From Opitutales bacterium (lineage in GTDB: Bacteria; Verrucomicrobiota; Verrucomicrobiia; Opitutales; JAJFLR01): a stretch of 45,883 nt of DNA. Shown here piece after piece: positions 1 through 45,883 of the stretch. The stretch covers positions 81,621 to 127,503 of the forward strand of contig JAJFLR010000035.1 in the NCBI GenBank assembly GCA_021772565.1. Direction: 5' to 3'. How positions within the stretch are numbered: the first letter of the stretch is position 1; each line of letters opens with the position of its first letter. The notes under the pieces were generated by a model. It did not search any database. It saw nothing but the letters and a program-made list of their open reading frames with translations, and was not told the DNA's origin. The position numbers and the translations under genes were made by a program.

Positions 1-981
1 AATCGACTGGACTCATACCTGTTTTATATCAAAGGCTTGAACCAAGGGGATATAGAGTCAAGGAACAGTTTGTTTATTAAAACATTATCACTGTTTGGAA
101 ACAATAACGATAACCTGCTTGAACTAACAAAATTCGCAGAAAAATTACCATCAAGCAAACTTGCTGATAAATGCCTTGAAGTTGCAAAAAATAATAAGTC
201 AGAAAAATCTACTCTTCTATTTTTTATTTTTATTCAATCACTTTTACACGAAGGTAAATGGGATGAAGCAAAAAATATGTTTAAGGAATTCAAAAATAAA
301 ATGACCTTCAACAATGACTCAATTGAAGAAATATATAATTATGGATTTCTGAATATAATCTTCAATACTAGTGGTATCGAAAATAAAGTAACTAAATTAA
401 GTCTCAGAAGTTATTTAAGGAAAAACTATTTTGATATCGATACATTCTTAAATATGAGTCGAATGCTGAGTAAAAATTATTATGATGAACTGGCATTGTA
501 TTTAATTGAATATGCAGTTGGTTTGTACCCTGAAAGTTTTCGTATTAAAAAAGAATTTGAATATTTAAATGTAATGCTAGTTAGTAAAGTAGTCGAAGAG
601 GAAAAAAATGAATACCTGGAAAATGCAAATTTAGCACTCAATCATTTAAATAGTTTAATGGATGAAAAAGACTACGCATCAATAAATTTATTTTTAAAGC
701 TAATTGATACCCAACAGCCTGTATGGATAAATAATGTCAGCAGTGAATTGGCCAGAATCAGAGTCATTCTCGATTTCGAAACACTCGACATTTTATATGC
801 TAAAGCCTCCGCCAGACAATATTTATCATCAAATCGAATGCGTGGCTTTGATTTACTAAAAATTGCCGCTGAATACAAAAATAATGGCAAGGAAGATATC
901 GCCTGGGCCATAGCTGAAGAAATCGCTCTTCAAGTTCCTGATCTAAATGGAATCAGGGATTTTATCGATTCATTCAAATAG
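1..981 (+). CDS. Helical-repeat (TPR-like) protein, 5' truncated by the window edge
   Basis: The reading frame is open from base 1 to the stop at 979-981, so the gene starts outside the window; the TTG at 37 is only an internal codon. The visible 326 residues are almost entirely predicted helix, rich in Lys, Asn, Leu and Glu, with helix-pair patterns such as ALYLIEYAVGLYPESFRIKKEFEY that resemble tetratricopeptide repeats. No catalytic motif or transmembrane segment is visible. It converges on the LolA-like pseudogene, with only 10 bases between their stops. It is probably a scaffold or interaction protein; the exact family is not recognised. Confidence 0.6.
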   Translation, partial: NRLDSYLFYIKGLNQGDIESRNSLFIKTLSLFGNNNDNLLELTKFAEKLPSSKLADKCLEVAKNNKSEKSTLLFFIFIQSLLHEGKWDEAKNMFKEFKNKMTFNNDSIEEIYNYGFLNIIFNTSGIENKVTKLSLRSYLRKNYFDIDTFLNMSRMLSKNYYDELALYLIEYAVGLYPESFRIKKEFEYLNVMLVSKVVEEEKNEYLENANLALNHLNSLMDEKDYASINLFLKLIDTQQPVWINNVSSELARIRVILDFETLDILYAKASARQYLSSNRMRGFDLLKIAAEYKNNGKEDIAWAIAEEIALQVPDLNGIRDFIDSFK

Positions 982-991
982 ATATGTTTTC

Positions 992-1845
992 TTAAATTTT
1001 TGGCATTTCAAAAAATTTATCAAATACCCCTACATTAAACGCAATATCCTTAATATAAATTGTTGAATTATAAAGATTGTCTTTTTTAATCACAATTTTA
1101 TGGGCAATCATAAAGTTTTCTTCTTTGTAATAATCACTAAATATACTTGTTGCCTGAGTCGATATTTTATTTGAGCTATCTATTTTGTGTACAATTTTTA
1201 TATTAAAATCAGTTGCATCAATATAGTATAAAATAGTTTTATCACCAATAATGGCTTTTACCTTATAACAGATAAAATTGTGAACACTGCTTTTTCCCAA
1301 ATATTTTAATTTAGCTCCTTTTTCTTTATACTTAAACAAAAACGGGAATATCTGTGCTTGTGAACTAATAGAGGCTGTTTCTTTCTCACCAAGAACTTCA
1401 ATTTTTTGGCCATCATTTATAAGTTCTTTCCAAACTGTTTCATTATCACCATTGTTCTTATTACGTTTATTCCAGCCTACATTATTATCTACCTGCTTGT
1501 CACCAAACATCCTCCAAGCTACCTTACCATTAAACCCTACGATAACACTCCGATTTTGTTTTTCCAATTTATAAGTCATCCTAATTTTATTGGGTGTTTT
1601 TTTAATATTACAGAACTTGTAATACTGCCGTCTCGTTCAACATCAGCAGTAAATCGCATGGATTTTAAAGATTCCATAAATGCTATACCACCTACTGCAT
1701 CATAATAATTATTGAGAACTTCGGAAAGTGAAAGATCTCTTTTACTATCGACTATGCGTTCCTCCCCATCAATTTGGATTTCCGTGGATGATAGCATACA
1801 GGGAATAATGCTAAAAATAAACATTGCAGATAATAATTTAATCAT
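992..1845 (-). pseudogene. LolA-like outer-membrane lipoprotein-sorting protein, split by a frameshift
   Basis: Two minus-strand frames together make one protein of about 284 residues. The first (1845-1576) begins with a signal peptide (MIKLLSAMFIFSIIPCM) and ends after ILKKHPIKLG. The second (1579-992) starts MTYKLEKQNRS and ends in FFEMPKI, the C-terminal pattern of LolA/LolB-fold lipoprotein-sorting proteins. The frames join smoothly as KKTPNKIRMTYKLE if one base is added in the A7 run (T run 1597-1603 on the plus strand). A single A lost from an A8 run is the simplest explanation. The run also reads as A-AAA-AAA in the upstream frame, a classic -1 slippery heptamer, so programmed frameshifting is possible. 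The family role is binding of lipid or lipoprotein in the periplasm. Confidence 0.7.
1597..1603 (-). other. A7 homopolymer at the frameshift of the LolA-like gene
   Basis: Seven consecutive A on the minus strand follow the codon pattern tt-A AAA AAA, followed by CAC CCA. A -1 shift here restores the downstream frame (reading on as ACA CCC AAT AAA ATT AGG ATG). It may be a homopolymer sequencing or assembly error, a phase-variable tract, or a slippery site. Confidence 0.6.
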
Positions 1846-1941
1846 TTCATCATAAGTAGAATTTCAATTTTCTCAAAAGTTTGTTATTTCACTCGGTTAA
1901 TTCACATTAATTCTAAAGACAACTAAATATATTAATAATTT

Positions 1942-2363
1942 ATGAATACATTCGAAGCGATAGAAAAGTCACCGATGCATCACTATTAATAATTATTTGT
2001 GCCGATGTAAAAGCATGGGAAAAACAACCCGACAGATATTGGAAAAATTCGCCCAAGGAAGTTCAAGATTTTATGTTACCGGCAATTGATCAGTATTATC
2101 GAGGTAATGATGTCGTTCAACGTGATGAAGCATTACGGTCTTGTGGAATTGCCGCACAGACAATTATGTTAGCTGCTAAAGCCATGGATTATGATTCATG
2201 CCCAATGGACGGATTTGATTTTGATCAGGTTGGTAAAATTATTAATTTACCCGAAGATCACTTGATTTCAATGTTTGTTGTTGTCGGTAAAGGAACTAAA
2301 GATGCATGGCCCAAACCTGGACAACTACCCCTCGATGAAGTTTTAAAAGTTGATAAGTTTTAG
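1942..2363 (+). pseudogene. Nitroreductase-family gene with a large internal deletion
   Basis: The ATG at 1942 starts MNTFEAIEK, the usual beginning of a nitroreductase, but this frame stops after 15 codons. From about 1962 another frame reads RKVTDASLLIIICADVKAW and continues to the stop at 2361-2363. Landmarks in that part are RSCGIAAQTIMLAAKAMDYD, NLPEDHLISMFVVVGKG and a PGQLPLDEV tail, all typical of the C-terminal two thirds of FMN-dependent nitroreductases of about 200 residues. Roughly 55-60 residues are missing, including the N-terminal Arg-Arg-Ser FMN-binding segment, and the junction is out of frame. The remaining ORF from the ATG at 2073 encodes only 96 residues and is unlikely to make an enzyme. 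Confidence 0.8.
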
Positions 2364-2388
2364 ATTTTTTATCTATAACTAGCTCCAT

Positions 2389-3186
2389 TTGGAAAAGATA
2401 AAATTAATTTTATTTGTACTGGGAGTAGCATACATAGGATTAAGTCTGGTTGCCTATTTTATCTCAGATAAATTAATATTTCCTATTCGTCCAGTCAGCT
2501 ATGCAAAACATGATCTAATTATTGAGTTACCATTGGAAAATGGTGAATTAATTTCAACCATTTATCTTCCTAACGAAGAAGCAAAATTCACTATAATTTA
2601 TAGTCATGGAAACGCAGAAGACCTGGGACATATTTTACCATTGCTCAAATCTTTTCATCAAAAGGGCTTTTCTGTTTTTGCTTACGACTACCCGGGTTAT
2701 GGATTAAGCGAAGGTAAAGCGACTGAGAAGTCTACCTATGATGCAATCAATGCAGTCTATGAATTTGTCACTGAAGATCTAAAAATTCCTCAGCACTCCG
2801 TCATACTTTATGGTCGATCACTTGGCGGTGGCCCCACTGTCGATCTTGCCGCCAGAGAAATCATTGGAGGTGTAATATTGGAATCCACATTCGTCAGTGC
2901 ATTCAGAGTTATGACTCATCGAACTCTATTACCTTGGGACAAATTCAATAATATTGATAAGATCAATGAAATTGATTGTCCACTTCTTGTAATTCATGGC
3001 ACAGAAGATAGTATAGTTCCATTTTGGCATGCTCATGCTTTATTTAACAAAGCTAAAACTCCAAAACAAAATTTTTGGATTGAAGGTGCCGGGCATAATA
3101 ACATTTTTGATTTCGCAGGCAACAAGTATTGGGATCGATTGGATTTTTTTATTAAACAAGTTGAATACACAAATAAACAAAAATGA
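2389..3186 (+). CDS. Alpha/beta hydrolase, membrane-anchored, BEM46/ABHD13-like
   Basis: Serine hydrolase of 265 residues. Residues 5-25 form an N-terminal hydrophobic anchor (LILFVLGVAYIGLSLVAYF). The nucleophile elbow GRSLGG holds Ser144; Asp207 in HGTEDSIVP and His236 in GAGHNN complete the triad, and YSHGNAEDLG (71-80) supplies the oxyanion loop. The substrate is unknown; relatives are putative esterases or lipases facing the periplasm or membrane. The chosen start is TTG at 2389, because no ATG occurs in frame before the anchor. It ends with a 4-base ATGA overlap with the DJ-1/PfpI gene, so the two are probably translationally coupled. It lies 25 bases after the nitroreductase remnant. 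Confidence 0.85.
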   Translation: MEKIKLILFVLGVAYIGLSLVAYFISDKLIFPIRPVSYAKHDLIIELPLENGELISTIYLPNEEAKFTIIYSHGNAEDLGHILPLLKSFHQKGFSVFAYDYPGYGLSEGKATEKSTYDAINAVYEFVTEDLKIPQHSVILYGRSLGGGPTVDLAAREIIGGVILESTFVSAFRVMTHRTLLPWDKFNNIDKINEIDCPLLVIHGTEDSIVPFWHAHALFNKAKTPKQNFWIEGAGHNNIFDFAGNKYWDRLDFFIKQVEYTNKQK

Positions 3187-3734
3187 ATAAAAGTGCACTT
3201 TTCATCTTAGCAAACGGTTTTGAGGAACTTGAGGCAATTGCTCCGATAGATCTACTAAGAAGAGCCGGAATCAAAGTAACAATTTCTACAATTGAAAATT
3301 CATTATTAGTCACCGGAAAAAATAATATGACTTTTCAGGCCGAAGTATTTTTAGATTCAGTATCGAATAATAATTACGACCTTGTTGTTTTACCTGGTGG
3401 CCCCGGTCATAAAAGATTACGATCCTCTGAAAAAGTGTTAACTTTAATAAAAAATCATTCATCGAAAAATATTCCTATAGGTGCAATTTGTGCGGCACCG
3501 ACAGTTTTACAAGAAGCCGGATTGCTTAATGGGAATAAATATACTGCGCATCACACAGTTGCTAATGAACTCACAAAAATAATATCTGATCAAGCTGTTG
3601 TAGAAGATGGAAACATAATAACATCTCAAGGTGCCGGTACTGCAGTTGAGTTTGGACTAGCGTTAGTCAAACGACTCTGTGGACAAGATTCTGCAAATCA
3701 AGTAGCCAAAAGCATCTGCTTTTTTAATTTTTAA
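3183..3734 (+). CDS. DJ-1/PfpI family protein (YajL/ThiJ-like)
   Basis: A 183-residue single-domain protein. It begins with the family signature ILANGFEELEAIAPIDLLRRAG, carries the conserved acidic residue at about position 15, and has the nucleophile elbow GAICAAP with Cys103. His123/His124 follow in YTAHHTV. These are the residues of bacterial YajL/DJ-1 proteins, which act in oxidative-stress protection; proposed deglycase activity is disputed. The length is normal for the family. The ATG overlaps the stop of the upstream hydrolase by 4 bases, implying one two-gene operon. The gene ends just before the heptanucleotide minisatellite. Confidence 0.9.
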   Translation: MNKSALFILANGFEELEAIAPIDLLRRAGIKVTISTIENSLLVTGKNNMTFQAEVFLDSVSNNNYDLVVLPGGPGHKRLRSSEKVLTLIKNHSSKNIPIGAICAAPTVLQEAGLLNGNKYTAHHTVANELTKIISDQAVVEDGNIITSQGAGTAVEFGLALVKRLCGQDSANQVAKSICFFNF

Positions 3735-3748
3735 TTTTTAATTACGAA

Positions 3749-3985
<237 letters not shown>

Positions 3986-4013
3986 AATTTCCATTCACCA
4001 ATTTCCAATTCTG

Positions 4014-4053
4014 CTATCAGCTATCTGCTATCTGCTATCTGCTATCTGCTATT
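4014..4053. repeat. Second heptanucleotide repeat, (GCTATCT)n
   Basis: About five copies of a different 7-base unit (CTATCTG/GCTATCT), 30 bases beyond the first minisatellite. It shares the 7-base period but not the sequence. Confidence 0.85.
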
Positions 4054-4078
4054 ACCCACTAGCTATTTCCAGTCCAAT

Positions 4079-6925
4079 TCAAATAAACTTTGCAGTATAT
4101 GAAATGTCGGAAGCATTCTCCATAAATTCTTTCAAGCTGCCACTAAACAAAAGCCCCCCCCCGGCATCACCCCCATCCGGGCCAAGATCAACAAGCCAAT
4201 CTGCCAATCTCAGAACATCCAGATTATGCTCTATCACAATAATCGTATTCCCGGCATCACGAAGCTTAAACAATAGATCCATCAAATGTTGAATATCGAT
4301 CCAGTGCAGGCCAGTTGTCGGCTCATCTAAAATATATAAATTCTCGCCTTGCTGGCGCTTACTTAACTCGAGAGAAAGCTTAATACGCTGTGCTTCACCA
4401 CCGGACAGCGTATTCGCAGGCTGCCCAAGTTTAATATATCCCAACCCGACAGCACTGAGTGTTTCCAGCTTACTATTAATTCGCGGTTGCTTGTTAAATA
4501 TTTCCTCAGCCTCTTTCACTGTAAGATCCAATACTTCCGCAATATTGTACCCCTTAAATCTAATTTCCAAAGTCTCTCGATTATATCTTTGACCTCGACA
4601 ACTCGGACATTCAACAAAGACATCATTTAAAAATTGCATATCAAGTTTGATCGCTCCATCTCCTTTACATTTCTCACATCTTCCACCTCTTACATTGAAA
4701 CTAAATCTACTGGCGGTGTAGCCTCTAATTTTTGCTAACGGAGCTTGAGCAAAAAGTTTACGCAATAAATCAAACAACTTAATATATGTCGCCGGATTTG
4801 ATCGAGGTGTCCGGCCAATCGGATCTTGGTTGATTCTAACAACCTGTTGAAAATTTTTCAATCCGTCTATCGAACTGTGCAGACCTGGAATCACCTTTGC
4901 TCGATTCAATTTAAATGCTGCGGCTCTAGCCAAAATATCATTAACCAAACTACTTTTTCCCGATCCGGAAACACCGGAAACACAGGTCAACATTCCAACC
5001 GGAAATGAAACATCGATATTTTTTAAATTATTTTCCCGAGCACCCTTTATCGTTAGCCAATTTTTTGGCCTGCCAATTGTTTTGGAATTTTTACTGACTT
5101 TCTTTTTCCCGGACAAAAAAGCACCGGTCAAAGAATCATTTGAACTTTCAGCTGCTTTAGGAGATCCTTCAAATATTAAATTGCCGCCCTCATTACCGGC
5201 ACCGGGGCCCAACTCAATTAATCTGTCTGCGGCGCGAATCGTTTCATCATCATGCTCCACAACGATGACTGCATTCCCCCTGTCCCTTAACTCCAATAAC
5301 GTCTTTATTAATTTCTTATTATCATGAGCGTGTAATCCAATGGTAGGTTCATCGAGTACATATGCGACACCGACCAGCCCCATACCTAACTGTGTTGCCA
5401 AACGAGCGCGTTGCGCCTCTCCACCACTCAGTGTACTGTAACTCCGATCAAGTGATAAATATCCCAAGCCAACTTCATTGAGGAAAAATAGCCTTTGGCT
5501 CAACCCATTAATTGCGTCCAGAACGACATCATATTCAGTATTCTTTTCCTTTAATGCAGAGACAAAAGTTAGAGCATCTTTCAATGCCATCGACATAAAA
5601 TCCGCAAAACTTTTCCCATTTATTAAAACTGATAAACTTTTTTGGCTGAGACGTTTTCCCTTACAAATATGACAAGTGCTGCTAATCTGATAAGTCATAA
5701 ACCGAGCTCTCAACCCATCACTGGTTGTGCCAAGTTGAATTTTTTCCAACACATCCATTACCCCCATAAACTTTGTCAGCTCAGCCTTCTTTTTTGCTCT
5801 GGTAAATTTAAAACTAAACAACCGATCCCCGGCACCGTGTAATATTATTTTGCGTATCTCTTCAGACAATTCATTCCACGGAACATTTGGATCAAACGGT
5901 AATTGCTCAGACAGTTGTTTAAGAAGCGCATTATGTTTTATAATCATTCGCTTTGACCCTAATCGTAACGGTTTAATCGCTCCCTTGCGAACAGTTTTTG
6001 TTGGATCAGGCACAATTAATTTTTCATTAAATTGTAGTGTCTTCCCCATTCCATGGCATATCGGACAGACGCCGTTTGGGTGACTGTATGAAAAATTCTG
6101 CACCCGAACCGGCTCATAAACTTCATTACATTTAACACAAGTATGCTGCTGACTAACGGCAAACTCTTTCCACTCATCACCTTTTTCTTTCTGTGATAAA
6201 ATTATCGCGTGATCTTTACCTTCTCTAAAAGCTAATTCCAGTGAATCTGCAATACGACTTCGCTGATCTGAATTTAGAATAATTCTATCAACAACGATAT
6301 CTACAGCGACCTCACCTTTTATTCCTTTTAAAACGTCATCCTCTTCAAGTTGCCGCAGCTCTCCATTTATTCTAACTCTTTGAAAGCCTCTCAATTTCAA
6401 ATGAGGAAGCTCATCACGCACTAAAGCAACTTTCGCTTTAATATAAGGCGCAGCAATCATCAAACGACTTCCCATCGGCTCACAAAAAATTTGGTCAATG
6501 CAATCATCAATAGAGCGTTTAATAATTGACCCACCATCTTTTGGACAAAAAGCATGCCCTCTAACAGCCCAAAGCAAACGTGCGTAATCGGCAATCTCAG
6601 TAACTGTTGCAACTGTACTTCTAGGATTTGAGCCACCCCCAGTCAATTGTTCAATTGCTATAACCGGTGACAACCCATGAATAAAATCTATCTCCGGACG
6701 TTTAACCTGATCCAGAATCAGCCGTGCTTTGGTAGAAAGACTATCAATATATTTGCGATAACCCTCGGCATAAATCGTATCGAAGGCCAACGAAGATTTC
6801 CCGGAACCACTGACACCGGTAATAACCACAAGTTGATTACGCGGAATCTTCAACTCGAGATTTTTTAAATTATGCTCTCGAGCTCCTTTGAGGTGGATAA
6901 AGTCTTTGGTTTGGTGATCTAACAT
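4079..6925 (-). CDS. uvrA: UvrA-family excinuclease ATPase, divergent paralogue
   Basis: A 948-residue UvrA-type ABC ATPase that scans DNA for damage. Walker A of the first half is GVSGSGKSS (37-45); a second GVSGSGKSS follows in the C-terminal half. Both signature motifs ([11 protein letters not shown] and [11 protein letters not shown]) and both Walker B segments ([20 protein letters not shown]) are intact. Zinc-module cysteines are present as CVKC...CPIC, CHIC and CEKC...CPSC. The N-terminal module reads CPKDGG where canonical UvrA has CPxCG, so one ligand is missing. The signature [18 protein letters not shown] replaces the usual VESLSAYARQFLGQMDKP. This is the divergent form found in Verrucomicrobia-type genomes. 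The ATG at 6925 is directly followed by a canonical N-terminus. A second divergent UvrA lies at 42497-45325. Confidence 0.93.
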
Positions 6926-7037
6926 TATAAGTATTAACTCAATTCTCCTGACATATTTAGCAAGAAATTATTATTATAGCATCTGTCTATGAAATTTTCT
7001 GTCACTGATAATTGAACAACCAGCGTGAGGGTATAAA

Positions 7038-7403
7038 TTACTTGATTGGTAAAATTCGAATTCGAGCTTTTCTCTCATCTAATGTCACTATCGCTCCTCT
7101 TTCTAAATGGTCTTTAAACTGTTTAAGTGTTTTAAATACTAAACTTGCTAGATGTCCCGGTGTTACATCATGAGTACGCACCTGAAATATACTGGGGAAA
7201 TTTCCTTGTGTCGAAGCTAGCAGGCTCCCAAAATCTAAATCGTTAGTAAAGACGATATATTTATTTTCTTTTGCCCAGAATAATATCTCAATATCCTCAG
7301 CATCGACTTTCCCTGTCTTGCTCCAATGCTTTGCTTCATAACCATTGGTTTTAAATTCTGGCACCCAATCAGGTGAGAGATTCATATCAACAATAAACCT
7401 CAT
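7038..7403 (-). CDS. DUF5615 PIN-like (Mut7-C) toxin candidate
   Basis: A 121-residue protein of the DUF5615 PIN-like family. The N-terminal IVDMNLSPDWV and the internal FTNDLDFGSLLAS carry the conserved acidic positions of the nuclease-like fold. It lies 8 bases downstream of a DUF433 gene on the same strand, the standard pairing in which DUF433 is the antitoxin and DUF5615 the presumed RNase toxin. The length is normal and the protein looks intact. Confidence 0.88.
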   Translation of the reverse strand: MRFIVDMNLSPDWVPEFKTNGYEAKHWSKTGKVDAEDIEILFWAKENKYIVFTNDLDFGSLLASTQGNFPSIFQVRTHDVTPGHLASLVFKTLKQFKDHLERGAIVTLDERKARIRILPIK

Positions 7404-7411
7404 GCAGATTT

Positions 7412-7636
7412 TTATTTTACAGCAATCTCAATCTCTTCAGAACGCCAAGCAGCATATCCCAATGCTTGTTGAATATCTTCTTCTTCAAGATAAGGATAAA
7501 GCTGAAGTATTTTTTCATTACTATACTTGCTGGCAACTAGACCTACAATAGTTCCAACAGTAACACGCATATTACGTATGCATGGCTTACCGCCCATCAT
7601 TGCGGGATTGAATGTAATTCGATCTAAATCTTTCAT
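7412..7636 (-). CDS. DUF433 antitoxin
   Basis: A 74-residue DUF433 protein with the diagnostic segment ITFNPAMMGGKPCIRNMRVTV followed by a small helix-turn-helix (KILQLYPYLEEEDIQQALGYAAW). It is the first gene of a two-gene toxin-antitoxin operon. DUF433 proteins are DNA-binding antitoxins that usually repress their own promoter; no operator is obvious here. It starts at the ATG at 7636. Confidence 0.9.
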   Translation of the reverse strand: MKDLDRITFNPAMMGGKPCIRNMRVTVGTIVGLVASKYSNEKILQLYPYLEEEDIQQALGYAAWRSEEIEIAVK

Positions 7637-7808
7637 GATATTTTAAAAATGATAGTATTAGTTAAGGATTTTTGAGAGTCAAGTTCACTCGATATTATGA
7701 AATAAATTTAACTTGTAATTCCCGCTGGCTTACCACGGAGAGCTAGTCTTTTGTCGCTGAAAGCGCTAACTATAGTATCTGCAATAATAAATATCCGAAA
7801 AGAAATTT

Positions 7809-7924
7809 GGTAGGGGTGCATCTCCGTTCGGCTGAGCTCACGACCGAAGCCGAGGCATCCGTGGATAGATGTGATTACTGATATTAATGTGAAATTGCAG
7901 ACGACTGGGACAGTCGTCCCTACC
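7809..7924. repeat. Palindromic interspersed element with GGTAGGG / CCCTACC ends
   Basis: The ends are inverted (GGTAGGG and CCCTACC) and the interior contains two hairpins, TCGGCT...AAGCCGA and GACGACT...AGTCGTC. An element with the same ends and a similar plan is at 27779-27867. No ORF; MITE-like or REP-like. Confidence 0.65.
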
Positions 7925-8174
7925 GAACGTCCACAAGAAATTACATTAATTTTCTCGTTATTTCGGAAATTTATTTTGGCAATCGCTATACTTTGTCATC
8001 ATGAGGTGTAGAGAGACACGGCAATCCATGGCTTCTTTGTCATTGCAAAGAGTAAAATGTTACGGCAATTCATGATATTTTCTTTCACAATTGAACTAAC
8101 AACATCCTGATTGTACACCGCGATTTATAATTACACCAAAAATCCGGATACTCGTGGCTTTCAACTCCATTCAC

Positions 8175-8198
8175 CTGGCGCGCGTCCCTTGCGCCCAG
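8175..8198 (-). other. GC-rich hairpin downstream of the STAND-FGE gene
   Basis: On the minus strand CTGG GCGC, a 7-base loop, then GCGC (one bulged G) CCAG form an 8-bp stem about 64 bases after the stop of the FGE gene. It is not followed by a T run, so it is not a clear terminator. A hairpin downstream of a variable region is a feature of some diversity-generating retroelements, but the spacing is longer than in the classical phage case. Confidence 0.4.
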
Positions 8199-8261
8199 CT
8201 CATTACGCTTCAAACCACTCATTTTAGCTCATAGGTAAAACCAGGATGAACTACCAACTGA

Positions 8262-10621
8262 CTACGGGACGAAAACAAGGCGAAAGCCAATGTTGAAGCT
8301 GCGGATAACGGGGGTGGCGCCGCTGCGATTAGCCGAACGGCAGCCCTCCGCACCGTCGTACCACGACCCACCACGCAACACACGATCCGAACCTATTTCA
8401 GGCCCGATGGGATTCTTTACAATACCTTTCTCTTTACATTCTTTATAGAAATCAGAGCCATACCAGTCCGAACACCACTCAAAAACATTGCCGTGCATAT
8501 CGTAGAGTCCCCATTCATTAGACGGGTAACTTCCAACCGATATAGTTTTCTCAACATATTTACCTGTTGGGAGATTATTGTATGGATAATTGCCATTGTA
8601 ATTTGCCTGATCAGTGGTCAGGTTCTCACCAGTATTAAACGGCGTTATAGTGCCGGCACGACAAGCGTATTCCCATTCCGCTTCAGTAGGCAGTCTGAAT
8701 TTGTTGGATTTCTTACTAAGCCATTTACAATATTCGCTGGCGTCATTCCAGCTAATATGAATCACCGGATGTTGTTTATTTTTTTGAATATCTCCACTTA
8801 CATCACACTTCCAATTTACACCTGATTTTTTCTTATAATCTTTCCCAGTCCAAATGTAACTGCCACCTTTTTTATCTGCATCAGTTTTGTAATTTCTATC
8901 TGCATCAGTTTTGTAATTTCTATCTGCATCAGTTTTGTAATTTCTATCTGCAATAAACGTTTCGAACTGAGCTACTGTAATCGGGTATTTCGCCATATAA
9001 AAATCGTCAAGTCTAACCAAATGCTGGGTTTCTTCATCTCTTCTACTAACTTCGCTTTCTGGACTTCCCATTAGAAATTGATCGCCATGAATCAAGATAA
9101 ACAAATTGGGATTAGGTAAACCATTTTCCAAACAGAATTGTTCGGCCATATCCAGCCCTTGTAAATTCAGCTCGTGCCAGAACTTGGTATTCTCAACAGC
9201 CTCTCTGGCAATGAAAAATTCAAAAATAGACTTGTGTGCAAATTTCCAATTGCCTTCTGCATCACGAGTAAGCAGTGATTGTCCGGTTATTTCGTAATCC
9301 TTTAAATCAATTTTGTTATCGCTTGCGACAACAATTGCATCATCGCGTTTAAGATAGAGCATATCTGATTCTCTGAGCTGCTTGTATATTTCAAGCGCCA
9401 CCTGCTGAGAATATTGATACAGGTTTTCTTTAAATTTTTCACGGTCTTCTTTTTTATGCTTTCTTTTATTACCTTCGCGCTCAATCCATTTCTCAATAAG
9501 TGTCTCATAGATCTCATAGGTATTGGAAAACTTCTGATCATCATCGACCAGATAGTCGATATAGCTGAGCAACATCGGACGCACCATCAGTTTGGGAGAA
9601 CTTTTCACAACCGATAGGGCCGCTTGCTTTTTATTACGATTCCATAATTTGAAAATGCCATATTTTTTATTTAAATAACGATGGATATCTTTCTCCTCAA
9701 AAGGCGAAAGATAAATCTTTCCAAGAGTGTGATACCCGGAACTCCCGTAACGTGGTATTTTCAACTCGTATGGGTTGTCTTCCTGGCCGGGAAAATATTG
9801 CGTACGGCTGGTTATCACGACTTCGCGAAAATTCCTGACGCTGTCAATGATTTCATCGAGTAGTTTTCGAAACCGTTCGTCATCAGTCAGCCCGTCCGGT
9901 TCTTCGGGAGGCAACAAGGCCTTGTACTCATCAAAAGCATCCAACAATAGAATGGTATTTCGAGCTTCCTCAGGCTTTATCTCTTTTATATGCTTTATAA
10001 TATCTTTCTCTCCGAAAGGAAAAAGCTTCATTTTATATTTGGAGCGAAAGTTGAAAATCGAATGATACCGCAAATACAGATTGATCATAAAAGTCGTCTT
10101 ACCCATTCCGGAATCGGCAAGCACAATGTAAAATTTTTCACTCTCTCTTTTTTCGTTAAATGCGGTCTTTAGAAAAAAAGGTATCAAAGGGGTTTTGGAA
10201 ATATATTTAGTTCCAAACTTTGGCTCTTCTTCGCGTGTTGGAGATTGATTTTGCCAATGTGTTGGAATAAACAATTCCCGTTTTTGTTGCACATCCTTAT
10301 AGCTATAACGATAGTGTACCAGCTCTTTAGCTGCTTTGCAGTTTTCGTCTCGTTCGTATTGCCAAGCATTGAACCAAACGGCAACCGCTGCATTTTCACC
10401 TTTGCCTTCCTCATCGACAATTTTATGCATCATGCGCATAAGAGAAGTTTTACCCGATCCCCATTTACCAAACACTCCGATAGTGATGGGGCTATGCGTG
10501 TGAAGTGCAGCACGTGCGAGAACTCCGGCAGTGTGCCTGAACTCAAGGTTATCGTTTCTTTCGCTGTCGAGAATGGGTTCATCACTCAGGAGTGAGAACT
10601 TTTTTTATCTATTTCTGCCAT
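8262..10621 (-). CDS. KAP/NACHT-type STAND NTPase with C-terminal FGE-sulfatase domain (frameshifted near the start)
   Basis: The frame open from GTG at 10475 gives 737 residues. Adding one A in the A7 run at 10600-10606 extends it to ATG 10621 (786 residues, starting MAEIDKKKFSLLSDEPILDS), which restores the full KAP-family N-terminus (TAGVLARAAL, PITIGVFGKWGSGKTSLM). Numbering from the GTG: first P-loop 3-10, KAP-like VWFNAWQYE 33-41, NACHT P-loop DSGMGKTT 121-128, Walker B LLLDAFDE 176-183, ITSRTQ 221-226, FAHKSIFEFF 412-421, FGE/CLec domain about 459-737 (RLPTEAEWEYACRAG, LYDMHGNVFEWCSDW, RVLRGGSW). The tail lacks the paired catalytic cysteines of true formylglycine-generating enzyme, so a binding role is likelier. 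Such STAND proteins are often conflict or signalling switches. The last 41 codons look like a retroelement-diversified variable region. Confidence 0.8.
8265..8387 (-). other. Candidate diversity-generating retroelement variable region (VR)
   Basis: These 41 codons at the 3' end of the FGE domain contain only 13 A in 123 bases on the coding strand, in a strongly A-rich gene. Codons for the invariant frame (RVLRGGSW, CRS, R, P, R, GFRLVFV) are almost free of A and all arginines use CGT or CGC. Most residues between them use RNY-type codons (TAC GAC GGT, AGC GGC GCC ACC, GTT ATC, AGC TTC AAC) that could each arise from AAC, AAT or GAT by A changes. This is the layout of FGE-type VRs. No template repeat or DGR reverse transcriptase is in the window. 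Confidence 0.45.
8874..8952 (-). repeat. 24-base in-frame triplication inside the FGE domain
   Basis: Three perfect 24-base units (8874-8897, 8898-8921, 8922-8945) plus 7 bases of a fourth encode three copies of DRNYKTDA at residues 510-533. The typical domain has this segment once. Being 24 bases long, the repeat keeps the frame. The copies are identical, so the expansion is recent or unstable. Confidence 0.9.
10600..10606 (-). other. A7 homopolymer at the frameshift of the STAND-FGE gene
   Basis: From ATG 10621 the minus strand reads MAEIDKKSSHS and stops. With one extra A in this run it reads MAEIDKKKFSLLSDEP and joins the long frame. This is the second A7 frameshift in the window, like that at 1597-1603. 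Confidence 0.65.
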
Positions 10622-11033
10622 TGGAAATAATTGAGATTTAGATTACCGGGAAAGAATTTAGAAAAGTATAAATTCTGGAAAGTAGCGTAATTTTTTAGAA
10701 AATAAAATTTATTACAACTCTATTTTAAATATTTGTAAATACGCAGCACGTCTGCGGTTATAGCATCTGCCATAAGAAATTGGTAGATGTCGTTTTCAAC
10801 TCGGTACCGAAATAGATAGAATTTACTGAATTCAATTTGTTTGGCATTATATTAAATCCTTGTCCTTTTGAATTTCGCAATAGTCCATTCCGATGATTAA
10901 ATATTCTATGCGGAAATTTATAGTGGCAAACGATTATCGATGGAATGCGATGACTCTATTTTAGTTCGATCATAGTGCGGTGCTTCAGCACCGTTTTTCT
11001 TTATTACGTAGATTTGATACTGATTTTTTTCAC
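10622..11033. other. Non-coding stretch with palindromic repeats
   Basis: No supported gene. It includes a TATAGCATCTGCCA...TTGGTAGATG palindromic repeat (10759-10789) and the hairpin direct repeat GCGGTGCTTCAGCACCG (copy starting at 10974). The remainder is AT-rich without recognisable signals. Confidence 0.6.
10974..11030. repeat. Direct repeat flanking the RelE/ParE pair, copy 1
   Basis: AGTGCGGTGCTTCAGCACCG, with a 7-bp stem GCGGTGC/GCACCGC-type hairpin, followed by TTTTTCTTT and GATTTGATACTGA. It matches the copy at 11724-11780 over about 57 bases with few differences. The hairpin plus T run would act as a terminator in the plus direction. Confidence 0.8.
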
Positions 11034-11339
11034 TCAAAGGACACCCAGTCTGTTTTTAATATTTTTTGTTGATTGCCTTAAATTTAAAATTGCGTGGATC
11101 ACAACCCTATTATTTTCAATTATATAAAAAATACCCAGTTCAAAACCAATTAACGTCAGCTTTCGAAATTTGTCACCATAAACAGTTCCGATATTTGGAT
11201 ACTTTGAAATATTATTAAGGCTTTGATCAATAATTGTATAAAATCTTTCAGCTGCTCTATCTGACTGAACTAATAATCTATTATATTCTTTTTGAAAGTC
11301 AGACTCTGCGCCAAAAAGGAAAACGACTTCCTTCTTCAT
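11034..11339 (-). CDS. RelE/ParE-superfamily toxin
   Basis: A 101-residue protein with the RelE/ParE pattern: FGAESDFQKEYNRL near the N-terminus, helical RAAERFYTIIDQSLNNISKYPNIG, then the strand block FRKLTLIGFELGIFYIIENNRVVIHAILNLRQS ending in a basic tail. ParE-type members poison gyrase and RelE-type members cut mRNA at the ribosome; the sequence does not settle which. It overlaps the upstream antitoxin gene by 4 bases, the usual translationally coupled arrangement. Direct repeats flank the pair. Confidence 0.85.
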   Translation of the reverse strand: MKKEVVFLFGAESDFQKEYNRLLVQSDRAAERFYTIIDQSLNNISKYPNIGTVYGDKFRKLTLIGFELGIFYIIENNRVVIHAILNLRQSTKNIKNRLGVL

Positions 11340-11548
11340 TTTCCCACTTTATGTTTTAGCTGATTCCAGGTAGAAGTTTTAGTAGGATCTTTTAAATAAT
11401 CCTGATGACGTTGATTCAGTATTTCCAAATAATCATGTCTAACATCTGACTCTTCATTTTTTGAAATATCAATTGCTAATTCTTCCAACAAAATGGATTT
11501 TTCATTTGTTGTTAAATTTTGTATTTCAGGAATTTTTTCTAAAATCAT
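11336..11548 (-). CDS. Antitoxin partner of the RelE/ParE toxin
   Basis: A 70-residue acidic, helical protein (MILEKIPEIQNLTTNEKSILLEELAIDI...) of the addiction-module type: the first half resembles the short helical domain of ParE-associated antitoxins and the C-terminal part (KDPTKTSTWNQLKHKVGK) would wrap the toxin. It precedes the toxin gene and overlaps it by 4 bases. Confidence 0.75.
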   Translation of the reverse strand: MILEKIPEIQNLTTNEKSILLEELAIDISKNEESDVRHDYLEILNQRHQDYLKDPTKTSTWNQLKHKVGK

Positions 11549-12082
11549 GGACAGAATGTAATCTTATCAAAAATATATTTCAAGATCAAATGACTCAAAC
11601 CAATGCAGACAGAACTAGATATATATATCCTTGCGATAAAACGTACTTTTATGTTGGTAGCTTATTGGGTTGTAGGGATTGCGAAAAAAAGGGCTCTGAT
11701 TTTTCGAAGCGTAGCTTCTTTGGAGTGCGGTGCTTCAGCACCGCTTTTCTTTGGTAAGTAAATTTGATACTGATATTTTTTACGATTACTTTTGAAACCA
11801 ACGACTTAACCATTTCGAACGTAGAGCGGCACCAGGTCGCCGCACTCCAAAGAGGCTGACGCCTCAAAGATTTTCACCAAAGGTTTTAATGCAAGTTCTA
11901 CTTACTCAACAGTATTATTCTGAATGTAAGATGTCGTCATTCCATTTCTCCAACTACCATCTACCACCTAAAAAGAGCCTCTGCACGAGAACAATGAGGC
12001 TTCGACACCTCAATAAGATTCGCGATTACCGAGATTTTCTTAGATGTCACGGTAGTAATTCGGATGCGTAAAAAGTAAATCT
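11549..12082. other. Non-coding stretch full of hairpin repeats
   Basis: No gene is supported. It carries direct repeat copy 2 (11724-11780), an inverted GCGGC ACCAGGT CGCCGC hairpin near 11826-11848, a GAGGC TGAC GCCTC hairpin near 11854-11868, and a CGAAGCGTAGCTTC palindrome near 11705. Such hairpins recur in intergenic DNA of related bacteria. Confidence 0.65.
11724..11780. repeat. Direct repeat flanking the RelE/ParE pair, copy 2
   Basis: AGTGCGGTGCTTCAGCACCG, then CTTTTCTTT and AATTTGATACTGATATTTTTT. It is near-identical to 10974-11030. The two copies bracket the toxin-antitoxin operon in the same orientation. Confidence 0.8.
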
Positions 12083-13396
12083 TTACGACGGCTTTTCGTC
12101 GTTCGATCCATAAACGTTTTCGCCTTCGCTTTTAGCGATAATAACAGCACCGCAGGTATCGCTGAATACATTTGTTGCAGTTCGGCACATATCCAATACT
12201 CTATCAATCACCCAAACCATCCCAACGGCTTCAATCGGCAATCCAACTACACCTAGTATAACTGTGATTGCGACAAAGCTGGCAGCCGGTATACCGGCAA
12301 CTCCTACTGATGTGAGTAATGCCAGCAAGACAATTTTAAACTGAGTGATAAAGCCAATCTCAAATCCTTCTACTACACCGTAAAACTGAGCAATAAAAAT
12401 TACAACGATGCACTCGTATAGGGCTGTTCCATCCATATTGACTGTCGCTCCGAGCGGAATTGTAAAACTTGCAGTACGATTTGAAACGCCGGCACTGTTC
12501 TCAACCGTTTTAAGAGTAACGGGAATTGTAGCAGCAGACGAAGCGGATGAAAATGCAGTTAACAAAACAGGCGCCATCGCTTTATAATGCGTAAGGGGGT
12601 TTATATTTCCAAACGTCTTCAGCAAGATACTTAAAGTAATAAAAAAATGAATGGATAATGCCCCAACAACAGTGACAACGAACCAGAATAGCGGTTGAAA
12701 GATTTCCAGACCTGTTCGTACGATGATAGGAGTCACTAGCCCAAACACACCAATAGGGGCAAATTTAATAATTAGATTAGTAATCTTCATCATTATCTCC
12801 AGAATACTTTGCCAAAAATTTACCTGAAAATCATATAGATTATTTTTGAGCTGAGAGATAAAAAATCCAAAGATCAGACTGAAAACAATAAGTCCGAGAA
12901 GTTGTCCATTATCAGTAGCTGCATCGACAATATTTGGGGGAACCATACGTAAAAATATATCTACTAAATCCTTTGCCCCACGATCTTCAAATTTTGAAGT
13001 TAATTTTTCAGATGTATCAGCTTGCCCGGTAATCATCATAGCTGTTTCCTGATCTACAACACCCGGCTTAATCACGTTTACTAAAACCAGGCCAACTATA
13101 ATGGCCAGCATTCCGGTTGCAGCGTAATATGTAAATGTCTTAAGTCCCATCCTGCCAAAATTGCTTTGAGCACCTAATCCCATGACACCACATATTATAG
13201 ATGAAACTATCAACGGCACCATGATCATCTTAAGTGCATTCATGAAAAGTTTACCTAAAAATTCACATGAACTGACCAATCCTTCTGCAAAACCACTCGA
13301 CTCCAGTCCCCCTACTTGTATACTGACTCCGATGATGAACGCCAGGATAAGTGCCATTAAAATTTGCCAGTGAAGTTGAATCTTGTTACCATTCAT
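12083..13396 (-). CDS. Dicarboxylate/amino acid:cation symporter (DAACS family)
   Basis: Inner-membrane Na+- or H+-coupled carrier of 437 residues, related to GltP, GltT and DctA. Eight or so hydrophobic segments are visible. The serine-rich hairpin reads AFSSASSAATIPVTLK, and the substrate and cation site is NMDGTALYE. A third landmark is DRVLDMCRTATNVFSD in the last transmembrane region, where the Asp and Arg contact the substrate carboxylate and amino groups. The length is normal and the start at 13396 gives MNGNKIQLHWQILMALILAF, the usual first helix. The substrate (glutamate, aspartate or a C4-dicarboxylate) cannot be decided. It is monocistronic and divergent from the 13512 gene. Confidence 0.95.
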   Translation of the reverse strand: MNGNKIQLHWQILMALILAFIIGVSIQVGGLESSGFAEGLVSSCEFLGKLFMNALKMIMVPLIVSSIICGVMGLGAQSNFGRMGLKTFTYYAATGMLAIIVGLVLVNVIKPGVVDQETAMMITGQADTSEKLTSKFEDRGAKDLVDIFLRMVPPNIVDAATDNGQLLGLIVFSLIFGFFISQLKNNLYDFQVNFWQSILEIMMKITNLIIKFAPIGVFGLVTPIIVRTGLEIFQPLFWFVVTVVGALSIHFFITLSILLKTFGNINPLTHYKAMAPVLLTAFSSASSAATIPVTLKTVENSAGVSNRTASFTIPLGATVNMDGTALYECIVVIFIAQFYGVVEGFEIGFITQFKIVLLALLTSVGVAGIPAASFVAITVILGVVGLPIEAVGMVWVIDRVLDMCRTATNVFSDTCGAVIIAKSEGENVYGSNDEKPS

Positions 13397-13511
13397 AATA
13401 ATATCTTAATTTTTAAAAGGGGAATAATTTACCAAACTTGCTTAATTCATAAATAGCTCAGATAATGGAGCACAAATTGCCAAAATTAACAATTAATAAA
13501 TTTTTACGACC

Positions 13512-13850
13512 ATGAATGCATGTTCAAAATTTTGCGAACAGCTTGCAGACCTTGTTTTTTCCGGACAAAAAAACGAAGTAATTATGCAACAAGCGACTTT
13601 AATGTTGCGAAGTATTTTGGAAGAATATCCTGAAAAAGAACAGATCGCACTTGATGGATTTAGAAAAGATTTACTGGATAAATATCAAAACATTTATCAT
13701 CCGACTGTTACAACAGCTGAGAATATTGATCACCCTGAAAGTTACAATGCCGGTGAAAAGGTAGGCCTTGCTTTGGGAAAAGCCATGAATGGCAAAATGG
13801 ACAGAATGATGTTAAAAAATACTTTGAGTAAAATTTTATGTGAAGAGTAA
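13512..13850 (+). CDS. Hypothetical small helical protein
   Basis: A 112-residue cytoplasmic protein with no motif I recognise. It is predicted to be all helical, with an amphipathic start (MNACSKFCEQLADLVFSGQ), a middle block EEYPEKEQIALDGFRKDLLDKYQNIYHP, and a glycine-bearing segment YNAGEKVGLALGKAMNGKMDRMM. There are three cysteines, two of them near the N-terminus. Coding potential is supported by codon use like that of its neighbours and by the clean ATG 115 bases from the divergent symporter gene. The paired hairpin repeats follow it. Confidence 0.65.
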   Translation: MNACSKFCEQLADLVFSGQKNEVIMQQATLMLRSILEEYPEKEQIALDGFRKDLLDKYQNIYHPTVTTAENIDHPESYNAGEKVGLALGKAMNGKMDRMMLKNTLSKILCEE

Positions 13851-13899
13851 GTAGTTATTACTTAACCTGGCAAAGCCGGTACCAAATAGTATAGAATAA

Positions 13900-13990
13900 T
13901 CATTGCTAGCTCACGAATATGGGCGTGGCAATCCATGTAGAATAAAGAAAAGTTTTGAATCGCCGCATCATTTCATTCCTCGTGATGACA
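13900..13990. repeat. Hairpin interspersed repeat, copy 1
   Basis: An approximately 91-base element beginning TCATTGCTAGCTCACGAAT and ending ATTCCTCGTGATGACA, with complementary ends (TCATTGC.AG / CTCGTGATGA) so that it folds into a long hairpin. About 80 % or more identical to copy 2, by eye. Confidence 0.85.
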
Positions 13991-14004
13991 AAGCAAAACT
14001 CAAT

Positions 14005-14097
14005 TGTCATTGCGAGCTCACGAATGTGGGCGTGGCAATCCATGTAAAATAAAGAAAAGTCATGGATCGCCGCGTCATTTCATTCCTCGCGATGACA
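14005..14097. repeat. Hairpin interspersed repeat, copy 2
   Basis: TGTCATTGCGAGCTCACGAA ... CATTCCTCGCGATGACA, ends inverted (TCATTGCGAG/CTCGCGATGA), same orientation as copy 1, 15 bases away. It resembles the TCATTGCGAG...CTCGCAATGA repeats widespread in bacterial intergenic DNA. Degraded pieces (CGGCAATCCATG) also occur near 8018. Confidence 0.85.
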
Positions 14098-14133
14098 AAA
14101 AAATTTAACTCGGACACACTTGTCGCTAGATAT

Positions 14134-14901
14134 TTATTCCAGAGCTTCACTAACAGCACCCGGCAAAATCTCGACGACATCTCCTTCAATTCGTATTTTT
14201 ACTTTAGGATGATTATCATGCTCCGTCATACCTCTATTAATTATAATGTATGGCACACCTAACTCAGCTGCAACTAATGGAACAGATGCAGCCGGATATA
14301 CAGAAAGAGTCGATCCGATTGATAAAACTAAATCAGCCTCTTGGGCACATTTTTCAGCTTCAGCAATATCAACACTGCGCAGTTGTTGTCCAAAACTTAT
14401 AGTTGCCGGTTTAATAAGCCCTTTACAGCTTGGACAGATAGGAGGTTTTCTAGAGTTAGCAAACGATTCAAAAAATGGGTCAGGATCAAAACGTTTGAGA
14501 CATGACTGACATTCTACTTCTAAATTAGTCCCATGAATTTCAATTGTTTTATTTCTACTATTGCCAGCCTTATGATGTAATCCATCAATATTCTGCGTAA
14601 CTAGTTTAAGTAATTTTCCTGCAGATTCTAACTTGGCAATCGCTAAATGTGCTGCATTGGGTCGAGCATTTTTAAATCCCGCCCAACCCTCAAGTTTATA
14701 GTCCCAATGTTCAATTCGGGATTTTTCAGATGTCATGAAATCATCATAGTACACGGGTTGTCGCCGACTCCACACGCCGCCCGGTCCTCGAAAATCCGGA
14801 ATACCACTTCCAGTAGAAATACCCGCACCGGTGAAAATCAGAATTTTATTTGATTCTTTAATATACTTGGTCAGTGAGTTAATTTTTTCAGAATAATCCA
14901 T
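14134..14901 (-). CDS. NAD-dependent protein deacylase, sirtuin
   Basis: A 255-residue sirtuin that removes acyl groups from lysine using NAD+. The NAD motif GAGISTGSGIPDFRG spans 25-39, TQNIDGLHH 102-110, and the catalytic His123 lies in EIHG. The zinc cysteines are Cys131, Cys134, Cys156 and Cys159 (CQSC...CPSC), with FGQQL at 170-174 and IGSTLSVYPAAS downstream. All key residues are present and the length is normal. The start ATG at 14901 gives MDYSEKINSL. It lies between repeat elements and the 14925 gene on the same strand, 23 bases downstream of it, so the two may be cotranscribed. Confidence 0.95.
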   Translation of the reverse strand: MDYSEKINSLTKYIKESNKILIFTGAGISTGSGIPDFRGPGGVWSRRQPVYYDDFMTSEKSRIEHWDYKLEGWAGFKNARPNAAHLAIAKLESAGKLLKLVTQNIDGLHHKAGNSRNKTIEIHGTNLEVECQSCLKRFDPDPFFESFANSRKPPICPSCKGLIKPATISFGQQLRSVDIAEAEKCAQEADLVLSIGSTLSVYPAASVPLVAAELGVPYIIINRGMTEHDNHPKVKIRIEGDVVEILPGAVSEALE

Positions 14902-14924
14902 AGGAATTATAAGTATTAAAATTC

Positions 14925-15845
14925 TTATTCAAGCAAAGTCATATTAGGAATATTTATTTTTAAAATTTTTCTCTGTTCATTAGTAATCAGTAAAGTTTCT
15001 GAGTCATTAAAACAAATTGCTTCGCATTGCAAAGCTCTGATCGGCTGCCAATATATTTTTCCTCTAAAGTAGTTATCCGTTCCAGCAGGTGCTTCAAATA
15101 CCCAAACGCTATTATAGGTTAGCACTGCGATTTTTGAACCATCGAGTGTAGAATCAGCAGCGGTTACTTTTCCTCTAATTCTAAAACTATCCAATAAAAT
15201 AGCCGGTTGAGATTGTTTTGAATCAGTATAATCCAATCGATACAGTTTTGTATCCTTATCATCACGATGTTTCGTCAGCAAATAAATATTCTCATGAGCA
15301 GTAAACATAGCCTCACAATCAAAATTATTTTTTGTGGCTGGAAATTTTTCCTGATCAGAATAATAAAAAGAAATCTTCTGACTGTAATTTATATTTTCAA
15401 CAGTTAGAGAATCGGGTTCCTGAAATATATAAATAGCTAAGTCACGCCTGTTACTACTGCTATTACCAAAATCACCCACTAAGATATTGCCCAAATTATC
15501 AATCGCAATATCTTCCCAATCACGATTGACCGCGCCCTGAATTAAAATTCCTCTATTAGTATTTCCATTATTTAATGAGATCAATTTCCCGTCTATTGTA
15601 ATTGGATAAATTTTGGGTGATCCGCCTGAATCATTATGAGTCCAATAAACATTAGGGTGTTTGCGACTCTTAACTAAACCTGAAGATTCACGGATTAGGT
15701 CACTTTTGATTTTACCAATTTTTTGCGGTAACAATGTAGGACGTTGCAATAATCTTATATTCCTGGGTTCAGTAGTGATAAGTTGTCCATGAAGAGAACT
15801 CATTTTCAAGACTATAAAAACTAATATAACTAATCGAACTACCAT
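14925..15845 (-). CDS. Secreted beta-propeller-like protein of unknown function
   Basis: A 306-residue protein with an N-terminal signal peptide (RLVILVFIVLKMSSLHG). The motif VYWTHNDSGGSPKIYPITIDGKL, the repeated pattern DWEDIAIDNLGNILVGDFGN and NNFDCEAMFTAHENIYLLTKH are typical of a family of periplasmic or extracellular six-bladed propeller proteins, sometimes annotated as SdiA-regulated or phytase/esterase-like. No catalytic residues can be assigned. It is upstream of the sirtuin gene and divergent from the metallo-hydrolase, with 123 AT-rich bases between. Confidence 0.65.
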   Translation of the reverse strand: MVVRLVILVFIVLKMSSLHGQLITTEPRNIRLLQRPTLLPQKIGKIKSDLIRESSGLVKSRKHPNVYWTHNDSGGSPKIYPITIDGKLISLNNGNTNRGILIQGAVNRDWEDIAIDNLGNILVGDFGNSSSNRRDLAIYIFQEPDSLTVENINYSQKISFYYSDQEKFPATKNNFDCEAMFTAHENIYLLTKHRDDKDTKLYRLDYTDSKQSQPAILLDSFRIRGKVTAADSTLDGSKIAVLTYNSVWVFEAPAGTDNYFRGKIYWQPIRALQCEAICFNDSETLLITNEQRKILKINIPNMTLLE

Positions 15846-15968
15846 AATTTAAATATTGGATTTTATTCTGAAATTTATATTAAATATTATTATTAGATTA
15901 GTTGATTAAGATAATTTTTAAACATTTTTCAAAAGAACTAAGTATTTAATTATTACATAGTATTATAA

Positions 15969-16787
15969 ATGCAAATTCCACTTGAAGATAATTTTGATGA
16001 TATTATTAGTAAGGCTCAAAAAGGTTTACGAATCAGTGACAGAGAATTAATAGAGAAAACAAATTTATCACTGAATGAAATTTCATCTGTTAAATCCGGA
16101 AATGTTAATGATGCAGCGATACGTAAGTTAGCTCAAACACTCAACTTAGATGAAAATTCATTAATAAAAATTGCTCATTGTCAGTGGTCTCCAAAATCAA
16201 TAGCGATCGACTGTTTGGAAATTTATCAAACTTCATTTGGCGACATGAATGTAAATTCATATTTAATTTGGGATTCTAATACAAAATCTGCAATTACATT
16301 TGATACTGGAACTAATGCCAGTGAAATGATTTCCTCCATTGAATCTAGAGATCTTATAGTAAAAGCATTATTCATTACTCACTCACATTATGATCATATT
16401 GCAGCATTAACCAGACTGCATAAATCAACAAAAGCTCCATTTTATATCAGCCAAAGTGAAGCTATTGAAAATGCAAAACTCATAGACAGTGGACAAAAAT
16501 TTTTAATCGATTCTTTAACAATAGATACACTAGACACATGTGGTCATAGCTCTGGTGGCATCACATATTTTATTCAAGGCCTGAGTCGACCAATTGCTGT
16601 TGTAGGCGATGCATTGTTTGCCGGATCTATGGGTGGCGCGGCTACAGCTTACGACCAAGCATTGGAAAAAAATAGAAAAAATATTTTCACTTTGCCTGAT
16701 AATACTATTATTTGCCCCGGACATGGGCCTATGACTACTGTAATCGAAGAAAAAGAAAATAATCCTTTTTACCCTGAATTTAAGTAA
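15969..16787 (+). CDS. MBL-fold metallo-hydrolase with N-terminal helix-turn-helix domain
   Basis: The protein has 272 residues. Residues 8-70 form an XRE-like helix-turn-helix (ISDRELIEKTNLSLNEISSVKSGNVNDAAIRKLAQTLNLD), and about 85-268 form a metallo-beta-lactamase fold related to glyoxalase II. Metal ligands visible are THSHYDH (His138, His140, Asp142, His143), His193 in DTCGHSSGG, Asp214 in VVGDALF and the last His in CPGHGP. The helix-turn-helix fused to a hydrolase is unusual, although I recall this arrangement from Verrucomicrobia. The substrate is unknown; a thioester hydrolase role is a guess. It ends just before a palindromic repeat that could serve as terminator. Confidence 0.88.
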   Translation: MQIPLEDNFDDIISKAQKGLRISDRELIEKTNLSLNEISSVKSGNVNDAAIRKLAQTLNLDENSLIKIAHCQWSPKSIAIDCLEIYQTSFGDMNVNSYLIWDSNTKSAITFDTGTNASEMISSIESRDLIVKALFITHSHYDHIAALTRLHKSTKAPFYISQSEAIENAKLIDSGQKFLIDSLTIDTLDTCGHSSGGITYFIQGLSRPIAVVGDALFAGSMGGAATAYDQALEKNRKNIFTLPDNTIICPGHGPMTTVIEEKENNPFYPEFK

Positions 16788-16788
16788 T

Positions 16789-16824
16789 TATAGCGTTTGC
16801 CAAAATAAATTGGCAGATGCTATA
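16789..16824. repeat. TATAGC palindromic repeat between convergent genes
   Basis: The arms TATAGCGTTTGCCAA and TTGGCAGATGCTATA pair at 12 of 15 positions around a 6-base spacer. It lies between the stops of the convergent metallo-hydrolase and Pal genes and may act as a bidirectional terminator. Related half or whole copies are at 6975-6989, 7771-7786, 7976-7990 and 10759-10789. Confidence 0.75.
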
Positions 16825-16842
16825 AATAAATTAGCAATAAAA

Positions 16843-17439
16843 CTAATTTCCTTTAACAACGAGAATGTCTACTCTTCTGTCTAACCTCATTTCAGATTCA
16901 GACCCTTCTACGACAGCCTCCAAATCGCCCTTAGAAACAACCTCAATACGTTGTGAATTTATGCCTAACTCTACTAAATATGCTCTTACCTTACTTGATC
17001 TACGTTCTCCAAGAGCTAGGTTATATTGCTTTGTTCCCCGCCAATCACAATGACCTTCTAATAGTAGCTCGGCATTACGATTTGTTTCTAAATACTTTTT
17101 AGCTTTTATTATTTTTTCTCGTTCAGCCGGTTTTAAATAAGATTGAGCATAATCAAAATAAATTGTTGGAAGAACTCCTCTAAGAACATTTTCATCATTT
17201 AAATTCACTACGTCAGAATCCCTTTCAGATAATCCAAAGTTGCCTGAATCATTTAGATCTCTGGAATTTGCCCAATCTCCAGAATCACCTGAGTTATTGG
17301 AATTTACCCATCTTGAATTGTTTGCATCACCCTCTACGCCTGAAATTGTTTGTTCGGGTGTCGGTTTGTTAACAGTTTTACAACCAGAGAATAGCACAAT
17401 TACAATCAATAACGGAATTAAAAATATCTTTTTTTTCAT
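16843..17439 (-). CDS. pal: Peptidoglycan-associated lipoprotein (Pal/OmpA family)
   Basis: A 198-residue outer-membrane lipoprotein. The lipobox is LFSGC, with the lipidated Cys at position 20 after KKKIFLIPLLIVIVLFSG. Residues about 25-75 form a linker rich in Asn, Ser, Gly and Asp. The OmpA-like peptidoglycan-binding domain covers about 88-198 (IYFDYAQSYLKP, LLLEGHCDWRGTKQYNLALGERRSSKVRAYL, RRVDILV). Pal tethers the outer membrane to peptidoglycan within the Tol-Pal system; no tol genes are present here. It is divergent from the CbiX-like gene, with 85 bases between the starts. Confidence 0.93.
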   Translation of the reverse strand: MKKKIFLIPLLIVIVLFSGCKTVNKPTPEQTISGVEGDANNSRWVNSNNSGDSGDWANSRDLNDSGNFGLSERDSDVVNLNDENVLRGVLPTIYFDYAQSYLKPAEREKIIKAKKYLETNRNAELLLEGHCDWRGTKQYNLALGERRSSKVRAYLVELGINSQRIEVVSKGDLEAVVEGSESEMRLDRRVDILVVKGN

Positions 17440-17524
17440 TTTTTTGTTTATTTTAAATTTATTTCAAAGAGTTGTTAATTAAATAAAATTGATCAAGAAA
17501 TTTATATTAACATTATAATGTTAT

Positions 17525-18394
17525 ATGACAAAATGTATTAATAATGTCGAAACATCTATTTGCTTATTGGTAGATAATGGATCTTTAAATCCTGATGCGA
17601 CATTGAACTTAAGAAAAATCGCCAAAGCATTGTCCGCTAAAATTAACGTAGCTGTTAGACCTGTTTCTCTACTACATTCTTCAAATATTGATAAAAATAA
17701 ATTAGAGAATCAGCCCGCTGAAATATTTGAACCATTAGTTAAAAAACTTTCACTTAATGGAGTAACTGAATTTCTAGTCATTCCATTTTTTCTTGGTCCT
17801 AGTGCTGCAATTACAGACTATCTTCCGAAACGTGCACTCCATGTATCACAAATCACAAATCAATTTACGATACGTATAGGTCCATCAATTGTCGATCCAG
17901 GTAAATCAATAGATTTACGTATTGCAAAAATTTTGGAAGAAAAAGTGACAAAAATAATTAACGATCACCATCTGATAAAACCAAAGGTTATTCTAGTTGA
18001 TCATGGCACACCGTCCAAACCGGTTAACGAAGTTCGCAGAATTATTACTGTACAATTGAAATCATTGCTGATTGATAAAATAACTGAGCTCACACAAACC
18101 TCTATGGAACGAAGGGCCGGGTCTCAGTATGATTTCAATGAACCACTTTTAAAAGATGTGTTATCAGGAATAAAGCACAGTTCTGGTGATATTATAGTGG
18201 CATTTTTATTTTTATCACCCGGTAATCACGCTGGCGAAAATGGAGATATAGCACAAATTTGTAACGAAGCAAAAAATTTAAATTCAAATATAAATTTATA
18301 CCGAACCGAATCTATTGGTAATCACGAGAAAATTATTTCAATTTTAGCAGAACGGTATTACCAAACAAAAAAAATGAAGCCCTTAAACCTGTAA
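17525..18394 (+). CDS. CbiX/SirB-like chelatase, two-domain
   Basis: A 289-residue protein made of two CbiX-type chelatase halves, the family that inserts Co2+ or Fe2+ into sirohydrochlorin. In the C-terminal half the catalytic motif ILVDHGTPSKPVNEVRR has its His (the codon starts near 18001). In the N-terminal half the equivalent is LLVDNGSLNPDATLN, with Asn where His normally lies. The segments VIPFFLGPSAAITDYLP and VAFLFLSPGNHAGENGDI are the usual paired loops. A one-site enzyme, or a degenerate chelatase with another job, is possible. No other cobalamin or siroheme gene is in the window. It converges on the response regulator gene with a single base between their ends. Confidence 0.8.
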   Translation: MTKCINNVETSICLLVDNGSLNPDATLNLRKIAKALSAKINVAVRPVSLLHSSNIDKNKLENQPAEIFEPLVKKLSLNGVTEFLVIPFFLGPSAAITDYLPKRALHVSQITNQFTIRIGPSIVDPGKSIDLRIAKILEEKVTKIINDHHLIKPKVILVDHGTPSKPVNEVRRIITVQLKSLLIDKITELTQTSMERRAGSQYDFNEPLLKDVLSGIKHSSGDIIVAFLFLSPGNHAGENGDIAQICNEAKNLNSNINLYRTESIGNHEKIISILAERYYQTKKMKPLNL

Positions 18395-18395
18395 C

Positions 18396-19055
18396 TTATA
18401 CTGCAGCTCGACTTGTAGACTCTATTAGACCATGTTCAATCGCATAACGAGTTAAACTGGCGACATCGTGCAAATTAAGCTTTTTCATCAAGTTAGTTCG
18501 ATGATTTTCAGCAGTTTTTACACTAATGCTTAATTTATTTGCGACTTCCTTTGTACTATTACTTTCTGCAATTAATTGAAGTACTTCACGTTCACGAGCA
18601 GTCAATATATCTAGTGTTGGGCTTGTATTCGGTAAAGGATTGGCGACTGCATCTCGTAATAATTGCGCTACTTCAGGTCCAAAATAACTTCCACCATTTG
18701 AAACAATCTGAATACCTTTTTTAAGTTCAGATAAAGGTGCAGATTTTTCAACAAATCCATGTGCCCCAGCCTGTAATAATTCTCTGACCAACGCAGGATT
18801 TTGATACCCTGAAAAGACTAACACTCTTGTATGTCTTAGTTGTTTGGAAAATCGACGTAACACTTCAGCACCATTTAATCCAGGCAACATTATATCGAGA
18901 ATTACAAAATCCGGTTTCAATTCCATCACAACATTGATCGCCTCTTGCCCATCACCTGTTTCTGCTACTACATCAAAATCTGGTTCTGATCTTACAATTT
19001 GAGCTATCATTTCGCGGACAGCAGTTTGGTCTTCAACAATAACGACTTTTTTCAT
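18396..19055 (-). CDS. NarL/FixJ-type response regulator (REC + LuxR HTH)
   Basis: A 219-residue two-component regulator. The receiver domain (1-120) has Glu8-Asp9, phospho-acceptor Asp54 in [12 protein letters not shown], a Ser-Gly switch in VLVFSGYQ, and Lys in [12 protein letters not shown]. The LuxR-type helix-turn-helix (about 150-212) reads [43 protein letters not shown]. No histidine kinase lies beside it, so it is an orphan in this window. It starts at ATG 19055. A 424-base AT-rich stretch separates it from the next gene on its strand and probably contains its promoter. Confidence 0.95.
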
Positions 19056-19479
19056 AACATTATCTTAATCTGATTATTATACATACCAATTATTAAATAA
19101 TTTAATCCTCGACTATAAATTTACTTATCTAACTTAAAAATTTAATTCCTTTTTATTTATTTTAATTTTAGATATTTATATTAATTACGTAGTGAAAATG
19201 GTTTTTATGTGTAACATGTCAACAGTATGACTGTTACGTTAATTAACTTTATGAGTAGCCAATATATAGATATTAGATGCAATTAGAAAGCAAATTGTTG
19301 AAAAGTCATACTTTATTTATACTAAATTTATAATTAATTGCATAATCTAGATAATTTAAATCTTAAATTTGACCAAATCTTGAGTAAATGTGGTTTTTAG
19401 ATTTAAAGCCTGAAGTAAGTAAAATTATTAATAATTGATATAATTGGTCTCGGTAACTAAAATTACACTATTTCCAAAA
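19056..19479. other. AT-rich intergenic stretch
   Basis: No gene seen. An interrupted palindrome GTAAC...GTTAC occurs near 19211-19236 and could be an operator upstream of the response regulator gene; nothing else is recognisable. Confidence 0.4.
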
Positions 19480-19893
19480 TTAAAAAATAACTTTAAAAAC
19501 TCTCCCGTCATTTGTTCGGGCTTCACCGAATCCACTGCCACTTGGCCAACTGACGTCAGCTATAATTTCCATAATCAACTTTGAAGAGTGGCTCGTGATA
19601 ATACTGTAAATTTGTTTCTTTCCACCAATTCCCAATCGTGGAGAAACTCCCCAAATTGAACTTGATCGACCTTTTCCAACAGTAGCACCTATCGAAAATT
19701 TTGCCCCGCTGTTTTTTGTATACTTACCCTCAAGGGCTTCTCCATTTGGCAAAGTAACTTTTATAGTCCTATTACTTTTATCTATAGTACCATAAACATA
19801 GATACCTGTACTAAATTCAACAAATTTTATCTGATGAGCACACCCAGATAATAAAATAACATTTAATAAGATAATTAATTTAAAATAATTCAT
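19480..19893 (-). CDS. Small putative lipoprotein, hypothetical
   Basis: A 137-residue protein starting at ATG 19893 (MNYFKLIILLNVILLSGCAHQ), a clear lipoprotein signal with lipobox LLSGC and Cys at position 18. The frame is open further upstream to 20118, but that stretch runs through tRNA-Thr and cannot be coding. The mature part has strand-like segments (IYVYGTIDKSNRTIKVTLPNGEALEGKYT, KQIYSIITSHSSKLIMEIIADV) and Gly/Ser-rich loops, and ends in GEARTNDGRVFKVIF. The function is unknown. It is probably anchored in the outer or inner membrane. Confidence 0.75.
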   Translation of the reverse strand: MNYFKLIILLNVILLSGCAHQIKFVEFSTGIYVYGTIDKSNRTIKVTLPNGEALEGKYTKNSGAKFSIGATVGKGRSSSIWGVSPRLGIGGKKQIYSIITSHSSKLIMEIIADVSWPSGSGFGEARTNDGRVFKVIF

Positions 19894-19991
19894 ATTAACA
19901 AAGCTGGTATCTAAGCTCACTGGATATACTATAAAATAGTGATATATATTTAACAATAAACTAAGAATATTGTTCTTATATAAATAATTTA

Positions 19992-20067
19992 TGGAGCCGA
20001 CTATCGGAGTCGAACCGATAACCCTCCGCTTACAAGGCGGAAGCTCTACCAATTGAGCTAAGTCGGC
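19992..20067 (-). tRNA. tRNA-Thr(UGU)
   Basis: On the minus strand the cloverleaf is complete. The acceptor stem GCCGACT pairs with AGTCGGC over 7 bp. The D arm is TAGCTCAATTGGTAGAGC. The anticodon stem TCCGC/GCGGA encloses the loop CTTGTAA, giving anticodon TGT. The T arm is TATCGGTTCGACTCCGATA. The 3' CCA is encoded (bases 19992-19994). Its complement produces the misleading peptide LAQLVELPPCKRR. Confidence 0.97.
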
Positions 20068-20463
20068 CAATATATCATTAATTATTTTACCTAAATATAA
20101 ATTAATTATTGTTAGCAATAAATTTGTTTAGGAACTCTTAAAATAGTGTAATTAAAAGCTAATTAGGTAAAATTTAAAATTAGTTTTGAATGGCTGTTTC
20201 AATATTGTCAAATGCAGATTGCATAATTTAGCAGAGACATTTCATTCTCATATTTCGATTGATAATTCGAGAAAATGACTGTCTTGTATCAGTGAGTTAA
20301 AATCTTGGTATTCAAGCACAAGTAAAATAATAAACAGAATTTATAGCGAATTGATTTCAGCGTCAATTGCTTCCATCTTCAATAATTTTATTCATAATTT
20401 ACACAAAATACTCCGTTTTGATTTTGGAAACCCCAAATCCGTTTAGTAAAATTTTTGTAAATT
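20068..20463. other. AT-rich intergenic stretch upstream of the MerR-peptide locus
   Basis: About 400 bases with no supported ORF. Apart from the tRNA-Thr promoter expected just above 20067, I see no clear signal until the direct repeat at 20464. Confidence 0.4.
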
Positions 20464-20504
20464 TTGACGTGACACTTGACGTGACAGTTCTAGTGTTGTA
20501 AGGT
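20464..20504 (+). promoter_or_regulatory. Direct repeat and putative promoter of the MerR gene
   Basis: TTGACGTGACA occurs twice in direct orientation (20464-20474 and 20476-20486, period 12). The second copy supplies a -35-like TTGACG, with a -10-like TAAGGT 17 bases on (20499-20504). The core TTGAC plus TAAGGT resembles promoters controlled by MerR proteins. The symmetrical dyad expected of a MerR operator is weak (ACACT...AGTGT), so the assignment is tentative. Confidence 0.4.
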
Positions 20505-20518
20505 GCTGAAATTAAAAA

Positions 20519-20968
20519 ATGAAATTAGAACAACAAAATAAATATAGTCTTCAAGAAGTTTGCAGTATGACAGGTGTTAATCGCCGCAAACTTCGTTATT
20601 ACATTGATAGAGGACTTATTGACAGACCAGAAGGACCAAAAGGAAATGGTGCGTTTTACACAGAAAAACATGTCGATCAACTCTTGGAGACACGACAGTG
20701 GAAGGATGCTGGATTATCCCTAGAACGCATTCAGGGAATTGTAAAAGGAGTAGTTAAAAACCAAAAAGGATCAGGGTTAACTCTACCACCACTTAAATCA
20801 AAAAAAACAGGTGATGTTGATATTTGGAATCGAGTATACATATCTGATGGAATCGAACTAAATATCAACACTCATCAATCAGGATTAAGAATAGAAGAAA
20901 TAAACAATCTAGTTAAAGTTATAACAGAGTATTTTCAAAATAATAAAATTCAAAAAACACACACTTAA
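20519..20968 (+). CDS. MerR-family regulator with an unusual C-terminal domain
   Basis: A 149-residue DNA-binding protein. Residues 8-80 form a MerR winged helix (YSLQEVCSMTGVNRRKLRYYIDRGLIDRP, FYTEKHVDQLLETRQWKDAGLSLERIQGIV). A Lys/Ser/Pro linker follows, then a short C-terminal domain (about 102-141; WNRVYISDGIELNINTH, EEINNLVKVITEYFQ) rather than the usual metal- or drug-binding coil. No cysteines fit a metal sensor; the only one is in the HTH. It precedes the two peptide genes in the same direction, and its last codons lie inside the 20-base repeat that recurs after each peptide gene. It probably controls them; the C-terminal domain may bind a peptide or protein ligand (speculation). Confidence 0.82.
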   Translation: MKLEQQNKYSLQEVCSMTGVNRRKLRYYIDRGLIDRPEGPKGNGAFYTEKHVDQLLETRQWKDAGLSLERIQGIVKGVVKNQKGSGLTLPPLKSKKTGDVDIWNRVYISDGIELNINTHQSGLRIEEINNLVKVITEYFQNNKIQKTHT

Positions 20969-20971
20969 TTT
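20951..20971 (+). repeat. Repeat AAAAAACACACACTTAATT, copy 1 (overlaps the merR stop)
   Basis: First of three near-identical copies. It encodes the last residues of the MerR protein (QKTHT-stop) and marks the left edge of the tandem duplication. The next copies begin at 21216 and 21487, exactly 265 and 271 bases on. Confidence 0.9.
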
Positions 20972-21017
20972 AATACAATTAATTAACTAACAATAATATC
21001 AAAATAAGGAGATAAAT

Positions 21018-21194
21018 ATGAGTGAAGAAAATAAAAAAGAGAATGTAAATGTTGAAGACCTTCCACAAAGAGCTTCGGCATTAAACGAAGACGAACTCAA
21101 AAAGGTATTTGGTGGTAGTAATCCAAATTATTCAAGTCGCCGACGTAACGCTAATAATAATGCTAATTATTCTTCTAGAAGAAGAAACGGTTAA
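21018..21194 (+). CDS. Double-glycine leader peptide, putative RiPP precursor 1
   Basis: A 58-residue peptide that begins MSEENKKENV. The leader (1-33) ends in DLPQRASALNEDELKKVFGG, the amphipathic E-L-x-x-V-x-G-G pattern of double-glycine secretion leaders recognised by C39-type peptidases. The core (34-58) is SNPNYSSRRRNANN followed by NANYSSRRRNG: two copies of NYSSRRRN, six arginines, no Cys, Thr or acidic residue. An AAGGAG ribosome binding site sits 7 bases before the ATG, unlike nearly all other genes here. It is too short for most gene finders. No modifying enzyme or ABC exporter is in the window. The product could be a modified peptide, bacteriocin or signal. Confidence 0.8.
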   Translation: MSEENKKENVNVEDLPQRASALNEDELKKVFGGSNPNYSSRRRNANNNANYSSRRRNG

Positions 21195-21215
21195 ATTAAT
21201 ATTTTGAAATTAACT

Positions 21216-21236
21216 CAAAAAACACACACTTAATTT
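21216..21236 (+). repeat. Repeat AAAAAACACACACTTAATT, copy 2
   Basis: Identical to copy 1 over 21 bases, located between the two peptide genes. It marks the junction of the tandem duplication. Confidence 0.9.
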
Positions 21237-21283
21237 CAATTAAAATAATATATTATCAATAAAATCAAAATAAGGAGATAAAT

Positions 21284-21466
21284 ATGTCTAAAGAACTGAT
21301 AGAAAAAAAAGCACAAGTAACTGTTAAAGACCTTCCACAAAGAGCTACCCCATTAAATGAAGAGGAATTAGCAAAGGTTTTTGGAGGAAGTAATCCAAAC
21401 TATTCAAGTCGTCGCCGTAACGCTAATAAGAATGCTAATTATTCCTCTAGAAGAAGGAACGGTTAA
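21284..21466 (+). CDS. Double-glycine leader peptide, putative RiPP precursor 2
   Basis: A 60-residue paralogue of precursor 1, beginning MSKELIEKKAQVTVK. Its leader ends in DLPQRATPLNEEELAKVFGG and its core is SNPNYSSRRRNANKN followed by ANYSSRRRNG. Against precursor 1 the core differs at a single residue (N to K), although five more codons differ silently; the N-terminal part of the leader has diverged. The 5' region ATCAAAATAAGGAGATAAAT is identical to that of precursor 1. It is followed by copy 3 of the repeat and a strong terminator. The silent changes indicate selection for the core sequence. Confidence 0.85.
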   Translation: MSKELIEKKAQVTVKDLPQRATPLNEEELAKVFGGSNPNYSSRRRNANKNANYSSRRRNG

Positions 21467-21486
21467 TTTATAAATTAAACTTTCCC

Positions 21487-21505
21487 CAAAAAACACACAC
21501 TAATT
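21487..21505 (+). repeat. Repeat AAAAAACACACAC-TAATT, copy 3
   Basis: Third copy, with a small deletion (ACACTAATT instead of ACACTTAATT). It leads directly into the terminator. Confidence 0.85.
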
Positions 21506-21506
21506 A

Positions 21507-21540
21507 AGGGGCCTCAATTTCTAATTGAGGCCTTCTTATA
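21507..21540 (+). terminator. Rho-independent terminator of the MerR-peptide unit
   Basis: GGCCTCAATT, loop TCT, AATTGAGGCC form a perfect 10-bp stem (21510-21532) followed by TTCTTATATTT. It ends the merR and peptide transcription unit and faces rarA, which is on the other strand. Confidence 0.9.
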
Positions 21541-21573
21541 TTTATCAATATAATCGAGTGTTGTGTATAAAAA

Positions 21574-22926
21574 CTAGCTTAGCTTTACCTTAATAGTTTC
21601 CCACTTTTTTAATTGAGCTGCTATAGCATTTTCACAACCAACCTCCTTAGGCTCATAAAATTTTTGCGGTCTCTCCATATATGTTTGTCCAGATATAGAT
21701 TCCGGGAAATTATGACTGTATAGGTACTCCTTGCTATTACCCATTTGTTTACTCGCTTTACCACCACTATCACGTAAATGAAGTGGCACTGACTGCAGAG
21801 GATTATTCTTCAAATATTTTTTTGTCTTTGCTAACGCTAAATACGACGAGTTACTTTTCGGTGCAGTGGCTAAATAAATTGTAGCATGTGCCAAATTGAG
21901 CTCACACTCGGGATAGCCAATAAAATCACATGCTTGAAAAGTTGCTACTGCTAATGGTAATGCCTGCGAATCGGCCAATCCAATATCCTCCGATGCAAAA
22001 ATAACTAATCGACGTGCAATAAATCTGGCATCTTCACCACCAGCAATCATTTTTGCCAACCAATACAATGCAGCATCTGGATCACAACCCCGTATACTTT
22101 TTATAAACGCAGAAATAGTGTCATAGTGTTCATCCTCATTCTTATCGTAGCGAATTTGTCGTTCTTTAGCATATGTCTGGAGATCAATATCCGTGATTTC
22201 TGAATTTTCCGATTTTCCAATTACAATTGTTTCCAGGGCGTTGAGTGCTCGTCGAACATCACCATCAGCAAGTACTGCAATACTTTTTAATATGTTATCA
22301 CTCGCATGACAATTTTGATCTCCCAGTCCAACTTCAGTATCAGACAATGCTTTATCTAGAATTTTAATGATTTCATTTTCAGCCAGAGGTTCTAACCTAA
22401 ACAAATGACTTCGACTGAGCAAAGGCGCGTTAACATAAAAACCCGGATTGTGAGTTGTCGCTCCGATCAAACGGATAACGCCTTGTTCAACATCGGGAAG
22501 AAGAAGATCTTGTTGCGATTTATTAAAACGATGGAGTTCATCAATAAATAAAATCGTCCTGCTTTCAGGCCGACTCCGAGCAATGCGCAATACATCACGC
22601 AGTTCAGCTACATTTGATGAAACAGCATTTATCCTGATAAAATTACTTTTGGTTTCATTGGCAATAACCTCAGCTAATGTTGTTTTACCACAACCTGGCG
22701 GCCCATATAAAATTATACTACCAAAACTATCTGCTCGAATTAAATTTGGTAGCAGACAATCATTTCCCAAAATATGTGATTGCCCAGAAATTTCTTCTAA
22801 ATTTTTGGGCCTCATTCGAATTGCCAAAGGCTTTTTAATATCAGTATTAATATCTTTAGGTTTGCTTAAGCCATCGCTATCAAAAGAAGCATTATCAAAA
22901 AGCATGGACTGTTCCGATTTATTCAT
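21574..22926 (-). CDS. rarA: Replication-associated recombination protein A (RarA/MgsA)
   Basis: A 450-residue AAA+ ATPase of the RarA/WRNIP1 family, which acts at stalled replication forks. The N-terminus MRPKNLEEISGQSHILG is characteristic. Walker A YGPPGCGKTTLAE, Walker B ILFIDELHRFNKSQQD, sensor 1 LIGATTHNPGFYVNAPLLSR and sensor 2 GDVRRALNALE are intact. The C-terminal tetramerisation part (IRGCDPDAALYWLAKMIAGGEDARFIARRL, FQACDFIGYPECELNLAHATIYLA) is complete. The length is normal. It starts at ATG 22926 and is divergent from thiD. Confidence 0.96.
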   Translation of the reverse strand: MNKSEQSMLFDNASFDSDGLSKPKDINTDIKKPLAIRMRPKNLEEISGQSHILGNDCLLPNLIRADSFGSIILYGPPGCGKTTLAEVIANETKSNFIRINAVSSNVAELRDVLRIARSRPESRTILFIDELHRFNKSQQDLLLPDVEQGVIRLIGATTHNPGFYVNAPLLSRSHLFRLEPLAENEIIKILDKALSDTEVGLGDQNCHASDNILKSIAVLADGDVRRALNALETIVIGKSENSEITDIDLQTYAKERQIRYDKNEDEHYDTISAFIKSIRGCDPDAALYWLAKMIAGGEDARFIARRLVIFASEDIGLADSQALPLAVATFQACDFIGYPECELNLAHATIYLATAPKSNSSYLALAKTKKYLKNNPLQSVPLHLRDSGGKASKQMGNSKEYLYSHNFPESISGQTYMERPQKFYEPKEVGCENAIAAQLKKWETIKVKLS

Positions 22927-23012
22927 AAAATTAATTATTCAATCTGTTTCGACTGATAAAAAATTAAAGGGGTTTTCTTGTCAATGGACTGTAATTTTAT
23001 AGCTTTAGGAAT

Positions 23013-23813
23013 ATGAATATGCCAAATGAAATAAATTCAATTGATATTCCAATTGCTCTTACAATAGCTGGCTCTGATAGTGGAGGCGGTGCTGGTATAC
23101 AAGCTGATCTCAAAACATTCCAGGAATTAGACGTATTCGGCACATCTGCAATAACTTGTTTAACTGCCCAAAATCCTGACAGCATCGAAAGTATTGTTCC
23201 TCTGCAACCTGAGTTTGTACTAGAACAACTAAATCAAGTGATAAACTATTTCCCTGTAAAATCCTTGAAAACAGGAATGCTCTATAACAATGAGATTATT
23301 AAATGTGTAGCAGACTTTTTAGTAACTAAACCTGAAATTAAAACTGTCGTTGATCCTGTAATGGTCGCAACGAGTGGTGCATCGTTATTACAAAATGCGG
23401 CGATAGAGACAATCAAAGAATCCCTATTACCTACCGCTACTATTATCACACCAAATTTAGATGAAGCTGAAATTCTTTTAGGCAAAAGACCTTGTGATAA
23501 AGATAGCATGATAGATGTCGCCATAATTTTATCAAAAAAATATCAATGTGCCGTTCTAGTTAAAGGAGGACATTTAGAAAGCACTAAAATTTTTGATGTC
23601 TTAGTTGAATCAAATGAGCAAACGACAGTTTTCCAATTAGATAAAATTGATAATATAAACACACATGGCAGTGGTTGCCGCTTATCTTCTGCGATTGCCG
23701 CATATTTAGCACTCGATAATGATATTTTATCTTCTGTAAAATTGGCTCATAATTACATTCAAAAAAACATGAGAAATCCAGTTAGAATAAATGATATGTT
23801 TTTCTTAAAATAG
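23013..23813 (+). CDS. thiD: Hydroxymethylpyrimidine kinase / phosphomethylpyrimidine kinase
   Basis: A 266-residue ribokinase-fold enzyme that phosphorylates HMP to HMP-PP in thiamine synthesis. The N-terminus [22 protein letters not shown], then [49 protein letters not shown] and [18 protein letters not shown] are the ThiD signature in order. The catalytic Cys of the GSGC motif is present. ATG 23013 gives 15 extra residues before the domain; the nearby ATG at 23022 is equally possible. No thiamine riboswitch is visible upstream, and no other thi gene is in the window. Confidence 0.95.
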
Positions 23814-23877
23814 CTCGCGTAGATTTAATGAAGATTTTCCCAAGATTGTAATAAAATTAATACCCAAATTTCATAAA

Positions 23878-23925
23878 AAATCCGTGTTAAATCCGCGTGA
23901 ATCCGTGGCCAATAAAATATAGTTT
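23878..23925. repeat. Interspersed 'AATCCGTGT' repeat
   Basis: Copies of AATCCGTGT/AATCCGCGTG in tandem (AAATCCGTGTTAAATCC, GCGTGAATCCGTGGCC). The same family occurs at 45481-45510 (inverted) and 45660-45697. Confidence 0.7.
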
Positions 23926-24004
23926 TTCTATGAGCTAAATTAACACTGTTCAGCATTGACTCACTATCAGTGCATTGTATGCATGACTCCAGTTATTTTA
24001 TAAC

Positions 24005-25663
24005 ATGGATATTGAAACTTCTCCCAATATTAGATCTCCATTGATTTGGCTGGTTGCGCCAATTCTTGTCGGCTATTTGGTGGGATTCTATCAGAATGAG
24101 ATAGACATCTTAAGTCTCGTCCTACCCGGAACTTTATTTTCCGGATTTTCACTTATTTTATGCCAATCCAGCTCAAATAAATTTCAACGATTCTGGCCGC
24201 TACTCTTTCTTACAGCTGGATTTTTACTAGCCTGGAGCTATTATTTAATTCGATCTGATTCAACAAATGAGTGGCAAGACAAGCCACCTCGCGAAGTGAT
24301 TTTAAATTTAAAAGTAACGCGAATTTTTGACTCGAAAAAAGAAATAAAAACCAGAACAGGAATTGCTATAATTAATGAGACTGAAAAACATACTAGTGAT
24401 CTGATTGGTAAAAAAATCTACTTTAGTTTATCAGAAAAAAATAAACCTAATTCGCAAACAATTTTGCAGTCATCAGAAATTAAAATTAAAGGCGTTATTA
24501 AAAGTCTGGATACAAATGATGATGCAAATAAATTTTATTCATATCTAAAAAATAATGGTGTGCAATTCGAATTGAATCGAATTAAAATATTAAAATTTAT
24601 TGATGCAGGAAACTTATTTTTTCAGTTCTGTAATCGACAAAACGCAAAAATTAAAAAAATCCTGGAACTCGGTAAATCAGAGAGCCATGCATTTTCAAAT
24701 ATCTATATCGCCATGCTGTTGGGAAAAAAAACAGCACTGGCGCCCCAGCAGAAAAATGATTTTCTAAAAAGTGGAACGATGCATTTGTTTGCCATTAGTG
24801 GCCTGCATGTCGGAGTCATTGCTTACACGCTTTTTTATATTTTATATTTACTCAGGATTCCACAAAAACCAGCTGCACTGATTGGACTCACTTTACTATT
24901 TACCTACATAGAAATTACCGGTGCCTCAGCATCAGCTGTTAGGGCATTCATAATGGTATTTGTAATATGGCTGGGAAAAGTAATTCTCAGAAAAAATAAT
25001 ACATTTTCGTCACTGCTGTTTTCCGCCTTAATAGTATTAATTATAGATCCCGGCCAATTATTTAATCCCGGCTTTCAACTCTCATATACCGTTGTCGGCT
25101 CAATCATACTTTATGGCATACCACTGCAAAACTACTTATTAAATAAGCTTACCCTATTCAGAGGTTTGCCGGAAATCAGTTTTCAATTAAAACATTATCT
25201 ATCCTTATGGATGCTAAGAAATTTGATTACCCTATTTTCAATCTGTTTTACAGCCACCCTATTTAGCACACCACTACTAATAATCTATTTCAATATTCTA
25301 ACACCCGGCGCAATAGTACTGAATATGGTACTCATCAGCTTAGCCAGCTTGTTAATGGTATCAGGGTTAATCTCAATAATATTGGGTTACTTAAAACTAA
25401 CTGCATTGAGTACATTCATCAATCATGGCGCCTGGGTGATAATTTGGCTAATAGAAAAATTAGTTGAAATTTTTATAAATATTCCGGGACTCTTTCTCGA
25501 TGCAATTTTTAAAAATAGTTTTTTCTGTCCAATATCGTTACTTCTAATGATATGTCCAGTTCTGTTATTTCATTGTAGAATTTTCAAGTCCTCAATAATT
25601 TTGTTCATAGCGCCCCCAATTTTTCTGGTACTAATAATATTTTTTGGTGTAACTATTATTTAG
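24005..25663 (+). CDS. ComEC/Rec2-family DNA-uptake channel, short form
   Basis: A 552-residue membrane protein. Two or three N-terminal transmembrane segments (about 13-80) precede a soluble OB-like domain (about 95-200) and the competence domain, which starts with FAISGLHVGVIAYTLFYI and ITGASASAVRAFIM, the hallmark of ComEC. At least seven further transmembrane segments follow. Full-length ComEC proteins carry a C-terminal metallo-beta-lactamase domain, which is absent here; the protein ends in a hydrophobic segment. Short forms exist in several phyla. The family moves single-stranded DNA across the inner membrane during transformation. It ends with an 8-base convergent overlap with the PIN-domain gene. 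Confidence 0.87.
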   Translation: MDIETSPNIRSPLIWLVAPILVGYLVGFYQNEIDILSLVLPGTLFSGFSLILCQSSSNKFQRFWPLLFLTAGFLLAWSYYLIRSDSTNEWQDKPPREVILNLKVTRIFDSKKEIKTRTGIAIINETEKHTSDLIGKKIYFSLSEKNKPNSQTILQSSEIKIKGVIKSLDTNDDANKFYSYLKNNGVQFELNRIKILKFIDAGNLFFQFCNRQNAKIKKILELGKSESHAFSNIYIAMLLGKKTALAPQQKNDFLKSGTMHLFAISGLHVGVIAYTLFYILYLLRIPQKPAALIGLTLLFTYIEITGASASAVRAFIMVFVIWLGKVILRKNNTFSSLLFSALIVLIIDPGQLFNPGFQLSYTVVGSIILYGIPLQNYLLNKLTLFRGLPEISFQLKHYLSLWMLRNLITLFSICFTATLFSTPLLIIYFNILTPGAIVLNMVLISLASLLMVSGLISIILGYLKLTALSTFINHGAWVIIWLIEKLVEIFINIPGLFLDAIFKNSFFCPISLLLMICPVLLFHCRIFKSSIILFIAPPIFLVLIIFFGVTII

Positions 25664-26090
25664 ATATTTCAATAAAAGGATTCCGAATCTCTAATTCTCC
25701 AATTAGTTGTCCATGCTGCAAATCTTCTGAAAACAGAATCTTAGCTCCAGATTTAATCGCAGAAGCAATAATCAAACTATCATAAAATCTATATCTATAG
25801 TTCAATTGTATATGTAGAGCTGAAGACCAAATATCATTGCTCGGAAATATTCGACACATCGGCATAAGAATATCGTTTAAATAAGTAACGGCCTGATCTA
25901 GTGACATTGGCTTGTCCCATTTGTGCAAGGCAACATTAATAAACTCCTGAACTACCTGCCAGCTGATAACCCCTAATCCACTTTGCAAACTGTTTTCGAT
26001 GAGACCTGCAGCACATTTTTGTTTTTCGGGGACAAGCCTGTCAAATGAGTATACTAAAACATTTGTATCAAAAAAATATTCAACGTTCAT
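25656..26090 (-). CDS. PIN-domain toxin (VapC-like)
   Basis: A 144-residue PIN nuclease. Visible acidic positions are Asp8 in FFDTNVLVYSFD, Glu in VISWQVVQEFIN, Asp in FYDSLIIASAIKSG and the Asp of LFSEDLQHG, the pattern of VapC-type RNases. It is encoded directly after, and overlaps by 11 bases, a ribbon-helix-helix-like gene that is its likely antitoxin. Confidence 0.88.
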   Translation of the reverse strand: MNVEYFFDTNVLVYSFDRLVPEKQKCAAGLIENSLQSGLGVISWQVVQEFINVALHKWDKPMSLDQAVTYLNDILMPMCRIFPSNDIWSSALHIQLNYRYRFYDSLIIASAIKSGAKILFSEDLQHGQLIGELEIRNPFIEISK

Positions 26091-26307
26091 TCATTTCCTC
26101 ACGACTAATTTTTTTCTTTCCTACTGAAACTTGCTTTACTGTATCTTTCATAAATTCACGGTAGTTACTCACTCGCTCACTTCCAGAATCAAAAGTAACC
26201 AGCCAGTCACGAAACATCTGATTCAATGTAGTATGCCTCTCTCTAGCAATAGCTCTGGCATGCTCAATTACATGTTCATTGGCACTTAATGTAATATTTT
26301 TCATCAC
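26080..26307 (-). CDS. VapB-like ribbon-helix-helix antitoxin
   Basis: A 75-residue protein starting MMKNITLSANEHVIEHARAIARERHTTLNQMFRDWL, the ribbon-helix-helix pattern (strand KNITLSA, then two helices) of VapB-type antitoxins. The C-terminal Lys/Glu-rich tail would contact the PIN toxin. It is the first gene of the pair and starts at ATG 26307. Confidence 0.82.
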   Translation of the reverse strand: MMKNITLSANEHVIEHARAIARERHTTLNQMFRDWLVTFDSGSERVSNYREFMKDTVKQVSVGKKKISREEMNER

Positions 26308-26779
26308 ACTACAATAGTGCGCACTAAATATTTGTCAATTATATTATCAGGGATAATAGCTTTCCAACATATTCTTTTGCCAAGAACGTCGAAGTATATT
26401 TTCATCAAGGAGTTAAAATTTAGCTGAATGAAATATAACAAAGACTTATCAAAAACATTATTGAAACAACTCGAGGTGCGTGTAGTCCAGGCTGACGAAG
26501 AAAAGTGGTTTGTCCCCATTAACTGCAATGGCTGGGTGGAGCAGTCTGGGCCGAGGTATCCAACGTCTTTGTAAACGATAGAACCTTTCCCATGTCCATC
26601 GGCTTCTTGCCTTTTGGCTGCGTCTTCTTATCATTTTGTTTTTCCAATCAATCAGAACGACATCTTCCAATAAAAATTCTAGACTTAAAAACTCAAAGTA
26701 AACTCGGTTTAAGTCTTAGTTTAAATTCGTTAGGTAAAACTGAATATACTTAAGAAGAATTAGGCAAATAAGTTATTAA

Positions 26780-26920
26780 TACTCGCGCAGAGCAGTGCCG
26801 CAGAGTTTTTTTATTTTATAAATTTTAAATTTTTGAATCCAACAAATTACCTGGACGCTGTAATAAGTTTTTTTAACTCAGAATTTAAACCCTCTGCGCC
26901 CCAGCGTCTCTGCGCGAGTA
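26780..26920. repeat. Inverted-repeat element, TACTCGCGCAGAG ends
   Basis: TACTCGCGCAGAG (26780-26792) and CTCTGCGCGAGTA (26908-26920) are perfect inverted 13-mers about 140 bases apart; inside are related GCAGAG and CTCTGCGC segments. No ORF. MITE-like. Confidence 0.75.
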
Positions 26921-26931
26921 TAATCAGCTTC

Positions 26932-26967
26932 AACAAAAAAACCCCGGCAAGTGATTTACCGGGGTTT
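26932..26967 (-). terminator. Terminator of the GC-rich PEP-CTERM gene
   Basis: On the minus strand AAACCCCGG, an 11-base loop and CCGGGGTTT form a 9-bp stem followed by a T run (TTTTTTTGTTG). It is 27 bases after the stop of the PEP-CTERM gene. Confidence 0.9.
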
Positions 26968-26993
26968 AGATTTCTCTTTAAATATTTTTTCTA

Positions 26994-27719
26994 CTAATTT
27001 TTCGACCGGGTTTTATTTCCGGGACGACGACGGTAGTAGGCTATTCCGAGTGCGCCGAGACCGAGAGCGGCGGCGTAGTCGGATGGTTCTGGTACAGCGG
27101 CAACAGTGATGCCGGCACCTGGCGTATCATCAAAAAACCCAGTCCCGAGAAATGTCAGAGTTTTTGTGGCCGCAACCCACGAAACATGAATATAGCCAAA
27201 TTCACCGTCATCGAGTCGAAACCCGATGGCACCACTAGGACGATCAATCAACCAGTCGTCTAAGTTCCCCCCAGCGGGATCATAAGAGACAAAACCATAG
27301 TTGAAAGAGTTAGAGGAGTCTACGACCGAAGAAACGGGGAAATATTTCAGGTTGTTATAAGTGTTTGTTGTTCCGTTAATGGCGAACCCATCGCCCGACC
27401 CGCCAGTCACATTAAAAATAATTCGACCCGCGTCACCACGCATTTGGAAAGTATCACCAACGTTCGAGGATTGCGAAACGTTGAAGTTCACGGTTGAGTT
27501 GCCGAGCGACCCGGTACCGGCAGCGTTCAATGTAGTTCCGTTAGTAAGAGGGCCAACGTCAAGAGCCGTTATGGCCGCAGAGCACACCGCCGTTTGCCCC
27601 AAGACCCCCGACAACACTGCCAAGCCCTGATATCCCTGCGAATATTTTTGTAATCTGTTCATTATCGGTTTCCGATTCTTTGATACATTTTTTTGTTTTT
27701 GTTTCATTGATTTTATCAT
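26994..27719 (-). CDS. PEP-CTERM sorted surface protein, GC-rich and foreign-looking
   Basis: A secreted protein of up to 241 residues. The C-terminal sorting tag is VPEPSDYAAALGLGALGIAYYRRR: Pro-Glu-Pro, a hydrophobic helix and a basic tail, recognised by exosortase. The N-terminal half of the mature part is rich in Gly, Thr and Asn (LNAAGTGSLGNSTVNFNVSQSS) and the rest is beta-rich. ATG 27719 or the ATG 17 codons later (MNRLQKYSQGYQG) could be the start; the latter precedes the signal-like hydrophobic region directly. GC content is plainly higher than in neighbours (about half versus about one third). The gene sits between an inverted-repeat element and a reverse-transcriptase fragment, which suggests horizontal acquisition. 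Confidence 0.85.
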   Translation of the reverse strand: MIKSMKQKQKNVSKNRKPIMNRLQKYSQGYQGLAVLSGVLGQTAVCSAAITALDVGPLTNGTTLNAAGTGSLGNSTVNFNVSQSSNVGDTFQMRGDAGRIIFNVTGGSGDGFAINGTTNTYNNLKYFPVSSVVDSSNSFNYGFVSYDPAGGNLDDWLIDRPSGAIGFRLDDGEFGYIHVSWVAATKTLTFLGTGFFDDTPGAGITVAAVPEPSDYAAALGLGALGIAYYRRRPGNKTRSKN

Positions 27720-27778
27720 TATTTATACTGTTGTTTGAATGTCGTTTGATGTAAACGACGTGATTAGAAAATATTTTG

Positions 27779-27867
27779 GGTAGGGATGACTCGCTGAGTC
27801 ATCCGACGTTTCGGCAAAATTGAACGAGTAGGCCTTTTCGCGGATGCGCGAGCCGCACATCCCTACC
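27779..27867. repeat. Palindromic interspersed element with GGTAGGG / CCCTACC ends
   Basis: The inverted ends GGTAGGGATG and CATCCCTACC enclose a second palindrome GATGACTCGCTGAGTCATC. It has the same ends as 7809-7924 and lies directly next to the reverse-transcriptase fragment. Confidence 0.75.
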
Positions 27868-28216
27868 ATCGTCATTAAGCTAAATCGTGTTGTCTGTTTG
27901 ACTGACCGCTTTACGGTTGTTTTGGAAGGCCCTGAAAGACTGCGCCCTTTGTACCGCCATTACCTTTCAGATGAGTGCAGCGTTTTGATAAACAGGGAGC
28001 TATATCTTCTTTTAACAGGTCAGCAAGTGTGCGTAATACCAAAGTATCTTCCGGTGCATATTGCAGGATGGGACGTTTGTTCTTTCGGGTAAATCGCTTT
28101 AAAGGGTTGAGAAGATAATTACCGAATCGGAGGGTTTCGCTGAGCCGTTCTTTAATGCGATCCCAATCAAACAGCAAGCTTGACAACAATGGATTGGCTG
28201 GGGCGGCTGTCTGCAT
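27868..28216 (-). pseudogene. Reverse-transcriptase fragment (group II-like RT, N-terminal part)
   Basis: A minus-strand frame (28216-27911, 101 codons) reads FGNYLLNPLKRFTRKNKRP, then YAPEDTLVLRTLADLL and LSKRCTHLKGNGGTKGAVF. The succession Y-x-x-x-P-L, the DxLVLRxL block and C-T-H-L-K-G-x-G-G-x-K-x-A-V is that of the finger region of group II-like or unclassified bacterial reverse transcriptases. The frame stops after GLPKQP; in another frame the sequence goes on as QNNRKAVSQTDNTI, resembling the next strand of the family. No YxDD palm motif remains. It is therefore a short, frameshifted relic. Confidence 0.6.
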
Positions 28217-28537
28217 TAATCCACCCGATTGCCCGATTGCAAGTCATCAAGACAGCCTGAAGTCGGGTAGTATCCGATAATGTCAGTGAAGATATCATTC
28301 TGAAAAATATATGGATGATATTTGGTAAATTAAAAGTCAAAAGTCAAATTGTATGGTAAATAGTTATACACAATTTACTACTATTATTGAAATCCATTCA
28401 AGTCGTTCTTGGTATAAAGGAAAATAAGGGATCAGGCTTTGATAATTGGTATTAGTTTCTATATTAATATAATTTTCTTTTATACTTTTTGTAAAGATTT
28501 CCAATATTTACATTTCTTCAAATTGCCTTTACTATAT
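28217..28537. other. AT-rich intergenic stretch
   Basis: No gene or clear signal. The start (28217-28270) may still belong to the decayed reverse-transcriptase gene. Confidence 0.4.
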
Positions 28538-29521
28538 TCATAACACCCTCAAGCCCCACAAAACCTGAAATTTATGCCCCATGTATGTTGGATGGATTAA
28601 CTCTTTTAGCGTTTGGATTTTTGATGCATCTTCTGAATTATTAAAAATATCTCCGATAGCATTTTTTGCGTAATTCATAAAAAAAGATTCCTGACGTTCG
28701 AGTTTGATGGATGAAAAATTATTTTCCTGAAGAATTTTTTCTAACCAATCCCAGCATATGTGACAAGTGATGTCTAGTTCTCCGGGTTGTGCAAGTAAGT
28801 CATCTCCCATTTGGTGTTTGTGATACGTCCGTGCAGTTCCTTGTGGAGTAAACTCAGTTAACTCATTCCATGTCTTTCCATAATCAAAAAATAACAAAAG
28901 TCCTGACCAATTTTGCTCTGCAATTTTTTTCAGTAATAAATTACTACCAATTGGTAGATCGAGTTGATATCCGTTAGCACAATTTGTTGGCAACTGATCG
29001 ATAATTCCAGATACCGGCTCACTTAATTTATCCAATAATATTTCCTCAAGTGAATTATCAAATATCCTCACTCCCCTCTCGAGCCAACGGCCATCTTTAA
29101 AAATTATTCTGTGAAACGGTTGTGCATCGAGTAGCTCGTTAGAAAAGACCATCGATTGAGATGGAATATTAATTGGCTCGTCGTTTCCAATAGAAATTAT
29201 TTTTTTAAATTTTGCATCACCGTTTTGAAATAAGTTTTTTCCCGGTTCAGCACCAATTTCAACAAATGAAAAGTTTTTTAAATTTTTTTTACCTAACAAA
29301 TTTGCAACACTTGCTTCTATCAATGAATCGAACACCGGTGCAAGGTTCGTATTAGTATAAAAATCTGATTGTGAATTTTTTCCAATTCTATTATATGGTC
29401 TAGTATAATAACCAATATTGGGCGCGTATAAAACATGTTTAATAAAATCAAAATAATTAAAAATTCCCGATTCAGGAAGTTGATCTTTTAAATAGGAAAT
29501 TAATTTATCTGATGTAGGCAT
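28538..29521 (-). CDS. MidA/NDUFAF7-like SAM-dependent methyltransferase
   Basis: A protein of about 327 residues of the COG1565/DUF185 family. The N-terminus ISYLKDQLPESGIFNYFDFIKHVLYAPNIGYYTRP is the family's hallmark. The SAM-binding part reads FVEIGAEPGKNLF. Further blocks are SMVFSNELLDAQPFHRIIF and LLLFFDYGKTWNELTEFTPQGTARTYHKHQMGDDLL. The human member methylates an arginine of complex I; bacterial substrates are uncertain. I place the start at ATG 29521 (MPTSDKLISY). A longer frame to 29599 would overlap the start of the divergent MoxR gene and lacks family similarity. Confidence 0.85.
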   Translation of the reverse strand: MPTSDKLISYLKDQLPESGIFNYFDFIKHVLYAPNIGYYTRPYNRIGKNSQSDFYTNTNLAPVFDSLIEASVANLLGKKNLKNFSFVEIGAEPGKNLFQNGDAKFKKIISIGNDEPINIPSQSMVFSNELLDAQPFHRIIFKDGRWLERGVRIFDNSLEEILLDKLSEPVSGIIDQLPTNCANGYQLDLPIGSNLLLKKIAEQNWSGLLLFFDYGKTWNELTEFTPQGTARTYHKHQMGDDLLAQPGELDITCHICWDWLEKILQENNFSSIKLERQESFFMNYAKNAIGDIFNNSEDASKIQTLKELIHPTYMGHKFQVLWGLRVL

Positions 29522-29565
29522 TTTTAGATTTATAAAAAGAAGGTAATTATAAAAATAGCACAACA

Positions 29566-30537
29566 ATGAATGAAACTGCAAAATTAATACCGGCGCCAAA
29601 AGTTAAAAATTCTCTCGATAGACTTAAAGAAAATATTGGGAAGTTTATAAAGGGCAAAGATGAGGTGATCGATAAAGTTATTATTTGTCTGGTAGCTTCA
29701 GGCCATATTTTAATCGAAGATTTGCCGGGATTGGGCAAAACGACATTAGCCTACTGTTTGGCACGTTCGATAGATTGCGAGTTTACGCGGATACAGTTTA
29801 CCAGCGATTTATTACCTACAGACGTAATTGGGGTTTCAATCTATGATGATTCAATTAAAGAATTTGTTTTCAAGCGAGGCCCTCTATTTACAAATATTTT
29901 GTTGGCTGATGAAATAAATCGGACAACGCCCAAAACCCAATCTGCATTGTTGGAAGTTATGGATCGTGCTAAAGTTTCAGTAGAAGGACAGACTTACTCC
30001 ATTGCTCATCCATTTATGGTTTTTGCGACACAAAACCCGGTAGATTATGAAGGCACATTTCCTCTTCCAGAAAGCCAGATGGACAGATTTTTAATGCGTT
30101 TGCAAATGGGCTATCCTTCGTTTGATAAAGAGTTAGAAGTTATGAACTCCGGATTTCTAAAATACGATAGCATACAAACCGATCCTGTTATCACACGGAG
30201 CGAAATTCTGGAGATGCAAAATTTTGTGCACCAAATTTTTGTTGAGGAAAGTATTTTAAATTATATACTAAAAATTGTTACTGCAACTCGAGAAGTTAAA
30301 GAATTACGAGCAGGCGTCAGCACTCGAGGTGCACTGTCGTTGAAAATCGCAGCGCAAGCAGCAGCACTAGTCGATGGTCGAAGTTTCGTAGTTCCAGAAG
30401 ATGTTTTAAAAGTTGCACTCCCTACTCTATCGCATCGGTTAGGTTTAATACGTCAAACTTCAGACTTACTTGAGGAAAGAAGAATTACTGATGGTATTTT
30501 GGAAAACATTTTAGAAGAAATTCCAATGCCGACCTAG
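29566..30537 (+). CDS. MoxR-family AAA+ ATPase
   Basis: A 323-residue chaperone-like ATPase. Walker A is [12 protein letters not shown], Walker [22 protein letters not shown], sensor 1 [23 protein letters not shown], and the arginine-rich sensor 2 region [13 protein letters not shown]. It is the first gene of the MoxR, DUF58, transglutaminase operon, a common trio in many phyla with a role in envelope protein assembly or maturation. It starts at ATG 29566 with no Shine-Dalgarno sequence, like most genes here; 20 bases separate it from the DUF58 gene. Confidence 0.95.
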
Positions 30538-30557
30538 ATTATAAATTAAATAAAATT

Positions 30558-31724
30558 TTGAGTAGCCAAACAAAAACTTATAGATTTGCTGATTCGCCAG
30601 CATCTTCTGATTGGGCTGATCCCGGATATTTCACCCAACAGTCAAAATCTGGAAATTTTGCCAGGGTTTTAGTTCAATTAATTAAGCCACCCAAAGGACA
30701 CAAAACGCTACCCACCCCAGCCGGTATTGTTTTAATCATACTATCATTAGGGATTGGCTCTGCTGCTTACAATACTTCCAGCAATATTTTATTTATAACA
30801 TTATCACTGCTGTTATCAAGTTTACTGCTCAGTGGAATTTTATCGTGGATAAATTTTAAAAGTACCCAATGGCGACTCAATTTGGAAACTCACTTCAGAG
30901 CCGGTGAGATAACGCCAATTAAAATTGAATTAGAAAATAAGAAGAAATTAATTCCAACATACAGTCTATTTTTTAAATTGAGCGCTGATTCATCTAACGT
31001 AATAAAACAACTTTATCTAAAAGAGAGATTGGATCCCGGGAAAAATATATCATTGCAGTGGCTCTACACACCACTGAAGAGAGGTATTGAAACTATTAGT
31101 ATTCGTGGCCTTGAATCACAATATCCGTTTGGGTTTTTAAGAAAAATTATCGGTGAAGAAATCCACAAAGACGTTTCAGTTTGGCCAGCGAGAATTCAAT
31201 ATAGTTTTAAGCCACAATCGGGTAGACGATCCGGAAAAGATGGCACAACTGTTCTTAAACCAGGTGCCGGTAGCGAATTGATAAATTTACGTGAATATAA
31301 AGCCGGAGACCCAATGCGACGTGTCCACTGGAAAGCAAGTGCGCGAATCAAAAAATTGATGGTTAGGGAATTATCTGAAGAAAACAATGATGCTTATTTG
31401 ATATTCATTGAGACACCATCCGATATTTGGAATAATAATGATCAATTTGAAAAATTATGTAGTTTTGCAGGATCACTAGCAGAGGACTTATATAGAAAAA
31501 ATAAATTATGGGGAGCAGCTATAAATGATAATCAGCCATTTGTTATAAAGCGTTTGAGTGATTTGCATAATTTTTTAGAAAAATTGGCGAGACAAGAAAC
31601 TATAAAAAATTATAAACCTGTAACAGAAATAGCAAATGCGACTATAGTCACTTTTAGTCCAGGTACAGGTGATAATGTTAATGCGTATGTCGGAGGAAAT
31701 AAAGCGGGCTCAACTGAATTTTGA
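30558..31724 (+). CDS. DUF58 domain protein
   Basis: A 388-residue membrane-associated protein. Two hydrophobic segments (about 55-72 and 76-95) are followed by a beta-rich part and the DUF58 signature REYKAGDPMRRVHWKASARIKKLMVRELSEENN, a vWA-like fold. Start is TTG 30558, since no ATG is available near the conserved N-terminus. It works with MoxR in most genomes. It overlaps the transglutaminase gene at its 3' end by about 40 bases, which indicates coupling. Confidence 0.9.
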   Translation: MSSQTKTYRFADSPASSDWADPGYFTQQSKSGNFARVLVQLIKPPKGHKTLPTPAGIVLIILSLGIGSAAYNTSSNILFITLSLLLSSLLLSGILSWINFKSTQWRLNLETHFRAGEITPIKIELENKKKLIPTYSLFFKLSADSSNVIKQLYLKERLDPGKNISLQWLYTPLKRGIETISIRGLESQYPFGFLRKIIGEEIHKDVSVWPARIQYSFKPQSGRRSGKDGTTVLKPGAGSELINLREYKAGDPMRRVHWKASARIKKLMVRELSEENNDAYLIFIETPSDIWNNNDQFEKLCSFAGSLAEDLYRKNKLWGAAINDNQPFVIKRLSDLHNFLEKLARQETIKNYKPVTEIANATIVTFSPGTGDNVNAYVGGNKAGSTEF

Positions 31725-33951
31725 AGAGTTAATTCAACTAAAATGGATCATCGGCGGCATACTTGCATTAGTGTCGATCTGGTCGTTATTTTTTCTTGAT
31801 TTAAACAGCGACGCATTACTGATAATTACTTATGTAATTATTATTGGGGCAGTAATTTTCCCGTCTATACCATGCAAGATTCCAGACATTGCCTGGAAAA
31901 TTATCACACCGGTACTTATTATATTTATTTGTTTTGATTTTATTTTTTCACGCCCCGATATTATATCACCACTGGTTAGGATGATTCTATTAATTACGCT
32001 AATCAGATCACTCCAATTCAGAAAAAGACGTGAAGATTTACAGTTAATTTTGCTGTGCCTGTTTATGGTTATTGTATCAGGAGTGCTCACACTATCACTC
32101 TCTTTTGCTATTCAGATAACGGTATTTATGGTATGCGCAATGGCATACCTGTTTATTATAAATTTAACGGCTTATTCAGATAGAAATGTCGAACCCTCAA
32201 AATCAATATGGATAAATTTTAAATGGGGCTGGTTTCTCAGTAGAATCTGGAAAGTGTTTAATGTTAAAGTCATAGGATTTGCGACAACATTATTTTTAGG
32301 CGTTATGATTTTTTCATCTATAATATTTTTTATCATGCCTCGATTTCAGTTAAACCAGGCAATTCCTTTTCTGAATTTGGCGAATCAAAAAACATTATCA
32401 GGCTTCAGTGAAAATGTAAAATTTGGTGATGTAGTGGATATAATTTTAGACAACAGTGTCGCTTTAAGAGTTGATGTTCCCAAGAATACAAAGTTGCCAA
32501 AAATACCGTATTGGAGAATGATTGTTCTCGATGAATATAGAAATGGTTCCTTCCAAATGTCTCCATCAGCTAAAACAAAAAACAGTGTTTTTAGTGATAT
32601 CAGTTTCCCCTATCAAAATGAAGAAAAACATAGTTTAAATAATGCTGATGCGAAATGGACTTTTTACCTGGAGGGAGGCATAAGTCGTTATTTACCGTCA
32701 ATAGGACCATATGAGAAAATAAGATTTCAGACGAAACAGGATTTAGAGTTTAACTATTATTTACAGTTATTAAGTGTAAAAAATATTTCGAATAACGTTC
32801 TATTTTACCAAACAACAAATATGCAGCCGGCCTCAAAATTATTCGCAACGTTTGAAGAAAGATCATTAAAAATGATGGCGCCAATTTTTATTGATATTAC
32901 TAAAAAAATAAAGCCCGGGGTAATAAAGTACCCGCAAACTACATTAGTCCTACCTGATGGTGATGAAAATACAGCAACACTCAAAAGAATCGTTAGTGAA
33001 ATATCAAATGGAGAAAAGTTACCGATAATTGAATTTTGCAGCCGGACAATTGAATATTTAGAAAAAAACCATACCTACTCTTTAAAAAGTAGTAAACCTA
33101 CTGGCAGCACCGATATTTTAGTACGTTGGCTGGATTCAAAAAACTCAGGCCATTGTGAACTATTTGCCGGTGGTTTTTCACTCATAGCACGATATGCAGG
33201 ATATCCAACCAGACTAGTCGCAGGATATAAAGGTGGCAACTGGAATGGTTTTGAAAATTACTACATGATTCGAAATAGTAATGCTCACGCATGGTGTGAA
33301 ATTTACGATGATGGCATTTGGTATCGAGTAGACCCTACTCCTGGATCGTCAAATTTTAGTGGATTGGAAAATGTAATGGCGCACACAAATAATATTGTGT
33401 CAGATAAGACCTGGCGTGCTTACTTGGATAGTTTGAAGATTCTATGGTATAGAAGAATTGTTAATTTTGATGAGGAACAACAAACTGAGTTAGCTGGAAA
33501 TTTGAAAAAAAAATCTGCAACATACATAGCTTTAATTAAAGAAAAAATTCAGGCTAAGATAGATCAGCTTAAGCTGTGGATAAAAAGTCCCTGGGGTAAC
33601 CAAAAAATCATAAGCACATTATATAATGCTATGATAATGAGTATAGGTACAATTTTAATAATTTTGCTATTAAAAATATTCAGAAAAATTATTAGCAAAG
33701 AGAGCATTCATCCAATAAGAAAAAAAGCAGGAAAATTTATTCAACAAATTAGATCTAGGAAACCAGAAATCTCAGATGCATTTCTGAATAAACAAACCAA
33801 GTTCAATTCCACAGTTTCTGTTCAGGATCTTGAAGAATGGTTAAACATTTATAAAAATTTACTGAACCTGCGTTTTGGCAATTCGACAAATTGGCCAGAT
33901 AGTAAAGTCGTTTTTAGAAGTGCTAAAATATTGATCGGAAAAAGAAATTAA
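31687..33951 (+). CDS. Membrane-bound transglutaminase-like protein (DUF3488/TgpA type)
   Basis: A protein of 754 residues (ATG 31687; 31669 and 31681 also lie in frame). Six or so transmembrane segments occupy the first 220 residues, then a periplasmic region holds the transglutaminase core: Cys in SKNSGHCELFAGGFS, His in NSNAHAWCEIYDD and Asp in YRVDPTPGS, the papain-like triad. A further transmembrane segment (AMIMSIGTILIILLLKIF) and a basic cytoplasmic tail follow. Such TgpA-like proteins act with MoxR and DUF58 partners on envelope proteins; the substrate is unknown. Last gene of the operon. Confidence 0.92.
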   Translation: MSEEIKRAQLNFEELIQLKWIIGGILALVSIWSLFFLDLNSDALLIITYVIIIGAVIFPSIPCKIPDIAWKIITPVLIIFICFDFIFSRPDIISPLVRMILLITLIRSLQFRKRREDLQLILLCLFMVIVSGVLTLSLSFAIQITVFMVCAMAYLFIINLTAYSDRNVEPSKSIWINFKWGWFLSRIWKVFNVKVIGFATTLFLGVMIFSSIIFFIMPRFQLNQAIPFLNLANQKTLSGFSENVKFGDVVDIILDNSVALRVDVPKNTKLPKIPYWRMIVLDEYRNGSFQMSPSAKTKNSVFSDISFPYQNEEKHSLNNADAKWTFYLEGGISRYLPSIGPYEKIRFQTKQDLEFNYYLQLLSVKNISNNVLFYQTTNMQPASKLFATFEERSLKMMAPIFIDITKKIKPGVIKYPQTTLVLPDGDENTATLKRIVSEISNGEKLPIIEFCSRTIEYLEKNHTYSLKSSKPTGSTDILVRWLDSKNSGHCELFAGGFSLIARYAGYPTRLVAGYKGGNWNGFENYYMIRNSNAHAWCEIYDDGIWYRVDPTPGSSNFSGLENVMAHTNNIVSDKTWRAYLDSLKILWYRRIVNFDEEQQTELAGNLKKKSATYIALIKEKIQAKIDQLKLWIKSPWGNQKIISTLYNAMIMSIGTILIILLLKIFRKIISKESIHPIRKKAGKFIQQIRSRKPEISDAFLNKQTKFNSTVSVQDLEEWLNIYKNLLNLRFGNSTNWPDSKVVFRSAKILIGKRN

Positions 33952-34011
33952 GTTTAATAAAAAACAATATGGCTTTGAAAAATAAATGAAAATCCGCAAA
34001 TGAATTACTAT

Positions 34012-34221
34012 TCAGCGGACTAAGACTTTCCCCTCATAAATCCATTGATAAGCTTTTCCTTCAGTTTTTTTCAGTTTTACACGACGAAATTTAACATCAC
34101 TATCTTTACCCGCGATTCTAATAGTAGTTCTGTAATAATCTTCAGGCCACAATTCAGCATCAGGAAGATCTTCTTGTATAGCAAATAAATGTTTTAACGA
34201 TGGTATACAACGATTGCTCAT
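34012..34221 (-). CDS. Hypothetical small protein
   Basis: A 69-residue basic protein (MSNRCIPSLKHLFAIQEDLPDAELWPEDYYRTT...). It seems to hold a short beta-rich fold (TTIRIAGKDSDVKFRRVKLKK, YQWIYEGKVLVR). No family is recognised. It stands alone between the transglutaminase operon and the exostosin-like gene, in the minus direction, with coding-like codon use. Moderately sure that it is a gene. Confidence 0.5.
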   Translation of the reverse strand: MSNRCIPSLKHLFAIQEDLPDAELWPEDYYRTTIRIAGKDSDVKFRRVKLKKTEGKAYQWIYEGKVLVR

Positions 34222-34318
34222 AAATGTAAAATTAAATTATTTTTGAGTAAACACGTTTCTATAACAGAAATTAATATGGTGTCAATTGAAGTGTATTCAG
34301 ATCCTTAAGGTCCAAAAC

Positions 34319-35308
34319 TTACGAATTTTTCCACTCTCTAAAACGAATTCTATTATGTTGATAACTAAAATACTCAACTAGCCTGATTTTACGTTCAATT
34401 TTTTTTCTTTTATCGACATCCAGATTTTCATGAAGATCAACACACCATTTTATTAAACTAGTTGTACTAGATTCAGGTGAGAAAAAATCTTCCCATGTCT
34501 TTCTAGCCATCTTCCCCATTTCCCATGAATTTAATTCGAGCTTTGTCAGTATCTCAGGTATGTGTTCAACTTCATTCTCCTTAATTTTTACTATAAAACT
34601 ATCCCAGTCCGGACCTTCAGGCAATACCTGTTCATCTGAAATAATAACAGGAACGCAGTATGACTGCATTGCCTCAAACAACCTAATGGATGACGGAGAT
34701 ACTCCACGTGGACACAGAGAAAATTTACTTTTTCTCATTAAACCTGCATATTTTCCTCTAACATCTGAAACCTCTTTTGCATCTTTCTCATACCAAGGCT
34801 TACTGTTTTTTGGTGCAGTATCTACGATTAGCGCATTATTATGTTTTATATTGAGAATTTTCTCTCTTACCGGATGAGTTCCAGAAGAGCCAATAAATGA
34901 AAATAAAACTGACTTATCAGTTTCTTTGATATCGTCGAAATCGAATTTATAAATGTGGCTTGATATATAGTGACCAGCCTTGGCCCATCCAATTTGATAA
35001 AAATTTCTTACGAGAGCAGGATAAATTCCAGGTAAAAATGGAAATTGATTATCATCAGTGCAGTAAATATAGGTTTTTAACTTAAACTGCTTAAATAATT
35101 CGCTACGCCTTAACTTTTGAAAAAAGTTACCGTACCCGCAAAACTGTATTGGTGCTATTATGATATCGGCTAAAACAGGATTTTCAACAAATTGATAAAC
35201 ACCCACTTGATACTTAGGGATTGTAATCGAAATTTCATCATAACAGCCACATTGAATATTACTAATATTAATATCAATTTTACGGGGATTCAATAAATGT
35301 ACATTCAT
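34319..35308 (-). CDS. Exostosin-family (GT47-like) glycosyltransferase
   Basis: A 329-residue protein with the exostosin fold. Landmarks are ADIIIAPIQF, TYIYCTDDNQFPFLPGIYPAL and SVLFSFIGSSGTHPVREKIL near the middle. The C-terminal donor-binding block reads KSKFSLCPRGVSPSSIRLFEAMQSYCVPVIISDEQVLPE, with the conserved Arg and Glu of GT47 enzymes. No transmembrane anchor, so it acts in the cytoplasm, probably on a surface polysaccharide. It opens the glycan region and is transcribed away from the PEP-CTERM genes, with a 480-base gap between. Confidence 0.85.
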   Translation of the reverse strand: MNVHLLNPRKIDINISNIQCGCYDEISITIPKYQVGVYQFVENPVLADIIIAPIQFCGYGNFFQKLRRSELFKQFKLKTYIYCTDDNQFPFLPGIYPALVRNFYQIGWAKAGHYISSHIYKFDFDDIKETDKSVLFSFIGSSGTHPVREKILNIKHNNALIVDTAPKNSKPWYEKDAKEVSDVRGKYAGLMRKSKFSLCPRGVSPSSIRLFEAMQSYCVPVIISDEQVLPEGPDWDSFIVKIKENEVEHIPEILTKLELNSWEMGKMARKTWEDFFSPESSTTSLIKWCVDLHENLDVDKRKKIERKIRLVEYFSYQHNRIRFREWKNS

Positions 35309-35651
35309 TTAAAAAATAATTAAGTATCTTGCCTCTAAATATACTAAGGACATTGTTTGCAAAAACTTCACTAATTTATCTAAACACAAAATGTAAACTT
35401 AATAGTTAAAATTAATAAATTCAGGAAATAAACGAACAATTCAATGAATAATTATTAGTGATGATTTAAATAGAATTAATTTATAAATCTTCAAAAAAAT
35501 AGTTGGCTCAAATTAGATTAAATATAGTAATTATAGATATAACTTACTAATGTTAACTCAAATTTTTCATAATTTAATGAAAGCATTCCATTAATATAAC
35601 AAATTTTTATCTTATTTTATAATTTTTTTGTAAAAAAGTGTATTTTAATTA
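35309..35651. other. AT-rich divergent intergenic stretch
   Basis: No gene. This very AT-rich stretch lies between divergent genes and would hold the promoter for the exostosin-like gene; I cannot point to one with confidence. Confidence 0.4.
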
Positions 35652-35681
35652 TTGACAGTGCTACTAAATTTTTACGATAAT
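35652..35681 (+). promoter_or_regulatory. Sigma-70-like promoter of the first PEP-CTERM gene
   Basis: TTGACA (35652-35657), 18-base spacer, GATAAT (35676-35681). It is about 108 bases upstream of the ATG at 35789. Confidence 0.6.
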
Positions 35682-35788
35682 TTCGCCTTAATATATTTTT
35701 TAATGGTTAATTGATTACTTACATAGCATTACGAATATTTAAAATCTTTAATTTATCTTATAAAAAACAAATACAAAAAGTAATAAAT

Positions 35789-36505
35789 ATGAAAAATAAT
35801 AAATCAAAAAAAAGAAGTTTAATAGTTGCTGCAATACTTGCTGTATTTAGCATAACTAATCTATCTGGAGCACTGATTAGTGTTGATTGGGATAGTTCTG
35901 ACACTACTGCGGACGGCAATATAAATGGAACACTTAATACCACAATACCAGTTACGCTTACATCAACAAATGGTACTTCAAATGGTGGAGTTTTTGGAGG
36001 AGTTAATTTTAAGGATGATCTTTACACTGATGTATTATCGGCATCTGGTGTCAGCACTGTATTAAATGAAATCATGGCATTTGACTGGGTTACAGGACAA
36101 GTAGGCTTTGTGAATATTGATTTTGGAAGCAATACTGTTACCAACCCAATATTAGTTTTTATGTTCTTAAATGCTGCAACACAAACGTTTGATTTTGGCG
36201 ATACCTTGTCATTAAGCGTGATTGATGAAAATCCAACTTCAGCTATATCTATTCTAACAGGAAATGTTGTATCTACTGATGGAATATCAGCAGACAGTGA
36301 AACGCAAGGATTTTCACTTCAATTAACTGGTGCTTTTAGCTCAATTAATTTCGCTACTAACACAACCTTAGGAGTAGCTGACGGTGTTGGTTTTTCAATT
36401 ATTGCTGACGATGCTAATATAAATGTTCCCGAGCCATCAGTTGCAACTTTATTTGCTGGTATCATGGCAGTAGCTTTTCTAGTTTATAAAAGAAAAAACA
36501 AGTAG
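35789..36505 (+). CDS. PEP-CTERM sorted protein, paralogue A
   Basis: A 238-residue secreted protein. The signal peptide is RSLIVAAILAVFSITNLSGALI. The mature part is Thr/Ser/Asn-rich and beta-rich (ISVDWDSSDTTADGN, ILVFMFLNAATQTFDFGDTLSLSVIDEN, GFSLQLTG). The sorting tag NVPEPSVATLFAGIMAVAFLVYKRKNK ends it. The start at 35789 is chosen because the earlier in-frame ATG (35711) adds a long segment before the signal peptide. It is clearly related to the protein at 37597. It has its own promoter and terminator. The function is unknown; such proteins sit at the cell surface or matrix after exosortase processing. Confidence 0.9.
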   Translation: MKNNKSKKRSLIVAAILAVFSITNLSGALISVDWDSSDTTADGNINGTLNTTIPVTLTSTNGTSNGGVFGGVNFKDDLYTDVLSASGVSTVLNEIMAFDWVTGQVGFVNIDFGSNTVTNPILVFMFLNAATQTFDFGDTLSLSVIDENPTSAISILTGNVVSTDGISADSETQGFSLQLTGAFSSINFATNTTLGVADGVGFSIIADDANINVPEPSVATLFAGIMAVAFLVYKRKNK

Positions 36506-36537
36506 AGTTTAACTAATTTATAATAATACTTTTACAG

Positions 36538-36572
36538 AGAATCCGGCTAGAAATAGTCGGATTCTTTTTTTT
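36538..36572 (+). terminator. Terminator after PEP-CTERM paralogue A
   Basis: AGAATCCG, short loop, CGGATTCT (extended by GCT/AGT pairs) followed by a run of T (36564-36572). Confidence 0.9.
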
Positions 36573-36710
36573 ATAGATGTATACAAAATTAAATTTATTT
36601 ATCATTTATTAAATTTTTATTGAAAGTTAAATTTTAAGACTCTAACAAACTAAAAATAATCTGGAGATTATTTTTAACAGAATAATTAGAATTCCTACAT
36701 ATTATCAATT

Positions 36711-37436
36711 ATGGCTACACCAAAAGATTTAATTAGATCAATCTTTCGTTCCATCGGATACGATATAATAAAATATCGACCAGATCAGCCCGGCAAAGAT
36801 ATTATGATTGATTTGAGAAAATATTTGAAAAATGATTCTCCTGTAATATTTGATGCCGGCGCAAATGAAGGACAAACAGTCGCAACTTTTAAAGAAGAAT
36901 TTCCCAATTGCGTCATGCATTCATTTGAACCGAGTCCGACCACATTTGCTACATTAAAAGAAAACACAAAAAAATTTAGTAATTCAAATATTTATAATGC
37001 CGGTCTTGGGTCAAAATCAGATAAATTAAGATTTAACGAAAATGAACATAATCAAATGAGCTCGTTTCTTGAATTGGGTGAATTCGGCCATGGCGATATT
37101 AAAAAAGAAACTTTGGTTGATGTTAAGACAATCGATCAAATCGTTGAAGAGAATAGTATCAATATTGTAGATATTCTGAAATCAGACACTCAAGGCTATG
37201 ATTTAGAAATATTTAAAGGGGCTCAAAACTCGATAGATAACAATAAAATTGGGATGATATATTTTGAAATTATATTTTCCAAAATGTATGAAAACCTGCC
37301 AACCGTCAGCGAGCTATTTGATTTTTTAAGTAATAATAATTTTCATTTAATTGCTTTTTATGAATTCTTCTACCAAGAAAAGATAGCGAGTTGGACAGAT
37401 GCCTTATTTGTTCATAAGTCTTATTTAACAAAATAG
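36711..37436 (+). CDS. FkbM-family methyltransferase 1
   Basis: A 241-residue SAM-dependent methyltransferase. The SAM loop is VIFDAGANEGQTVATFKEEF, followed by SFEPSP, VDVKTIDQIVEE and IVDILKSDTQGYDLEIFKGAQNS. The Asp-Thr-x-Gly-Tyr block is the FkbM signature. FkbM enzymes O-methylate sugars or other hydroxyls, and in this setting a surface glycan is likely. It stands between the two PEP-CTERM paralogues. Confidence 0.93.
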   Translation: MATPKDLIRSIFRSIGYDIIKYRPDQPGKDIMIDLRKYLKNDSPVIFDAGANEGQTVATFKEEFPNCVMHSFEPSPTTFATLKENTKKFSNSNIYNAGLGSKSDKLRFNENEHNQMSSFLELGEFGHGDIKKETLVDVKTIDQIVEENSINIVDILKSDTQGYDLEIFKGAQNSIDNNKIGMIYFEIIFSKMYENLPTVSELFDFLSNNNFHLIAFYEFFYQEKIASWTDALFVHKSYLTK

Positions 37437-37491
37437 CTTTTTCAATAATATTAAAAAAAAATGAAAATTTATGTTTTTTTGAAATAATTAG

Positions 37492-37519
37492 TTGACAAAT
37501 TTAGTATATTTTATATTAA
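37492..37519 (+). promoter_or_regulatory. Sigma-70-like promoter of the second PEP-CTERM gene
   Basis: TTGACA (37492-37497), 16-base spacer, TATTAA (37514-37519), 78 bases before the ATG at 37597. Confidence 0.5.
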
Positions 37520-37596
37520 TTTTACTAAACTATTTAATACTAGGAATCATCTTATATCTAAATAAATAAAAACAAAACAACTTAATTAGAAAATAA

Positions 37597-38319
37597 ATGA
37601 AAATAAAAAATTATATATTAGCAACTGTAGTAAGCATCTTAAGTTTATCTCAAGCAATTGGTACTTTAATTAGTGTAAATTGGGATGCAGATACAAATCA
37701 GGATGGTGTTAGTAACGGTTCATTTGATGGATTCACAACTACCATAAACATGACTAATAGCACTAATGATTTTGGAATATCTGGTAACGGATCATTTTAT
37801 GATTGGAAAACTAGACTGGTGTCAGATGATATTACCAATATATCAAGTGGCTCAATTGTTACTGAGGGAGTTGCTTTTGATTGGGACGCTGGCACACAAG
37901 GAACTATAACAATAAACATTGGTGGTACTCAATTTGTAGATAATCGATTAACTGACCCAATATTAGTATTCAACTTTTTAGATAATACAGTGGCTAGTTT
38001 CGATTTTGATGATAGTCTATCCTTATCGCTATTAGATCAAAATGGAGCAAGCTCAGCATCAATTGGAGCTAATAATGTAGTAACAACAAATGGCAGCCAT
38101 ACTAATAATCAAGATCACGGATTTGCCTTACAAATTACAGGAACTGAGATTCAAACTATTTCTTTTAATACTAATACCAACTTGCTTACAAATAAAGATG
38201 TAGGTTTTTCAATTATTGTTGATGATACTAATGTAGTACCAGAACCAGAAACTGCACCGTTATTAGTAGGACTGATCTCTATCGGATACTTAATTTATTC
38301 AAAAAAACGTAAGAAATAA
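37597..38319 (+). CDS. PEP-CTERM sorted protein, paralogue B
   Basis: A 240-residue secreted protein. Signal peptide KIKNYILATVVSILSLSQAIG, then a mature part parallel to paralogue A: LISVNWDADTNQDGVSNGS, ILVFNFLDNTVASFDFDDSLSLSLLDQN, GFALQITGTEIQTISFNTNTNLL, VGFSIIVDDTN. The sorting tag is VPEPETAPLLVGLISIGYLIYSKKRKK. The stepwise match over the whole length, with gaps, shows an old duplication. It has its own promoter and terminator. Confidence 0.9.
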   Translation: MKIKNYILATVVSILSLSQAIGTLISVNWDADTNQDGVSNGSFDGFTTTINMTNSTNDFGISGNGSFYDWKTRLVSDDITNISSGSIVTEGVAFDWDAGTQGTITINIGGTQFVDNRLTDPILVFNFLDNTVASFDFDDSLSLSLLDQNGASSASIGANNVVTTNGSHTNNQDHGFALQITGTEIQTISFNTNTNLLTNKDVGFSIIVDDTNVVPEPETAPLLVGLISIGYLIYSKKRKK

Positions 38320-38347
38320 AATAAGAAATTATATAAACCAATTTATC

Positions 38348-38382
38348 AAAGCCTTCGACATAAAATGTCGAAGGCTTTTTTC
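38348..38382 (+). terminator. Terminator after PEP-CTERM paralogue B
   Basis: AAAGCCTTCGACAT, loop AAA, ATGTCGAAGGCTTT form a 14-bp perfect stem followed by TTTT. Confidence 0.95.
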
Positions 38383-38591
38383 ATTATAAATCCAATCAAT
38401 GTTTATTTCTAATACTGCCAAATTGTTAATTTAATTTGATGATTGTAAAATTTTCTAAACTATTTAATTACTGCCTAAATTATTAGGACTACTTTTTAAA
38501 CATTTTATCTAATCTAGAAATATCATACGTTTAAAAGATATTATATTTCGAATTAAAACTATATCGATTATATTATTTATATATATTAGGA

Positions 38592-39620
38592 ATGATACAT
38601 ATCGTTATTGCATCTAATCAGACTTACTACATTGGACTAGCAGCTACACTGGTCAGTTTGTTGAAATCAAATAAAAAAAACTTTTTGTATATTCATATTA
38701 TTGACGGAGGATTAAATAATGAGCAGACAGGATTTATCAGAAATATTGTTACATCAGAAAATGCTAATAACAAATTAAGATTTCATTCGATTAATCAAAA
38801 CCTATTTTCTGGTTTTAAATCTGATTTAGGAAACTCATATATGGCTTATGCCAGAATTCTAATTCCGACTCTGATAAATGAGGAAAAAGTAATATATTTA
38901 GATTCAGATCTTTTAGTACTATGTGATATACTACCACTTTGGGAAACCGACCTTACTAATTATCCTATGGCCGCTGTCCAAGATCCAATCGTTAAGTATT
39001 TGCGTAATGATTACCCATATACCGATAATTGTGGTAATGAAAAATATTTTAATACTGGAGTAATTGTATTAAACTTAAATTCATGGAGAAAACATAATTA
39101 TCAGAGCAAATTACTTGAGATTATATCTGTAGAACCAGAAAAGTTCAGGTATTGGGATCAGTCAGCAATGAATGCCTTATTCAAGGGAAATGTTTTGTTT
39201 TTAGAACAAAAGTGGAATACTATTTCAAGTAATCTAAACTTGAAAAAAAATGATCCACTTATAATTCATTTTCTTACAAAGTATAAACCATGGAATACAT
39301 ATAATAATTTCATTGAACTTCGGGTATGGAGACATTTTGTTAAAAAATACATATTCGAAAATAAAAACCTGCTATTTTATTTAGCTATAAATTATAAAAC
39401 TCCATTTGTATTATCACTGTTAAAAGCTCAAATAAAAACAATTTTAGGATTTATTTCTGGTATCTTTAATTCTAAGCAAAAATCAACAGAATTATTAAAA
39501 ACTAAAAACAATATTGATGAGATAGATCAGGAATGCACAAACGATTTGTCCTTGACCAATAATTTGGAAAAAGTTTCTAGTAAACAGATTGATGATTTCA
39601 TAATTAGCCAATGGGGGTAG
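38592..39620 (+). CDS. Glycosyltransferase family 8 protein
   Basis: A 342-residue retaining glycosyltransferase of the GT8 (LgtC-like) family. HIVIASNQTYYIGLAATLVSLL is the N-terminal nucleotide-binding part; the metal-binding DxD motif is Asp104-Ser-Asp106 in VIYLDSDLLVL. KYFNTGVIVLNLNSWRKHN and YWDQSAMNALFKG are the acceptor-side blocks, and IIHFLTKYKPW gives the conserved His and Lys near the C-terminus. It transfers a hexose to a lipopolysaccharide core or another surface glycan. About 90 extra residues at the C-terminus are basic and may bind the membrane. Confidence 0.92.
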   Translation: MIHIVIASNQTYYIGLAATLVSLLKSNKKNFLYIHIIDGGLNNEQTGFIRNIVTSENANNKLRFHSINQNLFSGFKSDLGNSYMAYARILIPTLINEEKVIYLDSDLLVLCDILPLWETDLTNYPMAAVQDPIVKYLRNDYPYTDNCGNEKYFNTGVIVLNLNSWRKHNYQSKLLEIISVEPEKFRYWDQSAMNALFKGNVLFLEQKWNTISSNLNLKKNDPLIIHFLTKYKPWNTYNNFIELRVWRHFVKKYIFENKNLLFYLAINYKTPFVLSLLKAQIKTILGFISGIFNSKQKSTELLKTKNNIDEIDQECTNDLSLTNNLEKVSSKQIDDFIISQWG

Positions 39621-39704
39621 CTTAGCGTTTGATTTACTAAATTAAAGCTAGCTTCTAACTCTCCATATTTATAAAACTATTTAATAAATAATTGTAATAA
39701 TCAG

Positions 39705-40475
39705 ATGCTAGAAAAAATATTTCATAGTAAGGTATTTAGAAAAATTCTTCAAATTATAGAACGAACTTTTAAATGCCGAATATTCCGCAAATCACTTCCC
39801 CGTGGTACTGATATTTTTTTTGATATAAATAATTTATATGGCATAAAAAACTTTCAAACTGTATTTGATGTAGGTGCTAATGTAGGGCAGTCAGCCATAG
39901 AGTATAGTGAAAAATTCCCATACGCAAATATTTATTCTTTCGAGCCTGTTTCAAGTTCCTTTCAAAATCTTAAAAAAAATACAGAGCATCTTGATCGAGT
40001 GCATGTATTTCATAATGGATTTGGTAGTAAACTCGAAGAGCCTGAGATTAACATTAATGATGACTATTCTGAAGTAAATTCAATTCGGTTTAATAAAGGG
40101 TCAAAAACTGAAAAAATCAAAGTGCTAACAATTGATCATTTTGCAGAGAAAGAGTCTATTGATAAAATTGATTTCCTTAAAATTGATACTGAGGGATATG
40201 AACTCGAAGTTCTAAATGGCGTAAAAGGAATGCTTGAAAATAAAAAAATTGGTTTAATTTATATAGAATGTGAATTAATTGAAACTGATAAACATTTTGT
40301 TACATTTGATAAATTAGTCGAAAATATTTCTCAATACGGTTATGAATTATTGGGTATCTATGAACAACAACCACACTGGACAGGTGAAAAAACGATACTT
40401 TATTGTAACCCGGTTTTCATTAGCCCTGAACTCGTATCCAAGGATGTAAATTCTAATAATTATCCGCTGAAGTAA
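39705..40475 (+). CDS. FkbM-family methyltransferase 2
   Basis: A 256-residue SAM-dependent methyltransferase. The SAM loop is TVFDVGANVGQSAIEYSEKF, followed by SFEPVSSSFQNLKKN, KIKVLTIDHFAEKESIDKIDFLKIDTEGYELEVLNGV and LIYIECEL. The signature is the same as in the gene at 36711, but the N-termini differ. The context (GT8, LpxI, PEP-CTERM) points to glycan O-methylation. Confidence 0.94.
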   Translation: MLEKIFHSKVFRKILQIIERTFKCRIFRKSLPRGTDIFFDINNLYGIKNFQTVFDVGANVGQSAIEYSEKFPYANIYSFEPVSSSFQNLKKNTEHLDRVHVFHNGFGSKLEEPEININDDYSEVNSIRFNKGSKTEKIKVLTIDHFAEKESIDKIDFLKIDTEGYELEVLNGVKGMLENKKIGLIYIECELIETDKHFVTFDKLVENISQYGYELLGIYEQQPHWTGEKTILYCNPVFISPELVSKDVNSNNYPLK

Positions 40476-40589
40476 CAATTTCTTCTATTTAAGTGAACAA
40501 TTATTTTTGGCTGATAAATGGAATTGTTAATAATGACTTCAGTTCTAATAAATTGAAAAGTTAATATTTTTTAATTTTTCTAAAATTAC

Positions 40590-41450
40590 ATGTCTAATAA
40601 TTTATCACAATTTATACCTCCTGATTTTGATATTAAACATCCCATAGTTGTTATCGCTGGCAAAGCATCATATCCTCGTTTAACTATTGATGCATTACTA
40701 GCAGCTAAATTAGATGTATGCTTAATAGCCTTTGAAGATGAAACACTTCCTGAAGTTTTGGAATCTTTTTCAGCCGATAAAGTTGCAACTATTAAAGTCG
40801 GTCAATTGGGAAAAATGCTCAAAGCTATTAATAAATTTAATGCTGGATATGCAATAATGGTGGGACAGATAACACCAGGACGACTCTTCAAAAATTTACA
40901 TCCTGATCTTAAAGCAATAAGGTTGATCAATAGTCTTAAAGAACGAAACGCTGAAACTATTTTTGGTGCAATTGCCAATGAAATTGAAGCCATAGATGTT
41001 AAGATGCTTGATGCGAGAGCTTTTCTCGACAGCGAAATGGCTGAGCCAGGATCAATGACAGGAAAAAAAATTAATGCTAATGACGCGTTTATAAGTCATG
41101 GAATCAATATCGCAAAAGAAGTTTCTCGTCTTGATATCGGCCAAAGTGTCGTAGTTAGAAAAGGAACTGTACTAGCTGTAGAAGCATTTGAGGGAACAGA
41201 CGAAATGCTGAGGCGAGCAGGTAGTTTCAAAACCAATAATTTGATATTTGTAAAAACTTCCAAACCAAACCAGGATTATCGCTTTGATGTTCCGGTGTTT
41301 GGCATTAACACACTCGAGGAAATGAATAATGCTGGCATATCATTAGCCTGTTTAGAAGCTGGCTCAGTATTAATTCTTGAAAAAGAAAAAGTCCTCAATC
41401 AAGCAAAGAAATGGGGTATCAAAATATTTGGATATACTGTTTCTCAATAA
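40590..41450 (+). CDS. lpxI: UDP-2,3-diacylglucosamine pyrophosphatase LpxI
   Basis: A 286-residue cytoplasmic enzyme that hydrolyses UDP-2,3-diacylglucosamine to lipid X, in place of LpxH. The N-terminus IVVIAGKASYPRLTIDALLAAK, then VGQITPGRLFKNLHPDLKA, FGAIANEIEAIDVKMLDARAFLDS, and the C-terminal signature QSVVVRKGTVLAVEAFEGTDEMLRRAG match LpxI (DUF1009). LpxI occurs in alphaproteobacteria, Verrucomicrobia and some others. Its presence implies a lipid A outer membrane. It is probably monocistronic, with 114 bases upstream and 193 downstream. Confidence 0.94.
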   Translation: MSNNLSQFIPPDFDIKHPIVVIAGKASYPRLTIDALLAAKLDVCLIAFEDETLPEVLESFSADKVATIKVGQLGKMLKAINKFNAGYAIMVGQITPGRLFKNLHPDLKAIRLINSLKERNAETIFGAIANEIEAIDVKMLDARAFLDSEMAEPGSMTGKKINANDAFISHGINIAKEVSRLDIGQSVVVRKGTVLAVEAFEGTDEMLRRAGSFKTNNLIFVKTSKPNQDYRFDVPVFGINTLEEMNNAGISLACLEAGSVLILEKEKVLNQAKKWGIKIFGYTVSQ

Positions 41451-41643
41451 TTTTTAAAGGATCATTCAATCATCTTTCAACTTACTTTTTCGTTTTTTCT
41501 GTCGATCTTTTCTCCTCTCTGCTCTATAACGATTTGCAAAAATCCTGTCAGGAAAAGTTTAAAAAATAGTGCTCAAATTAACTGGGAATCACGATTTTTC
41601 AATTGACGGCAAATTCAACACTCGATAAGCGTATAAATTAGTA

Positions 41644-42426
41644 ATGGCTGGCTCTTGCACAATATATACAAACATGAAATTTACGGCAGTAGAAAAATTG
41701 AAAGAACGATGGCTTGAAAATTCCTCACGTGTATATTTAGAGCAATGGAACGAAAAATTTGCTAAACTCGTAAAAAAGGATGAATACGTGCTCGACGCAG
41801 GTGCTGGAGTTGCTCCCTACCGACACTTATTTTCTTTTGCGAACTACGAAACTGCAGATTTCGAGAAGCTTGATAAGATACATCAACCATCAACATATAT
41901 CTGTGATTTGAAATCTATTCCCGTCGAAGATGAACGTTTTCACTACATAGTTTTTAATCAGACAATGGAACACTTACCAGACCCGATTGCCGTTTTGAAG
42001 GAGTTTCGGCGCATTCTAAAACCAGAAGGGAAAATTATTTGTACTTGCCCATTATTCTACGAAGAGCATGAACAACCCTACGATTTCTATCGCTACACAC
42101 AATTCGCACATCGTTATCTTTTTGAGGAAGCTGCGATGGAAATTGAATCTATCGAATGGATGGAAGGCTACTTCGGAACTGTCGGATATCAAATGGAGTG
42201 TGTGTACAAATACCTACCGGTTAAGCCAGCTAAGTTCCCCATAGGTATATTAGGATGGATAGTTGCACCGATTCTTATATTCGTTAGATATACTTCGTTC
42301 ATTTTAGCTGGACTTTTTTATCGACTAGATACCCGCATCCGATACACAGATTCCGGCATGCCTAAAAACTATGTCGTGATTGCTAAGAAGTCATCCACTA
42401 GTGATGCTAAAAAATATAACGTTTGA
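41644..42426 (+). CDS. Class I SAM-dependent methyltransferase
   Basis: A 260-residue methyltransferase of the type 11 group. The SAM motif is YVLDAGAGVAPYRHLF, with FNQTMEHLPDPIAVLKEFRRILKPEGKIICTCPLFYEEHEQPYDFYRYT the post-motif block typical of enzymes acting on surface glycans or lipids. The C-terminal segment GILGWIVAPILIFVRYTSFILAGLFY is hydrophobic and would attach it to the membrane. ATG 41674 (MKFTAVEKLKERW) is a likely alternative start, since the first ten residues show no family similarity. Confidence 0.87.
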   Translation: MAGSCTIYTNMKFTAVEKLKERWLENSSRVYLEQWNEKFAKLVKKDEYVLDAGAGVAPYRHLFSFANYETADFEKLDKIHQPSTYICDLKSIPVEDERFHYIVFNQTMEHLPDPIAVLKEFRRILKPEGKIICTCPLFYEEHEQPYDFYRYTQFAHRYLFEEAAMEIESIEWMEGYFGTVGYQMECVYKYLPVKPAKFPIGILGWIVAPILIFVRYTSFILAGLFYRLDTRIRYTDSGMPKNYVVIAKKSSTSDAKKYNV

Positions 42427-42496
42427 TATTTAAACACTAGCATTATATATCCACACAATATCATCATCTCAGTAATTTCAATTTATTGATGATAAC

Positions 42497-45325
42497 ATGA
42501 AATCAAATTTTATAAACCTAAAAGGAGCGCATCAGAATAATCTAAAAGGATTTGATCTCGATATCCCATTAGGCAAACTTATAGTAGTAACGGGGTTGAG
42601 TGGCAGCGGTAAATCATCTCTAGTTTTTGATACTCTTCATGCCGAGGGACAACGACGCTATGTTGAGACTTTTAGCCCGTATGCACGCCAATTTATGGAA
42701 ATGCTGGACCGTCCGAAAGTTGATTCAATTGAAAACATCCGTCCCTCAATTGCAATTCAACAAAGTAATACCGTCAAAACTTCGCGCTCTACTGTCGGGA
42801 CGATGACAGAATTGTGCGATTTTTTTAAAGTTTGGTTTTGTCACGTCGCAGAACTCATAGATCCGGAATCTGGTGATAAAATTGAAAACGATAACCCACA
42901 TTCTATCTGGAAAAAATCATACAGTAATTTTAAAAATAAATCTCTCATAATATCTTTTAAAATTTCAAAGCCCGATAATTTGAGTTGGTCTGAAATTATT
43001 CAATCTCTCAAAGGACAAGGATATAATCGAATAATTATTTCTAATAAAATTCAAAAAATCGATGATGTAAATTTTAATAATAAAACCGCAAATCATATTC
43101 ATGTCATTCAGGATCGTTTAAAATGTTCTAAACAAAATCAGAACAGATTTATTGAGTCTGTTGAGTCTGTCATAAAATTAGGACAGCATGAGATTTTTAT
43201 TTTTGATCAGGACGGTCACAAATTAGCTCATTTTTCTAAAGATCTGATATCAAAAGTTTCAGGAAGAAAATATTCAAAACCCACAGCCGCACAATTTACT
43301 TTTAATTCGCCCGTCGGGGCTTGTCCCAAATGCCGTGGATTTGGCCGTGTAATAGAGATAGACTACAAACTGGTAATCCCTGATCATTCCATCAGCCTGG
43401 AAGATGGAGCTATTAGAGCATTTCAGGGATCGGTCTATAGTGAGAGCTTACGTGACTTACTCAAAGCGTGTAAGGCTAATAAAATACCAACAAAAATTCC
43501 TTACGTTCGACTATCTCAAAAACAGTTAAATTTTATTTTTGATGGTGAGCAGGACTATCAGACAAAAAAACAAGGGTGGTATGGTGTTAAGAAATTTTTT
43601 GATTGGTTGGAAAGTAATACATACAAAATGCACATCAGAGTTTTTTTATCTAAATTCCGTTCATATGTAAAATGTCCCCAATGTAAGGGGAGTCGCCTAA
43701 AAGAAGACTCATTATACTGGAAATGGAATAATTTTACATTACCGGAATTATATAATTTCCCTATTACAAAATTACTTAAAGTAATTAACGATAAAAATAA
43801 ATTAACAGGCAACCATCAAGCTGATGTAGCTGCTGAATCAATAGTCAATCGACTCGATTATTTAGAAAAAGTCGGGCTCGGATATTTAACGTTAGATCGT
43901 CAATCACGAACTTTATCAGGAGGCGAAGTTGAAAGGGTAAACTTAACTGCCTGCCTTGGCACTTCATTGGTCGATACATTATTCGTCCTCGATGAACCGT
44001 CAATTGGATTGCATTCTTGTGATATTGAAAAATTACTCGAAATTTTGCGCCGACTGACAGATCAAAATAATACTGTAATTGTTGTTGAGCATGATGAATC
44101 AATAATTAGTGCTGCAGATTACATAATTGAGATTGGACCAAAGCCAGGATTGCTAGGAGGAGAAATTGTTTTTAAAGGTAATTATAAACAAATCATAAAG
44201 TCAAAACGCTCAATCACCGGCTCATATTTATCAGGTGATAGAAAAATTAATAACCCAATAAATCGTAGATCTATTAATTTCTCAAATTCAGCTAAATCAA
44301 AAAAACTAACGAATAAAAATATTAGCCCCTCTCTAATTATATCTAACGCGAATAAACACAATATCTCAAAATTAAATTTATCAATACCACTAAACAGATT
44401 CGTCTGCATTAGTGGAGTATCGGGATCTGGAAAATCAACATTACTTAATAACGTTATATATCAGGGCTTTTTATCAAACATTGGAAAAGTCACCGATGCA
44501 CCAGCAAATTTTGATAGTATTAAATGTACTACTAAGATTGATGAAATCGTTATGGTTGATCAATCGCCGGTGAGCAAAACCCCTCGATCAAATCCTGCCC
44601 TTTATATCAATGCCTGGGATGATATTCGTACACTTTTTGCATCTACTAATGACTCAATATCCAGCGGACTGACACCATCACATTTTTCATTTAACAGCGG
44701 TGACGGTCGATGTGAAAGCTGTAGAGGTCTCGGATATGAACATGTTGAAATGCAGTTTATGGCGGACGTCTATGTGAAATGTGAGAGCTGCAATGGAAAA
44801 AGATTTAAGCCTGAAATCTTAAAAATCAAATGGAAAACAAAATCTATTTTTGACGTTTTGAATCTCACTGTTGATGAGGCGATCCAGTTCTTTACTGATC
44901 AACCAAAAATAAAAAAAAGTTTTAAAACCTTAAATGATGTCGGTCTTGGCTACCTCCCATTAGGACAACCCATCAATACTTTATCAGGTGGTGAATCACA
45001 ACGGGTAAAATTAGTTAAGTACATCTCAAATACTAAAAAAAATAACTGCCACAATTTAATTTTATTAGATGAACCCACCACCGGGCTGCATCGTCATGAC
45101 ATAAAACGTTTAATTATTTTACTACAAAAATTAGTAGAGTTAGGAAATAGCTTAATAATAATTGAACATCAAATGGATATTCTAAAGTCTGCAGACTGGA
45201 TAATTGAAATGGGACCGGGAGCAGGCGTAAACGGAGGTAAAATTTATTTTCAAGGGACTCCAGAAAATCTTATTAAAACTGATACCATGACAACCCAATA
45301 TATGGAATTAGCACTAAGTAATTAA
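42497..45325 (+). CDS. UvrA-like excinuclease ATPase, second divergent paralogue
   Basis: A 942-residue UvrA-type ABC protein. First Walker A GLSGSGKSS (33-41), second GVSGSGKST, signatures LSGGEVERVNL and LSGGESQRVKL, Walker B FVLDEPSIGLH and [11 protein letters not shown]. Zinc pairs are CPKC, CPQC and CESC...CESC, but the N-terminal CPxC module is absent (WFCHVAELIDPESGDKI). The damage-sensing segment VETFSPYARQFMEMLDRP is closer to canonical UvrA than that of the gene at 4079. The first signature has Val-Glu in place of Ala-Gln (LSGGEVER). Whether it works in nucleotide excision repair or as a specialised exporter/resistance-type paralogue is not known. It starts at ATG 42497 without a Shine-Dalgarno. 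Confidence 0.9.
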   Translation: MKSNFINLKGAHQNNLKGFDLDIPLGKLIVVTGLSGSGKSSLVFDTLHAEGQRRYVETFSPYARQFMEMLDRPKVDSIENIRPSIAIQQSNTVKTSRSTVGTMTELCDFFKVWFCHVAELIDPESGDKIENDNPHSIWKKSYSNFKNKSLIISFKISKPDNLSWSEIIQSLKGQGYNRIIISNKIQKIDDVNFNNKTANHIHVIQDRLKCSKQNQNRFIESVESVIKLGQHEIFIFDQDGHKLAHFSKDLISKVSGRKYSKPTAAQFTFNSPVGACPKCRGFGRVIEIDYKLVIPDHSISLEDGAIRAFQGSVYSESLRDLLKACKANKIPTKIPYVRLSQKQLNFIFDGEQDYQTKKQGWYGVKKFFDWLESNTYKMHIRVFLSKFRSYVKCPQCKGSRLKEDSLYWKWNNFTLPELYNFPITKLLKVINDKNKLTGNHQADVAAESIVNRLDYLEKVGLGYLTLDRQSRTLSGGEVERVNLTACLGTSLVDTLFVLDEPSIGLHSCDIEKLLEILRRLTDQNNTVIVVEHDESIISAADYIIEIGPKPGLLGGEIVFKGNYKQIIKSKRSITGSYLSGDRKINNPINRRSINFSNSAKSKKLTNKNISPSLIISNANKHNISKLNLSIPLNRFVCISGVSGSGKSTLLNNVIYQGFLSNIGKVTDAPANFDSIKCTTKIDEIVMVDQSPVSKTPRSNPALYINAWDDIRTLFASTNDSISSGLTPSHFSFNSGDGRCESCRGLGYEHVEMQFMADVYVKCESCNGKRFKPEILKIKWKTKSIFDVLNLTVDEAIQFFTDQPKIKKSFKTLNDVGLGYLPLGQPINTLSGGESQRVKLVKYISNTKKNNCHNLILLDEPTTGLHRHDIKRLIILLQKLVELGNSLIIIEHQMDILKSADWIIEMGPGAGVNGGKIYFQGTPENLIKTDTMTTQYMELALSN

Positions 45326-45883
45326 AGTTATTAAATATTTTCAAATCAAAGAAAATGAGTTAAATTATAGTAACTACCTACCACAAAGAGATATCAATAG
45401 TTCTTACCAATATGTAATATATTAATTAGCCACTACCGAGCAAAGCGACACCTCAACGAGCATAGCTGAGAATAACAATGAAACACGGATTAAACACAGA
45501 TCAAAGAACTGTAGATGGATCGTCTCACGCCACTATTCAAGACATTTTTAATAAATATAAAAAAATCGATATTCTATATTTATCTAACAAATTAATAAAC
45601 AAATAGTGTTAAAATGAAAAAATAATTTCGGCAACAATTGATAATTATTAGTTGAAAAATAAATCCGTGTTCAATCCGTGTTTCATCTGTGGCCTAAATA
45701 CTATTGGAAAAGATTTTGTATCATCTCCTTTCTTATAAAAAGGTAGTTAGTGCCTGAACGAAAAAACAGAACTTTCTACATTCCAGTCACTTAGATAAAT
45801 AATATTGTTCGAATTTTTCTTTTTTTTTGAAAAATTTACTTGATTTTTTCATAAAATATTGGTGTATTAAAAACATACAAGTC
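45326..45883. other. Non-coding AT-rich end of the window with 'AATCCGTGT' repeats
   Basis: No gene is visible to the window end. Inverted (ACACGGATTAAACACAGAT, 45484-45502) and direct (ATCCGTGTTCAATCCGTGTT, near 45663-45682) members of the AATCCGTGT repeat family occur, continuing TCATCTGTGGCC. Confidence 0.6.

Follow-up and report, generated by a model that had tools for sequence, protein, structure and literature searches.

In cyanobacteria, long-type C39 exporters with an N-terminal CAP_ED domain occur together with HlyD and a SurA rotamase in the gene cluster groups I, II and VI described by Wang, Fewer and Sivonen in 2011 (PMC3140520). The group I and II clusters have diverse short precursors with a double-glycine (GG) motif, of which often few or none lie beside a group I exporter, the average in group I being 0.35 precursors nearby (PMC3140520). 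In Synechococcus elongatus, efficient secretion of the small GG-motif proteins EbfG1-4, which have a role in biofilm, needs the cysteine of the C39 exporter PteB (PMC4997328). HetC of Nostoc, a developmental exporter for which no GG precursor has been identified, combines cNMP-binding, C39 and ABC domains, the first of which binds ppGpp in vitro (PMC10986499). Class II microcins of the microcin V type have a GG leader and type-1 export. On the regulatory side, the closest relatives are MerR regulators that precede VIT-VWA genes.

Altogether, our analysis of an Opitutales bacterium (Verrucomicrobiota) makes it probable that a locus within the 45.9-kb stretch of DNA analysed (the window) is a small regulated unit for two peptides that are secreted via the one C39 exporter of the genome with an intact QxDCG motif. 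The genome is a draft of 3.57 Mb in 124 contigs, 95% complete. The features of the locus are as follows.

20464..20487, + strand: 12-bp direct repeat TTGACGTGACAC/TTGACGTGACAG, which may serve as a -35 box and as a site for the regulator (repeat search)
20519..20968, + strand: MerR-family regulator, 149 aa, whose C-terminal domain (strand, strand, helix) is of the kind associated with VIT-VWA (Pfam, homologue searches, model)
20951..20965, + strand: CAAAAAACACACACT copy 1, overlapping the merR 3' end (repeat search)
21006..21011, + strand: AAGGAG ribosome-binding site of peptide 1 (read directly)
21018..21194, + strand: peptide 1, 58 aa, GG leader (33 aa) and core SNPNYSSRRRNANNNANYSSRRRNG (ORF translation, codon comparison)
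21216..21230, + strand: CAAAAAACACACACT copy 2 (repeat search)
21272..21277, + strand: AAGGAG ribosome-binding site of peptide 2 (read directly)
21284..21466, + strand: peptide 2, 60 aa, GG leader (35 aa) and core SNPNYSSRRRNANKNANYSSRRRNG (ORF translation, codon comparison)
21487..21501, + strand: CAAAAAACACACACT copy 3 (repeat search)
21508..21534, + strand: intrinsic terminator hairpin, 12 pairs (terminator scan, folding)

The two tandem GG peptides of 58 and 60 residues, each with an AAGGAG site, are present as the original prediction had described them. The ribosome sites are identical in both copies, 6 nt 5' of each ATG, and the leaders end in NEDELKKVFGG (peptide 1) and NEEELAKVFGG (peptide 2). 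Both peptides are short ORFs with an ELxx[VI]xGG leader, and they are the only convincing short GG-peptide ORFs in a whole-genome scan with the DNA pattern [DE][LF]xx[VIM]xGG. Between the copies the core has a dN of 0.017 and a dS of 0.40, based on small numbers of changes (five synonymous codons and one non-synonymous), while the leader is looser (dN 0.235, dS 0.477; six synonymous and ten non-synonymous changes). NYSSRRRN occurs twice per core with identical amino acids, and the underlying nucleotides are alike at just 14-16 of 24 positions; the paired motifs use the same codon at only 2-3 of 8 positions and have switched Ser and Arg codon families. An octapeptide that is identical as protein and different in its codons argues that it is kept by selection. 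The core is under purifying selection at the codon level and, together, these observations indicate that the peptides are real genes.

The peptide genes form a tandem duplication of about 270 bp bounded by three perfect copies of the 15-nt CAAAAAACACACACT, one 3' of each of the three genes. The intergenic DNA around these copies has diverged, and the repeat was not found elsewhere in the genome; it may be an RNA element or mark where the duplication took place.

The export machinery lies on a separate contig, unlinked to the peptide genes. The genome has two Peptidase_C39 matches, and one of them (contig C73) belongs to an operon with HlyD, a cNMP-C39-ABC exporter and an outer membrane efflux protein (TolC), which make a complete type-1 set. 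Its C39 domain has QMDCG and is, as read from the translation, the sole intact QxDCG domain of the genome; in a second cNMP-C39-ABC exporter (L002, C17:47614-47997), likewise read from the translation, the C39 domain is without the cysteine motif. Divergent to the C73 operon is a PpiC/SurA-type isomerase (PPIase), whose best NCBIfam relative, below the cut-off, is TIGR04500 ("putative peptide maturation system protein"). The combination of cNMP(CAP_ED)-C39-ABC, HlyD and SurA/rotamase seen in cyanobacterial groups I, II and VI (PMC3140520) is thus present here, with the difference that the operon includes a TolC-type gene. Because precursors are scarce near group I exporters, a detached precursor locus is not unusual. 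HetC has the same cNMP-C39-ABC architecture and lacks an identified precursor, whereas candidate precursors exist here.

The leaders point in the same direction. Four plasmid neighbourhoods were scanned for GG peptides. On pLBY of Leptolyngbya boryana, an 81-aa ORF with DVQDLPARATVVSMVALSSIYGG is encoded next to a PPIase/cNMP-C39/HlyD exporter, and it aligns with the window leaders (VNVEDLPQRASALNEDELKKVFGG) over 30 ungapped residues with identical spacing and a common motif, DLPxRA-x7-L-x2-[V/I]-[F/Y]-GG; the alignment scores 59, against a highest value of 36 in 2000 shuffles. In Chondrocystis, the peptide next to a cNMP-C39 exporter carries ISEDELKSVCGG. Peptide 1 matches it with a score of 51, reached by none of 2000 shuffles (highest 48), and peptide 2 with a score of 41, reached by six of 2000 (highest 51), so that the weak match of peptide 2 makes this link suggestive rather than proof. 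In a Calothrix neighbourhood there is an NGG-type ORF that lacks the full motif, and no convincing GG peptide was found in the Burkholderia plasmid neighbourhood. From these alignments, the window leaders appear to resemble leaders that lie beside such exporters, clearly for Leptolyngbya and more weakly for Chondrocystis. Among 388 genomes of the phylum, DLPxRA...GG occurs twice at this locus and at one other site, which by our own estimate is about what chance would give, and the N-terminal half of the exporter has no relative at E <= 1e-20 among 86 other genomes of the order. Both leader and exporter are therefore restricted to this genome in a sample without sister species. No promoter motif common to exporter and peptide locus was found in the sequence compared. 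The leaders and the C73 exporter, found on another contig of the same genome, support the original idea that the GG peptides leave through a C39 exporter whose gene lies elsewhere, and we infer that this exporter takes the window peptides.

The regulator has a MerR_1 match (Pfam, E = 3.5e-17) over its helix-turn-helix (HTH), in agreement with the earlier assignment. Its C-terminal part had been called non-standard; a domain is indeed there, and it is the W.RV.I.DGIEL-type domain shared with the MerR partners of VIT-VWA proteins. With modest confidence it is modelled as two strands followed by a helix, the model being poor past the HTH (in residues 81-110, mean pLDDT per block is 38-57) and built on an alignment from which three plasmid-record rows were left out; in Foldseek, the best matches listed were almost all MerR-family folds. 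When plasmids were searched with the window MerR alone, the top two matches, in Massilia and Aquabacterium, each lay directly 5' of a VIT-VWA gene, and the plasmid VIT-VWA-paired MerR proteins are 31-38% identical to the window protein. Seven relatives in the phylum, from a search with a small profile, all precede VIT-VWA genes; the query alignment for that search already included two VIT-VWA-type members, a bias, and those two had topped the prior search with the window MerR alone. In phages there were only two weak partial matches. A VIT-VWA gene thus lies directly 3' of merR in nine of nine relatives examined, whereas here the two peptide genes come next and a VIT-VWA gene is absent from that place. 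The sole VIT match of the genome (L053, contig C106) has no MerR within the 3.3 kb examined. Given these two observations, it seems that the regulator has changed partners and that the peptides now stand in the place of VIT-VWA. By eye, the C106 VIT-domain gene adjoins a sigma-54-activator-like gene on the opposite strand.

The direct repeat upstream of merR, which had been taken for a promoter, is real: no pair of adjacent 12-mers in the window other than TTGACGTGACAC/TTGACGTGACAG (20464/20476) agrees at 11 or more of the 12 positions. Its promoter role is less secure, since the -10 candidate TAAGGT agrees with the consensus at just 3/6 positions and a consensus promoter scan did not list the site. 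The strong terminator is borne out by folding (21508-21534, MFE -18 kcal/mol, z = -4.4), and 3' of it lies a RarA/MgsA gene on the opposite strand. Elsewhere the window encodes a protein in which an FGE-sulfatase domain is fused to a part with weak NACHT/STAND-like NTPase matches (8262-10475, - strand), a short ORF followed by a PIN-domain gene, likely a toxin-antitoxin pair (25656-26307, - strand), a row of MoxR-type AAA, DUF58 and TgpA/transglutaminase genes (29566-33951, + strand) and a PEP-CTERM protein.

Export logic of this kind is known; the peptide core and its pairing with MerR were found nowhere else in the collections searched. Protein and profile searches of 103 genomes of the order and 388 of the phylum gave no core homologues, nor did searches of plasmids, or of GTDB contigs and IMG/VR with patterns that did not contain NYSSRRRN. 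Two weak matches were inspected and rejected, there being no GG peptide at either site (L007 in G049, L039 in G104), and the remaining ones were weak and in long or stop-broken frames. The original claim of a core without a described family is thus supported within the collections searched. Compared with the cyanobacterial group I and II clusters, which in Leptolyngbya include the same DLPxRA...GG leader, the host here is non-cyanobacterial, the precursors are detached with a MerR gene of their own and the core is found nowhere else.

Cleavage behind GG would release SNPNYSSRRRNAN(N/K)NANYSSRRRNG, a predicted peptide of 25 residues with two NYSSRRRN motifs, six Arg and no hydrophobic stretch, a net charge of about +5.5 to +6.5 and a GRAVY of -2.4. 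Calculated average masses of the unmodified 25-mers are about 2,926 and 2,940 Da. A class II microcin or bacteriocin that kills related strains would share its GG leader, its export by C39, HlyD and TolC and its strongly cationic core, and there is a weak Bacteriocin_IIc match. The locus, however, has no immunity gene and the very hydrophilic product no hydrophobic segment, which together argue against a classic bacteriocin and leave this reading unlikely.

About as unlikely is the reading of a true RiPP, in which an enzyme from another part of the genome would modify the Arg/Tyr/Asn/Ser core prior to export. GG leaders are common on RiPP precursors, the duplicated core motif is strongly selected and models of RiPP leaders give weak matches below their thresholds. 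However, neither the surroundings of the C73 exporter nor the Pfam-scanned ORFs of the window (its last large ORF, 42497-45325, lying outside the scan) yielded a modifying enzyme, nor was any SPASM-domain protein found in the genome (YcaO, LanM-type, ATP-grasp and peptide arginase were outside this genome-wide search). The label "RiPP-type" or modified peptide given in the original prediction is accordingly unsupported. Modification is unlikely, and a secreted, probably unmodified, hydrophilic and cationic peptide is likelier than a RiPP.

That the locus is the relic of a cassette, mobile or in decay, that has lost expression would suit a core known from one genome only, a MerR without its usual VIT-VWA partner and a small tandem duplication, but is very improbable given the low dN/dS of the core, the intact ORFs, the same ribosome sites in both copies and the strong terminator.

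In our model of secretion by the C73 exporter, the VIT-VWA-type MerR probably controls its own transcript, which would read into both tandem peptide genes and stop at the terminator, such that merR and the peptides are presumably co-transcribed. The DLPxRA...ELxxVFGG leader would be recognised on each precursor and cut after GG; the exporter (cNMP-C39-ABC, HlyD and TolC, with the PpiC/SurA-like isomerase) would move the product outside; and the released 25-mer would act outside the cell through charge and aromatic contacts. Judged by its composition, its role is most likely in matrix/adhesion or signalling, and less likely that of a membrane-piercing bacteriocin. By analogy, the EbfG-type biofilm peptides may be a better functional model than a classic bacteriocin, the likeness being several small GG proteins and a C39 exporter, by description and not by sequence. 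We know of no MerR link for EbfG1-4 or PteB.

Secretion of such peptides by the C73 exporter would extend cyanobacterial-type cNMP-C39 peptide export to another phylum, Verrucomicrobiota, and supply candidate substrates for an exporter class that is often without known substrates, as in HetC. The VIT-VWA-paired regulators have the same MerR HTH and C-terminal domain as the regulator here, and the locus places this family with secreted peptides where a VIT-VWA partner usually sits. At low odds, we speculate that the peptide with its duplicated NYSSRRRN motif is an extracellular signal or matrix peptide under control of the MerR, that the MerR C-terminal domain senses a secreted or surface product and that the peptides replaced VIT-VWA; if true, this would be a MerR family that watches extracellular structural proteins, its C-terminal domain common to the VIT-VWA regulators.
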